NCBI GenBank assembly: GCA_951812965.1
Contig: OX638341.1
Coordinates: forward strand, 1,470,438 to 1,534,437
Source: an uncultured Pseudohongiella sp.
Lineage (GTDB): Bacteria; Pseudomonadota; Gammaproteobacteria; Pseudomonadales; Pseudohongiellaceae
DNA: 64,000 nt
Reading direction: 5' to 3'
Below are positions 1 to 64,000 of the stretch, piece after piece; the first letter of the stretch is position 1; each line of letters begins with the position of its first letter. A program made the position numbers and the translations under genes. The notes below the pieces were generated by a model. The model worked only from the letters and a program-made list of their open reading frames with translations. It was not told the origin of the DNA and did not search any database.

Positions 1-245
1 ACTTTATTTGTTCGCTACATTGCATAAGGCTGAGATTTGACAGATGAAAAAGAAAGTTACAGGCTTGGCGGTGGGAGTACGAAGAATCGATCTCATCGAT
101 CTGTCAATAAGCTCCCCCTCTGGCATTCAAGCCCCGCCGGGCTAAAGGATCGGAAATTCGCTAACTGACCGCACCGGAATCCGAAGCCGGTCAGTAGCGC
201 GACAAACCTGCCGGAGCTGACGCAAAGGAAAGATTGATACAAGGA
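1..245. other. leader region upstream of the LRR protein
   Basis: No gene is supported here. A small inverted repeat (ATCGAT CTC ATCGAT, near 87-101) could be a protein-binding site, but nothing else backs this. A purine-rich stretch at 225-232 (AAGGAAAG) is the likely ribosome binding site of the following gene. Confidence 0.4.
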
Positions 246-3200
246 ATGAGCTCGTTGAACAAACGCATACTTTCCGCCTTTGCCTTGCTGGCGGCCCTGC
301 CGGCTGCCGCGCAACTGCCTGACGAGGCCGCGAACCGGGAACATTTCTTTCCCCTGGTTGCCGACGGCGGTGGCTTCCGGTCCTATCTGTTCCTGACCAA
401 TGCAGCCGACGCGGCGAACCAGTGCGCGCTTGCGCTGCAAGGGCCGAATCTCGATACCGGCATATTCGAAGCCAACGATGCGGTGACGCCAGCGGGCGCG
501 GGCGTGACCATCGATCTGCTCGGGGCCGGCGCCAGCCTGACCCTGATCAGTACCGCGGAGCAAGCGCTCGCATTCGGCTACGCGACTCTGGAATGCGCGG
601 AACCCGTGGTTGCCCGGATGCTGCTTACCTTGAGCGATAACGGTTCGTCCATAGCCATGACCGCGCTGGAAAGCACACAAGCCGGCAGGGAGTTCCAGTT
701 TTCGGTGCTGCCGCGGCTGGGTCGGCTTGGTCTGCTCTTTTCCAACGACAACAGCGTTGCCGCCGCCTGCGCCGTCGAGCTGGAAGACGCCGAGGGCGCA
801 AGCGCGGGCGGGGGAAACGTTGCCTTGCCCGCGCAATCAACCGCCTTGCAGTTTCTCGGCGATCTCATTCCAATCCCGGACGGATTCGATACCGGCGTCG
901 TCACGCTGTCCTGCAATGAGGCAATCGCGGCGCTCGGACTTCCCCTCAATGGCGCCACCTTTACCGCGCTGCCGGCGATTTCCCTGGACAGCGGCAATAC
1001 CGCGCAAGCCTCCCACATCCTGCCTCTTATTGTTGATGGCGATGGATTCCAATCCCAACTGCTGGTGACGAATCTCGCGGAAACGGCCAACCAATGCACC
1101 ATGAATCTGCTCGGGGCCGGGCTGGACGGCGGCAGATTCACAAACTCTGATGGCGTAACCGCCGCCGGGTCCGGCGCCACGCTGGAACTCGCGGACCAGG
1201 GCGATACCTTGTCTATGCTCGGCAGCGGCGAGCAGGCGCTCGCCTTCGGCTATGCCACGCTCGACTGCGACCAACCCGCGACCGCCTTGAATCTGCTGTC
1301 CGTGAGCGCGCAAGGCAGCCCGGTCGGCATGGCGGTCATCCCCAGTTCGCGGACGGCGGGGAGCTTCGCGTTTCCGGTCGTGCCGCAAGCCGGAAGATTG
1401 GCGCTGGTCTTCACTAACGATGCGGATACCGGGGCTTCCTGCACCATCGAGCTGAATGACCACGAGGGCGGAAACGCAGGCAGACAGTCCGTGCCGATTG
1501 CCGCGAAATCCACCGCCTTGCGATTTCTCGCGGACTTGTTTGATCGGGTGGACGAATTCCCCGGCGGAGAGGCGGCGGTTTTCTGCGACCCGGAAGTCGA
1601 TGCCATATCGTTGTCGCTCAGTGGCGCCGTCTTCGCGGCGCTGCCGCCCACGATTTTTTCCTCGATCGAGCTGGAGCCGGATCTCATGCCGGTTTTCGGC
1701 AACATATCGTTCCCGCAAAAGAAAGTGTACCCACCCGACGCGCCCATCGAACCACTGCAACTGCCGACAGCTTTTGGCGGCAATGCGCCGTTGAGCTACT
1801 CCCTTGAGCCGGAGGTGCCCGGATTGCGCTTCGACGCCACTACGCGCCAACTCACGGGTACTCCGACAGTTCTTGGTGATTATCAGATGACCTACACCGT
1901 TTCGGATTCGGATGAAGATCAAGTTTCACTTTCATTTACCATTACCGTAGAACCCGATAGAACTATCGGAGCAGTGATCGTATCTATTCCGGATGACAAT
2001 CTGCGAGACTTGCTTTTAGAAACTCTGGGTAAAGAGTCAGACGAGCCAATATACGATTTTGAATTGGAAGAGCTTAGGCGTCTGGATGCAAGCAATGCGG
2101 GGATCGAGAATCTTGAAGGGCTGCAATACGCCAAGCAACTAGAGTACCTCGATCTCGGACCAGCTCCCTATGACCCGGTGAACGGATACGTAAACAGTAA
2201 CCGACTGTCAGATCTTTCGCCGATATTCGAACTGGAGAATTTGACTTACTTGTACTTGGATCTCAACGATTTGCGGGGAGTCATACCTCCAGAACTTGGG
2301 CAACTAACAAAACTAAGATATTTGAATCTTGAGAACAATAATCTGACTGGATCTATTCCTCCGGAACTGGGAGCGCTGACTGAACTGCAGAGTCTGAACC
2401 TTTACGGCAATCAATTAAGCGGCTCGATACCTGCAGAACTGGGGGCGTTGACTGAACTGAGGTATCTGTACCTCTGGAGAAATCAATTGAGCGGCTCGAT
2501 CCCTTCGGAGCTGGGAGCGTTGACTAAACTGACGTCTCTGAACCTTGGGTTCAATCAATTAAGCGGCCCGATCCCTGCGGAACTGGGAGCGTTGACTGAA
2601 CTGACGTCTTTGGACCTTGCGTACAATCAATTAAGCGGGCCGATCCCTGCGGAACTGGGAGCGTTGACTGAACTGACGAGTCTGAGACTTTCGTCCAATC
2701 AATTAAGCGGCCCGATCCCTGCGGAACTGGGAGCGCTTCATGATCTTACATTTCTGGACCTAGGAGACAATCAACTAAGTGGCCCGATACCTTCGGAACT
2801 GGGAGCATTGACTGAACTGACGTTTCTGTTTCTCTCATTCAATCAATTAAGTGGCCCGATCCCTGCGGAACTGGGAGCGTTGACTGAACTGACATATCTG
2901 GACCTCCGGAGCAATCAATTGAGCGGCGGGGTTCCAGCAGCCCTGCAAGCCATTTGCAATATCGCCGGTGTGCGTTGCGAATTCGCCGACAGCCATAGCC
3001 CACCGAGCTTCGCTAATGTCAGCGCGCCGCGGGATCAGACTTACACACTCGGCAAGGAGATCGAACCACTGCAACTGCCGGCAGCCTTTGGCGGAGATGC
3101 GCCAATCGTCTATCTGTTGGAGCCGGAAGTGCCCGGGCTGGAATTCGACAGTGAAACACGGCAACTCAGTGGCGCGCCGTCTGCAACTGGTGTGTACACC

Positions 3201-5801
3201 ATGTCCTACAGCGCAAGGGATATTGACTTTGACGCCGATACTCTCGAATTCACCATAACGGTGGTCGTTACGGTAACGTCGGAATCCCTTATCAACGTCA
3301 ACGGTTGCAGTGATGGCAGTTTCGTCGCTGATCCCAGTGGCAACCCGGAACTGGTTAGCGACTGCCAGTCACTGGTTGGCTTCGCCAACGCACTGATCGA
3401 GACCGGCCTGATTGCGGAAGACAATGTGATTCGTCAATGGGGTTCGGGCGATCAATTTAAGCTGGATAGATGGGATGGGATTGGGGTTTCCGGCTCACGG
3501 ATCGATAGCATTAATTTGCGTGGACGCGAGCTCAAAGGCGATATCCCTCCCCATCTTGGTGAACTGAGCGCGTTAACCAACCTGTACTTGAGAAGTAACG
3601 AATTGAGTGGCTCGATTCCTTCGGAACTGGGTGCGTTGATTAAACTGGAGAGGCTGGATCTATATAGCAATCAAGTAAGCGGCCCGATACCTGCGGAACT
3701 GGGAGCTTTGACTGAACTGACGTCTCTGAGCCTTGGGATCAATCAATTAAGCGGGCCGATCCCTGCGGAACTGGGAGCGTTGACTGAACTGACGTCTTTG
3801 AGCCTTGGGAACAATCAATTAAGCGGGCCGATCCCTGCGGAACTGGGAGCTTTGACTGAACTGACGTCTCTGAGCCTTGGGATCAATCAATTAAGCGGTC
3901 CGATCCCTGCGGAACTGGGAGCGTTGACTGAACTGACGTCTTTGAGCCTTGGGAACAATCAATTAAGCGGTCCGATCCCTGCGCAACTGGGAGCGTTGAC
4001 TGAACTGACGTCTCTGAGCCTTGGGATCAATCAATTAAGCGGTCCGATCCCTGCGGAACTGGGAGCGTTGACTGAACTGACGTCTTTGAGCCTTGGGAAC
4101 AATCAATTAAGCGGGCCGATCCCTGCGGAACTGGGAGCGTTGACTGAACTGACGTCTCTGTACCTAGGAGACAATCAATTAAGCGGCTCGATACCTTCGG
4201 AACTGGGAGCGTTGACTGAACTGACGTCTCTGAGCCTTGGGAACAATCAATTAAGTGGAACCATACCCTGGGACTTCCGGGGACGCGTTATCCAGCAAAA
4301 GCTTTCGCTGAATATTTCTGGAAATCTGATCACCGGGTATGCGGCGCCGCCCGCGAGAATCCGCAATCCAGCCTACTCTCCGGAAGCGGCCGAAAATGGC
4401 AATGCCGCCCACCACTCGATTTCCTACTTCCAGGGGCCGCTGCTGCTGGAATGGGACTGGCAAGGAGAGCGGGTCGAGCATCAGACGCCAATCCTAGGGC
4501 GCTGGGCCGGGCTGGCGGTGAGTATCGATCATGCGGTGGAAGAACCACCATTGGTCATTAGCCGGATTCTGGACGCGCGGAATATGGTGCTGGCCGAGAG
4601 TCTCGCCGAAGCGGCGCCTCCCGTCACGGAAGAAATCGCCCCTGGCCAGTGGCGCACCGAGTATATGTTTCACTTGCCGGGCGAATTGTTTCAGGCCGGC
4701 AATCAGATCGTGCATGTCATCGACCCGGATGACGAGCTTGCCGAAACCGATGAAACGGACAACGTGGCGGAACCCATCGTTGTGTATGGCGAACAACCGC
4801 CAAAGTTCCGGGTGACATTCATTCCGGTGCAACTCGCCACGCAAGAGGAATTTATATGGAGTGGCGAGCTTGATCCCGAGGCGCTGATGGCGGGGACGCT
4901 GGCTTTTTTACCGATCGCCGATGACTTCGAGGCTCGAATCGGCCCGCCGCTTGCGTCCAAGGTAGAAACAACAAAGTTTGAAGCAATCGGCAAAGTGCGG
5001 GAGTTGTGGAATTTGGAAGCGGACCCGGACGAGTTCTATCACGGCATCGTAATGAATGAGATTGTTGGAGGGATTGGTGGGGGTCGGATTGCTGTAAGCG
5101 ACTATAATTCGATACACAGAGTCATTCCGCACGAATTCGGCCACAACCTTAACCTGCGGCACACACCGGGTTGTGATGCAGTTGGTGTCGACGAAAACTA
5201 CCCGTATCCGGATGGCCAACTGGGGCCTGAGCGGGGCTGGGAACTGAACTGGCGGCGATTCATATCGGGAGAAAACGAGGACTACAGCGACGTGATGTCC
5301 TATTGCCTGCGACAGAAATTCATTTCGAGCTATAACTACCGTCTGGCTTCGGAGTATTGGCTATCTTCTGGTAACGAAACCAGCACCAGTATGGTGACGA
5401 CGGCGCCGCTTGTCGAAGGCGAAGGGTATTCCCCGGATCCGGTTTCGGGAGGAGGATCCGGCGCGAGTTCGAGTCAGGCTGCTTCAACATCGGCGGACAG
5501 CGCCAGCATAGCCCTGTCCGGCCGGATCAGCGCCGCCGGCGCGTGGAGCCTCACCCAGGCGCAGTTGTCCAGGCGGGCGCCACGTGCGCCGCCGGTGGAA
5601 GGTGCCTATACGCTGATCCTGTTCGACGGCGCTGGTATACAAGTTTACGGAGAGCCGCTTACGATCATGGAACTCAGCCATGGCGATGAGTCGTTCTGGG
5701 CGGCGCGGACGCCGATACCGCTGCGCACGGCCCGAGAAATCGTGATCCTGGATGCCCGGGGCGTTGAAGTGCTGCGGCAACCGCTGCCGGAACTGGAGTG
5801 A
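246..5801 (+). CDS. secreted plant-type LRR protein with C-terminal metzincin protease
   Basis: About 1851 residues. The ATG at 246 is preferred over the TTG at 234 because it starts a clean signal peptide (MSSLNKRILSAFALLAALPA). Next come two homologous modules of about 220 residues (~25-250 and ~260-470). An Ig-like putative-cadherin (He_PIG) domain follows (~490-572), then a plant-type LRR block (~618-905) of 24-residue LGALTEL..L.L..NQLSGPIP repeats. A second He_PIG domain (~918-1008), an LRR N-cap-like stretch and a second LRR block (~1085-1350) come next. A CARDB-like segment (~1410-1515) precedes a zinc protease. That protease shows HEFGHNLNLRH at 1629-1639 and a Met-turn DVMSYC around residue 1684, as in reprolysin-like metzincins; the usual Gly of HExxHxxGxxH is Asn. 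Likely exported and involved in adhesion or protein degradation. The substrate is unknown. Both LRR blocks are also near-exact DNA repeats. Confidence 0.85.
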   Translation: MSSLNKRILSAFALLAALPAAAQLPDEAANREHFFPLVADGGGFRSYLFLTNAADAANQCALALQGPNLDTGIFEANDAVTPAGAGVTIDLLGAGASLTLISTAEQALAFGYATLECAEPVVARMLLTLSDNGSSIAMTALESTQAGREFQFSVLPRLGRLGLLFSNDNSVAAACAVELEDAEGASAGGGNVALPAQSTALQFLGDLIPIPDGFDTGVVTLSCNEAIAALGLPLNGATFTALPAISLDSGNTAQASHILPLIVDGDGFQSQLLVTNLAETANQCTMNLLGAGLDGGRFTNSDGVTAAGSGATLELADQGDTLSMLGSGEQALAFGYATLDCDQPATALNLLSVSAQGSPVGMAVIPSSRTAGSFAFPVVPQAGRLALVFTNDADTGASCTIELNDHEGGNAGRQSVPIAAKSTALRFLADLFDRVDEFPGGEAAVFCDPEVDAISLSLSGAVFAALPPTIFSSIELEPDLMPVFGNISFPQKKVYPPDAPIEPLQLPTAFGGNAPLSYSLEPEVPGLRFDATTRQLTGTPTVLGDYQMTYTVSDSDEDQVSLSFTITVEPDRTIGAVIVSIPDDNLRDLLLETLGKESDEPIYDFELEELRRLDASNAGIENLEGLQYAKQLEYLDLGPAPYDPVNGYVNSNRLSDLSPIFELENLTYLYLDLNDLRGVIPPELGQLTKLRYLNLENNNLTGSIPPELGALTELQSLNLYGNQLSGSIPAELGALTELRYLYLWRNQLSGSIPSELGALTKLTSLNLGFNQLSGPIPAELGALTELTSLDLAYNQLSGPIPAELGALTELTSLRLSSNQLSGPIPAELGALHDLTFLDLGDNQLSGPIPSELGALTELTFLFLSFNQLSGPIPAELGALTELTYLDLRSNQLSGGVPAALQAICNIAGVRCEFADSHSPPSFANVSAPRDQTYTLGKEIEPLQLPAAFGGDAPIVYLLEPEVPGLEFDSETRQLSGAPSATGVYTMSYSARDIDFDADTLEFTITVVVTVTSESLINVNGCSDGSFVADPSGNPELVSDCQSLVGFANALIETGLIAEDNVIRQWGSGDQFKLDRWDGIGVSGSRIDSINLRGRELKGDIPPHLGELSALTNLYLRSNELSGSIPSELGALIKLERLDLYSNQVSGPIPAELGALTELTSLSLGINQLSGPIPAELGALTELTSLSLGNNQLSGPIPAELGALTELTSLSLGINQLSGPIPAELGALTELTSLSLGNNQLSGPIPAQLGALTELTSLSLGINQLSGPIPAELGALTELTSLSLGNNQLSGPIPAELGALTELTSLYLGDNQLSGSIPSELGALTELTSLSLGNNQLSGTIPWDFRGRVIQQKLSLNISGNLITGYAAPPARIRNPAYSPEAAENGNAAHHSISYFQGPLLLEWDWQGERVEHQTPILGRWAGLAVSIDHAVEEPPLVISRILDARNMVLAESLAEAAPPVTEEIAPGQWRTEYMFHLPGELFQAGNQIVHVIDPDDELAETDETDNVAEPIVVYGEQPPKFRVTFIPVQLATQEEFIWSGELDPEALMAGTLAFLPIADDFEARIGPPLASKVETTKFEAIGKVRELWNLEADPDEFYHGIVMNEIVGGIGGGRIAVSDYNSIHRVIPHEFGHNLNLRHTPGCDAVGVDENYPYPDGQLGPERGWELNWRRFISGENEDYSDVMSYCLRQKFISSYNYRLASEYWLSSGNETSTSMVTTAPLVEGEGYSPDPVSGGGSGASSSQAASTSADSASIALSGRISAAGAWSLTQAQLSRRAPRAPPVEGAYTLILFDGAGIQVYGEPLTIMELSHGDESFWAARTPIPLRTAREIVILDARGVEVLRQPLPELE
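2270..2950 (+). repeat. 72-bp tandem repeats, first LRR block
   Basis: In-frame 72-bp units (24 codons) encode LRRs of the GPIPAELGALTELTSL type. Units are similar but more diverged than in the second block. Confidence 0.85.
3705..4255 (+). repeat. near-identical 72-bp units arranged as 144-bp dimers, second LRR block
   Basis: Eight 72-bp units begin with the phrase CGTCTCTGAG or CGTCTTTGAG at about 3721, 3793, 3865, 3937, 4009, 4081, 4153 and 4225. The first six alternate strictly: CTC with a GGGATC ending, then TTT with a GGGAAC ending. This makes three copies of a 144-bp dimer. Such nucleotide identity indicates recent expansion by unequal recombination or slippage. Confidence 0.85.
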
Positions 5802-6019
5802 TCGATTCAGCTCCCAAATCGGGGTGGGGCAGTCTTGCGGTATCGCCTTTTCAGGTGGCCATCCAGCAATAGTAGAGTTTATGGCGGAGTTTATGGGACA
5901 CCCACTCTGCTAGAACACCCATAGGTCGAAGTGGGGCTCCCATATCGATGCTGCGAGAAGCCGCTCACGTCAGATCTGTTATTGACTGCTGTTTATAGGC
6001 ACCATGCACTCTGCTAGTG

Positions 6020-6315
6020 ATCTAATTGTTTCGGCACAGCGGTCTGAAAGAACTTTAGGAGGAAGGGTGCTCGGCGCGGGTGGCACAGGGCAGTGTTTCG
6101 AAGCTATTGCGCATCCTCACCGCGCTGAACCGGAGCAGCATCCCAATTGGAATGGATATTCCCGCTATAGGTTGCATCCACTAAAAGACCGCACGAAAGG
6201 ACGACATGCCGTCACCGTATCGGCCATCTGGCGACTGACATTTCGGTTCGAAGACGGACACGCGGTGGATGTCGGTTATCTGGATTATTACCAGGATATC
6301 CTGACATGGCATTGA
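6020..6315 (+). pseudogene. higB: broken HigB-type toxin gene
   Basis: The C-terminal half, read from about 6165, gives YRLHPLKDRTKG then AIWRLTFRFEDGHAVDV, the hallmark of RelE/HigB mRNA interferases. The N-terminal half is found in the next frame: LFRHSGLKEL, then ARVAQGSVSKLLRILTALNR and GMDIP. That frame carries stops at 6023-6025 (TAA) and 6056-6058 (TAG). The two halves are joined by a frameshift near 6165. A 103-codon open frame starts at 6004, but its first half is nonsense in that frame. The toxin is therefore dead. A decayed antitoxin gene overlaps its end. Confidence 0.75.
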
Positions 6316-6490
6316 AGGTCCCGGTGCACCCTGGCGCAATCGTGCGAGAAGGTTGTTTGAAGCCGTTGGCCTTATCGGTTTCGGAAGGCGCAAGGCGGTT
6401 CGGCGTCGGGCGTCAAGCGCATTGTCGCTGCATAGAGTTCGTTTAACGCACGGAACAATCTCCAGATTTGAGTTGCTCCGGTGTGAGAGG
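6306..6490 (+). pseudogene. higA: remnant of HigA-type antitoxin gene
   Basis: The ATG at 6306 overlaps the end of the toxin frame. It reads HPGAIVREGCLKPLALSVSE, then GARRFGVGRQA, the start of the HigA XRE-type helix-turn-helix family. The frame then shifts near 6418 and stops at 6444-6446. The continuation ALSLHRVRLTHGTISRFELL lies in another frame and weakly resembles the rest of the HTH. The order toxin then antitoxin is the normal higBA order. Confidence 0.65.
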
Positions 6491-6501
6491 GTTTATTTCG
6501 C

Positions 6502-6507
6502 TATAAT
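6502..6507 (+). promoter_or_regulatory. possible -10 box of the ABC exporter
   Basis: A perfect TATAAT lies about 75 bp upstream of the ATPase start. I see no good -35 at the usual distance, so this is weak. Confidence 0.25.
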
Positions 6508-6582
6508 GCCGCGCGGATTGAGGCAGACAGCGCCTCGATCCGCGACTTTCCAAGCTGGATTTCCCAGTAACGGCAGGGACGG

Positions 6583-7536
6583 ATGAGCGAGACGGTATTG
6601 CGCCTCGACAAGGTCGACAAGAGCTTCGGCGATTTCAAGGCGGTCGATCAACTCAGCGCGTCGATTATACGGGGAAAGATCTACGGATTTCTCGGGCCGA
6701 ACGGCGCCGGCAAAACTACCACCGTACGCATGATGCTCGACATCTTCAAGCCCGACCGTGGCGAGATCAGGGTGCTGGGGCAATCTTCGGCAATGCTGGT
6801 TCGCGACCGCATCGGTTATCTGCCTGAAGAAAAAGGCTTATACAAGAAAATGAAACTGTGGGCTGTCATTCAGTATTTCGCCATGCTCAAGGGCTTGCCG
6901 GCTCGCGAAGCGAAAGGTCGTGCGCTCTATCTTCTCGAAAAGTACGGACTTGGCGAATTTGCCAATGCCAAGGTGGAATCGCTGTCCAAGGGCATGGCTC
7001 AGAAAGTGCAGTTGTTATGTACCGTAGCCCACACTCCAGAACTTGTGATACTCGACGAACCGTTCGGCGGGCTCGACCCGGTGAATCAGGCGGCGCTGGA
7101 AAGCATGATAGAAGAATTGGCCTCCGAAGGTCGGACGGTGATATTTTCCACGCATGTCATGCAACATGCGGAGCGACTATGTGATCAAATTTTGCTGGTG
7201 GCCGGAGGCAGGAAGATTTTCGATGGGACAGTGAGCGAGGCAAAGGCCACGATTCCCGGCAGTGTTGTTTTGCAGACTGACAGCGATGTGTCTGTTCTGG
7301 ATTCCGTTACGGGAGTGACAAGCATCGAATCCGTCGAGTGCGCAAACGACGGGGCAATGCAATCCTGGCGCTTGCACATAAGCGATCGACTAGACCCGCA
7401 AGACGTACTCGGCGCCTGTTTTGACCGCAGCATCAGGCTCAAGAGATTCGAAGTAAACGATCCAACCCTGCATGATGTTTTTTTGCATCTCGTGGGGAAC
7501 GGGAACCAAGCAACAAGGACCGATCAAGCGGCATGA
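6583..7536 (+). CDS. ABC exporter ATP-binding protein, NatA-like
   Basis: 317 residues. The Walker A motif GPNGAGKT is at 38-45. The signature is LSKGM at 134-138 instead of LSGGQ, and Walker B LVILDE is at 154-159. A C-terminal domain of about 80 residues follows, as in NatA/YhaQ-type ATPases. It powers the membrane protein encoded directly downstream, whose start overlaps its stop in an ATGA. Likely exports Na+ or another small compound; the substrate cannot be read from sequence. A remnant toxin-antitoxin pair lies just upstream. Confidence 0.85.
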   Translation: MSETVLRLDKVDKSFGDFKAVDQLSASIIRGKIYGFLGPNGAGKTTTVRMMLDIFKPDRGEIRVLGQSSAMLVRDRIGYLPEEKGLYKKMKLWAVIQYFAMLKGLPAREAKGRALYLLEKYGLGEFANAKVESLSKGMAQKVQLLCTVAHTPELVILDEPFGGLDPVNQAALESMIEELASEGRTVIFSTHVMQHAERLCDQILLVAGGRKIFDGTVSEAKATIPGSVVLQTDSDVSVLDSVTGVTSIESVECANDGAMQSWRLHISDRLDPQDVLGACFDRSIRLKRFEVNDPTLHDVFLHLVGNGNQATRTDQAA

Positions 7537-8432
7537 ATACTGTCCGGATAGTGGCAAAACGAGAATTTCTGGAAATTGTCCGAACCCGGTCATATTGGCT
7601 TCTGGTTCTGATGCTTCCGGCCATCCTGGTCATAGGGCTTTTCGTAGGATTCGACTTAGGAAGCGGCGTAGAGCCGATAGACTCGGAAATTGTGGTCGAT
7701 GCGTTTCGAGATATCGGGGCAGGGCAAGCAGCAGCCTTTTTCCCCTACTTGACGCTAATTGTCCTCATTCAATCGATGCAATACCTGCTCAGTAACATGG
7801 TCGAAGAAAGATCCAGTCGCATAATTGAAATGTTGCTATCGTCGATTACCCCCGACGAATTGATGAAAGGAAAACTCCTGGGTGTTGGGCTTGCCATTTT
7901 CCTTTCCCTCGGCATTTGGCTGCTTTCATTATTGGCCATTGCCTATATTGCATTTTCTTTCCTTACCGATAGTTCCGTTTCAGTCATGTCGGGAATAATC
8001 GGCGAGTTACTCGGTTTCGAGCTGCTATTGCTGCTCCTGTTCTACTTCATATGTAGCTATGCGCTGTATTCCGGATTCTTTCTCGCGATCGGCGCCTTGT
8101 GCGACACCTTGAAGGAAGCGCAGGGGATGATGTTTCCGATTTCGCTTGTGATAATTCTGCCTTTCGCAATTTTTCCTCTCCTAATTCTTGGGGAAAACGA
8201 AAGTTCCATTCGAATTTTGTCCTGGATTCCATTGTTTACCCCTTATCTGATGCTGGAGCGCATAAATTCGGGAACTGCTTCAATGATCGATTTTATCGGA
8301 AGTTCGGTGCTGCTGATTGCAAGTATCTATTTCGTACTCTGGCTGTCCGCAAGAGTTTTTCGATATGGTGTGCTGAGATCTGGGCAGCCTCCGAGACTAG
8401 TCGAAATCTTTCGCAGTATCCGCTCCTCCTGA
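7533..8432 (+). CDS. ABC-2 type exporter permease, NatB-like
   Basis: 299 residues. One hydrophobic segment lies near 20-45 and a cluster of five follows from ~65 to 285, the usual ABC-2 permease layout. The motif NMVEERSSRIIEMLLSSITP is typical of NatB/YhaP permeases. The ATGA overlap with the ATPase implies translational coupling. The protein is shorter than NatB (~390 residues) because it lacks most of the large periplasmic loop after the first membrane segment. Confidence 0.8.
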   Translation: MNTVRIVAKREFLEIVRTRSYWLLVLMLPAILVIGLFVGFDLGSGVEPIDSEIVVDAFRDIGAGQAAAFFPYLTLIVLIQSMQYLLSNMVEERSSRIIEMLLSSITPDELMKGKLLGVGLAIFLSLGIWLLSLLAIAYIAFSFLTDSSVSVMSGIIGELLGFELLLLLLFYFICSYALYSGFFLAIGALCDTLKEAQGMMFPISLVIILPFAIFPLLILGENESSIRILSWIPLFTPYLMLERINSGTASMIDFIGSSVLLIASIYFVLWLSARVFRYGVLRSGQPPRLVEIFRSIRSS

Positions 8433-8489
8433 AATCGCTATTGACGGCAATACCGATCTTGCAAATACTGGCGTTAATCTCGTTGGTGC

Positions 8490-8513
8490 GGGCGAGGCAT
8501 GCCTCGCCCCTAC
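8490..8513. repeat. dispersed palindrome, copy 1
   Basis: The exact core GGGCGAGGCATGCCTCGCCC is followed by CTACAGGTGAA. It sits between the exporter permease and the cyclase gene. Confidence 0.9.
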
Positions 8514-8538
8514 AGGTGAACTTAACTGGAGCGAATTC

Positions 8539-9516
8539 ATGATCCATTTTCGTCTGCGGGCCTTGTTGCTCGCCATTGCCCTGTTTTCCTTTTTTCCTGC
8601 CGCTTCGGCTCAGCAGCTCGATCAGGCTACGGTGGACGGGTGGTTTGAGTCTTTGTCCAACTGGGGTCGCTGGGGTCCGGACGACCAGATGGGGACGGTC
8701 AATCTCATTACCGAGGAAACTCGGGTGGCCGCGGCGCGGCTGGTGCAGACGGGCGTTTCGGTCTCGATGGCGCATGAATTGCTGGAAGAGGAGGCGGCGG
8801 ATAACTTCAGTCCCTTCGATCACCGCATGACTTCCATCGGCAGCAGCCCCGGACCCTGGTCCGGAGACTTCGTCGGCGTCTCCTATCATGGCTACGCGCA
8901 TTCGCATCTCGACGCGCTTTGTCATCGGTTCCAGTTCGGTACGATGTACAACGGCTACCCGGAAGATGAGGTCACCGAGGAGGGCTGCGCCAGGCTGGCG
9001 ATCACGTCCTTCGGCGATGGCATCTTCGGCCGCGGCATCGTCATGGATTTTCCCGCAATGCGCGGCGTCGACTGGCTTGAGAACGGCACCGCGATCACTA
9101 CGGAATGGTTGAATGAGTGGGAGGAATTGCATGGGATTACCGTCGGCGCGGGCGATATCGTGCTGATCCGCACCGGGCGCTGGCCCCGGCGCGAAGCGCT
9201 TGGGCCGTGGAATCTGGCGGAGAATTCCGCCGGTCTGCACGCCTCGGTGGTGCAATGGCTCAAGGAGCGGGACGTGGCGCTGATCGGCAGTGATTCGGCG
9301 CTGGATGTAAAGCCTTCGGGTGTCGAGGGTTACGGCTCGCCGGTGCATGCCCTGGTGCTGGTCGCCCTGGGTATGCCGATTTTCGACAATCTGGACCTGG
9401 AAGCGGTGGCGGTTGAAGCCGAACGTCACGGCCGGGCGGAGTTTCTGTTTACGACCGCGCCATTGCGTGTTTCGGGCGGAACTGGTTCGCCGTTGAATCC
9501 GATTGCCACGTTTTGA
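8539..9516 (+). CDS. exported cyclase-family metal-dependent hydrolase
   Basis: 325 residues with a signal peptide (first ~25). It belongs to the cyclase / kynurenine formamidase-like family (PF04199). The metal-binding motif HLDALCH is at 123-129, matching HxDxxxH. GAGDIVLIRTGR and SDSALDVKPSG are further family landmarks. The closest relatives are annotated only as cyclase family proteins, so the substrate is unknown. Exported location is unusual for kynurenine formamidase itself. It stands alone between two repeat copies. Confidence 0.75.
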   Translation: MIHFRLRALLLAIALFSFFPAASAQQLDQATVDGWFESLSNWGRWGPDDQMGTVNLITEETRVAAARLVQTGVSVSMAHELLEEEAADNFSPFDHRMTSIGSSPGPWSGDFVGVSYHGYAHSHLDALCHRFQFGTMYNGYPEDEVTEEGCARLAITSFGDGIFGRGIVMDFPAMRGVDWLENGTAITTEWLNEWEELHGITVGAGDIVLIRTGRWPRREALGPWNLAENSAGLHASVVQWLKERDVALIGSDSALDVKPSGVEGYGSPVHALVLVALGMPIFDNLDLEAVAVEAERHGRAEFLFTTAPLRVSGGTGSPLNPIATF

Positions 9517-9534
9517 CAGCGGCAATCCACGGGC

Positions 9535-9558
9535 GGGCGAGGCATGCCTCGCCCCTAC
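9535..9558. repeat. dispersed palindrome, copy 2
   Basis: An exact core followed by CTACAGGTG. It lies between the convergent cyclase and TonB receptor genes and may act as a shared transcription end. Confidence 0.9.
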
Positions 9559-9574
9559 AGGTGCCCTGACTTTT

Positions 9575-11794
9575 CTACCACTGAAACTGGACGCGGCCGA
9601 ACAGGTTGATACCCTGGCCGTACATGCGGCTGCCTATCGGCACGACGCCTGCGGCAACGCGATTGAAGCCGGTCAGGTGGTTGACGTAATCGGTATCGAA
9701 CAGGTTTTCCGCGCCGAGGGTGAACGTGATGCCCTGGCCGGTCAGCCAGTTCAGGTAGACATTGGTCAGGTTGTAGCCATCGGTCGGGGCCGCATTGTTC
9801 TTGGGATTCATCGGGTCAAAGGTATTGGTGCGGGATACCTGGTCCTGTTTCAGCACGATAACCTGCTCGATCCGGGCCGAGAAGCCGCCAGCCTCATATA
9901 GCAGCGAAACGCGGGCGTTGTCCGGATTGACGCGGTACAGGTAATCCGCAACGTCACCGCGCTCGGCATTCACGTGGGAGGCCATGCCTTCCATGCGCCA
10001 GCGGTCGTTGAAGGTATAGCCGAAGCTCAGATCCACGCCGCGGAATTCCGCTTTGGTATTGGCGAACATGAGCGGTGTCGGGTCGCCGTTGGCATTGCGA
10101 CTGACGCCGACAACCGCCATATGCGTCGCTGGAACGCCCTGGATGTAGTCGTCGACGTCGCGCACGAAGAATCGGGGAGAGAACCAATCGACGCCATTGC
10201 TCCAGTCGAGGCCGAGTTCAAACTGGTCTGAGGTTTCCGGCCGCAGGTCGGGATTGCCGACATAGTTATTGCCGTCGCCGAGACCGGCATTGATTTCCAG
10301 CGGAATCCACAGATAGCGCTCCTGGTATAGCGGCGAGCGCGATTTGCGGGCGTAACCCGCTTCGACCACCAGGTTGGAGGTCAACTGGTAACGCGCCTTC
10401 GCGACCAGGTCATGATTGTCGTCGCTTTGCTCGCGGTCGCGCGAGTTGAAGCCCTGGCGCAACATCCATACCGCCCGCGGCGGTGTGCCCATGCCCCACA
10501 TGGCAGGATTCATGTCCACCAGCCGGGCGGGAAATGCATCCACTTCGCCGGCGCTCATATCCACCTGCTCCACGCGGCCGCCGAATTCGACGTACCAATC
10601 GTTACTCAGAATCGCCGACCATTGAGCGAAAACGGACTTGCTGTCGGTCGCAACGCCATTGAAATTTTCCACGAAGAACGGTGCGAAATCCGGGTCGCTG
10701 ACGAGTACGTCGTGCTCGCCGTCCTTGCCTTCGGCGCCGACTTCGAGCAGTCCCGGGCCGACTTCGAGGTCGAAGGCCAGCCGGAAACCGGATTCTTCGC
10801 TTTCCGCGAACGCGAAGCGCTTGTCGTCGCCGACGAATGGCGGCAATGGCAGGCTGGAAAAATCGGGCGCCGGCCGCAGCAGGAAATTACTCATGCCATG
10901 TTCGATGTTCGACTGGTAAACGCCAAACTCGACGCCGAGATTTCCGACCTGCCCGTTGTATCTGAAATTGAAGGTGTCGGTGTCGAACCAATCGATGTCC
11001 ATGGGCAGGGTGGGCGTGCCGCTGTCCTCGGTTTCGATGCGATGGGCGTCGATGAGGACTTCGTGGGAGCCATTGCGGAATCCATAGCCGACTCCGTAAA
11101 TTGCGCGGCTGTACTGGGTTGCGGCCACCTCTCCTTCGGCTGATTCGTAATTGTCGCCCTGGTCGAGATTACCGATGCCGTAGAGCCGGTGATTCGCGTT
11201 GCCGCCACCGAAAATCAGCGAACCGCTGGTACTCCCCGCGGCGGAGCCGGCCGACAACTCGGAATCGCCTTGCCAGTCCCAGCCGGCGCCGTCATTGAAT
11301 GCGGGGCGTTTCCAGCTCGCCGTCGCGGCGCCGCCGATGCCGCCGCCGGTGGAAATCGAAGCGATGCCCTGTTCGACCACGAGGTCTTCCATCAGGGCCG
11401 AGGGGATATGGTGCAGGGGAGGCGCCATCCAGTTGGGGCCGCCGCCATGAATCAGCATGCCGTCGATACGCACATTGATGCGCGGACCGAACATGCCGCG
11501 ATATTGAATCTGCCCGGTCAGGGGGCCGTTGTGATTGGCGCCGCCGCCGGGAACGCGGTTGATCAGCAAGGCGGAATCCGCGCCGGAACTGGTGCGCTGG
11601 GCATTGAACTGGGTTTCCAGAAACTCCTGCCGCCCGACGACGCGAATTTCTCCTACTTCCTCGCCCTGTGCGAACAGCGGTGTGGATGCGACAAGCAAGA
11701 GCGGCGCAATTGCCACGGCAAGAACTGATCTGGTCCCCGGCACGGGTTCTCTCCGGTATCTACTTGAAAGTGCGCAAATTATAGGTTTGCTCAT
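9575..11794 (-). CDS. TonB-dependent outer membrane receptor
   Basis: 739 residues. The leader ends near APLLLVASTPLFAQ, followed by a TonB box-like EEVGEIRVVGRQEF. The plug domain (~55-165) contains QYRGMFGPRINVRIDGMLIH and the C-terminus is ...FGRVQFQW, ending in the aromatic residue expected of an outer membrane beta-barrel. It would import a chelated metal or small nutrient with TonB-ExbBD energy. The specificity is not readable. It converges with the cyclase gene. Confidence 0.85.
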   Translation of the reverse strand: MSKPIICALSSRYRREPVPGTRSVLAVAIAPLLLVASTPLFAQGEEVGEIRVVGRQEFLETQFNAQRTSSGADSALLINRVPGGGANHNGPLTGQIQYRGMFGPRINVRIDGMLIHGGGPNWMAPPLHHIPSALMEDLVVEQGIASISTGGGIGGAATASWKRPAFNDGAGWDWQGDSELSAGSAAGSTSGSLIFGGGNANHRLYGIGNLDQGDNYESAEGEVAATQYSRAIYGVGYGFRNGSHEVLIDAHRIETEDSGTPTLPMDIDWFDTDTFNFRYNGQVGNLGVEFGVYQSNIEHGMSNFLLRPAPDFSSLPLPPFVGDDKRFAFAESEESGFRLAFDLEVGPGLLEVGAEGKDGEHDVLVSDPDFAPFFVENFNGVATDSKSVFAQWSAILSNDWYVEFGGRVEQVDMSAGEVDAFPARLVDMNPAMWGMGTPPRAVWMLRQGFNSRDREQSDDNHDLVAKARYQLTSNLVVEAGYARKSRSPLYQERYLWIPLEINAGLGDGNNYVGNPDLRPETSDQFELGLDWSNGVDWFSPRFFVRDVDDYIQGVPATHMAVVGVSRNANGDPTPLMFANTKAEFRGVDLSFGYTFNDRWRMEGMASHVNAERGDVADYLYRVNPDNARVSLLYEAGGFSARIEQVIVLKQDQVSRTNTFDPMNPKNNAAPTDGYNLTNVYLNWLTGQGITFTLGAENLFDTDYVNHLTGFNRVAAGVVPIGSRMYGQGINLFGRVQFQW

Positions 11795-11897
11795 GCCGGA
11801 ATCCGATGTGGCATATTGTCACAGCACTGACGGGTAACGCGTGAATCCGCGGGCGATTCGCGGTAAATTTGACAAGTTGAATGACACTTCGAGACTA

Positions 11898-12929
11898 ATG
11901 GGAAACATGCCGGTTCCGTTCCGCATCCTGATTCCGCTATTGGCTCTGCACTTGCTGCCGGGGCAGGCCGCACTTGCGCTTCAACCTGAGGCAAGCGAGG
12001 AGTCAATGCCCGAGGCGAGCGAAGAATCTCTCGCCCTGGCAAGGGAACTGGAACAACGCGAACGGCACGTGGAGAATCTGCGCGGCGAACTCGGTGTCTA
12101 CCATCCCGCCCTGGAGGAAGCCTACGGCGAACTCGGCGGCTTCTATCTCGAACTGGAAGATTACGAACAGTCGATTTCCATCTACAACGATGCGCTTGAA
12201 ATCGCGCGCATTAACGAAGGGCTCTACAGCGAATCGCAACTGCGCATCATCGACGCGATGATCACCGGCAACGAAGGCCTTGCCGATTGGGAATCGGTCG
12301 ACGATCTGCACCAATTCCGCTACCACATGGCGAGCCGTCTGTGGGAATTGACCGACAGCCGCCACCTGGCCGCGATCGGAACCTGGGGCGACTGGAAAAT
12401 GAGATCGATCCGGGACGACCTGCTCGGCGACAGCAGTTGGGGCGTTCAGGCGGCGATAGACGATGCGGGTTCGGTCTACCGGCGCGCAATTGCCGCACTC
12501 GAGCTGGAGCCGGAAGCGCGCCCGCGCGATGTGGCCAACCTGGTGCGCGGCAAGGCCGAACTCGACATTTACATGATGCGTGCGGTCGCCAATACGCCCT
12601 ACAACTATTTTCCTTCGAGCGTGCCTCGTTATGTAAACCAGATGCGCTGCCGCATGGTGCCCGGTCCCAACGGCCAGGCGGTGCGGCAATGCGTGAACGT
12701 GCAAGTGGAGAACCCGCGCTTTCGCAGTTCCCAGCGCGACAACAAGCGCATCGCAATGACGCGCTATTCAAACGCGATCAAAAGCGGTATCGAAAGGCTG
12801 ACCGCGATCCGTGACGGCGAAAACGGTCTTTCCCGGTCGGAGCTGGCGGAAATCGATGCCCAGATCGCGCAACTCGAAGCGGAAAACCAGCAGAATCTCC
12901 GCCGCGGCCGCCGCGGCTTGCTGTTCTGA
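11898..12929 (+). CDS. exported TPR-like protein of unknown function
   Basis: About 343 residues from the ATG at 11898 (MGNMPVPFRILIPLLALHLL, a signal peptide); an in-frame GTG at 11841 would add 19 non-hydrophobic residues. Residues ~60-110 (EEAYGELGGFYLELEDYEQS...YNDALEIARI) match a tetratricopeptide repeat pair. The middle has RYHMASRLWELTD and the end is charged and coiled-coil-like (ELAEIDAQIAQLEAENQQNL). Probably a periplasmic scaffold. It faces away from the TonB receptor, so the two may share a divergent promoter region. Confidence 0.65.
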   Translation: MGNMPVPFRILIPLLALHLLPGQAALALQPEASEESMPEASEESLALARELEQRERHVENLRGELGVYHPALEEAYGELGGFYLELEDYEQSISIYNDALEIARINEGLYSESQLRIIDAMITGNEGLADWESVDDLHQFRYHMASRLWELTDSRHLAAIGTWGDWKMRSIRDDLLGDSSWGVQAAIDDAGSVYRRAIAALELEPEARPRDVANLVRGKAELDIYMMRAVANTPYNYFPSSVPRYVNQMRCRMVPGPNGQAVRQCVNVQVENPRFRSSQRDNKRIAMTRYSNAIKSGIERLTAIRDGENGLSRSELAEIDAQIAQLEAENQQNLRRGRRGLLF

Positions 12930-12961
12930 GCGCCCGCCAAGGTTCAGATTCAAGGGAGACT

Positions 12962-13038
12962 GTAGGGGCGAGGCATGCCTCGCCCGCGAATGGCCCCGTC
13001 ACCGCGCAACTGACGGGCGACGCATGCGTCGCCCCTAC
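12962..13038. repeat. dispersed palindrome pair (BIME-like), copies 3 and 4
   Basis: Two palindromes at 12966-12985 and 13015-13034 lie 49 bp apart. They are flanked outward by GTAG and CTAC. The second carries a compensatory pair of changes (GACGCATGCGTC), so its hairpin is kept. Confidence 0.9.
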
Positions 13039-13135
13039 CCAACCCGCACACGGCATGGACAAACTCCCCGATTCGTAGTACAAACAGCACTGTTCGACCG
13101 CAGTTTGCGGTAAGACACATGAATGGAGGAAACCC

Positions 13136-13669
13136 ATGTTGAAAATTGCCAGCCGACTGACCTGGCCGCTGCTGCTTTGTGCGGCGGCGCTCATAGGTCA
13201 TTCAGCAGTCGCGTTGGAAGAAGGAGACAGGGCGCCGGATTTTTCTCTCCCGGGCTCTGACGGCAACTCTTACAGCCTTTCCCAGTTCCTCGGGGAAAAG
13301 CCTGTTGTCATCGCTTTTTTCCCGAAAGCCTTTACCAGCGGCTGAACTCAGCAATGCAAGGCGCTGCGTGACAGTGCCGAGGAAATCCAGAAATACGATG
13401 TAGCGTATTTCATGGTCAGCGTGGATACGCTGGAAGACAATACCGAATTTGCCGAAATGAATGATGCCAGCTTTCCGATTCTGGCCAATCCCGAAAAGGA
13501 CATGGTTGAAGCGTATGGAGCGCTGATGCCGGCTGGATTCGCCAATCGCTGGACTTACTACATCGGTTCCGACGGCACCATCCTGCAGATCGACAGGGAT
13601 ACCGACCCGGAAACCGCCGGTGCGGACATGGCGCGGACCATGGGAGAACTGGGCTTCCCCCAGATCTGA
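13136..13669 (+). CDS. exported peroxiredoxin-like selenoprotein (in-frame TGA as Sec70)
   Basis: 177 residues if TGA at 13343-13345 is read as selenocysteine. The ribosome binding site GGAGG lies just before the ATG and a signal peptide covers ~1-26. The AhpC/TSA fold begins at GDRAPDFSLPGSDG. The TGA falls exactly at the peroxidatic position: PKAFTSG-U-TQQC matches PxxxTxxC, with a possible resolving Cys at 74. The same frame stays open after TGA for 107 codons with normal family sequence (YFMVSVDTLEDN, SFPILANPEKDM). A stem-loop suited to a bacterial SECIS follows the TGA. Role: reduces peroxides in the periplasm. The alternative is a nonsense mutation of a Cys codon. An intrinsic terminator follows the gene. 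Confidence 0.8.
13360..13378 (+). promoter_or_regulatory. candidate bacterial SECIS hairpin
   Basis: GGCGCTG (13360-13366) pairs fully with CAGTGCC (13372-13378) in RNA, with one G-U pair. The loop CGUGA contains the GU typical of bacterial SECIS apical loops. The loop begins 22 nt after the TGA, within the usual range. Confidence 0.65.
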
Positions 13670-13698
13670 GTTTCGCTGCAGGGATGAATTGAATTGAG

Positions 13699-13722
13699 AA
13701 AACCCGGCGCAAGCCGGGTTTT
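13699..13722 (+). terminator. intrinsic terminator after the peroxiredoxin
   Basis: AAAACCCGGC GCAA GCCGGGTTTT is a strong GC hairpin followed by a T run. Confidence 0.85.
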
Positions 13723-13733
13723 CGGCTTAGCCC

Positions 13734-14618
13734 ATGAAGAAGTCAGGTTTGCTGATCATTGCCGGCGTTGCGATCGTTTCGCTGGCCGCGCTCGTCTGGT
13801 TGAGTCTCAGTTTTGAAGAGCCGAGTGAACCTGTCACGCTGGTAATCGAACCTCCCGCTCCGATTTCGGCCGAGCCGGAGCCGGAACCCTCTCCACGCGC
13901 GGTTATTCCCCCCGCACAGACAGCGGTCACGGCGGTTGAACCTGCCGAAGAACCCGAACCCGTTATCGAAATCCCGGCGCAGCCCGAAGTCGAGCTCGTA
14001 CCGGAACCGCCGGCAGAATCCGACGCGCCCGAAGTCGTGCTGCCGAGCCTCAACGACAGCGACGGGATCGTGCGCGAGCGACTCCTGGCCTTGCGCGGCG
14101 GCGCTGTATTGCTCGGTTTGATCGCCGACGACCAGTTAATCCGCAAGTTCGTCGTATTCGTCGAAAACATCAGCCGCCACGAGTTTCCCCAGACCGATCT
14201 GCCGTATCGTTCCCTCGGCGTGGAAATGCCCGTGCGCGAACTCGACCAGAATCTGTTCCGGATGGAAGAGGACGCCTATACACGCTTCGACGGTTTCATC
14301 GACACGATGACGGCGGTCGATACCGAACAGGCCTATGCCTTGTACCGGCTGTTGCGGCCGTTGTTTCAGCAGGCCTATGCCGAAATCGGCTATCGCGGCC
14401 GTGATTTTGACGACGCCTTGCGCCAGGCGATCAACAATGTGCTGCAGGCAACCGATGTCGAAGGACCCTTCCAGTTGGTGAAGCCTTCGGTAATGTATCT
14501 GTTCGCGGATTCGGAACTCGAGAACGCCGACGCCGTGCACAAGCAATTGATCCGCATCGGTCCCCGCAACAGCACCCGCCTGATGGCCAAACTGGCCGAA
14601 TTCGTCGTCTTGTTGTAG
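13734..14618 (+). CDS. DUF3014 family membrane-anchored protein
   Basis: 294 residues. A single N-terminal membrane segment (~5-25) is followed by a Pro/Glu-rich linker (~30-105) and a globular DUF3014 domain (~105-290). Landmarks are LIADDQLIRKFVVFVENIS and VDTEQAYALYRLLRPLFQQAY. The family function is unknown; the linker suggests a domain held away from the inner membrane in the periplasm. Its TAG stop (14616-14618) lies in a TAGGGG context like that of the dispersed repeat, inside the first copy of a 34-bp tandem repeat. Confidence 0.8.
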   Translation: MKKSGLLIIAGVAIVSLAALVWLSLSFEEPSEPVTLVIEPPAPISAEPEPEPSPRAVIPPAQTAVTAVEPAEEPEPVIEIPAQPEVELVPEPPAESDAPEVVLPSLNDSDGIVRERLLALRGGAVLLGLIADDQLIRKFVVFVENISRHEFPQTDLPYRSLGVEMPVRELDQNLFRMEEDAYTRFDGFIDTMTAVDTEQAYALYRLLRPLFQQAYAEIGYRGRDFDDALRQAINNVLQATDVEGPFQLVKPSVMYLFADSELENADAVHKQLIRIGPRNSTRLMAKLAEFVVLL

Positions 14619-14690
14619 GGGTGTGCTGGCCGAAATTGTCGTCTTGATGTAGGGGTGTGCTGGCCGAAATTGTCGTCTTGATGTAGGGGC
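14593..14690. repeat. 34-bp tandem repeat, about 2.9 copies
   Basis: Units start TGGCCGAA at 14593, 14627 and 14661. The first copy holds the last codons and stop of the DUF3014 gene; the last runs into a dispersed palindrome (14683-14706). GTAGGGGTGTGC in the first two copies looks like a damaged edge of that palindrome. Confidence 0.85.
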
Positions 14691-14706
14691 GAGGCATGCC
14701 TCGCCC
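14683..14706. repeat. dispersed palindrome, copy 5
   Basis: An exact core at 14687-14706, preceded by GTAG. It sits just upstream of the sulfurtransferase gene. Confidence 0.9.
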
Positions 14707-14743
14707 GCGGATTCGCGCAAATTCCAATCCTGCGAGTACAAAC

Positions 14744-15616
14744 ATGAGCAAGCCTCCAAAATCAGATCTCGTCGTTCCAGCATCGCTGGTCGATGTCGCT
14801 TGGCTGGCCGAGAATCTGGCCGCGCCAAATCTCATCGTGCTCGACGCCTCGATTCCGCCGGTTGTGCCGGGAATGAAATCGGTTAACGCCGATGGACCGT
14901 TCAAGGCGATTCCCGGCGCCCGCCGCTTCGATTACGACAAAGACGTGTGCAAGCCCGATACTTCGCTGCCGCATATGTTGCCGAGCCCTGAACTGTTTGA
15001 GCAGAAAGTGCGAGAACTTGGCGTCAACGCGGATTCAGCCCTGGTCGTGTACGACGATTGCGGCATGTACGCCAGCCCGCGGGCGTGGTGGATGTTCCGC
15101 GCCATGGGCCACGACAATGTTGCGGTATTGAGCGGAGGCTTGCCAGCCTGGGTAGCAGCAGGCCAACCGCTGACGAATGCGCTGGCGGAAGCGGCGACGG
15201 CCGGCGATTTTGCCGCCAACTTCAGGCCGCATCTGGTCAGCGATTACCGGACGGTGCTGGAAGCGCTGAACGATGACTCGCGCAAGGTGCTCGATGCTCG
15301 TTCACCGGGCCGCTTCAAGGGGGTCGACCCCGAACCGCGGCCGGGACTGCGCGGCGGACATATGCCCAAAGCCGGCAATCTGCCGTTCGTCCGACTGCTG
15401 GAAAACGGCGCTATGAAGCCGCCCGAAGAACTGCGCGAGATATTCGCCGAGTTCGGCGCTCCCGGCCGCCGCCTCATCAGCAGTTGTGGCACCGGCATCA
15501 CCGCCTGTGTGATCGCTCTTGCCGCCCATGAGGCCGGCCTGGACGACGTCTCGGTCTACGATGGCTCCTGGGTCGAATGGGGCACTCCGGGTCACTTGCC
15601 TGTGGTTGTTGAGTAG
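14744..15616 (+). CDS. thiosulfate / 3-mercaptopyruvate sulfurtransferase
   Basis: 290 residues from the ATG at 14744; an upstream in-frame start lies inside the palindrome and is rejected. Two tandem rhodanese domains are present. The catalytic loop SSCGTGITACV carries Cys248, and CGTGITA matches the CG[ST]G[VI]TA motif of mercaptopyruvate sulfurtransferases. It transfers sulfur from thiosulfate or 3-mercaptopyruvate to cyanide or thiols. No signal peptide, so cytoplasmic. Another rhodanese-type gene follows after 80 bp with a repeat element between. Confidence 0.85.
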   Translation: MSKPPKSDLVVPASLVDVAWLAENLAAPNLIVLDASIPPVVPGMKSVNADGPFKAIPGARRFDYDKDVCKPDTSLPHMLPSPELFEQKVRELGVNADSALVVYDDCGMYASPRAWWMFRAMGHDNVAVLSGGLPAWVAAGQPLTNALAEAATAGDFAANFRPHLVSDYRTVLEALNDDSRKVLDARSPGRFKGVDPEPRPGLRGGHMPKAGNLPFVRLLENGAMKPPEELREIFAEFGAPGRRLISSCGTGITACVIALAAHEAGLDDVSVYDGSWVEWGTPGHLPVVVE

Positions 15617-15624
15617 CGGGACGG

Positions 15625-15671
15625 CCCCCACCAAATTCGCTTTGCGAATTTGACTCCCCCGGAGGGGGAGT
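15625..15671. repeat. second intergenic repeat family, copy A
   Basis: CCCCCACCAAA is followed by a hairpin (AAATTCGC TTT GCGAATTT, 15633-15651) and then CTCCCCCGGAGGGGGAG (15654-15670). An inverted copy with a different central hairpin lies at 63274-63320. Confidence 0.75.
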
Positions 15672-15697
15672 GGTTGCGAGCTTCGGGAAGAATTGCG

Positions 15698-16687
15698 ATG
15701 AATGAATCGATGGGGATAGTGGTCAGCACCTTTTACCGGTTCGCTGCGCTGCCCGACTTTCGCTCGCTGAGGGAACCCCTGCACGAAGATCTTCTGCGCA
15801 ATGACGTGCGCGGCACCGTATTGCTCGCAGCCGAAGGCATCAATGGCACTGTTGCGGGCTCCCGCGAGGGGATAGACGCCGTGCTCGGAACTATTCGCGC
15901 CGATTCGCGCTTGCGCGACCTGCGCACGAGGGAATCCCGCAGCGAGGAAAATCCCTTCTATCGAACCCGGGTCAAGCTGAAAAAGGAAATCGTCACCATG
16001 GGCGAACCTGACATTGACCCGCGGTTCATGGCGGGCGCATATGTTTCTCCGGAAAGATGGAACGAGTTGATCGACGATCCCGAAGTGCTGGTGCTCGACA
16101 CGCGCAATCACTACGAAGTGCAGATCGGCAGTTTCGAAAACGCGGTCAATCCGGAAACCGACTCTTTCCGCGAGTTTCCGGAATACGTTCGCAAGAACCT
16201 GGATCCGGACAAACATCGCAGAATCGCCATGTTCTGCACCGGCGGTATCCGCTGCGAGAAATCCACCGCCTGGCTCAAGCAGCAGGGATTCGACGAGGTG
16301 TACCACCTGCAAGGCGGCATTCTGAACTACCTGGAAAGCGTGCCGCCGGAAGCCTCGCGCTGGCGCGGGGAATGTTTCGTGTTCGATAACCGCATCACCG
16401 TGGACCACCGATTGGAGCCGGGCTCCTACGATCAATGCCACGCCTGCCGCATGCCCATTTCAGACGAAGACAAGCAAAGCCCGCATTTTGAGAAGGGAGT
16501 CAGTTGCCCGCATTGCCACGATCGGCAGACCATTGAGCGTGCCGAGCGATTCGCCGAGCGCCAGCGCCAGGTCGACATCGCCCGGGAACGGGGCGAGCAG
16601 CATATCGGCCAGGATATGGACGGACTCATGCGCAAACGCAGGCAGGAAAAATTGCGCCACAAGGAAGCACAGCGGAACAATTCGTAG
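15698..16687 (+). CDS. trhO: tRNA uridine(34) hydroxylase, rhodanese family
   Basis: 329 residues from the ATG at 15698, with GGGAAG as ribosome binding site 7 nt upstream; the longer frame from 15650 runs through a repeat. It has the TrhO/YceA layout: an N-terminal domain ([15 protein letters not shown]), a rhodanese domain with [12 protein letters not shown] and catalytic Cys180, and a C-terminal CHAC...CPHC cysteine pair. TrhO makes 5-hydroxyuridine at position 34 of tRNAs using oxygen. The stop TAG (16685-16687) is the edge of a dispersed repeat. Confidence 0.88.
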
Positions 16688-16840
16688 GGGCGAGGCATGC
16701 CTCGCCCGGAATTTGCATGTGGCAGCGGTAAGTCTCGGGCGAGCAAGAGCAGCGAAACAATTCGTAGGGGCGAGGCACGCCTCGCCCGGAATTTGCATGT
16801 GGCAGCGGTGAGTCTCGGGCGAGGCATGCCTCGCCCCTAC
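16671..16840. repeat. dispersed palindrome cluster (copies 6-8) in an 80-bp tandem duplication
   Basis: Cores lie at 16688-16707, 16768-16787 (one mismatch) and 16817-16836. Segment 16671-16743 is repeated at 16751-16823, offset exactly 80 bp. The second copy carries AGCGAAACAATTCGTAG, a duplicate of the last codons and stop of trhO (AGCGGAACAATTCGTAG). A half core (GGGCGAG, 16737-16743) sits at the junction. Confidence 0.88.
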
Positions 16841-16892
16841 AGGTGAATTTGGTTATAGTCGGGCGGTACTCCGTTCCCAAGGTGTCCGGCCG

Positions 16893-19268
16893 ATGAATTC
16901 TGCCACAAGTGTGAAACCGCCTCGTATCTTTCCTGTCATCCTCGGCCTCATCGCCGTGCCGCTCCTGGTCGGCGGACTGCAACTCGTCTTTCTGGAGGGC
17001 TCGATGTATTACGTCATCTCGGGCCTGGTGCTGCTGTCCTGCGCGCATCGGATCTGGCGCAGTCAGCCCTCTGGCGCGTGGCTCTACGGCGGCTTTCTGG
17101 TGGCCACCATTGTCTGGTCCTTATGGGAAGCGGGCGCCGATCCATGGGCGTTGGCGCCGCGCATTCTGCCGTTTGTCGCACTTGGCCTCTGGTTTATCAC
17201 GCCGTGGTTCCGCAACTCGCTGCATCAGGGCTCGCCGCCTCCGTTACTGCAATCGAGTATCGCCAAATGGTCGATACCGGTAACCGCGCTGGTCGCGGTC
17301 TACGCCATCTGGAGCGGCGTCGGTTATGAAGTGAACGAACTCGCCCCGCGCAGCGGCGTAAATACGATAAGTACGCACACCGACTGGCCTGCTTACGGCA
17401 ACGACCGGGGCGGCAGCCGTTACTCTCCGCTGGACCAGATAAACGCCGGGAACGTGGCCGATCTTGAAGTGGCGTGGACTTATCGTACCGGCCAGGGCGG
17501 TGCATTCAAGGCGACTCCACTGCAAGTCGGGAATCTGCTGTATGTCTGCACCGGCGGCAATGTCGTTGTTGCTCTCGACGCCGACAGCGGCGAACTCCGC
17601 TGGCAATTCGACCCACTGATCGATCCGGCTCATCTCGAGACTGCGCGCTATTTTACTACCGGCTGCCGCGGCGTTTCGTATTACCAGGCGCCGCAGGAAT
17701 ACCAGGGCGAATGCCGGGAACGGATTCTTACGGCAACCACCGACACCCGCCTGATCGCGCTCGATGCGCTCAGCGGTGAGCGTTGCCTGGGATTCGGCGA
17801 CCAGGGCGAGGTCGATCTGACCATCAACATGGGCAACGATCCGCGTATTTTCAATTTCCAGACATCGCCCCCCGGCATCGTGCGCGGCAATGCCGTGGTC
17901 GGCGGCTGGGTGTTCGATAACCAGTCGGTGGGCGAGCCTTCGGGGGTGGTGCGCGCCTTCAACGCCATCACCGGGGAATTCGCCTGGGCCTGGGACATGG
18001 GTCGTCCCGGCGAACACGGAGAACCGCTGGCGGGGGAGGTCTACACTCGCGGCACACCGAATGTGTGGAGCCTGTTCAGCGTCGATGAGGAACTCGGGCT
18101 GATCTATGCGCCCACCGGCAACGAGACACCGGATTACTTCGGCGGCTATCGCATGGAAGCCAGCGAGCAGTACGCCAGTTCCGTGGTCGCCATCGACGGC
18201 GAGACGGGCTCGGTGCGCTGGTCTTTCCAGACCGTGCATCACGACCTGTGGGACTGGGACGTACCCTCGCAGCCGACGCTGATTGATCTGCCCGGCGATA
18301 ACGGCGAAAAGGTAAAGGCCGTACTCGTGCCGACCAAACGCTCCGAAGTATTCGTGCTGAACCGGGAAACCGGCGAGCCGATTTTCGATGTCGAGGAACT
18401 GCCGGTGCCACAGGAAGGCGGCGTACCCGAAGACTATGTCGCCCCGACACAGCCCTTTTCCACCGAGCTACCGCACTTCCGCAACGACATCACCGAAAAC
18501 ATGATGTGGGGCGTAACGCCTTTCGACCAACTCTGGTGCCGCATCGAATACAAGAAGATGCGCTATGAAGGACATTTCACCGTGCCGGGCACCGAGCCTA
18601 TCTTCCAGTTCCCCGGCAATGCCGGCGGGCATAACTGGGGTAGCGTCAGTGTCGATCAGGTCAACAACATCATGGTCGTCAATCCGATGATCGTCGGTAA
18701 CCGACTAATCCTGATTCCGCGCGACGAATTGCCGGAAGGCGTCCAGGGTAATCAGTTGGGCACGCCGTATTCCCACGATACCCGGCGCTTCATGTCGCCG
18801 CTCGGCATTCCCTGCAACCAGCCGCCTTTCGGCATCATGGCCGCGGTCGATCTCGAAACCGGCGATCTGCTCTGGGAGCGTCCGATAGGCCTGGCCAAGG
18901 ACAGCGGCCCCTGGGGCATTCCAACACGCGTCCCGTTGACTATCGGCACACCGCAAAGCGGCGGCACCGTCACCACCGCGGGCGGCCTGATCTTCTCCTC
19001 CGGTTCGTTCGACAATTCCGTGCGCGCGGTCCATATCATGGACGGAGAGGAGTTATGGCGCGCCGACCTGCCGTTTACCGCGCATGCTACGCCGATGACC
19101 TATCTTTCGCCGGCCGGCGAACAGACCGTGGTGGTGACCGTTCCAGTCTTCAATTCGACATCGGGCTCGGGATTTCGCGCCTTGCCCGCTGACCAGGAAG
19201 ATCCGCAAGGCGGCTACATCATCGCTTACCGACTTCCGCGCATGGCCCAGGCGCCGGAAGAACTCTAG
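16893..19268 (+). CDS. membrane-bound PQQ-dependent dehydrogenase (glucose/quinate/shikimate type)
   Basis: 791 residues, the usual length of the mGDH family. Four or five N-terminal membrane segments (~10-130) precede an eight-bladed PQQ propeller starting at DWPAYGNDRGGSRYSPLDQI. Landmarks are DADSGELRWQFDP, TGCRGVSYY, ATGNETPDYFGGYR-like text (PTGNETPDYFGG), VHHDLWDWDVPSQP and GGTVTTAGGLIFSSG. It oxidises a sugar or cyclic polyol in the periplasm and passes electrons to ubiquinone. The exact substrate is not readable. Its stop overlaps that of the convergent hydrolase in a shared CTAG (19265-19268). Confidence 0.9.
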   Translation: MNSATSVKPPRIFPVILGLIAVPLLVGGLQLVFLEGSMYYVISGLVLLSCAHRIWRSQPSGAWLYGGFLVATIVWSLWEAGADPWALAPRILPFVALGLWFITPWFRNSLHQGSPPPLLQSSIAKWSIPVTALVAVYAIWSGVGYEVNELAPRSGVNTISTHTDWPAYGNDRGGSRYSPLDQINAGNVADLEVAWTYRTGQGGAFKATPLQVGNLLYVCTGGNVVVALDADSGELRWQFDPLIDPAHLETARYFTTGCRGVSYYQAPQEYQGECRERILTATTDTRLIALDALSGERCLGFGDQGEVDLTINMGNDPRIFNFQTSPPGIVRGNAVVGGWVFDNQSVGEPSGVVRAFNAITGEFAWAWDMGRPGEHGEPLAGEVYTRGTPNVWSLFSVDEELGLIYAPTGNETPDYFGGYRMEASEQYASSVVAIDGETGSVRWSFQTVHHDLWDWDVPSQPTLIDLPGDNGEKVKAVLVPTKRSEVFVLNRETGEPIFDVEELPVPQEGGVPEDYVAPTQPFSTELPHFRNDITENMMWGVTPFDQLWCRIEYKKMRYEGHFTVPGTEPIFQFPGNAGGHNWGSVSVDQVNNIMVVNPMIVGNRLILIPRDELPEGVQGNQLGTPYSHDTRRFMSPLGIPCNQPPFGIMAAVDLETGDLLWERPIGLAKDSGPWGIPTRVPLTIGTPQSGGTVTTAGGLIFSSGSFDNSVRAVHIMDGEELWRADLPFTAHATPMTYLSPAGEQTVVVTVPVFNSTSGSGFRALPADQEDPQGGYIIAYRLPRMAQAPEEL

Positions 19269-21202
19269 TTTTCGGAACCGGCCACTTCAAAATCGATGAA
19301 TTCAAAGTCCAGATCTTCGTTCACGCGCATGTAAACGTTGAAAAGCCGCCCTGCCAGGTTCGGGTCGTTACGTACGCTCAAATCAGGCAGGTAGAAGCGG
19401 AACTGCTCATCAACCAAAGCTCGATGCTGCCAGGTCTCGTTCGCTGTCCCGATTTGTTCGACGTTGCGTTGCGAAAAAACCAGATTTACCGGATCTGAGA
19501 TCGCCAGGTCGAAACCAAAGATATATATGCCTTCTTCGAGCCTTACTTCGGTTTCGCCTACCGAAATTACACCGGTGGCGGCATCGTAGACATTGCTTCC
19601 CGCGCTGCCGGCTGTTTCATCGCGTGGATACAGCGTTAATTGTGAACCGATTTCGAAATCAGGCGCATAGCGGCAACGATTGCCGACATGCAATTCGTTG
19701 TCGGGCGCGCGGTCCCAGCCGCGCGGCAACTCGCCTGCCTCGGAACGGGCGACGACGGCGTGGCATTCATCCTGCAAGTTTCTTGCGTCCGGCTGATTGC
19801 CGCCTTCGACCCAGTCCTGCAAAAGGTTCCAGGCGGCTATTGTCTCCGACTCGCGAAAATCGCAATGAGAGGGAGTCGATTCGTCGATCACGCCCACCGT
19901 CAACTGTTCAGGAGTCACGAGGGATTGCAGCACGGACTGATTCTCCACGTTGACAATTCCGTCTTTGGAGGTGTGAATCGAAACGATGCGGGTATCGCCG
20001 ACTGCGCCGGTCGGGATGTAGTTTTCCGCGAGCGTCCGGCGCGCCGCGGGCAGGCCGATGCTGCGCCGGATGCCGCGGTTTATCCGTTCGTCGCCGTAGT
20101 CGACGGCGACATTGTGGAATGGATTCAGGCCATCGAGTTTGCCAGGCTCGTTGATCAGGCGCGGCAGCAGAAAGGTTCCATAGAACATGCCCACGGTGAA
20201 CATCACCGCCGACCGGGTCGGCGCCAGTCGCTGGATTCGCTCGTAATTTTCGATCTGGTTATTTTCGGCAAGCTGCTTCCAGGATTCGAGCAGCAAGCGC
20301 TGTTCAACTTCCCGGCTGCCGATGCGCAATTGCAGTTCGGCTTCTTCGAACAGGTTGTCTGCGGCGTCCTTGCGCGCGCGCAGATCGTCGATTTCCGCTT
20401 GCAATTCGTCGCTTCGTTCTTCGGCCGCGATCCGGCTCTGCAAAGCCGAACAGGAATCCAGTGACCGCAGAAATTCAAGTTCACTGCCGAGTCCGGGGGT
20501 CTCGTACCAGGGGCCGGGCAGAAGTGCAACGTCGTCTTCCGCGCAAACCGCTTCAGTCACCATGCGCAAGTCAAATGCATTCACCCAGTTCTCGGAGCCG
20601 GCAACCGCGCCGCATGCGAGCAGGGCGCCATCGGGTTGAGGGATCAGATCTTCCTCGATATCGCGCATACTGACGATGGCGCCCATGGACGCGCCAATCA
20701 GATAAAGCGGTTGCGGCGCTTCGGGGCCGAATCGGGCGGAAATTTCGATGAACTTCTCGTACAACTGCTGATTTGCCAGGTGAGAATCGAATACCGCCCA
20801 GCCGGTCTGCAGATAACTGGAAGCGGCCATGGCATAGCCCTGTGACAGGACGATGCCGGCGAATTCGCTCAGGCTCGGTTCCGGCCGCACTTCTCCCACG
20901 GCTGTGCTGCCGGTTTCCAGCTCAAGATCAGACAGGTTCGCGGCCAGCAGGTCGCTCGTGTCGATGCCGCCGAAATAGGTTTCCAGGCCGTGATTCCAGA
21001 TCACCAGGCCCTTGTCCGGCGTCCAGCCTTCCGGGATGGCGACGGTGTAGAAGCCGTTGTCGGTCTGGCCATACCAGACGGGATAGCAGCCTCCGATGGG
21101 GGCCTGATACTGGTCTTCGGGGCAATCTTCGGCGGCGAACGTCGGCGTACAAAAAAAGGCAGGCAATGCCAGCAATGCCAGCGGGCGAAGAAGTTTTCGC
21201 AT
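19265..21202 (-). CDS. exported alpha/beta hydrolase, large
   Basis: 645 residues. A signal peptide ends at ~23 (LLALPAFFCTPTFA). The hydrolase core shows LVIWNHG (oxyanion region) and the nucleophile elbow GASMG (GxSxG). Cysteines near the start (EDCPEDQYQAPIGGCYP) suggest a disulfide. A helical insertion (SRIAAEERSDELQAEIDDLR...) lies in the middle, and a beta-rich domain (~510-645) is at the C-terminus. The function is unknown beyond likely ester hydrolysis in the periplasm. It converges on the PQQ dehydrogenase with a 4-bp overlap. Confidence 0.65.
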   Translation of the reverse strand: MRKLLRPLALLALPAFFCTPTFAAEDCPEDQYQAPIGGCYPVWYGQTDNGFYTVAIPEGWTPDKGLVIWNHGLETYFGGIDTSDLLAANLSDLELETGSTAVGEVRPEPSLSEFAGIVLSQGYAMAASSYLQTGWAVFDSHLANQQLYEKFIEISARFGPEAPQPLYLIGASMGAIVSMRDIEEDLIPQPDGALLACGAVAGSENWVNAFDLRMVTEAVCAEDDVALLPGPWYETPGLGSELEFLRSLDSCSALQSRIAAEERSDELQAEIDDLRARKDAADNLFEEAELQLRIGSREVEQRLLLESWKQLAENNQIENYERIQRLAPTRSAVMFTVGMFYGTFLLPRLINEPGKLDGLNPFHNVAVDYGDERINRGIRRSIGLPAARRTLAENYIPTGAVGDTRIVSIHTSKDGIVNVENQSVLQSLVTPEQLTVGVIDESTPSHCDFRESETIAAWNLLQDWVEGGNQPDARNLQDECHAVVARSEAGELPRGWDRAPDNELHVGNRCRYAPDFEIGSQLTLYPRDETAGSAGSNVYDAATGVISVGETEVRLEEGIYIFGFDLAISDPVNLVFSQRNVEQIGTANETWQHRALVDEQFRFYLPDLSVRNDPNLAGRLFNVYMRVNEDLDFEFIDFEVAGSEN

Positions 21203-21254
21203 CTTCCAGAGTATCCGTGAATCGATACCAGGAATTTCGGCAGAGAAAGTTGAA

Positions 21255-21341
21255 TCCTAAGAGGTTGGATCCTGCGACTGCGCGCAGGATGACTCACCCA
21301 CCGTCATTCTGCGCGTAGCGAAGCGGAGTCGCAGAATCCCC
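21255..21341. repeat. third intergenic repeat family, two inverted copies
   Basis: GGATCCTGCGACTGCGCGCAGGATGAC lies at 21267-21293 as a shortened copy. A full copy lies in the other direction at 21302-21339 (CGTCATTCTGCGCG ... GCAGAATCC). A near-identical full copy is at 35251-35289. Confidence 0.75.
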
Positions 21342-21345
21342 GCGG

Positions 21346-22872
21346 CTAAACGGCCGGCATGACCTCGGGCCTTCGCGCCAGGTGGTCAGTGATCTGTTCC
21401 CAGCTCAATGCAAATTCAAGCACCCGGCGGTCGCCGGCGAAGGGTCCCATGACTTGGATGCCCATGGGCCGCCCGTCGGCATCGAACCCCGCCGGCACAT
21501 TTATCACCGGAACTCCCGCCAGGCTGCCGCCGATGACCACTTCCATCCAGCGATGATAGGTATCCATTGTTCGGCCGTTGATCTCCGCCGGCCAGGGCGT
21601 GGTTTTCGGGAACGGGAATACCTGGGCGGTTGGCAGCATGAGGAAATCGTAGCTTTCGAACAGCCGGTTGACTTCGGCGTACCAGCGCCGCCGGATTGCG
21701 TCGGCCCGGTAGATGTCGTCGGCGCCGAGTTCGTAGCCCTTCTCGATTTCCCAGACGAGCTCCGGCTTGAGCAGCGGCCGAAGTTCCGAGTTTTCGTAAT
21801 ATTCCCTCATGCCGATGCGGCCCTGATTGCGCAGGTTGAGCCAGCACTGGAACAGTTCAGCCATGTCGAAGCGGGGCATAACCTGCTCGACGGTGGCGCC
21901 GTTGGCTTCCAGCAACGCCAGGTTGCTTTCGCATAGCTCGAGTATGCCCGGCTCCATCGCAAGATAGCCTTCGTAGTCGCCGAGCCAGCCGATGCGCAAG
22001 CCGTCCGGCTCCAACGGCCGATATTGGTCCTGCTCCGGCAGCGCCTGACGCAATGCCGCCGGCTGTTCCGGTCCTGGTTCCATTGCCAGCGTATGCAGTA
22101 AACGGATGGTATCGGAAGTGTTTCTTCCCATCGGGCCGGAAGTCGACAAGGCGCGGGAGAAGGGATCGTTGCCACTGACAAGTCCCGCGCTGGGACGGAA
22201 TCCGATGACATTGTTGAAAGCGCCGGGATTGCGCAGCGAGCCCATCATGTCGCTGCCGTCCGCGATTGGAAGCATGTGCGTTGCCATGCCGCAGGCCGCG
22301 CCGCCGCTGCTGCCGCCGCTGGTCAGTTCGGGGTTGTAGGCGCAGCCGGTAGCGCCCCAGACCTGGTTGTAGGATTGCGAGCCGAGCCCGAATTCCGGGA
22401 CGTTGGTCTTGCCGATGAAGATCGCGCCCGCGGCGCGCATGCTTGCGGCCACCGCGCCGTCCTGCTCCGGGATGCGGTCCCTGAACATGGGCGAACCGCT
22501 GGTGTAAGGCAGCCCGGCGACGGGGGTGAGATCCTTGACCGCGTGAGGCATGCCATGCATCCAGCCGCGATACTGGCCGCGCGCGAGTTCGGCGTCCGCG
22601 ATTTCGGCCAGATCGAGGCATTCGTCGTCGGGCAACATGCCGATAACGGCATTGTAGACAGGATTGTACCGGCGAATCCTTTCCAGATACGCCTGCATCA
22701 CTTCCAGGCAACTCACTTCCCGGCCGGCAATGGCGGCGGAAAGATCGACCGCGGAAAACCCGGTGATGTTCACCGGCAGCGCAGCGGCGATTGCGCGCCG
22801 GGCTGTACCGGAAGCGGCCAGCAAGGCCACCCCGGTGTTAACGCTTGCGCCAACAAAAGCTCTTCGGTTCAT
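21346..22872 (-). CDS. amidase signature family enzyme, Tat-exported
   Basis: 508 residues from the ATG at 22872. The start MNRRAFVGASVNTGVALLAA has a twin-arginine signal. The amidase triad is complete: Lys113 in AVKDL, cis-Ser188 in SGGSSGG and nucleophile Ser212 in GSDMMGSLRNPG, with the family spacing of 24 residues between the serines. It hydrolyses a carboxamide in the periplasm; the exact amide is unknown. It may be an N-acyl or peptide amidase, not GatA, since no gatB/gatC is near and it is exported. Confidence 0.85.
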   Translation of the reverse strand: MNRRAFVGASVNTGVALLAASGTARRAIAAALPVNITGFSAVDLSAAIAGREVSCLEVMQAYLERIRRYNPVYNAVIGMLPDDECLDLAEIADAELARGQYRGWMHGMPHAVKDLTPVAGLPYTSGSPMFRDRIPEQDGAVAASMRAAGAIFIGKTNVPEFGLGSQSYNQVWGATGCAYNPELTSGGSSGGAACGMATHMLPIADGSDMMGSLRNPGAFNNVIGFRPSAGLVSGNDPFSRALSTSGPMGRNTSDTIRLLHTLAMEPGPEQPAALRQALPEQDQYRPLEPDGLRIGWLGDYEGYLAMEPGILELCESNLALLEANGATVEQVMPRFDMAELFQCWLNLRNQGRIGMREYYENSELRPLLKPELVWEIEKGYELGADDIYRADAIRRRWYAEVNRLFESYDFLMLPTAQVFPFPKTTPWPAEINGRTMDTYHRWMEVVIGGSLAGVPVINVPAGFDADGRPMGIQVMGPFAGDRRVLEFALSWEQITDHLARRPEVMPAV

Positions 22873-22943
22873 GTCGCGGAGCCTGTATGACAAAGGATGT
22901 CTTGCTTTTGAATATGGTCAGTGGTCATCATTTTTTTGCCAAA

Positions 22944-22973
22944 AAAAGGGGCGGTCGAATGACCGCCCCTTTT
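22944..22973 (-). terminator. intrinsic terminator of the large TonB receptor gene
   Basis: AAAAGGGGCGGTC GAAT GACCGCCCCTTTT is a perfect hairpin. On the minus strand it is followed by seven T residues, 36 bp after the receptor stop. It would also work on the plus strand. Confidence 0.9.
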
Positions 22974-23008
22974 GGTTCCTGCTACTGGTTTGAACCAGCC
23001 CCCGATTA

Positions 23009-25705
23009 CTAGAAGTCGACTGTCAGGCGACCGTAGTAATACGCTCCCTGCCAATCCATTCCGGTTGCCGAGGAATACAGACGGCCGCAGCAGTAATCGC
23101 CAATCGAATCCTGGGCCGGATACTCGTCCCACACATTCCTGGCGCCTACCGACAGCCGGAACATATCGTTGAAACGATACTGTCCTTCGATATCGGTATA
23201 CCAGATCGGATCAAAGGTCTGGAACGTGGTGCCGTTTTGGGAGTTGATGGACTCGCCGTAATAGCTCAGCCGTCCGATCAGCGTGAGTTGATTCACCTCG
23301 TGCCGTGCGGTAATCACGCCGCGCCAGTTCGGATCGAAGTTCTCGAAATCGAAGCGGGCCTCGGCGTTCAGATACTCACTTGGATCGGTGTCGAAGCTGT
23401 TCTCGGTGTAATTGAACGAAGCGGTCAGGATGGTTGTGCCCATTTCGCCCCATTCGATCGGAGTGGTCGCAACGACATCCATTCCCTGGGTGCTGGTGTT
23501 GAAGCCATTGGTGAAGTAGAACACTCCGCCAATGGAATTGGCGCCGGCAACGCCTGCATCCCTGAGCTTGACAAAGTTCTGCCAGGCCGCGGTGTTGTCC
23601 GCCTGATCGTCATCGCTGCTGGACACATCCAATGTGGAAATAGCCTGTGTGCGGTCCTGCACATCGATGCGGTAGAAGTCCACCGTAACGTCAATGGTAT
23701 CGAGCACCTGAGCGGTGAAACCGATCGTGTAGTTGTCGGACTTCTCGGGCTTCAGCGGAACCGCTCCGAGAGCCTGGGCAATCGGGCCGCCCGCCGGGAA
23801 AAGGCCAGTGGCAACCGGAAAGCCGGCGGGCAATCGGGTGGACACGTTGGTGGTGCCCTGCTGGCCCGGAGTCGGCGCTCGGAAAGCGGTGCCGATTGAG
23901 GCGCGCAGGCCGAAGTTGTCGGTAACGTCAAGCTGGCCGGCGAGTTTCCATACGATTTCCGCGTCGAAGTCTTCGTAGTCTTCGTAGCGCACCGCGGCTT
24001 GCAGGAACAGCTCGTCGGTGACGTCGCCGCTCAGGTCGCCGTATAGCGCGTAGGAGTTACGTTCGTAGACGTCGGAAAACTCCGGCGAATAGCCGGGAAA
24101 TCCGTTGGATCCCACGCCAACCGCGCGAAACACGGCATCAGAACCACTGGCGCAATCGAGTGTGGAGCCACCGGCGATTACTTCCATGCCCCTCGCCGTC
24201 GGAGTGTTGTCGGCATAGGCGCCGGTTCCGGTGAGTTGACCGTCCGGGCCCGCGTTACAGAAGCCCCAGGGATCGGGCAACGCATATGGACCCTGGCGGT
24301 AAGAGACTTCCTCACCCTGCACTACGTCATAAGACTCGTCCATCCACGATGCGCCGAAAGCGAACAGCGCGCCGTTGTCGAGATCATAGGTGAAGTCCGC
24401 CTGCAACTGGGTTTCGGCGTTGATCAAGTCGCCCGGACGGAAGGAGGTCGGGGAATCCGGACCCATGGAAGGATTGATGGTGTTGCTCAGCGTGTACTGG
24501 ATTTCGCTCTCGCCGGTACGGACGCTGAAATCGTAGCCCAGGCCGCTGTCCATCTCGCCGCGTACGCCGCCGACGACGGACATGTCGCGCACATCGCCGA
24601 AGAAACGCGGCGTGAAACCGCCGGGATGTATCTCGAGCGGGAAGTAGATCGAGCCGTCGGGTTCGCGCAATTCCTCGATCGTGCCGTTGTACGGATATCG
24701 ATAGAAGAAGCTGCCGTTGCTGGTGCTGTCGGAAAAGTTGCCGAAGCCGTACAGCTCATTGTTGCCGTCGAGATCGATGCCGGCATTGAAGAACACCCGA
24801 GCGGCTTCCGCGTCCGGTTGTCCCCAGGGCTGCACTACGTCGCCATCACCGATGTTAGCCAGATTGATATTGGCCAGATACGTCTGCCCCCTTGCATCTG
24901 CCCCGGTTGCATAACTTCTGCGAGTTCCCAGTTCTCCGCCTCTGCTGCCTCCGAAATTATTGAATTCCGGATTACCCTGGTCCAGGCAGAACCATGAGTT
25001 GCAATACTGTTCCGCGCGGGTGGTCTGGGCGGCTTCGTAGAACTCGCCGGAAATGCTGAGGAATCCGTTGTCGCCCAAGGGCAGGCCGATGTTGCCCTGA
25101 ACGGTGGTGGACCCGCCGTCGCCTTCGTGGTATTGGCCGGAGTCGATGCTGACGCTGCCGCCTTCACGGTTATCCTTGAGCAGGAAGTTGATCACGCCGG
25201 CGATGGCGTCCGAGCCGTATTGCGCCGCCGCGCCGTCTCGCAGAACCTCGATGTTCTGGATCGCAACGGCGGGAATTGTCGCCATGTCAGGGCCTTGCGT
25301 GCCCGAACCGCCGATCGCTACCAGAGCTGCCCGGTGGCGTCGCTTCGAGTTGATGAGCACCAGCGTCTTGTCGGTCGGCAGGCCACGCAATTCCGCGGGG
25401 CGGATGAACGAAGCGCCGTCGGAGATCGGTTGGCGTGAAATGTTGAAGGAGGGCACCAGCGTCTTGATGATGTCGTTGGTGTCGGTATACGAAATCGCTT
25501 CGATATCGCTGGCATCGAATACGTCGATCGGTACCGGCGAATCCGATACGGTTCGAGGCCGGCCGCGTGCGCCGGTTACGATGATCTCTTCGAGATCGGC
25601 CGCGTCTTCCTGCGCCAGCGCTACCGGCGCGTAAACCGCGGGAGCCATGAGAGCCAGCGCTATCGCGGGCGATAGAAACCTGGCCGTCTTTTGTTGTCTA
25701 AACAT
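23009..25705 (-). CDS. TonB-dependent receptor, large
   Basis: 898 residues. The signal peptide ends near APVALAQ, followed by a TonB box-like DLEEIIVTGARG. The plug (~45-165) has SFIRPAELRGLPTDKTLVLINS, IQNIEVLRDGAAAQYGSDAI and AGVINFLL. The barrel ends in ...YYYGRLTVDF with a terminal Phe. This is the sub-family common in marine and soil Gammaproteobacteria for large organic ligands; the actual ligand is unknown. It has its own terminator and is divergent from the alpha/beta hydrolase gene. Confidence 0.9.
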   Translation of the reverse strand: MFRQQKTARFLSPAIALALMAPAVYAPVALAQEDAADLEEIIVTGARGRPRTVSDSPVPIDVFDASDIEAISYTDTNDIIKTLVPSFNISRQPISDGASFIRPAELRGLPTDKTLVLINSKRRHRAALVAIGGSGTQGPDMATIPAVAIQNIEVLRDGAAAQYGSDAIAGVINFLLKDNREGGSVSIDSGQYHEGDGGSTTVQGNIGLPLGDNGFLSISGEFYEAAQTTRAEQYCNSWFCLDQGNPEFNNFGGSRGGELGTRRSYATGADARGQTYLANINLANIGDGDVVQPWGQPDAEAARVFFNAGIDLDGNNELYGFGNFSDSTSNGSFFYRYPYNGTIEELREPDGSIYFPLEIHPGGFTPRFFGDVRDMSVVGGVRGEMDSGLGYDFSVRTGESEIQYTLSNTINPSMGPDSPTSFRPGDLINAETQLQADFTYDLDNGALFAFGASWMDESYDVVQGEEVSYRQGPYALPDPWGFCNAGPDGQLTGTGAYADNTPTARGMEVIAGGSTLDCASGSDAVFRAVGVGSNGFPGYSPEFSDVYERNSYALYGDLSGDVTDELFLQAAVRYEDYEDFDAEIVWKLAGQLDVTDNFGLRASIGTAFRAPTPGQQGTTNVSTRLPAGFPVATGLFPAGGPIAQALGAVPLKPEKSDNYTIGFTAQVLDTIDVTVDFYRIDVQDRTQAISTLDVSSSDDDQADNTAAWQNFVKLRDAGVAGANSIGGVFYFTNGFNTSTQGMDVVATTPIEWGEMGTTILTASFNYTENSFDTDPSEYLNAEARFDFENFDPNWRGVITARHEVNQLTLIGRLSYYGESINSQNGTTFQTFDPIWYTDIEGQYRFNDMFRLSVGARNVWDEYPAQDSIGDYCCGRLYSSATGMDWQGAYYYGRLTVDF

Positions 25706-25932
25706 TGTCTATCCCCTAACAGTATTTGAGTGTGACCGTTCTGTTGGCCGGCTACGGCCATAGTGAGCACGCGTCGAAGGATCGGAACCGCGAAGACCCC
25801 GCCATCGGGCGCGTACGACCTGCCAAGAATAAGCATTTTGTGGCAGCATGTCCAACGCAATGGGGCAAACATGAGACAATTCCGGCAAAAATAGGAGACT
25901 TGCAAATTCTCGGGACTGCATGGCAAAAAAAC

Positions 25933-26907
25933 ATGAAATGTATAGCCGTGGCGCTACTTCCTTTACTGTTCCTGGCCGGGGGCATGGAGGCTTTCTCGCA
26001 ATCCGCGCAAGACATCAGTTTTGTCGAAACCGACGTGCTGCGCATCGGCTATGAGGAACATGGGCCGGAAGATGGATTCCCCGTAATCCTGTTGCATGGC
26101 TTTCCCTATGACGTGCGTTCGTTCGACGGAGTGCATCCTCCCCTGAGCGAGGCCGGCTACCGCGTGCTGTTGCCGTATCTGCGCGGATACGGCTGGACGC
26201 GTTTTCTCGATCCGGATACGCCGCGCATGGCGCAGCAATCGGCGCTGGCGCAGGATCTGATCGATTTCGCCGATGCACTGGGTCTCGAACGATTCGCCGT
26301 GGCCGGGTTCGACTGGGGCAACCGCGCCGCGAATATCGCGGCGATATTGCACCCGGACCGGGTAAGCGCGATCGTCGCCATGGGAGGCTATTCGGTGCAA
26401 AACACGCTCGAGGCGGGTGGCCCGGCGCCGGCCCTGCTCGAATCGCGCCTCTGGTACCAATGGTATTTCAACACGGAGCGAGGCGTGCGCGGTCTGCGGG
26501 AAAACAGGCACGGCATCATTCGTCTGCTATGGGATACCTGGTCGCCGGCATGGAGCTATTCCGATGCCGACTACGCGGCATCGGCGCCATCGTTCGACAA
26601 TCCGGATTTCGTCGATGTCGTCATCCACAGTTACCGGCACCGGCATGGCAACGCGCCGGGCGAGGAGGGGCTTGCCGAAACCGAGCGCCTGCTAGCCGAA
26701 CGCCCGCCGGTGACGGTTCCGGCTATCGTGTTGCGGCCGGCGGAAAGCGGATTCGGGCCGCCGGCGCGAAGTCCGGCGGGAGATCAGGCCAGGTTCACGC
26801 GATTGATCGACCGGCGGATCGTCGAAGGCGCGGGCCACGATTTGCCCGCGCATCGGCCCGACGCAGTGGCGGACGCCTTGCTGCGCCTGTTGGAGAGCGG
26901 CTACTGA
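25933..26907 (+). CDS. exported alpha/beta hydrolase, epoxide hydrolase-like
   Basis: 324 residues from the ATG at 25933 (MKCIAVALLPLLFLAGG, signal peptide); the frame is open further upstream but without hydrophobic or family sequence. The fold shows ILLHGFP (oxyanion), and the elbow GFDWGN puts Asp127 in the nucleophile place. His302 is in GAGHDLPAHRP. An Asp nucleophile points to epoxide hydrolases or haloalkane dehalogenases and not esterases. Substrate unknown. The receptor gene diverges from it. Confidence 0.8.
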   Translation: MKCIAVALLPLLFLAGGMEAFSQSAQDISFVETDVLRIGYEEHGPEDGFPVILLHGFPYDVRSFDGVHPPLSEAGYRVLLPYLRGYGWTRFLDPDTPRMAQQSALAQDLIDFADALGLERFAVAGFDWGNRAANIAAILHPDRVSAIVAMGGYSVQNTLEAGGPAPALLESRLWYQWYFNTERGVRGLRENRHGIIRLLWDTWSPAWSYSDADYAASAPSFDNPDFVDVVIHSYRHRHGNAPGEEGLAETERLLAERPPVTVPAIVLRPAESGFGPPARSPAGDQARFTRLIDRRIVEGAGHDLPAHRPDAVADALLRLLESGY

Positions 26908-26952
26908 GCCTTCGACGAACCGTTGACGGTTGATTCCGTTTCATGCGAGACG

Positions 26953-26979
26953 GTAGGGGCGAGGCAGCCTCGCCCCTAC
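26953..26979. repeat. dispersed palindrome, copy 9 (symmetric form)
   Basis: GTAGGGGCGAGGC A GCCTCGCCCCTAC: the centre CATG is shortened to CAG, and both edges are present. The right edge supplies the stop codon of the DUF411 gene. Confidence 0.88.
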
Positions 26980-27485
26980 TGATCGGCCTTGCTGTTGATC
27001 TCGGCGAATACTTCGCTGCTGCCGTCATTGCGCAGTAGCAGGATCTTGTAAGGCGTGAACCGGTCGCCGATTTCCATGCCCGGCCCGCCGATGGGCATTC
27101 CCGGCACCGCCAGTCCGAGTGCGTTCTCGGGGGGATCGGCGAGAAACATGTCGATGTACTTCTCGGGAATATGGCCTTCGAAAATGTAGCCCGAGGCCGT
27201 CACGGCGGTATGGCAGGAGTGATACTGCGGCCGCAGTCCAAGGTCCAGCTTTACCCGGTTAATGTTCACGGGATGGAAAATCGTGGATTGGTAGCCGTGC
27301 TCGTCCATGTGTTCTATCCAGCCCACGCAGCAAGCGCAAGTTACTTCCTTGTAAACGTTCAGGGTGATGTCGTCGATCGATTGCGCGGCGGCGGACGGAA
27401 TATGCAGCCAGACCGCCAGGGTGGCCGCCATCGCGCAGAAACCGAATGGATTGCGTGGCTTTCGAGATTGAATTTCGTTGTTCAT
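26976..27485 (-). CDS. DUF411 family exported metal-binding protein
   Basis: 169 residues. A signal peptide ends at ~35 (LHIPSAAAQ). The DUF411 motif VYKEVTCACCVGWIEHMDEHG holds the CACC cysteines, followed by YHSCHTAV and EGHIPEKYI, then GLAVPGMPIGGPGME. Relatives are often linked to copper handling or resistance, so a periplasmic copper carrier is plausible. The stop codon is inside a dispersed repeat. The next gene on this strand lies 11 bp upstream. Confidence 0.85.
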   Translation of the reverse strand: MNNEIQSRKPRNPFGFCAMAATLAVWLHIPSAAAQSIDDITLNVYKEVTCACCVGWIEHMDEHGYQSTIFHPVNINRVKLDLGLRPQYHSCHTAVTASGYIFEGHIPEKYIDMFLADPPENALGLAVPGMPIGGPGMEIGDRFTPYKILLLRNDGSSEVFAEINSKADQ

Positions 27486-27496
27486 GTCTTCCTCGC

Positions 27497-28525
27497 TTAT
27501 TCTGCGACACCGTCGTCAAGATCGTAAATCCGCTGCACCGCGAGCATATCGGCGCCAAGCTCGCTGATGCCGAGGCTGTCTTGATGATGGCGCAGGTCGA
27601 CCCGGGCCGCGGCTTCCTCCGCCGAGTAGCCCTGGTTCTTCAGCCGCATTACTCCAGCATGCAGGTCATTATAGTAGGCCTGCACGTAATCGATGATGCG
27701 CAGGTCGGTGAACCCGTCGCCGTGTCCCGGAAGCACCAGTTCGATGTCGAGTTCCTTGAGCCGGCCAAGCGTCGCGCTCCATTCTTCGACGTAGCCGTCG
27801 CCCATGTAGGAAGGCCGTCCGAGCATCATGTCGCCGGTGAAGACCATTTTCTCCGCCGGCAGATAGACCGCCAGATCGCCGCCGGTGTGTGCGCGACCGA
27901 GCCAGATGAGCTGAATTTCCCGGCCTCCGCGATACAGGGTCATGCGATCGCTGACCGAGACGTTCGGCGCCACCGGGTCGGTCTCTTGCTGGGCGTTGAC
28001 GTGGGCGCGCCAGAAACTCAATTCGGTTTCCAGGCCGGCGCGCGCCTCGGCGTCATCGGCGGCGGCAAGCCGCGCCTCGACATCCGCCACGGTGTTGTCA
28101 AAGCGGTCCAGCGAACGCAGATAGGTGGGATCGTTGAGCGGATCGTCACTCAACCTGGCGCGGGTGTATTCGTGGCCGATCACCTGGAGATCGTCGCCGA
28201 AGGCTTGTGTTCCATAAGCGTGGTCGTAATGGAAATGGGAGTTGATGACGGTAGTCACAGGCTTGTCGGTCACCACGGCGATCGAATCAAGCAAGGCGGC
28301 GCCCGCCGCCGGGGTGACGTGGGAATCGACGATGACCACGTCTTCGTCGCGTTCGATAACCAGCGCGTTGCTCATCGTGTACAAGGTCCCGTTGCCGACC
28401 GCGAACCAGACTCCGTCGGCGACGACCTGCAAGTTGTGGGTATCGGTTTCGATGATTTCCTGGGCCTGGCTCAGTGCTGCCGGCAATATTGCGGCAGCCA
28501 CGATCAGGCAAGACAGCATTCGCAT
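27497..28525 (-). CDS. exported metallo-beta-lactamase fold hydrolase
   Basis: 342 residues from the ATG at 28525, with CGGAGGT 8 nt upstream; the longer frame to 28612 lacks support. Signal peptide MRMLSCLIVAAAILPAALSQ. The zinc motif is NSHFHYDHAYG (HxHxDH), with GRAHTGGDLAVY, FTGDMMLG and LPGHGDG supplying the other ligands. A helical insertion (~120-175) is typical of the quinoprotein-relay (SoxH-like) MBL group. Substrate unknown. The DUF411 gene follows 11 bp downstream and is probably co-transcribed. Confidence 0.85.
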   Translation of the reverse strand: MRMLSCLIVAAAILPAALSQAQEIIETDTHNLQVVADGVWFAVGNGTLYTMSNALVIERDEDVVIVDSHVTPAAGAALLDSIAVVTDKPVTTVINSHFHYDHAYGTQAFGDDLQVIGHEYTRARLSDDPLNDPTYLRSLDRFDNTVADVEARLAAADDAEARAGLETELSFWRAHVNAQQETDPVAPNVSVSDRMTLYRGGREIQLIWLGRAHTGGDLAVYLPAEKMVFTGDMMLGRPSYMGDGYVEEWSATLGRLKELDIELVLPGHGDGFTDLRIIDYVQAYYNDLHAGVMRLKNQGYSAEEAAARVDLRHHQDSLGISELGADMLAVQRIYDLDDGVAE

Positions 28526-28620
28526 GGCGCGGGACCTCCGATTGCTACTGAAAGATGTCCGGCAACTTAGCAAATGCGCCGATGTGCGGCAACAGATTGT
28601 GCGGTTTCGCACCCGGTCTC

Positions 28621-28704
28621 GTAGGGGCGAGGCACGCCTCGCCCGGGGGGGGGGTGTTGTATGGTTTCGTGGCCGTTCGCGGGCGAGGCATGCCTCGCCC
28701 CTAC
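28621..28704. repeat. dispersed palindrome pair, copies 10 and 11
   Basis: Cores at 28625-28644 (one mismatch) and 28681-28700, edges GTAG and CTAC. The spacer holds a run of ten G (28645-28654) and the phrase GGCCGTTCGC shared with the pair at 31903. Confidence 0.9.
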
Positions 28705-28735
28705 GGCCTCACATGTATCTGAACCTGGACGTAGA

Positions 28736-28909
28736 TCAGGCTCGGCCGAGATGACGGACCAGCATCGCGGCCAGAGCCAGGAAGAGCAGGCCGGGAATGA
28801 TCGGCAGCAGCAGCCCCGCCAGGCCGATAATCGCGCAGGCGGCGATAGCCACAACAAGAATCGTTTTTACGATCAGGCTGCCCAGATTGAGCCTTCGAAC
28901 CGTTCTCAT
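28736..28909 (-). CDS. small membrane protein, 57 residues
   Basis: Starts MRTVRRLNLGSL after GGAGAAAATT and has one long or two short hydrophobic segments: TILVVAIAACAIIGLAGLLL, then PIIPGLLFLALAAMLVRHL. The short loop with PIIPG resembles small DUF454/YbaN-like or PGPGW-type membrane proteins, but the match is loose. The basic N-terminus suggests it faces the cytoplasm. Function unknown. Confidence 0.6.
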   Translation of the reverse strand: MRTVRRLNLGSLIVKTILVVAIAACAIIGLAGLLLPIIPGLLFLALAAMLVRHLGRA

Positions 28910-29129
28910 AATTTTCTCCAGATGTCCCTGAAAATATCTGAGCAGTATTCATGCCAATTTGTAAGTTATTGTATTTAGCGGAGTTAATCTTTATTTCATT
29001 TTGAAAGTGGGACAACCTTGGCGAAAGTTGCCAAAACTTGGGCGATTACCCGGAATTCGGTGGAGTCGAACCCGGCGAAGGCCATGAAATTCAGGTACAA
29101 ATCGATTGTAAATCCGGGGTCGGGGCTAT

Positions 29130-30449
29130 ATGCTGCGCGCCATGTCGGAAGTCATCGCTACAAGCCCCGCGCCGGTCAGCGGCAAGGCCAGGATTAAATC
29201 GATCGATACCCTGCGCGGCGTCGCGCTGCTGGGTATTCTCGTAATCAATATCCTCGCCTTTGCTCAGCCGATTGGCGCACTGTCCGACCCACAGGTCGAC
29301 GGCGCCACGGAAGGGGCGAATTTCGCCTTGTTCGCGGGGGCGGAGATATTCGTGGAAGGGGGCATGCGGGCGCTGTTTTCCATGCTGTTCGGCGCCGGCT
29401 TGATGATTTTCATGAACAAGCCCGATGCCGACCCGGGCGAAGTGCGGGGGCTTTACTACCGGCGCACGGGGCTGCTGATTCTGTTCGGACTGATCAATGC
29501 CTACCCGCTGCTCTGGGTCGGCGACATTCTTTACATCTACGGCATGACCGGACTGCTGCTGTTTCTGTTCCGTGATCTCAGCGCGCGCGCGCTGCTGCGG
29601 TGGGCGCTTGGCGTGTTGCTGTTGACCACGTTGATTCACAGCGGTCTGCATGTGTCCTTGCGTCAACTCGGCGAGACCGTGGCGCAGGCCCAGGCGCTCG
29701 CTCCCGGCGTGGAAATGACCGAGCAACAACGGGAAGCGGTGCAGGCCTGGGACGCCATGCTCGAGGGACAGGGCCTGTCGGAAGCCGGTCAGGCCGAAGA
29801 AATCGAAGCCAGAAGATCGGGCTATGTCGACAACTTCCTGTTTGCTGCCGGACTCTCGGTCTACGTGCAGACAGTCGGGTTGCTCGTTTTCGGGCTTTGG
29901 GATGCGCTCGGCATGATGCTGCTCGGCATGGCGCTGATGAAATGGCGCGTGTTCGACGCCTCGCGCAGCATGAAATTCTACCTGTTGCTGACGCTGCTGG
30001 GTTTTGGCGTCGGAATTCCGCTGAACGCATGGGAAACCATGACATTCGTGGATAGCGGGTACCAGATTCATTGGCAGTCCGTCAATCGGCCCACCTACGA
30101 TATCGGGCGATTGGGTCTCGCGCTTGGATACACTGGCCTGGTAATGACTATTTGCCGTTCCGGCGCGCTTTCGCGTTTGCAGTCGGCGCTTGCGAACGTT
30201 GGCCAAATGGCGTTGACGAATTACCTGATGCAGACCGTGATCTGTAATTTGGTTTTCCTGGGAATCGGCTTGGGCCGATTCGCCGAATGGGATCGGCAAG
30301 GCATGTATCTGTTTGTGCTCGGCGTCTGGATTTTCCAGATCGTGTTCAGTCATATGTGGCTGAGACACTACCGGTTCGGACCCTGCGAATGGCTCTGGCG
30401 CAGTCTTACCTACCGCCGCCGGCAGCCGATGGCCTTAGCAGGCAGTTAA
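29130..30449 (+). CDS. DUF418 family membrane protein (YeiB-like)
   Basis: 439 residues; an ATG at 29142 is an alternative start. It opens with the family motif RIKSIDTLRGVALLGILVIN and has about ten membrane segments. The C-terminal DUF418 domain contains GQMALTNYLMQTVICNLVF and WLRHYRFGPCEWLWRSLTY. Members are inner membrane proteins related to acyltransferase-3 proteins; the function is not established. An AT-rich stretch of ~200 bp upstream probably holds its promoter. Confidence 0.85.
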   Translation: MLRAMSEVIATSPAPVSGKARIKSIDTLRGVALLGILVINILAFAQPIGALSDPQVDGATEGANFALFAGAEIFVEGGMRALFSMLFGAGLMIFMNKPDADPGEVRGLYYRRTGLLILFGLINAYPLLWVGDILYIYGMTGLLLFLFRDLSARALLRWALGVLLLTTLIHSGLHVSLRQLGETVAQAQALAPGVEMTEQQREAVQAWDAMLEGQGLSEAGQAEEIEARRSGYVDNFLFAAGLSVYVQTVGLLVFGLWDALGMMLLGMALMKWRVFDASRSMKFYLLLTLLGFGVGIPLNAWETMTFVDSGYQIHWQSVNRPTYDIGRLGLALGYTGLVMTICRSGALSRLQSALANVGQMALTNYLMQTVICNLVFLGIGLGRFAEWDRQGMYLFVLGVWIFQIVFSHMWLRHYRFGPCEWLWRSLTYRRRQPMALAGS

Positions 30450-30526
30450 TCCGTAAATTTTCGATCGGCTGCCGGGGCTCTTTCCATACGCCTCGGCCGG
30501 CTGGATTTATTTGTCGAAAGATCGAT

Positions 30527-31906
30527 ATGCAAATTTCAATCTTGCAACTTGACCGGAAAACGTTCCGGGAGATGGTGCGCATCGCCATACCGATGGTGGT
30601 GTCACAGGGCACGTTCGCGGTCATGATTTTCACCGACCGCTATTTCATGTCCCAGATTTCTCCGACTCACATGGCGGCCGCGCTTGGCGGCGGGGTCGCG
30701 GCGTTCTTCTCGTTCTGCTTTTTTACCGGCCTGTTCTCCTACAGCAACGCGCTGGCCGCGCAGTACTTCGGTTCGGGCGAGTTGCACAAGTGTCCGAAAG
30801 TCGTGACCCAGGGCCTGATACTGTCCGTCGCCAGCCTGATTCCTCTCGGCGCGATCACCATCGGAGTGCTGCAATTATTTAATCTGCTCGATCACGATCC
30901 GCGGCTGGTCGAACTCGAACGCGTCTATTTTCTGATTCTGATGGCCGGGGTGTTGCTGCCGCTGGCAAAGACCTGCTTTTCATCCTATTTTGCCGGCATC
31001 GGCCGCACCCGCGTGGTCATGATCTGCGACATCTGCGGCCTGCTGCTCAATGTGCCGCTCGCCTACGTCATGATCTACGGTCATCTCGGTCTGCCGGCCA
31101 TGGGCATTGCCGGCGCCGCCATCAGCACCAATATCGCGACGCTGTTCTCGCTCGGACTGTTCGTCTGGTTCTACATGAAACCCTTCCATCGCGTCCGTTT
31201 CCGCGTGATGCAATCCTTCAGATACGATGCCGGGATCACGCGCCGCTATCTGCGCCTGGGGCTGCCTTCGGCGGTGGAGTTGTTTCTCAATGTCGCCGCC
31301 TTCAACCTGTTTCTGCTCATGTTCCAGTCTTATGGCGTAGTTGCCGGCGCCTCGGCGGCTATCGTCTTCAATTGGGACATTCTTTCCTTCGTGCCGATGA
31401 TCGGACTCAACATAGCCGTGATCAGCATGATCGGGCGATTCGTCGGCGCCGGCGACATGGAACATACCAACCAGGTGATACGCGCGGGCTTCGCGCTCGG
31501 CCTGTGTTATTCCGCTACGCTTGCCGTCATCTACATATTGTTCCGCTTCCCCCTGGTTGAAATATTCACGCCGCCGGGCGGAGACTTCGAGGAAATTCGC
31601 GCGCTGGCGGGCTTCATGATGATCGGGCTGTCCTGCTATACCATGGCGGACGCCACCTGCCTGGTGGCCGGCGGCGTATTGCGCGGCGCCGGCGACACAC
31701 GCTGGCTGATGATCGCTTCGGTCACCTTGCATTGGGCGATGCTGGTGATTCAGTACTTCATCATTCTCGTCTGGCGGTTGAGCGCCCAGGTATCCTGGAT
31801 TGTCTTCACCTTGCTGGTATTCAGCATCGCCGTCGTTTATGCGTCGCGCCTGCGGGGCGGCCGCTGGCGCAGCGAGGAAAAACTCGCCGCCGTAATGGCC
31901 GAGTAG
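30527..31906 (+). CDS. MATE family multidrug/metabolite efflux transporter
   Basis: 459 residues from the ATG at 30527; upstream codons in the same frame overlap the previous gene and lack family sequence. Twelve membrane segments in two halves. The first begins REMVRIAIPMVVSQGTFAV, the second RLGLPSAVELFLNVAAF, with GGVLRGAGDTRW as MATE signature. It exchanges H+ or Na+ for organic cations. The TAG stop (31904-31906) is the edge of a dispersed repeat pair. Confidence 0.88.
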   Translation: MQISILQLDRKTFREMVRIAIPMVVSQGTFAVMIFTDRYFMSQISPTHMAAALGGGVAAFFSFCFFTGLFSYSNALAAQYFGSGELHKCPKVVTQGLILSVASLIPLGAITIGVLQLFNLLDHDPRLVELERVYFLILMAGVLLPLAKTCFSSYFAGIGRTRVVMICDICGLLLNVPLAYVMIYGHLGLPAMGIAGAAISTNIATLFSLGLFVWFYMKPFHRVRFRVMQSFRYDAGITRRYLRLGLPSAVELFLNVAAFNLFLLMFQSYGVVAGASAAIVFNWDILSFVPMIGLNIAVISMIGRFVGAGDMEHTNQVIRAGFALGLCYSATLAVIYILFRFPLVEIFTPPGGDFEEIRALAGFMMIGLSCYTMADATCLVAGGVLRGAGDTRWLMIASVTLHWAMLVIQYFIILVWRLSAQVSWIVFTLLVFSIAVVYASRLRGGRWRSEEKLAAVMAE

Positions 31907-31979
31907 GGGCGAGGCATGCCTCGCCCGCCAGTTGCACGGTTTCGGGGCCGTTCGCGGGCGAGGCATGCCTCACCCCTAC
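31903..31979. repeat. dispersed palindrome pair, copies 12 and 13
   Basis: Cores at 31907-31926 and 31956-31975 (one mismatch) lie 49 bp apart, with edges GTAG and CTAC. The spacer phrase GGTTTCGGGGCCGTTCGC is close to that of the pair at 28621. Confidence 0.9.
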
Positions 31980-32074
31980 AGTCTCGCATGTGCTGAACCC
32001 GCAAACCCACTTGTCGACCGTATCATCAACAGGTAGGCTCTACCGATCAACTTCACAAGCTTCAAGGTGCGGTG

Positions 32075-33280
32075 ATGAATAGATCAACCAGCGTGTTGCT
32101 GCCCGCTTTCGCCTTGCTGGGACTGGCTGTCGGCGTCGCCTGGTCCCAGTCACAATATCCGGAAGGGCTGCTGAACCAGAAGAGCAGCTTCATGCGTGGC
32201 GCCGCCCGGGCCATGGGAGAGCCGTTTCGCGGGCTGACCACTTCCGGCGGACTGATTGAAGGTCTGTTTTCCGTGCGCGATACCGAAGTTTCCACCGCGC
32301 CGGTGCGAGAGGCCGCAAATGCGTTGCTGTCCACGCTGGACACCGCGCAATTGAGCCGGGCGCATTTCGCCGTTGAAGATCCGGAATGGCGGGACTGGTC
32401 CAATGTGGATGTCGGCATCTTCGCCCGCCGGGGCGTCAGCCTGGAAGAGATGAACGAAGAGCAGAAAGCCGCGGCCTGGAATCTGCTCGATGTATCGCTC
32501 AGCGCCGCGGGCGTAGAGAAGACCCGCAGCATCATGCGCACCGAACAGACTCTGCTCGAACTCAATGGCGAGCCGATCCGCTACCATGAGGAGAAATACT
32601 ATTTCACCTTCATGGGCATGCCCTCGGAGTCCGAACCCTGGGGCTGGCAACTGGATGGCCATCACCTGGTTATCAATTACTTCGTGCTCGGCGACCAGGT
32701 GGTCATGACGCCCGCGTTCTGGGGTGGAGAGCCGGTCGTGGCCGAGTCCGGCAAGTATGCGGGAAACATCATCTTGCAGGGCGAGCAGGACCTGGGCCTG
32801 GCGCTGATGCAATCCCTGAGCCCGGAGCAGCAGACTACCGCCACCATCGACCCGGAGAAGACCCGCAACAACATGGTGGCCGCCGCTAATCAGGACAACC
32901 TCGTGCTGGACCCCGAGGGAATCCGCGGTTCGGAACTGGACAGTTCCCAGAAGCTGGCGCTGCTGGCGGTGATTCGCGAATACGTCGGCAATCTGAGAGA
33001 TCCCCACGCCGATGTCACCATGGAGGAGATCGGTGAACATCTGGACGAAACCTGGTTCGGCTGGCGCGGCGGCAGCGCGGATGACGCGGTGTTCTATTAC
33101 CGCATCCAGAGCCCGGTCATCCTGATCGAATTCGACCATCAGAATCCGGTGGGAACCCTGCAGAAGAATCAGCCCGGCGTACCCACAAGAGACCATATCC
33201 ATACAGTTGTCAGAACACCGAACGGCAACGATTACGGCAAGGACCTGCTCGCGCAGCATCTGGCGGAGCAACCGCATTGA
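32075..33280 (+). CDS. DUF3500 family exported protein
   Basis: 401 residues from the ATG at 32075 (a GTG lies one codon before). Signal peptide ends near GVAWSQ. DUF3500 covers most of the rest, with QKAAAWNLLDVSLSAAG, GWQLDGHHLVINYFV, TPAFWGGEP, and the tail SPVILIEFDHQNPV with DHIHTVVRTPNGNDYGKDLL. The His-rich pieces (GHH, DHIH) may bind metal. The function is unknown. The next gene, a gamma-glutamyltransferase, starts 2 bp after its stop, so the two form an operon. Confidence 0.82.
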   Translation: MNRSTSVLLPAFALLGLAVGVAWSQSQYPEGLLNQKSSFMRGAARAMGEPFRGLTTSGGLIEGLFSVRDTEVSTAPVREAANALLSTLDTAQLSRAHFAVEDPEWRDWSNVDVGIFARRGVSLEEMNEEQKAAAWNLLDVSLSAAGVEKTRSIMRTEQTLLELNGEPIRYHEEKYYFTFMGMPSESEPWGWQLDGHHLVINYFVLGDQVVMTPAFWGGEPVVAESGKYAGNIILQGEQDLGLALMQSLSPEQQTTATIDPEKTRNNMVAAANQDNLVLDPEGIRGSELDSSQKLALLAVIREYVGNLRDPHADVTMEEIGEHLDETWFGWRGGSADDAVFYYRIQSPVILIEFDHQNPVGTLQKNQPGVPTRDHIHTVVRTPNGNDYGKDLLAQHLAEQPH

Positions 33281-33282
33281 TC

Positions 33283-35100
33283 ATGACCAACACCCTTCGA
33301 ATCCTGTTTTTCAGCGCATTGGCCGCCTGGGCGGCTCCTACGCTTTCCCAGTCTCCCAACGCCTTCGGCATTCCCACGGCCGAGCGTGCGAATCCGGCCG
33401 CCGGCATAGTCACGGTGCCGGGCAGCCGCGCCCAGGGCTTCGCCGGCCAGGGTCGATCCGAGGTCATCGCCCGCCACGGCGTTGTCGCGACCAGCGACCC
33501 GCTGGCGGCGCAGGCGGGGCTCGAGATCTTGCAAAAAGGCGGCAATGCGATCGACGCGGCGGTGGCCGCGGCTGCGGTGCTCGATGTCACTTCACAAAAC
33601 GATACCGGTTTGGCCGGGGATTTGTTTGCATTGGTATGGAGCGCGGCCGACCGCAGGCTGTACGCGCTGAACTCGGCCGGCTGGGCGCCGGCAGGCTGGA
33701 CTCCCGAGTTCTTCAAGGAGGAACTGGGAGTCGAGCGGGTGCCGGGGCGCGGTGTGAATTCAGCTACGGTTCCCGGCGCGGTAGCCGGATACGACGCCTT
33801 GCTGGAACGTTTCGGCACCATGGATTTCAGGCAGACGCTGGAACGCGCGGCGCGCATTGCCGAAGAGGGATGGGGGCAATCGGAACGGCGGCACGTGGAT
33901 CTGACCAGGCAAGTCGACAAGTTACTGGAAGATTCCGACTCAGCCAGGGTGTTTCTCGACGGGCGCGAGGCGCCGGCGCTCTATTCCATCATTCGCAATC
34001 CCGGCCTGTCCGATGCCTTGCGGCTGTTGCAGGAAGAAGGCAAGGACGCGTTTTACCAGGGTGCAATCGCCGATGCCCTGATCGCCAAGGTGCAATCCCG
34101 GGGCGGCGTCATGACCCACGAGGACCTGGCGGAGTTCGAGCCCGAATGGGTAGAGCCCATTTCCACCGGTTATCACGGTTTTGACGTACATCAATTGCCG
34201 CCGCCGGGGCAGGGATGGGCGGCGCTGGAAATGCTCAATATTCTGGAAATGTGCGCTCCGGTGCATGGTCTGAGTCTTGCGGCGCTCGGACCGTCGAGCC
34301 CTGATTACTGGCATTTCATGGTGGAAGCGAAGAAGCTGGCGTATTCCGACTTGCAGGCGTACAACGCCGACCCGCTGTTCAATCCCCCGCCGCTCAATCA
34401 GTTGCTGTCGAAGACCTACGCGCTCTCGCTCTGCGACCGCATCGACATGAACAGGGCCGCCGAGCCTGCGGTTACCGGCGGGCTCGACGGCGGTACGATC
34501 TATCTCACTACCGCCGACCGCTGGGGCAATATGGTGTCCCTGATCCACAGCATTTTTTCGGTCTATGGCAGCGGCGTCACGATTCCGCCGTACGGCATGA
34601 TTCTGCACAATCGCGGCGTGGGCTTTACGCTCGACGAGGATCATCCCAACGTGGTGGCGCCGAGGAAGCGGCCGTTTCATTCGATCATCGCCGGTTTCGT
34701 TTCCCGCAACGGCGAACCGCTGATGACCTTCGGCAACATGGGCGGCGCGGTTCAGCCTGAAACTCATGCCCAGCATATGGTGAACGTGATCGATCACGGC
34801 ATGAACGTGCAAATGACTACCGACGCCGCGCGATTCACCCATAGCCAGAACAGCAATGTGCTGTCGCTGGAGCATAATCTGTTCGATTTGGTCGGGCCCG
34901 CGCTGCGGGCGCGAGGGCACAATGTGCGCGGCGTGGACGGCGGCGCGGTAGGGGGCTACCAGGGCATCCTGTTCACACGCGACCCGGAGATGACGCCGCC
35001 GCTATTCAATCAGCAAAGCATTGACGAGGACCTTCCGGTGAATGGCGTCTACCGCGCCGGTTCCGACCACCGCAAGGATGGCCAGGCGGTTGGTTGGTGA
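33283..35100 (+). CDS. exported gamma-glutamyltransferase family protein
   Basis: 605 residues from the ATG at 33283. A signal peptide (~1-22) is followed by HGVVATSDPLAAQAGLEILQ and KGGNAIDAAVAAAAVLDV. Autocleavage should occur before Thr405 in DGGTIYLTTADRWGN, which fits the N-terminal nucleophile Thr. Later motifs are GMILHNRGVGF and RPFHSIIAG. The sequence resembles the YwrD-like branch, so a substrate other than glutathione is possible. A 14-bp tandem duplication spans the stop codon. Confidence 0.88.
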   Translation: MTNTLRILFFSALAAWAAPTLSQSPNAFGIPTAERANPAAGIVTVPGSRAQGFAGQGRSEVIARHGVVATSDPLAAQAGLEILQKGGNAIDAAVAAAAVLDVTSQNDTGLAGDLFALVWSAADRRLYALNSAGWAPAGWTPEFFKEELGVERVPGRGVNSATVPGAVAGYDALLERFGTMDFRQTLERAARIAEEGWGQSERRHVDLTRQVDKLLEDSDSARVFLDGREAPALYSIIRNPGLSDALRLLQEEGKDAFYQGAIADALIAKVQSRGGVMTHEDLAEFEPEWVEPISTGYHGFDVHQLPPPGQGWAALEMLNILEMCAPVHGLSLAALGPSSPDYWHFMVEAKKLAYSDLQAYNADPLFNPPPLNQLLSKTYALSLCDRIDMNRAAEPAVTGGLDGGTIYLTTADRWGNMVSLIHSIFSVYGSGVTIPPYGMILHNRGVGFTLDEDHPNVVAPRKRPFHSIIAGFVSRNGEPLMTFGNMGGAVQPETHAQHMVNVIDHGMNVQMTTDAARFTHSQNSNVLSLEHNLFDLVGPALRARGHNVRGVDGGAVGGYQGILFTRDPEMTPPLFNQQSIDEDLPVNGVYRAGSDHRKDGQAVGW

Positions 35101-35119
35101 GACCCGGTTGGTGAGACCC
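35092..35119. repeat. 14-bp tandem duplication across a stop codon
   Basis: GGTTGGTGAGACCC occurs at 35092-35105 and again at 35106-35119. The first copy contains the TGA stop of the gamma-glutamyltransferase gene. Confidence 0.85.
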
Positions 35120-35120
35120 G

Positions 35121-35188
35121 GTCGGCGAAGCCGACGAAAAGCAAAGCTTTTCGAGGGTCGCAAGACTTGCCATGGATGGCAAGTTTGG
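35121..35188 (+). terminator. cluster of three hairpins after the gamma-glutamyltransferase
   Basis: GTCGGC GAA GCCGAC (35121-35135), GAAAAGC AAA GCTTTTC (35136-35152) and ACTTGCCA TGGA TGGCAAGT (35165-35184). The second is followed by G and not by a T run, so classical termination is uncertain. Confidence 0.4.
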
Positions 35189-35250
35189 GGCTAATCGAAG
35201 TAGAGGACTTGCGCCAGGGATGGCATGTAAAGCCTGTCAGAATCCCAAAG

Positions 35251-35289
35251 AGATTCTGCGACTGCGCTTCGCTCCGCGCAGAATGACGG
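35251..35289. repeat. third intergenic repeat family, second locus
   Basis: AGATTCTGCGACTGCGCTTC and the following bases to GACGG match the copy at 21302-21339 read on the other strand, with few differences. It lies upstream of the DUF1761 gene. Confidence 0.75.
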
Positions 35290-35336
35290 AAAGGAGTCGC
35301 ACAAGGGACGGCATGTAAACTGTTGGGGGAAAAAAT

Positions 35337-35717
35337 ATGACTGAAGTAAGTTGGTTGGCCGTAATCGTCGCAACGATCCTGAGTTTCATGTTGGGCGGGC
35401 TGTGGTATTCACCGCGGGTTTTCGGCGCCAGATGGGCGGAAGGCGTGGGCGTGGACCTCGAATCTGAAGACGCGGGCAAACATGCCGTCAAGGCGCTGTC
35501 GACGCAATTCGTCAGTACCTTGCTGCTGGCCTGGCTGCTCGGCGCGATGGTGGACGCAGGTGAATGGTTAATGATTGCGGTGACCGTGAGCGTGGTCGCG
35601 GTCATACTGATATCAGCGGGAATGTTTCATCGCAACAGTCATTTCGCCGCAGTCATCGAGGGCGTCTTCGTCGTGGTGATGTCGGCGATTATGGTTGTGG
35701 TCCACCTGGTGCTCTGA
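35337..35717 (+). CDS. DUF1761 family small membrane protein
   Basis: 126 residues with four membrane segments. The start SWLAVIVATILSFMLGGLWYSPRVFGARW is the DUF1761 signature. Function unknown. Its last 29 bp overlap the end of the convergent thiE gene. Confidence 0.82.
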   Translation: MTEVSWLAVIVATILSFMLGGLWYSPRVFGARWAEGVGVDLESEDAGKHAVKALSTQFVSTLLLAWLLGAMVDAGEWLMIAVTVSVVAVILISAGMFHRNSHFAAVIEGVFVVVMSAIMVVVHLVL

Positions 35718-36339
35718 CCGACGCTGCGTGTATGCACACGAGTCCCCGCGCCGCGGCGCCAGGATCCTGCGCGCTGAAGATCGCGTGGATTACTGCCAAC
35801 AGATCCGCTCCCGCGGCTAAAACCCGGTCTGCGTTATTTCGATTGATTCCACCGATCGCCGCTATCGGCAGATCCAGCGTTTTGCGCGCCTCACGCAGAA
35901 TTTCCAGCCGGGCGGGCGAGGCTTCCGGCTTGCTGACCGAGGGGAAAAACCTCCCGAAGGCGACGTAGTCGGCGCCCTGGTCCTGCGCGGACCGGGCCAG
36001 TTCCAGTGAGCCATGACAGGTCACGCCGATGATCGCGTCGGGGCCAAGTGCGGATCGTGCGCTGACGATATCGCAATCCGCCCTTCCCAGGTGAACACCG
36101 TCGGCGCCGCTGAGCGCGCACAATTCCACGTTGTCGTTAATGATCAGCGGCGCCTTGTGCTGCCGGCAAATCTCAAGCAGCAACCCGGCCTGCCGGCGCG
36201 CCTTTTCCCGGTCGCCATGCTTGGCGCGGAACTGAAGCATCGCTATGCCGGCCCCCACGACTTCGCTCAAGAGATTCTCATGTCCGGGCTGGCTCATGAA
36301 GGCATCGTCTGTGATCGGATAGATTCCGGAAAAGCTCAT
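35689..36339 (-). CDS. thiE: thiamine-phosphate synthase
   Basis: 216 residues. TIM-barrel landmarks: GIYPITDD, AGIAMLQFRAK, LIINDNVELCALSGADGVHLGRAD, IGVTCHG, ADYVAFGRFFPS and IAAIGGINRNNA. It joins HMP-PP and thiazole phosphate to give thiamine phosphate. It overlaps thiD by 4 bp (ATGA) as the last gene of a hemJ-thiD-thiE operon. The last ~10 residues (ASVRAPGGPQP) extend past the usual end and overlap the convergent DUF1761 gene. Confidence 0.92.
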   Translation of the reverse strand: MSFSGIYPITDDAFMSQPGHENLLSEVVGAGIAMLQFRAKHGDREKARRQAGLLLEICRQHKAPLIINDNVELCALSGADGVHLGRADCDIVSARSALGPDAIIGVTCHGSLELARSAQDQGADYVAFGRFFPSVSKPEASPARLEILREARKTLDLPIAAIGGINRNNADRVLAAGADLLAVIHAIFSAQDPGAAARGLVCIHAASVRAPGGPQP

Positions 36340-37124
36340 GATTCGCGCGTGAATCCGCGCTCGGGCAAGTGTTGGCCGGCGCCGGCGCGCCAGCCTCGAT
36401 CAAGCGTTTGCCAGGTGAATTGCTGGGCATTGCGCAAAGCGGTCTCCATTTCATGGCCCAGGGCCAGATTGGCGGCAATCGCGCTGGACAAGGTGCAGCC
36501 GGAGCCGTGGAATTCGTGCGCCAGCCTTCGCCAGCGAAATTCCATCGATTCGAGGCCTGCCCGGAACCAGCGATTGACGACTTCCTTGCCGGATTCGTGG
36601 CCTCCGGTCAGCAACACGCTGCCGCAGCCACGACGCAGCAGGTCGCCGGCCGCGGCTTCGGGCGAAACCGCTGCCGGCGCCAATTGCATCAATTCGACCG
36701 AGTTTGGAGTAACAATCGTCGCCTGTGGCAGCAGTGATTCACGCATGGCCGCGAGCACTTCAGGGCCCGTAAAAGCGTAACCGCCGCCGGCGGCGCAGAC
36801 GGGGTCCATCACTACCGGAATGTCATCATGTTCACGCAACAGTCCGCTTACGGCCTTGATGGCGCCGACGCTGCCAAACAGACCCAATTTGAAACAGCGA
36901 ACCGGCATGTCCGCCAGCACTGCGCGGGCCTGATCCGCAATCAGGTCGGCAACTACGGGAACCATCCTGCTGGCGTCGACGGTGTCCTGCACCGTCAGCA
37001 CGGTCGCAACGGGTGCGCAATGACATCCGAGGCTAAGCAGGGTTTCCGCATCTGCCTGCACTCCGGCGCCGCCGCTGGGGTCGAGTCCGGAAAAGCAAAG
37101 GACAATGGGTTTGCCGGTATTCAT
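36336..37124 (-). CDS. thiD: hydroxymethylpyrimidine/phosphomethylpyrimidine kinase
   Basis: 262 residues from the ATG at 37124; the frame is open upstream but runs into hemJ. Ribokinase-fold signatures: CFSGLDPSGGAGVQAD near the start, MDPVCAAGGG, TPNSVEL, LLTGGHESG and HEFHGSGCTLSSAIAANLALG at the catalytic site. It phosphorylates HMP and HMP-P for thiamine synthesis. It starts 5 bp after hemJ. I see no TPP riboswitch before it. Confidence 0.92.
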   Translation of the reverse strand: MNTGKPIVLCFSGLDPSGGAGVQADAETLLSLGCHCAPVATVLTVQDTVDASRMVPVVADLIADQARAVLADMPVRCFKLGLFGSVGAIKAVSGLLREHDDIPVVMDPVCAAGGGYAFTGPEVLAAMRESLLPQATIVTPNSVELMQLAPAAVSPEAAAGDLLRRGCGSVLLTGGHESGKEVVNRWFRAGLESMEFRWRRLAHEFHGSGCTLSSAIAANLALGHEMETALRNAQQFTWQTLDRGWRAGAGQHLPERGFTRES

Positions 37125-37129
37125 GCCGA

Positions 37130-37555
37130 TTACAATACCGGCTTGACGACGACCAGAACGACGATGGCGATCAGGAGGAAGACCGGCAATTCGTTGAAGA
37201 CGCGGAAGAAGACATGGCTGCGTACGTTGCCGCCGTCGCGTAAGGCCCCCATGTAGACCCAGCACATGACGTGATAAACGAGCAACAGGGCAACGAGCCC
37301 AAGCTTGGCCTGCATCCACCACCAGGCGAGAAAGTAGTCAGGATTGTCGAAAAGAAGCCAGAATCCGAACAGCAGCGTGGCCGCCGCGGCAGGCGTGGCG
37401 ATTCCCCAGAACAACTTGCGTTCCATGACCACGAAACGGTCACGGCTGATCGCGTCCTCGCTCATGGCGTGATAGACGAAAAGTCGCGGCAGATAGAAAA
37501 GGCCGGCAAACCAGCACACCATGGCAATGATGTGAAAGGATTTCAGCCAGAGCAT
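37130..37555 (-). CDS. hemJ: protoporphyrinogen IX oxidase HemJ
   Basis: 141 residues from the ATG at 37555. Four membrane segments, with WLKSFHIIAMVCWFAGLFYLPRLFVYHA holding the conserved His and Arg of the family, and ERKLFWGIATPAA. HemJ oxidises protoporphyrinogen to protoporphyrin in haem synthesis. It is divergent from argC with 67 bp between, as in some other Gammaproteobacteria, and leads the thiDE operon. Confidence 0.9.
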   Translation of the reverse strand: MLWLKSFHIIAMVCWFAGLFYLPRLFVYHAMSEDAISRDRFVVMERKLFWGIATPAAAATLLFGFWLLFDNPDYFLAWWWMQAKLGLVALLLVYHVMCWVYMGALRDGGNVRSHVFFRVFNELPVFLLIAIVVLVVVKPVL

Positions 37556-37622
37556 GGAAGTTTCTCGCCGGGCATCGACCGTGTAAGATAACCGCCTTTT
37601 CAAGCGGCGAAAGCAGTCTAGC

Positions 37623-38666
37623 ATGATTACCGCGGGCATTGTGGGCGCCACGGGTTACACAGGCGTGGAGTTGTTGCGCCTGTTGTCGAGCCACTCGCAT
37701 GTTGAAGTGAATTGTGTGACTTCGCGAGAACTCGCGGGCACGGCCGTGCCGCGCCATTTTCCCAACCTGCGCGGCCGTCTCGACCTCGAGTTCAGTGCGC
37801 CGGAAGCGCCGGCGCTGGGCGAATGCGACGTTATCTTCTTCGCCACGCCACATGCGGTCGCCATGAAATCCGCCGCACAGTTTCTTGCGGGCGGGGCCAG
37901 GGTAATCGATCTCTCGGCGGATTTCCGCATTCGCGATATCGACTGCTGGGAGCAATGGTATGGTACGGCTCACGAATGCCCTGATCTGGTGGCCGAGGCG
38001 GTGTATGGACTGCCCGAAGTCAATCGTGAGCTGATTCGCGATGCGCGCCTGATCGCGGTTCCCGGCTGTTACCCCACCGCCATCCAGCTCGCTTTGCTGC
38101 CCCTTCTGGAAAATCGCCTGGTGGACGAGTCGCGGCTGATCGCCGATGCGAAATCCGGCGTCAGCGGCGCCGGACGCAAGGCCGCCGCGGAGTACCTGCT
38201 TTGCGAAGCCTCCGAATCGATCAGCGCCTATGCCGTAGCGGGACATCGTCACCATCCGGAAATCGTGCAAGGGCTGGAGACCGCCGTCGGCGGTCCCGTG
38301 ACATTGACCTTCGTGCCGCATCTGACCCCGATGATCCGTGGCATTCTTGCCACCTGTTACGCACCTGTTCGCGACCCGGACGCCTGTAGCGCAGAGATGT
38401 TGCAACACGCATTCGAACGGCGATTCGCCGGCGAGCCCTTCGTACAGGTGCTGCCCCAGGGAGAATTGCCCGCGACCCGGGAAGTCCGCGGTTCGAATGT
38501 CTGTGAAATCTCGGTTAATTACATAGAAAAATCGGAGATGGCGGTTGTGCTCGCGGCGGAGGACAATCTGGTCAAGGGGGCGGCGGGCCAGGCAATACAA
38601 TGCATGAACATCATGTTCGGGTGGGAAGAATCCAGGGGCCTGGAGGGAATCGGGTTGTTGCCCTGA
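37623..38666 (+). CDS. argC: N-acetyl-gamma-glutamyl-phosphate reductase
   Basis: 347 residues. [17 protein letters not shown] is the NADP-binding start. Catalytic Cys149 is in [18 protein letters not shown] and HRHHPEIVQ are family motifs. It makes N-acetylglutamate semialdehyde in arginine synthesis. Confidence 0.95.
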
Positions 38667-38732
38667 ATTGCTTGCGCGTAGCAGTGGCGGCAAGCACAAT
38701 TGCAAGTTACCTTATTGTCAGAGAGGATAGGC

Positions 38733-39164
38733 ATGTTGAACAAGAAGCCGGGAGGCGACATGGCCAGTAATACCGTAAAAAACCACACACTGATTTCCAG
38801 TTCCACAACGGTGAATGGGGATATTCATTTCGAGGGCGAACTCATTATCGAAGGTCGCGTAGTCGGCAAGGTGCTGGCGGAGGAAGATTCGGAAGCGCAA
38901 TTGCGAGTCGCCGAGAACGGCTCCATCGAAGGCGACATCGAAGTGCCGCTGGCGGTCATTAACGGCAGCGTAAACGGAAATGTGCGGGCATCGAAGCACA
39001 TTGAGCTGGCCGCGCAAGGCTTGGTCAACGGCAATGTGGTCTACAATCTTATCGAAATGGTCATGGGTTCTGCTGTGAACGGCAGTCTGACCCGCATGGA
39101 CCGGGAAGAGCCGGAAATCGCCTTGCTGCAAGTCGACAAGGAAGAAGACGCGAGCGTCATGTAA
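38733..39164 (+). CDS. bactofilin (polymer-forming cytoskeletal protein)
   Basis: 143 residues from the ATG at 38733, with GAGAGGA before it. The beta-helical bactofilin domain (~17-120) is read from [42 protein letters not shown] and [14 protein letters not shown]. It forms filaments without nucleotide and often places cell wall enzymes; a M23 peptidase is encoded 1.6 kb downstream. It lies between argC and erpA, a common gammaproteobacterial order. Confidence 0.9.
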
Positions 39165-39240
39165 GCCGCCAGAACGCGCCCCGGCTGACCGGGGCGCACC
39201 GATCGCGTTACAATATCCCCCTGAATCGATCGTTTCAGTC

Positions 39241-39264
39241 CCATGGCGAACAGGTTCGCCATGG
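39241..39264 (+). promoter_or_regulatory. perfect hairpin in the erpA leader
   Basis: CCATGGCGAAC AG GTTCGCCATGG ends 16 nt before the erpA ATG. Its 11-bp perfect stem could control translation or be an operator. There is no T run, so it is not a normal terminator. Confidence 0.45.
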
Positions 39265-39280
39265 CTGTGATGGAGCAGAT

Positions 39281-39634
39281 ATGTCCGTAGTGCAGTCCCA
39301 GGATCCCGTAATCATGCAGTTCACCGACCAGGCGGCGGACAAGGTGCATCGACTGATTGCGGAAGAAGGCAATGACAATCTGAAATTGCGTGTATTCGTT
39401 ACCGGCGGCGGCTGCTCCGGTTTCCAGTACGGCTTCACCTTCGACGAAGACGTGGCCGAGGACGATACCGTGGTCCACAACAAGGGAGCGAGCCTGCTCG
39501 TCGACCCCCTGAGCTTCCAGTATCTCGTCGGCTCAAAGGTCGACTATGTAGAGGGGCTGGAAGGGTCCCGCTTCGTCGTCCAAAATCCCCTGGCTACGAC
39601 AACCTGCGGCTGTGGGGCTTCTTTCTCGATCTAG
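39281..39634 (+). CDS. erpA: iron-sulfur cluster insertion protein ErpA
   Basis: 117 residues. A-type carrier with the three cluster cysteines in [11 protein letters not shown] and TTCGCGASF. It passes Fe-S clusters to apo-enzymes, for example of isoprenoid synthesis. Its stop shares CTAG with the convergent anmK gene. Confidence 0.95.
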
Positions 39635-40746
39635 CCGCCTTTCCCACCGGGAAAAATTCCGCCAAGCACCACCGGATGTCCGGCGCCGGTGAAGCAGCCG
39701 GTCTCAAGGTAATTCGATTCCAGTGCCTGCTTTGCCAGCCAGGCAAAACATACTGCTTCGACCATGTCCGGATCCATGCCCAGCGCTCTAGTGGTGGCGA
39801 TTGCACAACCTGGCAGGTTTGCGGAAAGCCGCTCAAGAAGGAACGCGTTGTGGCTGCCGCCGCCGCACACGTGGAGGTCGTCGAGCGGGCCGAATCTTCG
39901 CGCGGCCTCGGCGATCGTCGCTGCGGTCAGTTCCGCCAGGGAGGCCTGAACGTCGGCTGGAGTCAGAGTCGCGGCGACAAAATGCCGTTCCAGCCAGGCG
40001 GCATTGAACAGTTCTCGCCCGGTTGACTTGGGCGGCGGCGCCCTGAAATACGCGTCTCCGAGCATGGATTCCAGCAGGGATTGCGAACACTTGCCCCCGG
40101 CGGCCCATGAACCGCCGCGGTCAAAGGGCTCGCCGCGATGTTTCGCGGTCCAGTAGTCGAGCAGCAGATTGCCGGGACCGGTATCGAAGGCCATGCAAGG
40201 CTCGTCGGCGGACAGAACCGTCAGATTCGCTATGCCTCCAATGTTTACGATGCCGCGCCTGCCGGTGTCCGGCATGAAACACGCCCGATGCAACAGGGGG
40301 GCGAGCGGCGCGCCCTGGCCGCCGGCGGCCATGTCCCGGCGCCGGAAATCCGCGACGGTACAGATACCTGTCGCCTCGGCGATCCGGTTCGGATCGCCCA
40401 GTTGCATGGAGAAGGAAGGATCACCGTCAGGTTCGTGCCAGACGGTCTGACCGTGGCTGCCGATGGCGCGAATGCGGCCGGCAGGTATTCCCTGTTCTTC
40501 CAGCAGTGCGCAGGTCGCGCCGGCGAATGCGCTGCCCATGCGCGCATCGAGTCTGCCCACTTCGCTTGCCGGAACGGCCTTGCCGTCACAAAGGGCAAGA
40601 ATGCCGGTGCGCAGGTCTTCATCAAGAGGATGTATTCGCGATGCGATCAGTCTGGGCTGATCTTCAGCAAAGGAAACCAGGGCACAGTCGATGGCGTCCA
40701 TGCTGGTGCCGGAAATAAGCCCGATATAGAGCTCGTCCAGATTCAT
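39631..40746 (-). CDS. anmK: anhydro-N-acetylmuramic acid kinase
   Basis: 371 residues. [18 protein letters not shown] is the AnmK phosphate-binding start; [35 protein letters not shown] and [15 protein letters not shown] follow. It phosphorylates 1,6-anhydro-MurNAc in cell wall recycling. It is preceded 9 bp upstream on the same strand by the M23 peptidase gene, another wall enzyme. Confidence 0.95.
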
Positions 40747-40755
40747 GCAAGGCGC

Positions 40756-42219
40756 TCAGTCCGCGCTCACCCCGGTATCTCTCCTGACCAGATCCTGGTT
40801 ACGCGCGTCGAATTGCGCCAGCAAGTATTCCGTATGACTTCTGAAGCGGTCCATTTCGTCTTCGCCGATGCCGGGCGCTGGAGGCATCAGTTCGTTCGCG
40901 CGGCTCGGATTGCGGGGCACGCCGTTTTTCAGCACTTCGTAATGCAGATGCGGCCCGGTGGCGCTGCCGGTGGCGCCGACATAGCCGATCACTTCGCCCT
41001 GGCGAACCCTGACGCCCGGCTTCATGCCGTCGGCGAATCGGGACAGATGGGCGTAACGGGTTTCGAAGCCGCCTGCGTGAGCGACAATCACGATATTGCC
41101 ATATGAACCGTAGCGGGAAGCGCGGGTAATACTGCCGTCGCTGGTGGCCCGAACGGGAGTGCCCGTCGGCGCCGCATAATCGGTGCCCTCGTGGGGACGG
41201 ACCCGCTTGAGGATGGGATGCAGGCGTTTCGGATTGAATTGTGAACTGATACGGAACACATCGAGTGGATTGCGCATCAGGCCGGTCCGCATATTATTGC
41301 CGTCCGGAGTGAAATAGCCCACCTGGCCGTCGGCGGTTTCGTAGCGCACGGCGAGATGTTCCTCGCCGCGATTGACGAAGCGGGCCACGAGCATGTCGCC
41401 TTCACCGACATATTCGTCCTGCAGATATTGCTGTTCGTAGAAAATGGCGAACTGGTCGCCGGGTTGCGTGTCGAGCATGAAATCGATCTTGCCGCCGAAA
41501 ATGTCGACCATGCGCATGCTTTGCGTCGGCGGCACCCGTTCTCGTTCGGCCGCCGCCAGCAGGCTGCTGTATACGGTGCCGCCCCTGATCGCGGTTTCTA
41601 TGCGCGGCGTATGCCTGATGCGCTCAATGCTGAACTCATCTCCATCGCGCTCGAACGCCAGTTCCTCCAGCGGCGACCGCACCAGGCGAAATTCGTCGAG
41701 ACCGCCGGATTCGTCAAGTCTGAAACCGAGCCTGTAGCCTTCCTTCATGGCGTTCAGCGACCTGGCTTCTTCTCCACTTCGCAAGAGCCGCGCGAGATCG
41801 GCAGGATCGAGATCGAGTTCCGCGAACAGCTTGCTCAGCGAATCGCCGTATCTGACTTCGACGAATTGCCAATCGGTGGATTGCAGCGGCGCGGGTGAAG
41901 GCTCGGGCTCCGCTTCGAGCTGAAGCGGTTCGACGGATTCGGATTCCGGTATTTCCGGCAATACCGGCAGATCGAAGGCTATATCGGGAGCAACCGAGGC
42001 AGCTAAAGGCTCGGACTCCACCGGCGCCTGCGCCAATGTCATGACAAACAGGCCGATCGCGCCGAAAGGCATCAGCGCCATCATCGAACTTCGGCCATCC
42101 CCTCTCGGGCGGCGTTGGGTGGATGGAATGCTGATTGCGGTTCCTCCAATACGCCGGCTCCCGCCGGCGGTCCTTGCGGTCAAGCGCAGAAGGTTACACT
42201 TTTTTTGCGCCTGTTTCAT
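40756..42219 (-). CDS. M23 family murein endopeptidase with OapA/LysM-like domain
   Basis: 487 residues; the true start may be internal, e.g. MMALMPFGAIGLFVMTLAQ, since the first ~45 residues are basic and not conserved in appearance. One membrane anchor (~47-65) is followed by an acidic/Pro linker, a LysM/OapA-like region (~125-165, VRYGDSLSKLFAELDL) and the peptidase domain (~345-450). That domain has HEGTDYAAPTGTPV and HLHYEV zinc ligands and YGNIVIVAHAGGFETRYAHL. It resembles MepM, which cuts peptidoglycan cross-links. anmK follows and tyrS diverges, the same order as in Pseudomonas. Confidence 0.9.
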   Translation of the reverse strand: MKQAQKKCNLLRLTARTAGGSRRIGGTAISIPSTQRRPRGDGRSSMMALMPFGAIGLFVMTLAQAPVESEPLAASVAPDIAFDLPVLPEIPESESVEPLQLEAEPEPSPAPLQSTDWQFVEVRYGDSLSKLFAELDLDPADLARLLRSGEEARSLNAMKEGYRLGFRLDESGGLDEFRLVRSPLEELAFERDGDEFSIERIRHTPRIETAIRGGTVYSSLLAAAERERVPPTQSMRMVDIFGGKIDFMLDTQPGDQFAIFYEQQYLQDEYVGEGDMLVARFVNRGEEHLAVRYETADGQVGYFTPDGNNMRTGLMRNPLDVFRISSQFNPKRLHPILKRVRPHEGTDYAAPTGTPVRATSDGSITRASRYGSYGNIVIVAHAGGFETRYAHLSRFADGMKPGVRVRQGEVIGYVGATGSATGPHLHYEVLKNGVPRNPSRANELMPPAPGIGEDEMDRFRSHTEYLLAQFDARNQDLVRRDTGVSAD

Positions 42220-42401
42220 CTATCCATGCTGCCGAATTTACGGCCGACAAATTAACTATCGGCTTTCTTCAAAGGTCGCCAAATCCACGGCCGACTGTTG
42301 TAAGATCGGCAACTTTCCCGGTTGTGGGCCAAATTGCGGCCCGCAGCCATTATGACAAGAGCGGGGAAGCATTAGTTCCCGTTAGCTTGATAGGCGCGGA
42401 C

Positions 42402-43676
42402 ATGGCGCAGGAATCGATAGTCACCGAACTCGAATCGAGAAAACTCATTGCCCAACTCGCGGGCGGCGAGGAACTCGTAGAGCATCTGGCGAGCGGGAGT
42501 CGCACCGTCTATTGCGGATTCGACCCCACGGCGGAAAGCCTGCATATAGGCAATCTGCTCCCCTTGCTGGCATTGCGCCGCTTTCAGCTTGCCGGCCACA
42601 GGCCCATCGCCCTCGTCGGCGGCGCCACGGGCCTGATCGGCGACCCCAGTTTCAAGGACACTGAAAGAAAGCTCAATTCCGTCGACGTCATAGCCGACTG
42701 GGTAGAGCGGATCAAGCCGCAACTCGCCCGCTTTCTCGATTTCGACTGCGGCGCCAATTCCGCGCTGCTGGTAAACAATCTGGAGTGGACCAGGGATTAC
42801 GAAATGCTCGGCTTCCTGCGCGACGTCGGCAAGCATTTCTCGGTCAACAACATGATCCAGAAGGAATCGGTGAGGCAACGCATAGAACGGGACGGCGAGG
42901 GAATTTCCTATACCGAATTCAGTTACATGATCCTGCAGTCATTCGATTTCTCGGAGTTGTGCAAGCGTTACGATTGCACGATACAGGTCGGCGGCAGCGA
43001 TCAGTGGGGCAATATCACCGGCGGCATCGATCTTACCCGGCGCCTGCACCAGCAGCAGGTCTATGGCATTACCTTTCCGCTTATCACCAAGGCCGACGGT
43101 TCCAAGTTCGGCAAGACCGAGGCCGGCACGGTCTGGCTCGACCCCGCCAAGACTTCGCCCTATGCCTTCTTCCAGTTCTGGCTCAACGCCGCCGATGCGG
43201 ACGTCTATGATTTTCTGCGCTATTTCACCTTTCTGCCGCCTGCGAAGATCGAGAAGATCGAGCACGCCGACGCTGCCTCGAATGCCCGGCCCGTGGCCCA
43301 GGGCGTTCTGGCGCGGGAGGTAACCGGGCTCGTGCACGGCGAGCAGGGCCTGGCGGCGGCGGAACGAATCACCGGGGCGTTGTTTACCGGAGAACTTTCC
43401 GGCTTGGGGGAAGACGACCTGCGGCAACTGGAACACGACGGCCTGCCTTGCACCGAAGTCGCGCCGCAAACCCCTTTGCTGGACGTGCTCGTGGAAAGCG
43501 GCCTGGCGCGTTCGCGGCGAATCGCCCGGGATCTCGTCAACAGTGGCGCCGTCTCGGCGAATAACGCAGTTCAGAGCGCCGGCGACGACCCGCTCGATCG
43601 AAATCTCGCGCTACACGGAAAGTACTTCGTCATCAAACGCGGCAAGAAGAACTTCCACCTCGCGAAACTCGCCTGA
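42402..43676 (+). CDS. tyrS: tyrosyl-tRNA synthetase
   Basis: 424 residues from the ATG at 42402; upstream in-frame codons lie in the promoter region of the divergent gene. Class I signatures: SLHIGNLLPL (HIGH-like) and KFGKT (KMSKS-like). Tyr-binding landmarks are YCGFDPTAESLHIG and QVGGSDQWGN. The C-terminal S4 RNA-binding domain (~355-420) includes ARSRRIARDLVNSGAV. Confidence 0.95.
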   Translation: MAQESIVTELESRKLIAQLAGGEELVEHLASGSRTVYCGFDPTAESLHIGNLLPLLALRRFQLAGHRPIALVGGATGLIGDPSFKDTERKLNSVDVIADWVERIKPQLARFLDFDCGANSALLVNNLEWTRDYEMLGFLRDVGKHFSVNNMIQKESVRQRIERDGEGISYTEFSYMILQSFDFSELCKRYDCTIQVGGSDQWGNITGGIDLTRRLHQQQVYGITFPLITKADGSKFGKTEAGTVWLDPAKTSPYAFFQFWLNAADADVYDFLRYFTFLPPAKIEKIEHADAASNARPVAQGVLAREVTGLVHGEQGLAAAERITGALFTGELSGLGEDDLRQLEHDGLPCTEVAPQTPLLDVLVESGLARSRRIARDLVNSGAVSANNAVQSAGDDPLDRNLALHGKYFVIKRGKKNFHLAKLA

Positions 43677-43681
43677 ACGCT

Positions 43682-44677
43682 CTACTGTTCCCCGGCCTCT
43701 CTTGCCATCCTCTCCTCGGCCCGATGCCCGGACAGGATGTTGTACATGCCGTAATTACCTTCGTGGCAGGCGTATTCGTAGATCTTGTCCGGGGTGAAAT
43801 CGAGCAGGATTTCGCGTGTGTACGGCGCGGTGAACGCTCCGGGGTCGTCCGACGTGAAATGATACTGGATTTGGTTATCACTGATTCGGGTCAACCTTTC
43901 GGTATTCACTTTCCGCTCAGTGCCGGGGCTGGTGCTGCTCGCGTCGGAGTAGTTGGTGGTCTCGACGACCAGGGTGTCGCCGTCCCACCAGCCGCGTGAA
44001 TCGCCGTGCCACAACTTGATACTGTCGGTCAGATGAGGCTGTTCGACGATGGGAATCACGCGCACGTCGTGCGCCATTTCCTGGATGATTGCCACGGTGT
44101 CGCGAGTCTGCACGATCTGCCAATAGCTGTTGTAGCCCGAACCCAGCCGCGGCGCGCCGAAGGACAGGCAGCGCTCGCCGAGCGGACGGTCGGTCCAGGA
44201 ATCCGCCGGGTGCAGGCGCCGGTGTTCAGCCAGTTCGCGGGCAGTCGCGACCGCCTTTGGAGTGCGCGGCGGATACCTGCCGTCCGGCGGATCGATGATC
44301 TGTGAGGTGCGGCGGTGTACGATCCGGTCCACGATCCATTGTGAGTCGTAATTGCCCGTGGTGGGATCGTAAGAGTTGATCTCGCCGGTTACCGCGGCGG
44401 AAAAGAAGCCGTCTCCGAACAGCGCGTCCTCGCCCGACAGATTCACTTCCCGCGCACGTTGCTGCAGGAAGGCGATCTCTTCTTCGGTAAAGTATTCCCG
44501 ATCGGCGTATGCGTCCGGGCGCTCGACCGGGGTCAGGGTGTTGTTTTCCCAGACACCTTGCAGGTCCGGATGACCGTCGATGGTGCGCGGCACTTCGTAC
44601 TCGCTTTGCGCAATGGCAAGCGCCGGCATGATCAGCAAGGCGAGCAATACACCCGATGTTCCGAATGTTCGATTCAT
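43682..44677 (-). CDS. exported protein of unknown function (DLQGVWENNTLTPVERP family)
   Basis: 331 residues. The signal peptide ends near ALAIAQ. Conserved-looking pieces: DGHPDLQGVWENNTLTPVER, RTSQIIDPPDGRYPP, WWDGDTLVVETTNYSDASS and YEYACHEGNYGMYNILSGHR. I know this type as an uncharacterised secreted family in environmental genomes but cannot give a function. It is convergent with tyrS and precedes the oxidative cluster, with which similar genes seem often to occur (recollection, not checked). Confidence 0.6.
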   Translation of the reverse strand: MNRTFGTSGVLLALLIMPALAIAQSEYEVPRTIDGHPDLQGVWENNTLTPVERPDAYADREYFTEEEIAFLQQRAREVNLSGEDALFGDGFFSAAVTGEINSYDPTTGNYDSQWIVDRIVHRRTSQIIDPPDGRYPPRTPKAVATARELAEHRRLHPADSWTDRPLGERCLSFGAPRLGSGYNSYWQIVQTRDTVAIIQEMAHDVRVIPIVEQPHLTDSIKLWHGDSRGWWDGDTLVVETTNYSDASSTSPGTERKVNTERLTRISDNQIQYHFTSDDPGAFTAPYTREILLDFTPDKIYEYACHEGNYGMYNILSGHRAEERMAREAGEQ

Positions 44678-44759
44678 GGCAGGTTTTCCTCACAAAGGAG
44701 CAATCTCCCGATTATCGCCAATCGGAAGATTACTGCAAGCCGTTGTGCGGATTCATTAT

Positions 44760-44838
44760 GTAGGGGCGAGGCATGCCTCGCCCGTGAGTGTTGCGAGGTA
44801 CCGGGGCCATTCGCGGGCGAGGCATGCCTCGCCCCTAC
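44760..44838. repeat. dispersed palindrome pair, copies 14 and 15
   Basis: Exact cores at 44764-44783 and 44815-44834 lie 51 bp apart, with edges GTAG and CTAC. The right edge supplies the stop of the propeller gene. No copy is found after this point. Confidence 0.92.
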
Positions 44839-45968
44839 ATGCGGGGCACGTACGGCCGCGTTACCAGATGCTCGGTGTCGGCGTCGGGCAGCGGCGTCAT
44901 CTTCTGCGGCCGGCCGGTCTGGTTGTCTGCGCCATAGAGATTGCCCGCCTCGTCCGCGGAAAAGGAGTGCATCTCGATCCAGTAGTCATGGCCTTCGGCC
45001 GGCAACAGCCAGGTATAGTCGCGTGAGCCGTCTTCGAGATCGAATTTCACGATCTTCGGCGGATCGTTATCGGTCACCCAGGCGAAGGAATCGCTTACCG
45101 TGATATCCAGCGGCGTGTCGAGGTCTCCCCAGGTAGTGACATACTCATAGGCCGGATACTCGGCGGAGTCCATCGCCGCAGTCTGCTGGAATACCTTGAC
45201 ATTACGGTTGTTGCGGTCAAGCACGTAGAGCCTGTCGTCCGGTCCGACAGCGATGCTATGCACGCTGGCGAATTGATGCGGCTCGGTTCCTTCCTCGCCG
45301 AATTCGGAATGGTAAGTGCCGTCGGCGTTACGAACCACAACGCGCTTGTTGCCGAGGCCGTCGGCGATCAGGAATTTTCCGTCCGGCAGGAAGGCGACAT
45401 CCTGCGGCTGGTTGTAATGCGTGGTGTCATTGCCGGGAATATTCTTCTCGCCGAGGGTCATCAGCAACTGATTGCCATCGTTAGAGAAGACATAAATGAT
45501 GTGACCGGTTTCTTCAATCAGCCACAGCCGGTTCTCCGGGTCGTAGGGGCTCATGCGCAGGCGATGCGGGCCGGGCCCGTTGGTGCCGGTGAACAAGTGA
45601 TCCCAATGGTCCCAGACTTCAAGCACCTCGCCTTCGCTGTTGACCACATAAATGCAATTGCTCCAGACCCGGCCGCGGCCGCGCAGCACGTTCCAGCCCA
45701 TGGAGCCGGGGAAATTCGTGTAGTCAGGCGGAATCGGATTCGGCAGCTCGGTTATGCCGCGCTGCAGAAAGAAGATGCGATCCTCGGATTGCGCATACAC
45801 TCCCGCGTTGCCGCCCCAGGAAAATCCTTCCGGGCCGAATGGCTGCATCCATGTCTCGGTATGGTACTCGTACGGGCTGGGCCCGATCGGCCCCCGATCC
45901 TGGGAAAGTACCGGACCGGCGAGCAGGCTACCCAGAATCAGGATCGCTGCGATTTGCATTTTTATCAT
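44835..45968 (-). CDS. exported NHL propeller protein, peptidyl-alpha-hydroxyglycine lyase (PAL)-like
   Basis: 377 residues from the ATG at 45968, with a signal peptide (MIKMQIAAILILGSLLAGPV). Comparison from memory with eukaryotic PAL shows collinear motifs: GPHRLRM, NQPQDVAFLPDGKFLIADG, SVHSIAV, LDRNNRNVKVF and EMHSFSADEAG. The zinc ligands correspond to His135, His237 and His334, and the active-site arginines to Arg70 and Arg252. The catalytic Tyr (in DGYxNSR of PAL) is Leu205 in DGLGNKR. PAL splits peptidyl-hydroxyglycine to an amidated peptide and glyoxylate. Activity is uncertain without the Tyr. Its neighbours at 47-53 kb look like PHM, the partner enzyme. The stop is inside a dispersed repeat. 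Confidence 0.72.
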   Translation of the reverse strand: MIKMQIAAILILGSLLAGPVLSQDRGPIGPSPYEYHTETWMQPFGPEGFSWGGNAGVYAQSEDRIFFLQRGITELPNPIPPDYTNFPGSMGWNVLRGRGRVWSNCIYVVNSEGEVLEVWDHWDHLFTGTNGPGPHRLRMSPYDPENRLWLIEETGHIIYVFSNDGNQLLMTLGEKNIPGNDTTHYNQPQDVAFLPDGKFLIADGLGNKRVVVRNADGTYHSEFGEEGTEPHQFASVHSIAVGPDDRLYVLDRNNRNVKVFQQTAAMDSAEYPAYEYVTTWGDLDTPLDITVSDSFAWVTDNDPPKIVKFDLEDGSRDYTWLLPAEGHDYWIEMHSFSADEAGNLYGADNQTGRPQKMTPLPDADTEHLVTRPYVPRM

Positions 45969-46115
45969 GATGCCAGTTCTCTTTAGGGCGATTGTTTGGT
46001 TAGCGGAATCTAGCATTAGCGGTTCGAGATGAGAAGGGCGCCGGCGCCGGATTGAAGCAGATTGCAAGCCGTGGAAGTTACCACTATGCTAATCCACGAA
46101 GTTGGGGGCATGTGA

Positions 46116-47012
46116 ATGACCAAGCATCCTAAGCTTGCAAAGAAGCTCAAGCTTCTCTACCAGTTGAAAGTCAGGCCGGACATCAACAGCAACCGGAAAC
46201 TGGCCGATTTGCTTGGTATAAGTCGCCAATCCGTCAGCAGGTGGGGAACGGGCGGCGGCACGCAGTCCGGCGACGCCATTCCGGATGTGCATTACTTCCG
46301 GGTTGGACAATTGTTCGGCATCGATTCCTATCTGTTTACGCTGGAATACGAGAAGTTCGAAAAAGAGGTCAGGATGACGCTGGAACGGCGCAATCGAGCT
46401 AGACAGCATAGGCCCCGGCGTATTTTCCACAGCGATCTGCCGGCAACCAGTAAAAAATTGTTGGGCCGGGAAGTCGAACTCGCCTTCCTGAATGAGACCT
46501 GGGATCAATGCGCGGCCAATGTCATCCAAGTTACCGGCGTCGCGGGCGTCGGCAAGAGTTGCCTTATAAACGAATGGCTGGCGGGTATGGGCGCCTGCAG
46601 TTATCGGGGTGCGGAAACGGTCTTTACGTGGTCATTTCACAATGGTTCCGGAGTGCGCTCGAATATGGCGCCTTTCGAGCTGTTTCTCTCTCGCGCCCAG
46701 TCAATGCTTGGCGATGCCGTTGTAATTCAGGATGATTCGAAAGGTCAGGTCATGCGTCTGGTACAAGCGATCAGGCAAAGTCGGACATTGCTCGTGCTCG
46801 ATGGAATACAGCACCTGCAGTATCGCCATGGTACCGGATTCGTTCAATTCGAAAATCCCGCTTTCTCCATGCTCGTGCGGGAGTTGGCAATTAAAAATTC
46901 CGGACTATGCGTACTCGGGTCAAGACGGGGAAACGCAGACTTCGCCAAGATCGGCGCGCCTCGCGCTGTATCACTCGAACTAAGGAGCCATTCCGAGTCT
47001 GCGCCGCGGTAA
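46116..47012 (+). CDS. HTH-ATPase regulator, apparently truncated
   Basis: 298 residues. The N-terminus (~20-50, NRKLADLLGISRQSVSRWG) is a helix-turn-helix. An AAA/NACHT-type ATPase follows: LLGREVELAFL, Walker A GVAGVGKS at 141-148 and Walker B LLVLDG at 225-230, with LCVLGSRRG as sensor-like strand. Proteins of this type usually go on for several hundred residues of helical or TPR sensor region; this one stops after the ATPase core, so the gene may be cut short. It is the only plus-strand gene in 43.7-53.8 kb and splits the lyase-like gene from the PHM-like genes. Codon use seems less GC-biased than its neighbours. Confidence 0.6.
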   Translation: MTKHPKLAKKLKLLYQLKVRPDINSNRKLADLLGISRQSVSRWGTGGGTQSGDAIPDVHYFRVGQLFGIDSYLFTLEYEKFEKEVRMTLERRNRARQHRPRRIFHSDLPATSKKLLGREVELAFLNETWDQCAANVIQVTGVAGVGKSCLINEWLAGMGACSYRGAETVFTWSFHNGSGVRSNMAPFELFLSRAQSMLGDAVVIQDDSKGQVMRLVQAIRQSRTLLVLDGIQHLQYRHGTGFVQFENPAFSMLVRELAIKNSGLCVLGSRRGNADFAKIGAPRAVSLELRSHSESAPR

Positions 47013-47063
47013 TTCCTGTCGGTTTCGGCGGCCTGGAGTCAGACCGCCGCAATCATCGATTTT

Positions 47064-48395
47064 TCAGTCGGACCCCGCCAAAGAGCGTTGCTGGGCCGCC
47101 TGTCTTTCCGCCACGAGCTTCTCGTACCCTTCTTCGTCGAGATGGGTAATCGCCAGCCAGGCGTGGGTCATTTCGTCACCGGTGCGGCTGCCGCCATACA
47201 CCCACTGATCGGGGTCGGGGTTGTTGGGGTTGGCCGCGGTGTTATCGTACCACTGCTTCAACACCAACACGGCGCCGGTCGGTACGAGCGGGGCCACATC
47301 GTCATCGTAAATGTGACTGTGATGCCAGGTGGCGCTCCAGTTGGAGACCTGGCTGATCTGCTCGGCGCGGCCGGTTTCCGGATAGAAGATTTCCAGCGAA
47401 GCGGCGTTCATGCGCAGATGGCCATGAGGCTGGAAGCTGTCGACGCGGATCGGATGGTCGAAGGAGTGGAAGCCCTGGGTCATGTGATAGCCGTTGGGCG
47501 GAATCACCAGGTCGTCCTGCTCGTCGATCCTGTACAGCTTGAGATCCTGCTTGTACTGCGCTGTTTCGACATACTCCTCGTCGTGCAGCCAGAGGCCGAT
47601 CTCGACCACGTTATCCGTAATCATCTGGCCTTGGGCTGTCGGCCCCACGCCGCCGGGAAACATGTGAATGCTCCAGCGCACCATCGAGCCGGCAGGAATC
47701 GTGCGGCAGACGCCGTCAGGAACGATTTCTCCCCATTTGCCCATGGCGTACTCGGTCAACTGGCCGTAACGCTCCATGGAGCCGTCTTCGTGCATGATCT
47801 CGACCGAAGAATTGGCATGGTGGACGACAGCCGAGGCGTCGCCTCGCGGCTTGACCTGAACCGCCTTGATGCAGCGGTCGGTGGTGATGCCGCTGGGCAC
47901 GTAGTGATTGCTCCACATGTCGTTGCCATTGGCGGGGATGTCGATGGGAATGGAAGGAATCACGACAGTCGGCTCACCGAACTGATCAATGAAACTCCAC
48001 TCGGAAGGATCGCTGAGTTCGGGAGCGGGAACGACCACATCGGGGTCGCCGAGGGGCGCGCCCTGGTCAACCCAGGCGACGATGGTGTCGATTTCTTCCT
48101 GGGCCAGTCTCCAGTCGCCTTGCAAATCCTGGATGCCGATGCCGTGGTCGTAGGCGTAAGGCGGCATTTCGCGATTCGCCACGCGCAATTGAATCAGCGG
48201 CGCCCAGGGACGGATCTGGTCATAGGTCTCGAACTGCATGGGGCCAATGCCGCCTTCGCGGTGGCAGACCACGCAATTCTCGTTGATGATGCGTCCGACA
48301 TGGCTGTTGTAGGTGATTTCCCCGGCGTCTTGCGCCAGGGCCACAGAGCTGATGCCGATTACGGCAAGAAGTCCCGCCAATACTCGAATCTTCAT
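47064..48395 (-). CDS. exported c-type cytochrome / PHM-like copper monooxygenase, paralogue 1
   Basis: 443 residues. Signal peptide (~1-21), then a haem c site CVVCHREGGIGPMQF. The PHM-like part keeps AVVHHAN (two His of CuH), SIHMFPGG (third His), QPHGHLRM (His-x-His of CuM) and GDEMTHAW (Met of CuM). The known families are the copper type II ascorbate-dependent monooxygenases (PHM, DBH). It would hydroxylate a C-H next to a heteroatom in the periplasm, with haem c in place of ascorbate (inference). It is the most separate of the four, being set apart by an upstream terminator at 48441-48503, so it probably has its own promoter in 48396-48440. Confidence 0.8.
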   Translation of the reverse strand: MKIRVLAGLLAVIGISSVALAQDAGEITYNSHVGRIINENCVVCHREGGIGPMQFETYDQIRPWAPLIQLRVANREMPPYAYDHGIGIQDLQGDWRLAQEEIDTIVAWVDQGAPLGDPDVVVPAPELSDPSEWSFIDQFGEPTVVIPSIPIDIPANGNDMWSNHYVPSGITTDRCIKAVQVKPRGDASAVVHHANSSVEIMHEDGSMERYGQLTEYAMGKWGEIVPDGVCRTIPAGSMVRWSIHMFPGGVGPTAQGQMITDNVVEIGLWLHDEEYVETAQYKQDLKLYRIDEQDDLVIPPNGYHMTQGFHSFDHPIRVDSFQPHGHLRMNAASLEIFYPETGRAEQISQVSNWSATWHHSHIYDDDVAPLVPTGAVLVLKQWYDNTAANPNNPDPDQWVYGGSRTGDEMTHAWLAITHLDEEGYEKLVAERQAAQQRSLAGSD

Positions 48396-48440
48396 GTCTT
48401 GCTCCCGAATGTATGTTTATTCAATCGATTCTTGCATGCC

Positions 48441-48503
48441 AAAAAAAGCCCCGCAATGACACAACCGTAACAAAGTTTGACAACGGTTGCGCCATTGCGG
48501 GGC
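48441..48503 (-). terminator. long-stem terminator after paralogue 2
   Basis: GCCCCGCAATG (48448-48458) pairs with CATTGCGGGGC (48493-48503), and inside it CAACCGT pairs with ACGGTTG. On the minus strand the stem is followed by seven T. It separates paralogue 2 from paralogue 1. Confidence 0.85.
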
Positions 48504-48521
48504 GTGTAAATTGTCGCAGCG

Positions 48522-49862
48522 TCAGTCTGAGCCTGCGAGCGATCTTTGCTCGGCTGCTTCGCGTTCAGCAACCAAAAGCTCAAACGATTCCTCGTCGAGA
48601 TGGGTGATGGCGATCCATGCATGAGACATTTCATCGCCTGTCCTGCTGCCGCCGTAAACCCACTGATCCGGGTCGGGATTGTTGGGATTATTGGCGGAGT
48701 TGTCGTACCACTGTTTGATTACCAGCACCGCGCCGGTGGGAATCAGCGGCGCCACGTCGGCTTCGTAGATGTGGCTGTGATGCCAGGTCGCGCTCCAGTT
48801 GGATATCTGGCTGATCTGTTCCGTGCGCCCGGTCTCCGGATAGAAAATCTCCAGTGAAGCGGCGTTCATGCGCAGATGGCCATGGGGCTGGAAGCTGTCG
48901 ATTCGCACCGGATGGTCGAAGGAGTGAAAGCCCTGGGTCATGGTGTAGCCGTGGGGCGGGACGATGAGTTCACCGCCTTCGTAGCCGTGCCGGAGCCCGT
49001 AGGAACGCAGGTCCTGCTTGAGTGGTTGCTCGCGCTCGATGTAGTCCTCGTCATGGAACCAGAGGCCAATCTCGACTACGTTGTTCTCGATCACCTGGCC
49101 CTGTGCCGTGGCTCCGACGCCGCCTGGAAACATGTGGATGTTCCAGAGGATTCTCGAACCTTCGGGAATCGTGCGGCAGACGCCTTCGGGAACGAGTTCG
49201 CCCCATTTGCCCATGGCGTATTCGGTCAGTTTTCCATAACGCTCGTATTCACCGTCGGGAGCAGGTGCGAACACGTCGGAATTGGCATGATGCACCACCG
49301 CCTTGGCGTCGCCGCGCGGCTTCACCTGCACCGCTTTGATGCAACGGTCGGCGGTCAGCGTGCTTTCGACAAAATGCCTGCTCCAAAGGTCATTGCCGTT
49401 GGCCGGAATGTCCATGGGCACCGAGGGAATGACGAGATCCGGCGCACCGAATTCTACCTCGAAATTCCATGCGTCGGGATCGGGCAGATCCACCGCCGGC
49501 GGTGTTATGTCGGGGTCGCCCAACGGGGCGCCTTGATCGACCCAGGCGACGACGGTGTCGATTTCATCCTGGGAAAGGCGCCAGTCGCCTTCGAGTTGCT
49601 GAATGCCGATGCCGTGGTCATAGGCGTAAGGCGGCATTTCCCGATTCGCCACCTTGAACTGGATCAGCGGCGCCCAGGGGCGGACCTGATCGTAGTTCTC
49701 GAACTGCATGGGCGCGATGCCGCCATCCCTGTGGCAGACCACGCAATTCTCGTTCATGATCCGCGCGACGTCACCGTTGTAGGTAATCGCGTTATCCTGC
49801 TGGGCCAGGGCCAAAGCCGGCAGGCCCAGAACTGCAAGGAAAAGTGCCTGGGAAAGTTTCAT
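48522..49862 (-). CDS. exported c-type cytochrome / PHM-like copper monooxygenase, paralogue 2
   Basis: 446 residues. Signal peptide MKLSQALFLAVLGLPALALA. Haem site CVVCHRDGGIAPMQF. All PHM-like ligands are kept: AVVHHAN, NIHMFPGG, QPHGHLRM, GDEMSHAW. The region between them differs from paralogue 1 mostly in the 195-210 and 280-300 loops (FAPAPDGEYERYG, YGLRHGYEGGE), the likely substrate-facing parts. The gene starts only 23 bp after paralogue 3, so the two are co-transcribed, ending at a strong terminator. Confidence 0.82.
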   Translation of the reverse strand: MKLSQALFLAVLGLPALALAQQDNAITYNGDVARIMNENCVVCHRDGGIAPMQFENYDQVRPWAPLIQFKVANREMPPYAYDHGIGIQQLEGDWRLSQDEIDTVVAWVDQGAPLGDPDITPPAVDLPDPDAWNFEVEFGAPDLVIPSVPMDIPANGNDLWSRHFVESTLTADRCIKAVQVKPRGDAKAVVHHANSDVFAPAPDGEYERYGKLTEYAMGKWGELVPEGVCRTIPEGSRILWNIHMFPGGVGATAQGQVIENNVVEIGLWFHDEDYIEREQPLKQDLRSYGLRHGYEGGELIVPPHGYTMTQGFHSFDHPVRIDSFQPHGHLRMNAASLEIFYPETGRTEQISQISNWSATWHHSHIYEADVAPLIPTGAVLVIKQWYDNSANNPNNPDPDQWVYGGSRTGDEMSHAWIAITHLDEESFELLVAEREAAEQRSLAGSD

Positions 49863-49885
49863 CTTGTCCTCCTCGCTTCACTCTT

Positions 49886-51226
49886 CTAATCGGAACCCGC
49901 CAACGAGCGTTGCTGTTGAGCCTGACGATCGGCCAGCAACTTCTCGTAGGTTTCGTCGTCGAGATGGGTGACGGCGATCCAGGCATGGGACATTTCGTCA
50001 CCGGTGCGCTGACCCCAGGTCACCCACTGATCCGGGTCGGGATTGTTCGGATTGTTGGCGGTGTTGTCATACCACTGCTTGATTACGAGCACGGCGCCGG
50101 TCGGTAGCAGCGGGGCCACTTCGGGCTCGTAAATATGGCTGTGATGCCAGATTGCGCTCCACTCGGAAATCTGGCTGATCTGCTCGGTACGACCGGTCTC
50201 CGGATAGAAAATCTCCAGGGAAGCGGAGTTCATGCGCAAATGGCCATGAGGCTGGAAGCTGTCGATGCGCACGGGGGTATCGAAGGAGTGGAAGCCCTGG
50301 GTCATCATGTAATCGTTCGGCGGCAGAACGAGTTGACCGCCTTCGTAGCCGGACGTGAGTTGATATGCGCGCAGGTCCTGCTTGTGGGGCTGTTCGCGCT
50401 CGATGTATTCCTCGTCATGGAACCACAGGCCGGTTTCGACCACGTTGTCCGTGATCATCTGGCCGGGGGCGGTAGCGCCGATGCCGCCGGGATACATGTG
50501 GATATCCCAGGAGATACGCGAGCCCGCCGGGATCGTGCGGCAGACTCCTTCCGGAATCAGCTCGCCCCATTTGCCCATGGCATACTCGGTAAGCTGCCCG
50601 AACCGTTCGTACTCGCCGTCCTCGTTCGGGGCTTCCACGTAAGTATTGGCGTGGTGTACCACGGCCTTGGCGTCACCCCTGGGCTTCACCTGCACCGCCT
50701 TGATGCAGCGATCGGCCGTCAGCGGCGTGGAAACGAAATGCTTGCTCCAGATGTCGTTGCCGCTGGCGGGAATGTCGATCGGAATCGAAGGCACGATCAG
50801 ATCCGGCGGACCCAGATCGCGTTCGAAATTCCAGTCGTCGGGGTCGGGCAGGTCCGCAACAGGAGGGATCACGTCCGGGTCGCCTTGCGGGGCGCCCTGA
50901 TCTACCCAGGCGACGATCGCATCGATGTCTGCCTGGGACAGGCGCCAGTCGCCCTTCAAATCCTGGAGGCCGATGCCGTGGTCATAGGCATAAGGCGGCA
51001 TTTCGCGATTCGCCACCCTGAACTGAATCAGCGGCGCCCATGGGCGGACTTGTTCGTAATTTTCGAACTGCATCGGTCCGATGCCGCCCTCCTGATGACA
51101 GACTACGCAGTTTTCGTTGATGATCCGCGCAACGTCGCCGTTGTAGGTGATTTCGCTGTCGTGCTGGGCCAGTGCCAGAACCGGCAGGCTCAGAACCGCC
51201 AGTACAAGAACTTGGGAAAATCTCAT
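49886..51226 (-). CDS. exported c-type cytochrome / PHM-like copper monooxygenase, paralogue 3
   Basis: 446 residues. Signal peptide MRFSQVLVLAVLSLPVLALA. Haem site CVVCHQEGGIGPMQF. Ligands: AVVHHAN, DIHMYPGG, QPHGHLRM and GDEMSHAW. It differs from the others in VTWGQRTGDEM where they read VYGGSRTGDEM, just before the CuM Met. It is first of the pair with paralogue 2. The 190 bp upstream contain the terminator of paralogue 4 and presumably a promoter. Confidence 0.82.
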   Translation of the reverse strand: MRFSQVLVLAVLSLPVLALAQHDSEITYNGDVARIINENCVVCHQEGGIGPMQFENYEQVRPWAPLIQFRVANREMPPYAYDHGIGLQDLKGDWRLSQADIDAIVAWVDQGAPQGDPDVIPPVADLPDPDDWNFERDLGPPDLIVPSIPIDIPASGNDIWSKHFVSTPLTADRCIKAVQVKPRGDAKAVVHHANTYVEAPNEDGEYERFGQLTEYAMGKWGELIPEGVCRTIPAGSRISWDIHMYPGGIGATAPGQMITDNVVETGLWFHDEEYIEREQPHKQDLRAYQLTSGYEGGQLVLPPNDYMMTQGFHSFDTPVRIDSFQPHGHLRMNSASLEIFYPETGRTEQISQISEWSAIWHHSHIYEPEVAPLLPTGAVLVIKQWYDNTANNPNNPDPDQWVTWGQRTGDEMSHAWIAVTHLDDETYEKLLADRQAQQQRSLAGSD

Positions 51227-51347
51227 CGGGTTCTCCTCATGCTGCTGTGTTCACGTTGTCCTTGAATTTTAATCATTGAAACTTGCATTCGATCCGGCCA
51301 AGTCTACGCCGGTTCGCCCGCAAGTGGAACAGTCATTGACGCAAAGA

Positions 51348-51381
51348 AAAAGGCCGGCCGGATTGCTCCGGCCGGCCTTTT
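51348..51381 (-). terminator. terminator after paralogue 4
   Basis: AAAAGGCCGGCCGGA TTGC TCCGGCCGGCCTTTT is a perfect 15-bp stem. It is symmetric and can act on either strand. Confidence 0.9.
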
Positions 51382-51416
51382 CGATTCTTGTCGAAAAGAT
51401 GTTACCCGCGATTCCT

Positions 51417-52754
51417 TCAGTCGGAACCGGCCAGGGAACGCTGCTCCTTGGCCCTGCGATCAGCGACAATCTTGTCGAAACCCTCGTCGTCCAGGTGAGT
51501 GATGGCGATCCACGCGTGGGACATTTCGTCACCGGTGCGGCTGCCGCCGTATACCCACTGATCCGGATCCGGGTTGTTGGGGTTGTCGGCGGAATTGTCG
51601 TACCACTGCTTGATCACCAGGATCGCGCCGGTCGGCAACAGCGGCGCCACGTCGGGCTCGTAAATGTGGCTGTGATGCCAGGTCGCGCTCCAGTTGGAAA
51701 TCTGGCTGATCTGCTCGGTGCGGCCTGTCGCCGGATAGAAAATCTCCAGGGAAGCGGCGTTCATGCGCAGATGGCCGTGAGGCTGGAAGCTGTCGATGCG
51801 CACAGGGTGATCGAAAGAGTGGAAACCCTGGGTCATGGTGTAGCCATGAGGCGGTACGATCAGGTGGCCGCCTTCGTAGCCGGAACGCATCGGATACAGA
51901 CGCAGGTCCTGCTTGTAGGGCTGCTCAGCCTCGATGTAATCCTCATCGTGGAACCAAAGGCCGATTTCAACGACATTGTCCTTGATCATCAGGCCTTCGG
52001 CAGTCGCGCCGACGCCACCGGGGAACATGTGGATGTCCCAGGAAATGCGCGAGCCGCCGGGAATCGTGCGACAGACGCCTTCGGGCATCAATTCGCCCCA
52101 TTTACCCATGGCGTATTCGGTGAGTTGGCCGTAACGCTCGAACTCGCCTTCTTCGTTCATGGCTTCCACATAGGAGTTGGCGTGGTGCACAACGGCCTTG
52201 GCGTCACCGCGCGGCTTCACCTGCACCGCCTTGATGCAGCGGTCGGCGGTGAGGGTGCTGGGCACGATGTGCTTGCTCCAGAGGTCGTTGCCATTGGCTG
52301 GAATGTCCATGGGAATCGACGGAATGATCAGGTCGGGAGCACCGAGTTCCGGCTCGAAGTTCCAGGCGTCCGGATCGGGCAGATCAGGAGCCGGCGGGAC
52401 GATTTCGGGATCGCCCAGCGGAGCGCCTTGCTCAACCCAGGCGACGATGGAATCGATTTCTTCCTGCACCAGCCGCCAGTCGCCTTCCAGTTCCTGGATG
52501 CCGATGCCGTGGTCATAGGCGTAAGGCGGCATTTCGCGATTCGCCACCTTCATGGAAATCAGTGGCGCCCACGGACGGATCTGATCGTAATTCTCGAACT
52601 GCATCGGGCCGATGCCGCCTTCGCGGTGGCAGACCACGCAATTCTCGTTAATGATTCTCGCAACGTCACCGTTGTAGGTGATTTCGTGCTGCTGGGCTTG
52701 CGCGCCGAACGCGACCGCGCCGACGACCAGGATTAACGCTTGCGCCAGTTTCAT
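51417..52754 (-). CDS. exported c-type cytochrome / PHM-like copper monooxygenase, paralogue 4
   Basis: 445 residues. Signal peptide (~1-20). Haem attachment C39-C42-H43 (CVVCH). Ligands by residue: His190 and His191 with His242 (CuH-like), His326 and His328 with Met411 (CuM-like). This is the same order and pattern as His107/108/172 and His242/244/Met314 in rat PHM. It is the first of the four in transcription order and lies 128 bp after the secreted-protein gene at 52883. An inverted repeat (52785-52801) in the gap may be an operator. Axial haem ligand candidates, such as the Met of ANREMPPYAY, are present in all four. Confidence 0.85.
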   Translation of the reverse strand: MKLAQALILVVGAVAFGAQAQQHEITYNGDVARIINENCVVCHREGGIGPMQFENYDQIRPWAPLISMKVANREMPPYAYDHGIGIQELEGDWRLVQEEIDSIVAWVEQGAPLGDPEIVPPAPDLPDPDAWNFEPELGAPDLIIPSIPMDIPANGNDLWSKHIVPSTLTADRCIKAVQVKPRGDAKAVVHHANSYVEAMNEEGEFERYGQLTEYAMGKWGELMPEGVCRTIPGGSRISWDIHMFPGGVGATAEGLMIKDNVVEIGLWFHDEDYIEAEQPYKQDLRLYPMRSGYEGGHLIVPPHGYTMTQGFHSFDHPVRIDSFQPHGHLRMNAASLEIFYPATGRTEQISQISNWSATWHHSHIYEPDVAPLLPTGAILVIKQWYDNSADNPNNPDPDQWVYGGSRTGDEMSHAWIAITHLDDEGFDKIVADRRAKEQRSLAGSD

Positions 52755-52784
52755 GTGGTTCTCCTAGATTGAGAGTTATCTTCC

Positions 52785-52801
52785 TGACGGGATACCCGTC
52801 A
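52785..52801. promoter_or_regulatory. inverted repeat upstream of paralogue 4
   Basis: TGACGGG ATA CCCGTCA lies about 31 bp before the start codon (minus strand). It is a candidate operator; no T run follows. Confidence 0.35.
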
Positions 52802-52882
52802 AATACTAAGTTCTTACCCACTCCAAGTCCATGATTCGCCCGCTGTAAACATGCCGGCGAATGCAACAATTTGAAACAGGGT

Positions 52883-53818
52883 TTACTCGGTTACCGTTAC
52901 CCGCTGATAGACATTGGTCCAGCAGCACTGGTCGCCGTAAGAGCTGTCCGGCGCCGAATGCACGTCGACTGCCGCGCGAACGATGTAGTCCCCGGGGGCC
53001 GAAAACGTCGCCATCACCATGGCGGATCCCGCGCCGCCCTCGATTACGGCTTCATTGTCCGAGGGGCCGGTAAATCGTTCGAAACGCGGATCGTCCGGAT
53101 CAAACGGATTTTCCGGCTCGGGGGCGTTGGGGTCGCGGGTGAAGGTGACTTCGCCCGGACCCTGGTGTTTATTGAACTCGACGCCCATGTCGAGCGGCTC
53201 CCCAAAGCGCGGATCTTCCGGGTCGCGCTCGGCGGGGTCGCTGGCGTTGAGCACGAATTCGACCGTCTCGCCCACGGCGACTGTGGAGTCGAAATCGGAG
53301 ATGTTGCCCGTCAGGCCGGCTGAAAGTTCAGTGTCGCCGAATGCGGCCAGCGGCTGCAACGAACCCTGCGGACGCGGCCGGATGAAGTCGAGTTCATACG
53401 CGGAGGCGCCGCGCCGGCCGGGGACCCGAAGCACTTCCGCTTCACCGGTTTTCACATTCCACCAGACGTCGATGTCCGACTGATCGGCGGGCAGGGTGAC
53501 AGTGAAAACTCCCGTGCCGCGGCCGGAAGGAAAATGAGTGGGTTGCATGCCGTCGAATTCGGCGGGCTCGATGTAGTTGTTCTCGCCGAGCGGAATGTAC
53601 ACATCCTCATCCGTATTGCGATTGATGAATCCGAACGAGATGGTCGTGGTGCCGTCTTCATTGGCGACCCAGCCTTCCATCAGCGGAATGATCGGCAGCC
53701 CTTCCGGCGGCGTCAAGGACAGAAAACGGGGTTGGTCGTCCTGGCCCTGTGTCGGCAGTGAAACGGCCAACAGCAGCAGGGCGGCAGGCGCCAGCAATGA
53801 CTTGTGCATGCGTCGCAT
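52883..53818 (-). CDS. exported protein of unknown function, possible partner of the monooxygenase-like cluster
   Basis: 311 residues from the ATG at 53818 (MRRMHKSLLAPAALLLLAVS, signal peptide). The first half has PPEGLPIIPLMEGWVANEDGT, ISFGFINRNTDEDVYIPLGENN, QPTHFPSGRGTGVFTV and DVWWNVKTGEAEVLRVPG. The second half is Ig-like (GSAMVMATFSAPGDYIVRAAVDVHS) and ends SSYGDQCCWTNVYQRVTVTE. Family unnamed to me, though this GW..N.DGT...FGY.NRN pattern is widespread in environmental genomes. It lies head-to-tail with paralogue 4, so a shared role is plausible but unproven. Confidence 0.6.
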   Translation of the reverse strand: MRRMHKSLLAPAALLLLAVSLPTQGQDDQPRFLSLTPPEGLPIIPLMEGWVANEDGTTTISFGFINRNTDEDVYIPLGENNYIEPAEFDGMQPTHFPSGRGTGVFTVTLPADQSDIDVWWNVKTGEAEVLRVPGRRGASAYELDFIRPRPQGSLQPLAAFGDTELSAGLTGNISDFDSTVAVGETVEFVLNASDPAERDPEDPRFGEPLDMGVEFNKHQGPGEVTFTRDPNAPEPENPFDPDDPRFERFTGPSDNEAVIEGGAGSAMVMATFSAPGDYIVRAAVDVHSAPDSSYGDQCCWTNVYQRVTVTE

Positions 53819-54077
53819 CGATTGGTTCCTCTTCGTACGATTCAGAATGCTTGCGGGCAATGGAAGGCCGCTACGGCCGCCCGTATCAAGCAGACGCAAA
53901 GCATAATGGCAAGGCCGCGAATCGTCTAGTGTCTGGAAGGCTCAGAAGCGATTGAATTGTAAGCAAGTGTTACGCTGTTTGCCCGTTCGGAATTGGACAA
54001 GCCATCGCGAAATGTGTAGTTTCGGCGGCTTTCACGCAGCGTCGAATGCAGGCAAAATCGAACGCGGGGCGCCCCTC

Positions 54078-54824
54078 ATGACTGACCGCAATCCTGTCAT
54101 CGAACTTCGCAACGTAGACAAGTTCTACGGCGATTTTCAGGCGCTGTCGAACGTCAGCATGACCGTGGGTCCGAGCGAGCGGGTGGTGATCTGCGGGCCC
54201 TCCGGTTCCGGCAAGTCGACCCTGGTCAGATGCGTCAACCGGCTGGAAGAGCACTCGGCCGGCCGGATTTTCGTCGACGGGGAAGAACTGGGCGACAGAC
54301 AGACCGACATTCGCACGATCCGGACGAAGGTCGGAATGGTCTTCCAGCAGTTCAATCTCTTTCCGCATCTGTCCGTGCTCGAGAATCTGACCATCGGTCC
54401 GGTCCGGGTTCGTAAACTGCCGAAATCGCAGGCCGTCGAACTGGCGCTTGAATATCTCAAGCGCGTGGATATTCTGGAGCAGGCGGAGAAATATCCGTCT
54501 CAACTGTCCGGCGGGCAGCAGCAGCGCGTGGCGATTGCCCGCTCTCTTTGCATGGAACCGGGCGTAATGCTGTTCGACGAGCCGACTTCGGCGCTGGACC
54601 CGGAAATGATCAACGAAGTGCTCGATGTGATGACCGATCTCGCGGAAAGCGGCATGGCCATGATCTGCGTGACGCACGAGATGGGATTTGCGCGCAAGGT
54701 CGCCGACAGAATGATCTTCATGGACGAGGGCGAGATTATCGAGTCGGCGCCGGCGGAAAAATTCTTCTCGAATCCGCAAAGCGAACGCTGCCGAAGATTT
54801 CTCGACCGGATTCTGGAGCACTAG
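54078..54824 (+). CDS. polar amino acid ABC transporter, ATP-binding protein
   Basis: 248 residues from the ATG at 54078. GlnQ/AapP type: Walker [11 protein letters not shown]-loop [16 protein letters not shown], signature [15 protein letters not shown], Walker [17 protein letters not shown]-loop VTHEMGFAR. It powers uptake through the two permeases encoded next. Its stop is followed 1 bp later by the GTG of the first permease. The closest pattern is the general L-amino acid (Aap/Bzt) or glutamate/aspartate group. Confidence 0.92.
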
Positions 54825-54825
54825 G

Positions 54826-55638
54826 GTGAGTTCGACCATGCGGCAGCGGGCGACGCCGGGATCGACCGTAATCTCGGTCGCGCTGTATCTGGCCCTGATC
54901 TACCTGCTCGTGCGGCTGGCATTGAACGGCGCCGCGGCCATGGGCTACAACTGGCAATGGTACCGGGTGCCCGAATACCTTTTCCGATTCACCGATGACG
55001 GGTTCGAATGGGGTGAGATCCTCCTGGGTCTGACGGCGACGCTGAAACTTTCGCTGCAGTCCTTTCTGCTCGCAACGGGCCTGGGCGCTATCGTCACCGT
55101 GCTGAGAATGTCCGGACTGGTAGTCGGTAACGCCATGGCGGTGGCATTTCTCGAATTGGTGAGAAACATGCCGCTGCTGATCCTGCTGTACCTGTTCTAT
55201 TATGTGCTGGGACCGATATTCGGCCTGGACCGGTATGCCGCGGCCGCACTTTGCCTGGGCGTGTATCATGCCGCGCTCGTTTCCGAAATTCTGCGGGCGG
55301 GCGTCAATTCGGTCGATGGCGGCCAGTTGGAGGCGGCGCGATCCGTGGGCATGTCGACGGTGCAGGCATATCGCCACATCGTCCTGCCGCAGGCCGTGAA
55401 GTTCCTGCTGCCGCCGATGACGGGAGAGGCGGTGCATCTGATCAAGAGTTCGGCGATCGTGAGCGTGATCGCGGTCGTGGAGATGACCACGGTCGGCCGC
55501 AACATCATTTCCGATACATATATGAGTTTCGAGATCTGGTTCACGATAGCCGCGGTTTATTTGCTGGTTATCCTTGTATTGTCTCTGGCGGCATCGCAAA
55601 TGGAAAAACGATACGCCATTGCCGGGAGGACAAAGTGA
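54826..55638 (+). CDS. polar amino acid ABC transporter permease 1
   Basis: 270 residues from GTG 54826, or 266 from ATG 54838. HisM/AapM family: FLELVRNMPLLILLYLFYYV, EILRAGVNSVDGGQLEAARSVGMS (EAA loop) and IVLPQAVKFLLPPM. About five membrane segments. Its stop overlaps the GTG start of the binding-protein gene. Confidence 0.88.
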   Translation: MSSTMRQRATPGSTVISVALYLALIYLLVRLALNGAAAMGYNWQWYRVPEYLFRFTDDGFEWGEILLGLTATLKLSLQSFLLATGLGAIVTVLRMSGLVVGNAMAVAFLELVRNMPLLILLYLFYYVLGPIFGLDRYAAAALCLGVYHAALVSEILRAGVNSVDGGQLEAARSVGMSTVQAYRHIVLPQAVKFLLPPMTGEAVHLIKSSAIVSVIAVVEMTTVGRNIISDTYMSFEIWFTIAAVYLLVILVLSLAASQMEKRYAIAGRTK

Positions 55639-56471
55639 TTTTCAGAAGATTCGGTATGGCCGGGTTGCTGGTATCCGCGGGGCTTGCCTTCGGCGTGTCA
55701 TTGCCGGCGCTGGCCCAGGATGTCCGCCAATCCATCGCGGCCGAGAGCGTGATCGAAAGCATCAAGCAGCGGGGCGTGATCAGGATCGGCCTGTCAACTT
55801 TCACTCCCTGGTCGATGCGCGCGATGAACGGCGAGTTGATCGGATTCGAACCCGATGTGGGCCGCAAGCTGGCCGAAGACATGGGGGTCGAAGCCGAGTT
55901 CGTGCCGACTGCCTGGGACGGAATCATCCCGGCTTTGCTGGCGGGCAAGTTCGACGTGATCATCAGTGGCATGTCCGTAACGCCCCAGCGCAATCTGACC
56001 GTGAATTTCACAAATGCCTATGCGTATTCCGGCATGACGATTCTTGCCAATAGACAATTGACGGAAGGCTTTGAACTGGAAGATCTCAACAGTGCGGACG
56101 TGACCTTCAGCGCCAGACGGGGAGCGGTTCCCGCGAGCGCGATCGCCGAAAGGTTTCCAGCCGCGGAACTGCTCTTGTTCGACGACGAGGGCGCGGTGGT
56201 CCAGGAGGTCGTGAACGGGAACGCTCATGCAACCATGGCCGCGGAGCCCCTGCCATCGCGAGAAGCCCGCAATTACCCCGACACCTTGTACATTCCTTTT
56301 GACGTAATGTTCAGCCAGTTGGGCGAAGGATTCGCCGTGCGCAAGGGCGACCCCGACGCATTGAACTTCTTCAACAACTGGATCGCGCATTACTGGCGCA
56401 CGGGCTGGCTGCAAGAGCGCCATGACTATTGGTTCACTACTCAGGAATGGAGCAGCGAGGTGCTGCAATAG
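55635..56471 (+). CDS. amino acid ABC transporter substrate-binding protein
   Basis: 278 residues from GTG 55635, preceded by GGGAGGA; ATG 55656 is an alternative. Signal peptide ends near SLPALAQ. SBP family 3: IKQRGVIRIGLSTFTPWSMR, GELIGFEPDVGRKLAEDMGV, WDGIIPALLAGKFDVIISGMSVTPQR, GEGFAVRKGDPDALNFFNNW. It binds the amino acid in the periplasm. Its place between the two permease genes is unusual. Confidence 0.9.
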   Translation: MIFRRFGMAGLLVSAGLAFGVSLPALAQDVRQSIAAESVIESIKQRGVIRIGLSTFTPWSMRAMNGELIGFEPDVGRKLAEDMGVEAEFVPTAWDGIIPALLAGKFDVIISGMSVTPQRNLTVNFTNAYAYSGMTILANRQLTEGFELEDLNSADVTFSARRGAVPASAIAERFPAAELLLFDDEGAVVQEVVNGNAHATMAAEPLPSREARNYPDTLYIPFDVMFSQLGEGFAVRKGDPDALNFFNNWIAHYWRTGWLQERHDYWFTTQEWSSEVLQ

Positions 56472-56498
56472 TTGCCGGCCCAGTAACAGGCTTCCGCA

Positions 56499-57374
56499 AT
56501 GCAAAAACTATTACGACGCCTGACATGGATCGACGCGGTGCTGCTTGCATTGCTGGCGGCGTTCGTCGCCTGGGTCTGGATTCAGATCGACGGCAGGTTG
56601 AACTACGTCTGGCGCTGGGACATCATCCCCGCCTACATGTTCCGGTTCGACGAGGCCGAGGGCCGCTGGGTCGCCAACCTGTTCGTGAGCGGATTCATCA
56701 CGACATTGCGCATCAGCGTGTACGCCAGCGTTCTGGCGTTGATTCTCGGCGTGATGCTTGGTCTGGCGCGCACCGCGCGCAATCTCACCATTAATCTGCT
56801 GGCCCGGACCTACCTCGAATGTTTGCGGAATATTCCTCCGATCGTCGTCGTTTTCATCTTCTATTTCTTCCTTTCCGAGCAATTGATCGTTGCTTTCGGA
56901 ATCGAAGAATGGGCGCGCGGCATCGCCCGGGGCGAGAACGCGCGTATCTGGGAGTTTTTCGTCGGTGACCCGCGCTTGCTGCCTGCGCTGCTTTCGGGAA
57001 CCGTCGTGCTTGCGCTGTTCGAAAGCGCCTTCGTCGGCGAGATCGTGCGGGCCGGCCTGGAATCGGTCGATTCCGGCCAGAAGGAGGCTGCCCGTTCGCT
57101 TGGCATGAGCAGGTTGCACGAACTTCGCTTCGTCGTGCTGCCCCAGGCGATGCGCAAGGCCATGCCCCCATTGGCAAATCAATTCATCACCCTGGTCAAG
57201 GACAGTTCGATCATTTCGCTGATTTCGGTGCAGGAGCTGACCTACAGGACCGTGGAACTGGTCTCTTCGACTCGCGCCATTTTCGAAGCATGGATTACTA
57301 CCGCGGCGTTCTATTTCGCCTTGTGCTTCGGCCTTTCGCTGCTCTTTCGGCGACTGGAAATCCGCATGCGCTAA
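56499..57374 (+). CDS. polar amino acid ABC transporter permease 2
   Basis: 291 residues, HisM/AapQ family. YLECLRNIPPIVVVFIFYFF, VRAGLESVDSGQKEAARSLGMS (EAA loop) and VVLPQAMRKAMPPLANQF. A periplasmic stretch of ~40 residues (EEWARGIARGENARIWEFFVGD) separates two membrane segments. It forms a heterodimer with permease 1. It lies 27 bp after the binding-protein gene and ends the operon. Confidence 0.88.
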   Translation: MQKLLRRLTWIDAVLLALLAAFVAWVWIQIDGRLNYVWRWDIIPAYMFRFDEAEGRWVANLFVSGFITTLRISVYASVLALILGVMLGLARTARNLTINLLARTYLECLRNIPPIVVVFIFYFFLSEQLIVAFGIEEWARGIARGENARIWEFFVGDPRLLPALLSGTVVLALFESAFVGEIVRAGLESVDSGQKEAARSLGMSRLHELRFVVLPQAMRKAMPPLANQFITLVKDSSIISLISVQELTYRTVELVSSTRAIFEAWITTAAFYFALCFGLSLLFRRLEIRMR

Positions 57375-57420
57375 ATAGTAAAGTGGCGCGTTGATTCGCC
57401 ACCCGCTATTTCTCGCCGCG

Positions 57421-59124
57421 ATGCGATCCATGACTCTGAACAAGCTCATCCGATACAGTCTCCTGCCGGTGCTGCTGGCCGTGCATGCGCCGGCATGGGC
57501 CGCGCTCGAGCGCGTCGATGATTTTGCCTTGCTCGATCAGCGCGGAGAATTTCATCAATTGAGCCGCTATCGCCATGTGCGTGCGCTGGCGGTCATGGCC
57601 TACAGCGCGGAGTGTCCGTCCATGGCCGGCATGGCCGAGCATTTCACCCGCCTCGCGGGCAGTTTCGGCAGCCGGGGTGTCTCCTTTGTCTTTCTCGACA
57701 TCGAAGGACTCGGCCGCGAGCGTTTGCGCGCCCTCGAACTGGAAATGCCGATTCTCGACGATGCGGGACAAATTGTTTCCGCGGCGCTGGAATTCGGGCA
57801 GGCCGGCGAAGTTGCATTGCTCAATCCGGAACGGCTGTCGCTGTTTTACCGGGGTGCGGCCGACTCCGGGTTCGAGCAAGCGATGGAAGTCCTGCTGGCG
57901 GACGGTATTGCCGACAGTATCAGGGCGCCGCTGGAATCGGGTTGTCCGTTGGAGTTTCCGGTGCGCGAGGCCATGCTCGCCGAGCCGCCGGATTACGTTT
58001 CAGAAGTGGCGCCGCGGATCATCGAGAATTGCGGAATGTGTCATCGCCGCGGCGGAGTCGGACCCTTCGCCCTCGACAGTTACCTGATGTTGCTGGGCTG
58101 GTCGCCGATGATCCGCGAAGTGCTGCTCAACAAACGCATGCCGCCGATGCAGGTGGACTCTCACATCGGCAGTTCCGGGGACGCGCGCCATATCGGCGTC
58201 GAAGACCTGCAAGTGCTGGTCAACTGGATTGACGCCGGCGCACCGGGCACAACAAGCGGGGAGGCGGACCCGCTGCAGGCGCTGGCCGAACCGCCCGCGC
58301 GCGAATGGCAGCTCGGCGAGCCGGATTACATCGTCCAGTCGCCGAGGCAGGACATTCCGCCGACGGGAGTGCTCGACTATACCTATGAGGTAGCCGAACT
58401 CAGCTTCAATGAGGAGAAATGGGTGCGGGCGCTGCAATACCTGCCGGGCGACGAGTCCGTATTGCATCACCTGATGACTTTCGTCACCGGCGACGGTGAA
58501 GATTTCTGGGGCGCCGAACGCCATACGGAGAACAGCACGCGCAGGTTTCTCGACGGCTATGCGCCGGGCCAGGATCTGCTGCGTGAATTTGCACCGGGAA
58601 CCGGAGTACGTATCGCTCCGGGCGAGAAACTGTCCATGCAATTCCACTATGTGACCAATGGTCAGACTACCAGCGACGCCACCCGCATCGGCCTTTATTT
58701 CACCGATAAGCCACAGGGAAGAGAGATACTGACCGAGGCGGTTTCGACCCGTTTCCTGCTGCCGCCGAACGTGTCCGAATTCCCCTTGCGGGCGAACCGG
58801 AAAATCGAGCGGGAAATAGTACTGATCGGCGTTCGCGCACGGATGAATTACCGCGGCAAGAAGATGAAGTTCGCCTACCAGGCGCCGGGCGAGCCGCTGC
58901 GCGAGATATTCTCGGTGCCGGCTTACAATTACGGCTGGCAACCCAATTTTCGTCTTGACGAACCGCTGGAGCTTCCCGCCGGCTCGACCTTGCATGTCAT
59001 CGGCGCTTTTGACAACTCGATATCCAATCCCAACAATCCCAATCCGGACGCCGAACTCCGGTTCGGCGTCGAAAGCTGGGAAGAAATGTTTACCGGGTAC
59101 TTCACCTATTACCATGCGCAGTAA
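57421..59124 (+). CDS. exported redoxin / cytochrome c / PHM-like fusion, CuM site lost
   Basis: 567 residues from the ATG at 57421 (10 codons after a TTG). Signal peptide (~1-28). A thioredoxin-like redoxin domain (~32-165) has AECPSMAGM with a single Cys. A haem c site follows: C204, C207, H208 (CGMCHRRGGVGPF). The PHM-like part (~300-567) keeps His349, His350 and His409 of the CuH site and Met556. The CuM His-x-His is replaced: relatives read AHMHYRGK, this protein ARMNYRGK, with Arg474 and Asn476. Hydroxylase activity as in PHM is therefore doubtful. It follows the amino acid transporter by 46 bp; its end overlaps the acyltransferase gene by 11 bp. Confidence 0.8.
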   Translation: MRSMTLNKLIRYSLLPVLLAVHAPAWAALERVDDFALLDQRGEFHQLSRYRHVRALAVMAYSAECPSMAGMAEHFTRLAGSFGSRGVSFVFLDIEGLGRERLRALELEMPILDDAGQIVSAALEFGQAGEVALLNPERLSLFYRGAADSGFEQAMEVLLADGIADSIRAPLESGCPLEFPVREAMLAEPPDYVSEVAPRIIENCGMCHRRGGVGPFALDSYLMLLGWSPMIREVLLNKRMPPMQVDSHIGSSGDARHIGVEDLQVLVNWIDAGAPGTTSGEADPLQALAEPPAREWQLGEPDYIVQSPRQDIPPTGVLDYTYEVAELSFNEEKWVRALQYLPGDESVLHHLMTFVTGDGEDFWGAERHTENSTRRFLDGYAPGQDLLREFAPGTGVRIAPGEKLSMQFHYVTNGQTTSDATRIGLYFTDKPQGREILTEAVSTRFLLPPNVSEFPLRANRKIEREIVLIGVRARMNYRGKKMKFAYQAPGEPLREIFSVPAYNYGWQPNFRLDEPLELPAGSTLHVIGAFDNSISNPNNPNPDAELRFGVESWEEMFTGYFTYYHAQ

Positions 59125-60034
59125 GCTGACCGAACCGGCGCCCGAAGTCGATCCGCAATTCGCCTGTTATCTGCGCGAACCACCGCGGGTGTCCTATGTT
59201 CAGCCGGACGATTCCTGGCTCGAGCGCCGGCTGATCGCCGTGCTCGAACTGCTGTCGGGCCGACGCCGGGTCGAGCGCATCTACTGGCAGTTGAAGTCAA
59301 GAAAGCTCGGCGTAGACAACTTTTTCGAAGAAGGCCTGCGGGCGGCCTCGATCGGAATCGACATGGACGCAAGCGCACTCACCGGCCTTTCGCCGGAGTC
59401 GCCGCTGGTATTTGTCGCCAATCATCCGTTCGGTGTGGTCGATGGAATGGTTTTGTGCGACATCGCCGTCAAGCTGCGCGGCGATTTCCGCATCATGCTG
59501 CATAGCCTGCTTTGCCAGGACAGGCAGCTCGCGCCTTATTTTCTGCCCATTGATTTCACCGGCACGCCGCTGGCGCGCAAGACCAATATCCGTTCCCGGC
59601 AACTCGCACTGGAAGCGCTCGATAAAAATATCCCGGTGCTGATCTTTCCCGCGGGCGCTGTGTCGACGGCGGGCAAGCTGGGTTTCGGCGAGGTTCGGGA
59701 CGGACCCTGGACCAATTTCGCCGCGAAGATCGTCCGGGACGCACGGGCAACGGTTGTTCCCATTTATTTCCACGGCCGCAACAGCCGCAAGTTCCATGTC
59801 GCTGCGCATATCGCCGAGCCATTGCGCACGGCGCTGCTGATTCACGAGGCGCGCAACAAGTTCGGCAAAACCTTGCGCGTGGAAATTGGCAGGCCGATTC
59901 CCTGGGCCGCCATGCAGGCGCTCAATGGAAGACAGGAGTTGACGGACTTTCTGTACGACCGGGTTCAATCGCTCGGAGGCCCTACCCGGCGCGGGTCCGG
60001 AAATGGCTCTTCCAGATTCCGGGCAGCCGGGTGA
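59114..60034 (+). CDS. lysophospholipid acyltransferase family protein
   Basis: 306 residues from the ATG at 59114, inside the end of the previous gene. PlsC-like motifs: NHPFGVVDGM (for NHxxxxD), then FTGTPLARK, VLIFPAGAVSTAGKLGFGE (for FPEG) and VVPIYFHGRN. No membrane segment. Similar to the acyltransferase half of OlsA/hemolysin-like proteins; it would move an acyl chain to a lyso-lipid. The last 53 bp overlap the convergent thioesterase gene. Confidence 0.8.
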   Translation: MRSKLTEPAPEVDPQFACYLREPPRVSYVQPDDSWLERRLIAVLELLSGRRRVERIYWQLKSRKLGVDNFFEEGLRAASIGIDMDASALTGLSPESPLVFVANHPFGVVDGMVLCDIAVKLRGDFRIMLHSLLCQDRQLAPYFLPIDFTGTPLARKTNIRSRQLALEALDKNIPVLIFPAGAVSTAGKLGFGEVRDGPWTNFAAKIVRDARATVVPIYFHGRNSRKFHVAAHIAEPLRTALLIHEARNKFGKTLRVEIGRPIPWAAMQALNGRQELTDFLYDRVQSLGGPTRRGSGNGSSRFRAAG

Positions 60035-60431
60035 CCTTGCCTGCGCTGTCGGTCCAGACGTGCCGGGTAAAGCCGGTAACGAGCACCTCGGAATCGCCGC
60101 CGGTGGAAATTTCGTAGGCGAAAGTCAGGCGGCGGCTGAGGCTTTCGGCTATCCAGGTTCTCACACAAACTTTCTGGCCGTAGCGCAAGCTCCCGGAAAA
60201 GCGCACATGGGCTTCGGTTACAGGTAACTGGAAACCGCTTTCTTCGACGTGGGCGTAGTCGCTGCCCATATCGCGCATGTACTGACTGCGGCCTTCCTCG
60301 AAATATACGAGATAGGTGGAATGGTGCACGATGCCCATGTTGTCGGTCTCGGCATAACGCACATGGAACTCGCTTTCGACGAAAGTATGCGAGTCCCGCG
60401 GAAAATGCGTTGTTCTGGCGCTGCTGGACAT
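59982..60431 (-). CDS. 4HBT hot-dog fold acyl-CoA thioesterase
   Basis: 149 residues. VRYAETDNMGIVHHSTYLVYFEEGR holds the catalytic Asp of the YbgC/4-hydroxybenzoyl-CoA thioesterase family. It hydrolyses short acyl-CoA or acyl-ACP. It converges with the acyltransferase gene, with overlapping ends, and is divergent from the kinase gene. Confidence 0.88.
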   Translation of the reverse strand: MSSSARTTHFPRDSHTFVESEFHVRYAETDNMGIVHHSTYLVYFEEGRSQYMRDMGSDYAHVEESGFQLPVTEAHVRFSGSLRYGQKVCVRTWIAESLSRRLTFAYEISTGGDSEVLVTGFTRHVWTDSAGKVTRLPGIWKSHFRTRAG

Positions 60432-60562
60432 GGGCGATTTCCCGAACTGCCGAAATTCGCCCGGATTATAGTCGGATTTCCCCGCAAGTTGCGTGGCTGC
60501 TAAACGCCCTGATATCTGGTACTGTCCAAAATTCTTTTTCGCAGGGCAGTGGGCTCCAGATC

Positions 60563-61522
60563 ATGCTAAATTTTCCCGAGCCGCCAAGGGAATACGATTC
60601 GATATTCCTGGAAGAGACCGACAAGACCCTGCCCAGGAAGATTGATCAACGAACCCGCTACGCTTTTTTCAGCACCATTGCCGAAGGCGGCAAGTCGCTG
60701 ATCAAGTCCTGCAAGGACCAGCATCTGTCGCGTTTCGTCTGCTACAAGACCTTGCGGCCCGAATTCGCGCAGGATGAAGTCGAACAGCAGCGGCTGATCC
60801 GCGAAGCGCGGGTTTCCGCCATGTTGCAGCATCCCAATACCGTGCCCACCTACGAGTTGGGGCGCGATTCCCGCGGCAATCCCTATTTCACCATGAAACT
60901 CGTGCATGGCTATACCTTGCGGGAGGTGCTGGACTTCCGCTCGCGTTACGACCTGACGCAATTGATGGAAGTGGTGATGCAGATCGGCTACGCCCTGGAA
61001 TACGCGCACACCCACGGCGTCGCGCATCGAGACATCAAGCCGGAGAACATTCTGGTCGGACCGTATGGCGAAGTGCTCCTGCTCGACTGGGGGCTAGCGA
61101 AGGTCTGGGGCGCCCGGGGCGAAGGCATGAACGACGCCGCCGGCCGCCAGGCGATCTCGGTCGGCGATATCAACATTACCGGCAAGCACAAGGCCCAGGG
61201 CTCGGCCTGGTACATGTCCCCCGAGCAGATTAACCAGGATCCCGATATCGACTATCGCACCGACGTGTTCAGTCTCGGCGCCGTGCTTTATGAAGCGCTT
61301 TGCGGCAAGCCGCCCGCCAATGGCGAGAAGCTGCACCAGATCATCGAAAGTGTGCTCAAGGATACGCCGCCGCCGCCTTCGGAAGTAACGTCTGTTCACG
61401 TTCCCAGGCTGCTTGAACAAGTCTCGATGCGTTGCCTGGAGAAAGATCCGGGCAACCGTTTCGACACCATGGGCGCCATGGTGCGGGCATTGCGCCAGGA
61501 TTGGCAGTCCGATCTGGTCTGA
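60563..61522 (+). CDS. serine/threonine protein kinase, stand-alone
   Basis: 319 residues from the ATG at 60563; the frame is open upstream but without conserved text. Eukaryotic-type kinase fold: a loop EGGKSLIKSCKDQHLSRFVCYK with Lys62, catalytic HRDIKPEN (His155-Arg156-Asp157), and DWG (Asp175) for DFG as in many bacterial STPKs. The activation end is GSAWYMSPEQI and subdomain IX is DVFSLGAVLYEALCG. There is no membrane anchor or sensor domain. The target is unknown. An amidohydrolase lipoprotein gene follows 14 bp later. Confidence 0.88.
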   Translation: MLNFPEPPREYDSIFLEETDKTLPRKIDQRTRYAFFSTIAEGGKSLIKSCKDQHLSRFVCYKTLRPEFAQDEVEQQRLIREARVSAMLQHPNTVPTYELGRDSRGNPYFTMKLVHGYTLREVLDFRSRYDLTQLMEVVMQIGYALEYAHTHGVAHRDIKPENILVGPYGEVLLLDWGLAKVWGARGEGMNDAAGRQAISVGDINITGKHKAQGSAWYMSPEQINQDPDIDYRTDVFSLGAVLYEALCGKPPANGEKLHQIIESVLKDTPPPPSEVTSVHVPRLLEQVSMRCLEKDPGNRFDTMGAMVRALRQDWQSDLV

Positions 61523-61536
61523 AAGGAGGAATATTC

Positions 61537-63261
61537 ATGCGTTCGTTGCGGACACTCGTAGTAGTTTTCGGCCTGGCGGCGCTGCTCGCCGGCTGCGGGC
61601 CGGAACAGGAATCGCCTGAGTTGGCGGCGTCGGCGGCGGATCTGGTTTTTCTCGGCGCGAACATCGTCACCATGGATGAAACCGAAGCGGAAGCAGTCGC
61701 GGTCGCGGGTGACCGCATTGTCGCCGTGGGCAGCCGGGAGGAAGTCAACGGATACATCGGTCCCGACACACAATTGGTGGAACTGGAAGAACGGGCGCTA
61801 CTGCCTGGCTTCATCGATGCCCACGGACATTTTTCCGCGGTGGCGCGTTATCTCGATCTGCTTGACCTGTCGTCGCCGCCGGTAGGGGAGATCACCGGCA
61901 TAGACGACATCGTGGATGCGATCCGGGAATTCATCGAAAACGAAGCGGTGCCGGCGGGCGAGCTTGTGCAGGGATTCGGCTATGACGATTCATTGCTGGC
62001 CGAGCAGCGGCATCCCGACCGCGACGATCTCGATCGCGCTTCGACCGAGCATCCCATTGTTCTGCGGCATGTATCGGGCCATCTGCTGGCGGCGAATTCA
62101 GCAGCTCTCGATGCGGCCGGCGTCAACGCGGCTACCGCCGATCCGCCCGGCGGAATCATTCGCCGCCGCGCCGATGACGCCGAGCCGAACGGCGTCATGG
62201 AAGAGACCGCCATGGGCCTGTTCCCCTCTCGCCAACTGGCTCCCGGGCGCTACCGGGAATTGCGCCGTCAGGCAATGGACATTTATGCGTCCTATGGCAT
62301 CACTACCGCACAGGACAGCAATCTTTCGCCCGGCTATGTGGAGACCTTGCGCGAAGAAGCCGAATCGGCGCCGTTTCCCATCGACGTCGTCAGTTTCATA
62401 ACGGCGAACAATCTGACCGACGAGGAACTCGCGGTGGTTCGCCACGACAGCGATTACGCGGGCGGCTTTCGCAACGGCGGCGTCAAGTTCATCCTCGACG
62501 GTTCGCCACAAGGGCGCACGGCATGGATGTCGCAGCCCTATACCGAAGGCCCGCCCGGCGCTGCCGAGGATTACGTGGCCTATCCCAGCTATGAACCCCA
62601 GGCCTGGCTGGACCGGATCGGGCTCATGCTCGACCGCGGTATGCCTGTGCTGGCCCACGCCAACGGCGACGCCGCCATCGAACTCATGATAGACGGTATC
62701 GACAATGCGCTCGCGGGCGGGCCTGCGCCGGATCATCGCTCGGTCATCATTCACGCCCAATTGATTCGCGCCGACCAACTCGACCGTCTGCCGGCGCTGG
62801 GCATTATCCCTTCGTACTACGCCGTGCATCCCTTCTTCTGGGGCGACTGGCACCGGCGCAGTTTCGGCGAACAGCGGGCCGCCTTCATCTCACCCTCGCG
62901 GGCGACAATCGAGCGGAATATTCCCTTTACCATCCACAACGATTCACCGATCGTGCCGCCGGACATGATGCGGCTGATTTCCATTGCCGTGAATCGCGAA
63001 ACCCGCGGCGGATTCGTGTTGGGTCCGGAGCAGCGGCTGAGAGCGCGGGAAGCGCTGCATGCAGTCACTCTCGGAGCGGCCTACCAATATTTCGAGGAGG
63101 ACGAAAAAGGCAGCATCACACCGGGAAAACGCGCCGACCTCGTCATTCTGGGCGCCAATCCACTGACGGCCGATCCGGCGGAGCTGGCTGACATCCCGGT
63201 GCTCGAAACTTACGCCCGCGGGCGTTCGATCTTCCGCCGCGATGCAAATGAAACCCCGTAA
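61537..63261 (+). CDS. amidohydrolase family lipoprotein (YtcJ-like)
   Basis: 574 residues. AAGGAGGA lies before the ATG. Lipobox LLAGCG puts the lipid on Cys20. Metal motif LLPGFIDAHGHF (HxH), the YtcJ text IVLRHVSGHLLAANSAAL, KFILDGSPQGRTAWM (Lys), LAHANGDAAIELMID, IIHAQLI, and TIHNDSPIVPP (Asp). It belongs to amidohydrolase family 3; such enzymes hydrolyse amide or related bonds, substrate unknown. Attached to a membrane in the periplasm. Confidence 0.88.
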   Translation: MRSLRTLVVVFGLAALLAGCGPEQESPELAASAADLVFLGANIVTMDETEAEAVAVAGDRIVAVGSREEVNGYIGPDTQLVELEERALLPGFIDAHGHFSAVARYLDLLDLSSPPVGEITGIDDIVDAIREFIENEAVPAGELVQGFGYDDSLLAEQRHPDRDDLDRASTEHPIVLRHVSGHLLAANSAALDAAGVNAATADPPGGIIRRRADDAEPNGVMEETAMGLFPSRQLAPGRYRELRRQAMDIYASYGITTAQDSNLSPGYVETLREEAESAPFPIDVVSFITANNLTDEELAVVRHDSDYAGGFRNGGVKFILDGSPQGRTAWMSQPYTEGPPGAAEDYVAYPSYEPQAWLDRIGLMLDRGMPVLAHANGDAAIELMIDGIDNALAGGPAPDHRSVIIHAQLIRADQLDRLPALGIIPSYYAVHPFFWGDWHRRSFGEQRAAFISPSRATIERNIPFTIHNDSPIVPPDMMRLISIAVNRETRGGFVLGPEQRLRAREALHAVTLGAAYQYFEEDEKGSITPGKRADLVILGANPLTADPAELADIPVLETYARGRSIFRRDANETP

Positions 63262-63273
63262 GCGAACCCAACT

Positions 63274-63320
63274 ACTCCCCCTCCGGGGGAGTCAAAACCG
63301 CGCAGCGGTTTTGGTGGGGG
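63274..63320. repeat. second intergenic repeat family, copy B (inverted)
   Basis: CTCCCCCTCCGGGGGAG (63275-63291) is the exact reverse complement of the core at 15654-15670. A hairpin AAAACCGC GCA GCGGTTTT and GGTGGGGG follow. The flanks match copy A; only the middle hairpin sequence differs. Confidence 0.75.
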
Positions 63321-63370
63321 CGAATTCACTCGAAAATTCCCGAAAGTAAACCACAAGTAAAGGAGAAATC

Positions 63371-64000
63371 ATGCAACTTGCTTTCATAGGTCTGGGCGTC
63401 ATGGGCTATCCCATGGCTGGTCATCTGCAGCAAAAGGCGGGTGCGGTCCGCGTTTACAATCGCAGCGCGGAAAAAGCCCGCAAATGGGTTGAGGAATTTG
63501 GCGGCGAAAGCGCGTCGACGCCCGCGGAAGCGGCGCGGGACTGCGACCTGGTGATGCTGTGCGTGGGTAACGATGACGATGTGCGGCAGGTTGCCCTGGG
63601 CGAAAACGGAGCACTGGCGGGAATGAAGCCGGGTTCAATCCTGATCGATCATACGACGGCGTCGGTTACGCTGGCGCGGGAATTGGAGGCCGGAGCGAGT
63701 TCGCGCGGGGTCGATTTTCTCGATGCGCCGGTTTCTGGTGGTCAGGCCGGAGCGGAAAACGGCGCCCTGACGATCATGATCGGTGGCGAGCCGCAAACCT
63801 ACGAGAGAGCCGAGTCGACTCTGGCGGCCTATGCGGCTTTCAGCAAGTTGATCGGGCCGGTGGGCAGCGGCCAGTTGGCCAAGATGGTCAACCAGATCTG
63901 CATCGCCGGTGTCGTGCAGGGATTGGCGGAAGCGCTCAATTTCGCGCTTCGCGCGGGGCTCGACGCCGAGGCGGTGATCGAAACGATATCGAAAGGCGCG
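63371..64000 (+). CDS. NAD(P)-dependent beta-hydroxyacid dehydrogenase, cut by window end
   Basis: The first 210 residues are seen; the gene runs off the window. ATG 63371 has AAAGGAGAAATC before it. Rossmann start MQLAFIGLGVMGYPMAGHL (GxGxMG), DFLDAPVSGGQAGAENGALT as substrate-binding motif, and GQLAKMVNQICIAG with the catalytic Lys. It belongs to the 3-hydroxyisobutyrate / tartronate semialdehyde reductase family (about 290 residues in full). The exact substrate is not readable. Confidence 0.9.
   Translation, partial: MQLAFIGLGVMGYPMAGHLQQKAGAVRVYNRSAEKARKWVEEFGGESASTPAEAARDCDLVMLCVGNDDDVRQVALGENGALAGMKPGSILIDHTTASVTLARELEAGASSRGVDFLDAPVSGGQAGAENGALTIMIGGEPQTYERAESTLAAYAAFSKLIGPVGSGQLAKMVNQICIAGVVQGLAEALNFALRAGLDAEAVIETISKGA

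Follow-up and report, generated by a model that had tools for sequence, protein, structure and literature searches.

Gene Organization at the Locus

The DNA considered here is a 64,000-nucleotide stretch (the window) of contig OX638341.1 from an uncultured Pseudohongiella sp., probably a marine bacterium. On its plus strand, a single frame begins with the ATG at 13136 and has a TGA as codon 70 (13343–13345), after which another 107 codons lead to the stop, also a TGA, at 13667–13669. The features of the gene and its immediate flanks are as follows.

13125..13129, plus strand: GGAGG, ribosome-binding-like, 6 nt 5′ of the ATG, read from the sequence
13136..13669, plus strand: Sec-peroxiredoxin gene of 177 codons and a stop, codon 70 being the TGA read as Sec
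13136..13213, plus strand: probable signal peptide, about residues 1–26 (...SAVA/LEEG), judged by eye
13322..13345, plus strand: PKAFTSGU, the PxxxTxxU active-site motif (P63, T67, U70)
13343..13345, plus strand: in-frame TGA, Sec70, at the peroxidatic position in an alignment of 61 loci
13355..13357, plus strand: TGC, Cys74, at Sec+4 (UxxxC), the sole cysteine of the presumed mature part
13360..13378, plus strand: bSECIS hairpin, stem 13360–13366 with 13372–13378, loop CGUGA at 13367–13371
13699..13722, plus strand: terminator-like hairpin AAAACCCGGCGCAAGCCGGGTTTT, 3′ of the gene, read from the sequence

The initial annotation expected gene callers to split the gene, and table 11 indeed gives two ORFs, of 69 aa (13136–13345) and 85 aa (13412–13669). 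The frame is open for 107 codons past the TGA, as had been claimed, and a protein family profile match continues across it. Although seemingly broken by a stop, the segment is very probably the whole gene of an antioxidant enzyme. The hairpin at 13699–13722 is absent from the hairpins listed by the consensus scan, and Rfam has no match over cut-off in window positions 10000–17000.

The surroundings were compared by tblastn in the loci of 33 relatives, whose flanks are of unequal length. A TPR-like gene upstream was matched in 30 loci, and the downstream neighbours, DUF3014, rhodanese, and UPF0176 genes, in 28, 23, and 19; no redox partner is indicated among these neighbours. In the window, adjoining rhodanese-domain genes lie at 14696–16687, one with two matched rhodanese stretches and the other UPF0176, and a 34-nt unit in three tandem copies (14592–14693) overlaps the end of the DUF3014 gene. 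The REP-like palindromic repeat GGGCGAGGCATGCCTCGCCC occurs in five copies within 4 kb, one with a changed base, as follows.

12961–12991: repeat copy
14682–14712: repeat copy
16683–16713: repeat copy
16763–16793: repeat copy
16812–16842: repeat copy

Conservation of the In-Frame TGA

Relatives were collected by several scans. Of the 44 matches listed by the order scan (293 genomes, E 1e-40 or lower), 39 are stop-free and five have the TGA inside (own genome, G081, G137, G279, and G076). The class scan (369 genomes, E 1e-30) gave five matches, three with TGA (own genome, G621, and G603), and the phylum scan (398 genomes, E 1e-25) gave three, the own genome and two stop-free matches from the same class. 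A contig scan, made with patterns that have Cys at the site, returned 27 loci, every one with TGA. In the resulting 61 aligned loci, window included, codon 70 is TGA in 34, TGC or TGT in 27, and nothing else in any; this count leaves out 14 order-scan matches with unfetched loci and two extra phylum-scan matches. The TGA thus stands, conserved, where homologues have Cys, as is expected of a bacterial selenoprotein, and its placement at the peroxidatic Cys of a PxxxTxxC motif, originally read from the window alone, agrees with the alignment.

A pseudogene or a sequencing error, with the TGA a true or artefactual stop and the 3′ half decaying, would account for the pair of ORFs (69 and 85 aa) that a standard gene caller would see. 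This reading is barely credible. Exactly this codon is TGA in 33 loci of other genomes, and for that reason an error at 13343–13345 is very unlikely; the AhpC-TSA profile match runs through the TGA, and downstream of it codon differences are still mostly synonymous. Against relatives L020, L021, L022, and L023, the synonymous/non-synonymous counts of differing codons are 23/11, 24/15, 26/19, and 21/14 for the 107 downstream codons, and 4/5, 8/10, 7/7, and 10/9 for the 68 upstream codons, signal peptide included.

The bSECIS Hairpin

The stem, GGCGCUG/CAGUGCC, has seven base pairs, one of them G-U; its first base is the 15th nucleotide past the TGA. The 7-bp stem with a GU-containing loop, described at this distance in the initial annotation, is therefore present, and its loop is CGUGA. 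The bSECIS model summarized in a 2026 review of selenoproteins calls for a loop of 3–9 nt, a stem of 4–16 bp, a G in the first two loop positions, and a distance of 16–37 nt from the UGA (PMC13188914). The window hairpin agrees with all four, having a 5-nt loop, a 7-bp stem, G as the second loop base, and 21 nt between TGA and loop.

The loop CGTGA is found in all 34 TGA loci. In an alignment of the 19 distinct stem sequences, 94% of cells are paired, with a covariation score of 0.135; none of 500 shuffles attains either value. Double changes occur in three of the seven stem pairs (equalled in 9 of 500 shuffles), and the number of further stem pair types is unexceptional (reached in 83 of 500). 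The lowest pair is unformed in 6 of the 19 distinct rows and the second lowest in 2. The clearest paired change is in L082, which comes from another family and in which the apical pair around the same CGUGA loop is C-G, not G-C. Folding energy was rejected as evidence for the hairpin, since z is -0.71 and 42 of 200 shuffles fold with equal or greater stability.

In Sec genes, the hairpin also goes with frozen synonymous codons. For codons +6 to +10 (A-L-R-D-S), the mean identical-codon fraction among same-residue pairs is 0.96 in 32 Sec rows, and it is 0.54 for 69 other codons in these rows. The 27 Cys rows display no such freezing (stem codons 0.40 versus 0.45 elsewhere). Single frozen codons prove little, since in the Sec rows codon +31, outside the stem, is as frozen (0.998), and codon +3 is nearly so (0.93). 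The run of five adjacent frozen codons, confined to Sec genes, is the best single argument that the hairpin would act as a SECIS, as judged by sequence comparison.

Selenocysteine Machinery and Other Selenoprotein Candidates

The own genome is a single contig of 3,425,201 bases, 98% complete. It was proposed at the outset that missing sel genes or tRNA-Sec would count against a selenoprotein; all were found. The tRNA-Sec scores 65.8 bits, over cut-off, and ARAGORN reports it as tRNA-SeC with anticodon tca; SelA, SelB, and SelD each exceed their cut-off, the SelD match being stop-free. The host thus has selA, selB, selC, and selD. In 14 control genomes, the tRNA-Sec, SelB, and SelD searches give matches in all 14 under a loose E-value limit, and therefore only over-cut-off matches of these three are counted; by that standard, tRNA-Sec is found in 5, SelB in 2, and SelD in 2 of the controls. 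The SelA search matches in 2 of the 14.

Among genomes with the TGA form, 32 of 34 have SelA (5/5 + 25/27 + 2/2); among the genomes of Cys loci the figure is 8 of 27 (8/25 + 0/2), a difference with a Fisher p of 1.8e-7 when kinship is ignored. Eighteen further genomes have unfetched loci, and SelA is found in eight of them. The TGA-form genomes in which SelA was not found, G664 and G673, are two of 27 named draft genomes, and absent contigs are the likely reason. In genome G675 (C4:8188–9305) there is a second SelA copy, apparently in pieces, with a TGA within one piece.

A PF00578 search of the own genome gave 20 matches, five with an internal TGA, and PF10262 retrieved two SelW-like genes that each have CVQU. 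Besides the window gene, the TGA-containing genes are as follows.

C1:1313081 (L087), 945977 (L089), 60344 (L090), and 1156976 (L092): DWUPYC AhpC/TSA genes with TGA and a downstream hairpin
C1:1212524–1212730 (L104) and 1218042–1218248 (L105), minus strand: SelW-like genes with CVQU

The four UPYC genes are Prx-like, three long and one short. Two of the long ones have weak matches to DsbD_N (PF11412; 22.4 and 22.2 bits, cut-off 25), and the third was scanned for this domain without its C-terminal part. The two SelW-like genes are very similar and lie about 5.5 kb apart; in each, an 8-bp hairpin follows the TGA at a distance of 14 nt. The predicted fold of each of the six genes has a hairpin with an inner stem of 6 to 8 pairs. 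With the T of the TGA taken as base 1, this stem starts at base 18, exactly as in the window gene, and the loops have a G at the first or second position with a U next to it. With the window gene and the SelW-like pair included, the genome holds at least seven selenoprotein candidates. A Sec formate dehydrogenase was not seen in this genome, since all three molybdopterin oxidoreductase matches are stop-free.

Taken as an observation, the TGA gene with its hairpin is confirmed, and its reading as a selenoprotein gene is supported. Sec insertion is inferred from the machinery, the conservation of the hairpin, and the established bacterial mechanism. Decoding of the TGA as Trp or Cys, by suppression or an altered code, is highly improbable. 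It draws on the general possibility of stop read-through, and it is opposed by the Cys found at this site in 27 of 27 TGA-free relatives, by the Sec machinery encoded in the genome, and by the gene's own final stop, which is itself TGA. Sec insertion, in turn, fits the local hairpin with its frozen synonymous codons.

The Protein: Family, Active Site, and Probable Export

The read-through protein matches Pfam AhpC-TSA (PF00578) over residues 30–150 with 105 bits (cut-off 26, E 3.4e-30). In 31 aligned rows, from the 61 loci, P63, residue 70, and R138 are invariant, and T67 is kept in at least 90%. We take R138 to be the peroxiredoxin catalytic Arg. By its PF00578 match, PxxxTxx(C/U) motif, and conserved Arg, the protein belongs to the AhpC/TSA peroxiredoxins. 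Of the earlier designation, a peroxiredoxin-like selenoprotein, "selenoprotein" stands; "Prx-like", which denotes UxxC proteins, does not, for TxxU is the motif of a peroxiredoxin proper.

The presumed mature part offers only two redox candidates, U70 and C74. The position of Cys74 is Cys in all 61 loci (34 Sec and 27 Cys), and position +5 is Lys or Arg in the aligned loci. A structure model built with 31 rows (pLDDT 89.2) has a peroxiredoxin fold with residues 70 and 74 in one helix, 68–79; its best PDB matches are Bcp1, BcpB, BCP, Bcp4, and AhpE (including 3drn and 5epf). Model confidence is low over residues 1–20, in the presumed signal peptide. Relatives have a similar N-terminal hydrophobic stretch ending in an AxA-like sequence, and the window protein is probably exported, as judged from its sequence.

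It is conceivable, although unlikely, that the selenoprotein is instead a peroxidase that stays in the cytosol or is anchored to lipid, or that it serves in thiol:disulfide exchange and is no peroxidase. Such locations gain some room from export having been judged by eye. The exchange role is recommended by the fact that some AhpC/TSA proteins are thiol:disulfide oxidoreductases and by a ResA profile match (E 3.3e-7, below cut-off); however, the PxxxTxxU motif and invariant R138 are unlike the UxxC of Prx-like oxidoreductases, and the top structural matches are the BCP and AhpE peroxidases. We conclude, with high confidence, that the window gene encodes a peroxiredoxin with selenocysteine as its peroxidatic residue.

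We propose that the mRNA hairpin after the UGA would recruit SelB and Sec-tRNA-Sec, and that the ribosome would then insert Sec70 instead of terminating. The product, with its probable signal peptide, would act in the periplasm, where Sec70 may attack H2O2 or organic hydroperoxides and be converted to a selenenic acid. Cys74, one helical turn further, would resolve the selenenic acid to an internal selenenylsulfide, which a periplasmic thiol reductant may then reduce.

Comparison with Known Peroxiredoxins

Sec-Prx proteins with a TxxU motif (PF00578/COG1225 Bcp) have been known from marine samples since 2005, when 43 sequences were reported in the Sargasso Sea survey (PMC1088965). The GOS data set contains 253 (PMC2398784), and Sec-Prx is listed in the 2026 review (PMC13188914). 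The claim that such selenoproteins are known from marine metagenomes is thus borne out for TxxU Sec-Prx (PMC1088965, PMC2398784), which share with the window protein the Pfam family and the PxxxTxxU motif. In the portions of these two sources available to us, the Sargasso account gives the motif as TxxU only and mentions neither UxxxC nor a signal peptide (PMC1088965), and the GOS account mentions neither a signal peptide nor the periplasm (PMC2398784). It is quite possible that the Sargasso and GOS sequences include the UxxxC subfamily.

PrxU of Eubacterium acidaminophilum is, like the window protein, a Sec-containing peroxiredoxin (PMC9312934). Unlike PrxU, the window protein has a probable signal peptide and a second redox residue at +4. 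Against NCBIfam NF040737, presumably built on E. acidaminophilum PrxU, it scores 38.9 bits, outside the model (curated cut-off 270), and it reaches the cut-off of no NCBIfam model.

The best family and fold match is BCP/PrxQ (PRK09437, 77.9 bits, below the cut-off of 140). In a typical BCP/PrxQ, helix 2 carries the resolving Cys at Cp+5. The window family differs, since it is probably exported and its second Cys is, in all 61 loci, at +4 rather than at Cp+5. The Prx-like UxxC selenoproteins share the AhpC/TSA fold but have a thioredoxin-like UxxC motif and not TxxU with UxxxC; some are described as fused to a Pfam11412 domain (PMC9402790).

A search of the open-licence literature found no paper on periplasmic, signal-peptide-bearing peroxiredoxin selenoproteins of Gammaproteobacteria, on selenoproteins of Pseudohongiella, or on a CXXXC resolving cysteine in PrxQ-type peroxiredoxins. 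The combination of probable export and UxxxC was thus not met in the literature searched, as far as its available text goes, which is weak evidence of absence. The window protein is well supported as a sound new example within the known Sec-peroxiredoxin family, with an anatomy of its own (probable export, UxxxC).

Selenocysteine and Cysteine Forms within the Family

In a tree of 61 rows with outgroup, the window protein groups with L020, and the Pseudohongiella MAG protein L023 lies one step out, a placement that by itself makes a member of the Pseudohongiellaceae the probable source. Five sequences of the window's own family that have Cys lie among Sec forms, and SelA is present in four of the five genomes that encode them. 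The starred branches of this tree force at least two Sec/Cys changes. The own-family Cys forms suggest, from their placement, a switch from Sec to Cys. AU tests on 55 of the 61 rows, run after removal of the outgroup and of five rows with long branches, do not reject trees in which all Cys rows, all Sec rows, or the near Sec rows are kept together (p-AU 0.18, 0.24, and 0.20). A 2006 survey counted, for Prx, five Cys-to-Sec and no Sec-to-Cys conversions (table in PMC1794560); the window family may supply a Sec-to-Cys case.

We put forward tentatively, as a possibility that falls a little short of probable, that these proteins form a distinct subfamily of exported UxxxC selenoperoxidases, not of the PrxQ type, widespread in the Pseudohongiellaceae and nearby gammaproteobacteria and split by gene calling. 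Within one family, Sec would have gone back to Cys, with four of the five genomes concerned keeping SelA and the hairpin codons drifting. Automatic annotation readily splits or loses selenoprotein genes, and therefore the true form of the family may be missing from databases. Because close relatives carry Sec or Cys in the same CxxxC/UxxxC site, they are well suited, as a pair, to measurements of the contribution of selenium to a peroxiredoxin. If the proposal is true, they would amount to a natural experiment, with a before and an after, on the reasons for selenium use in a periplasmic peroxidase.
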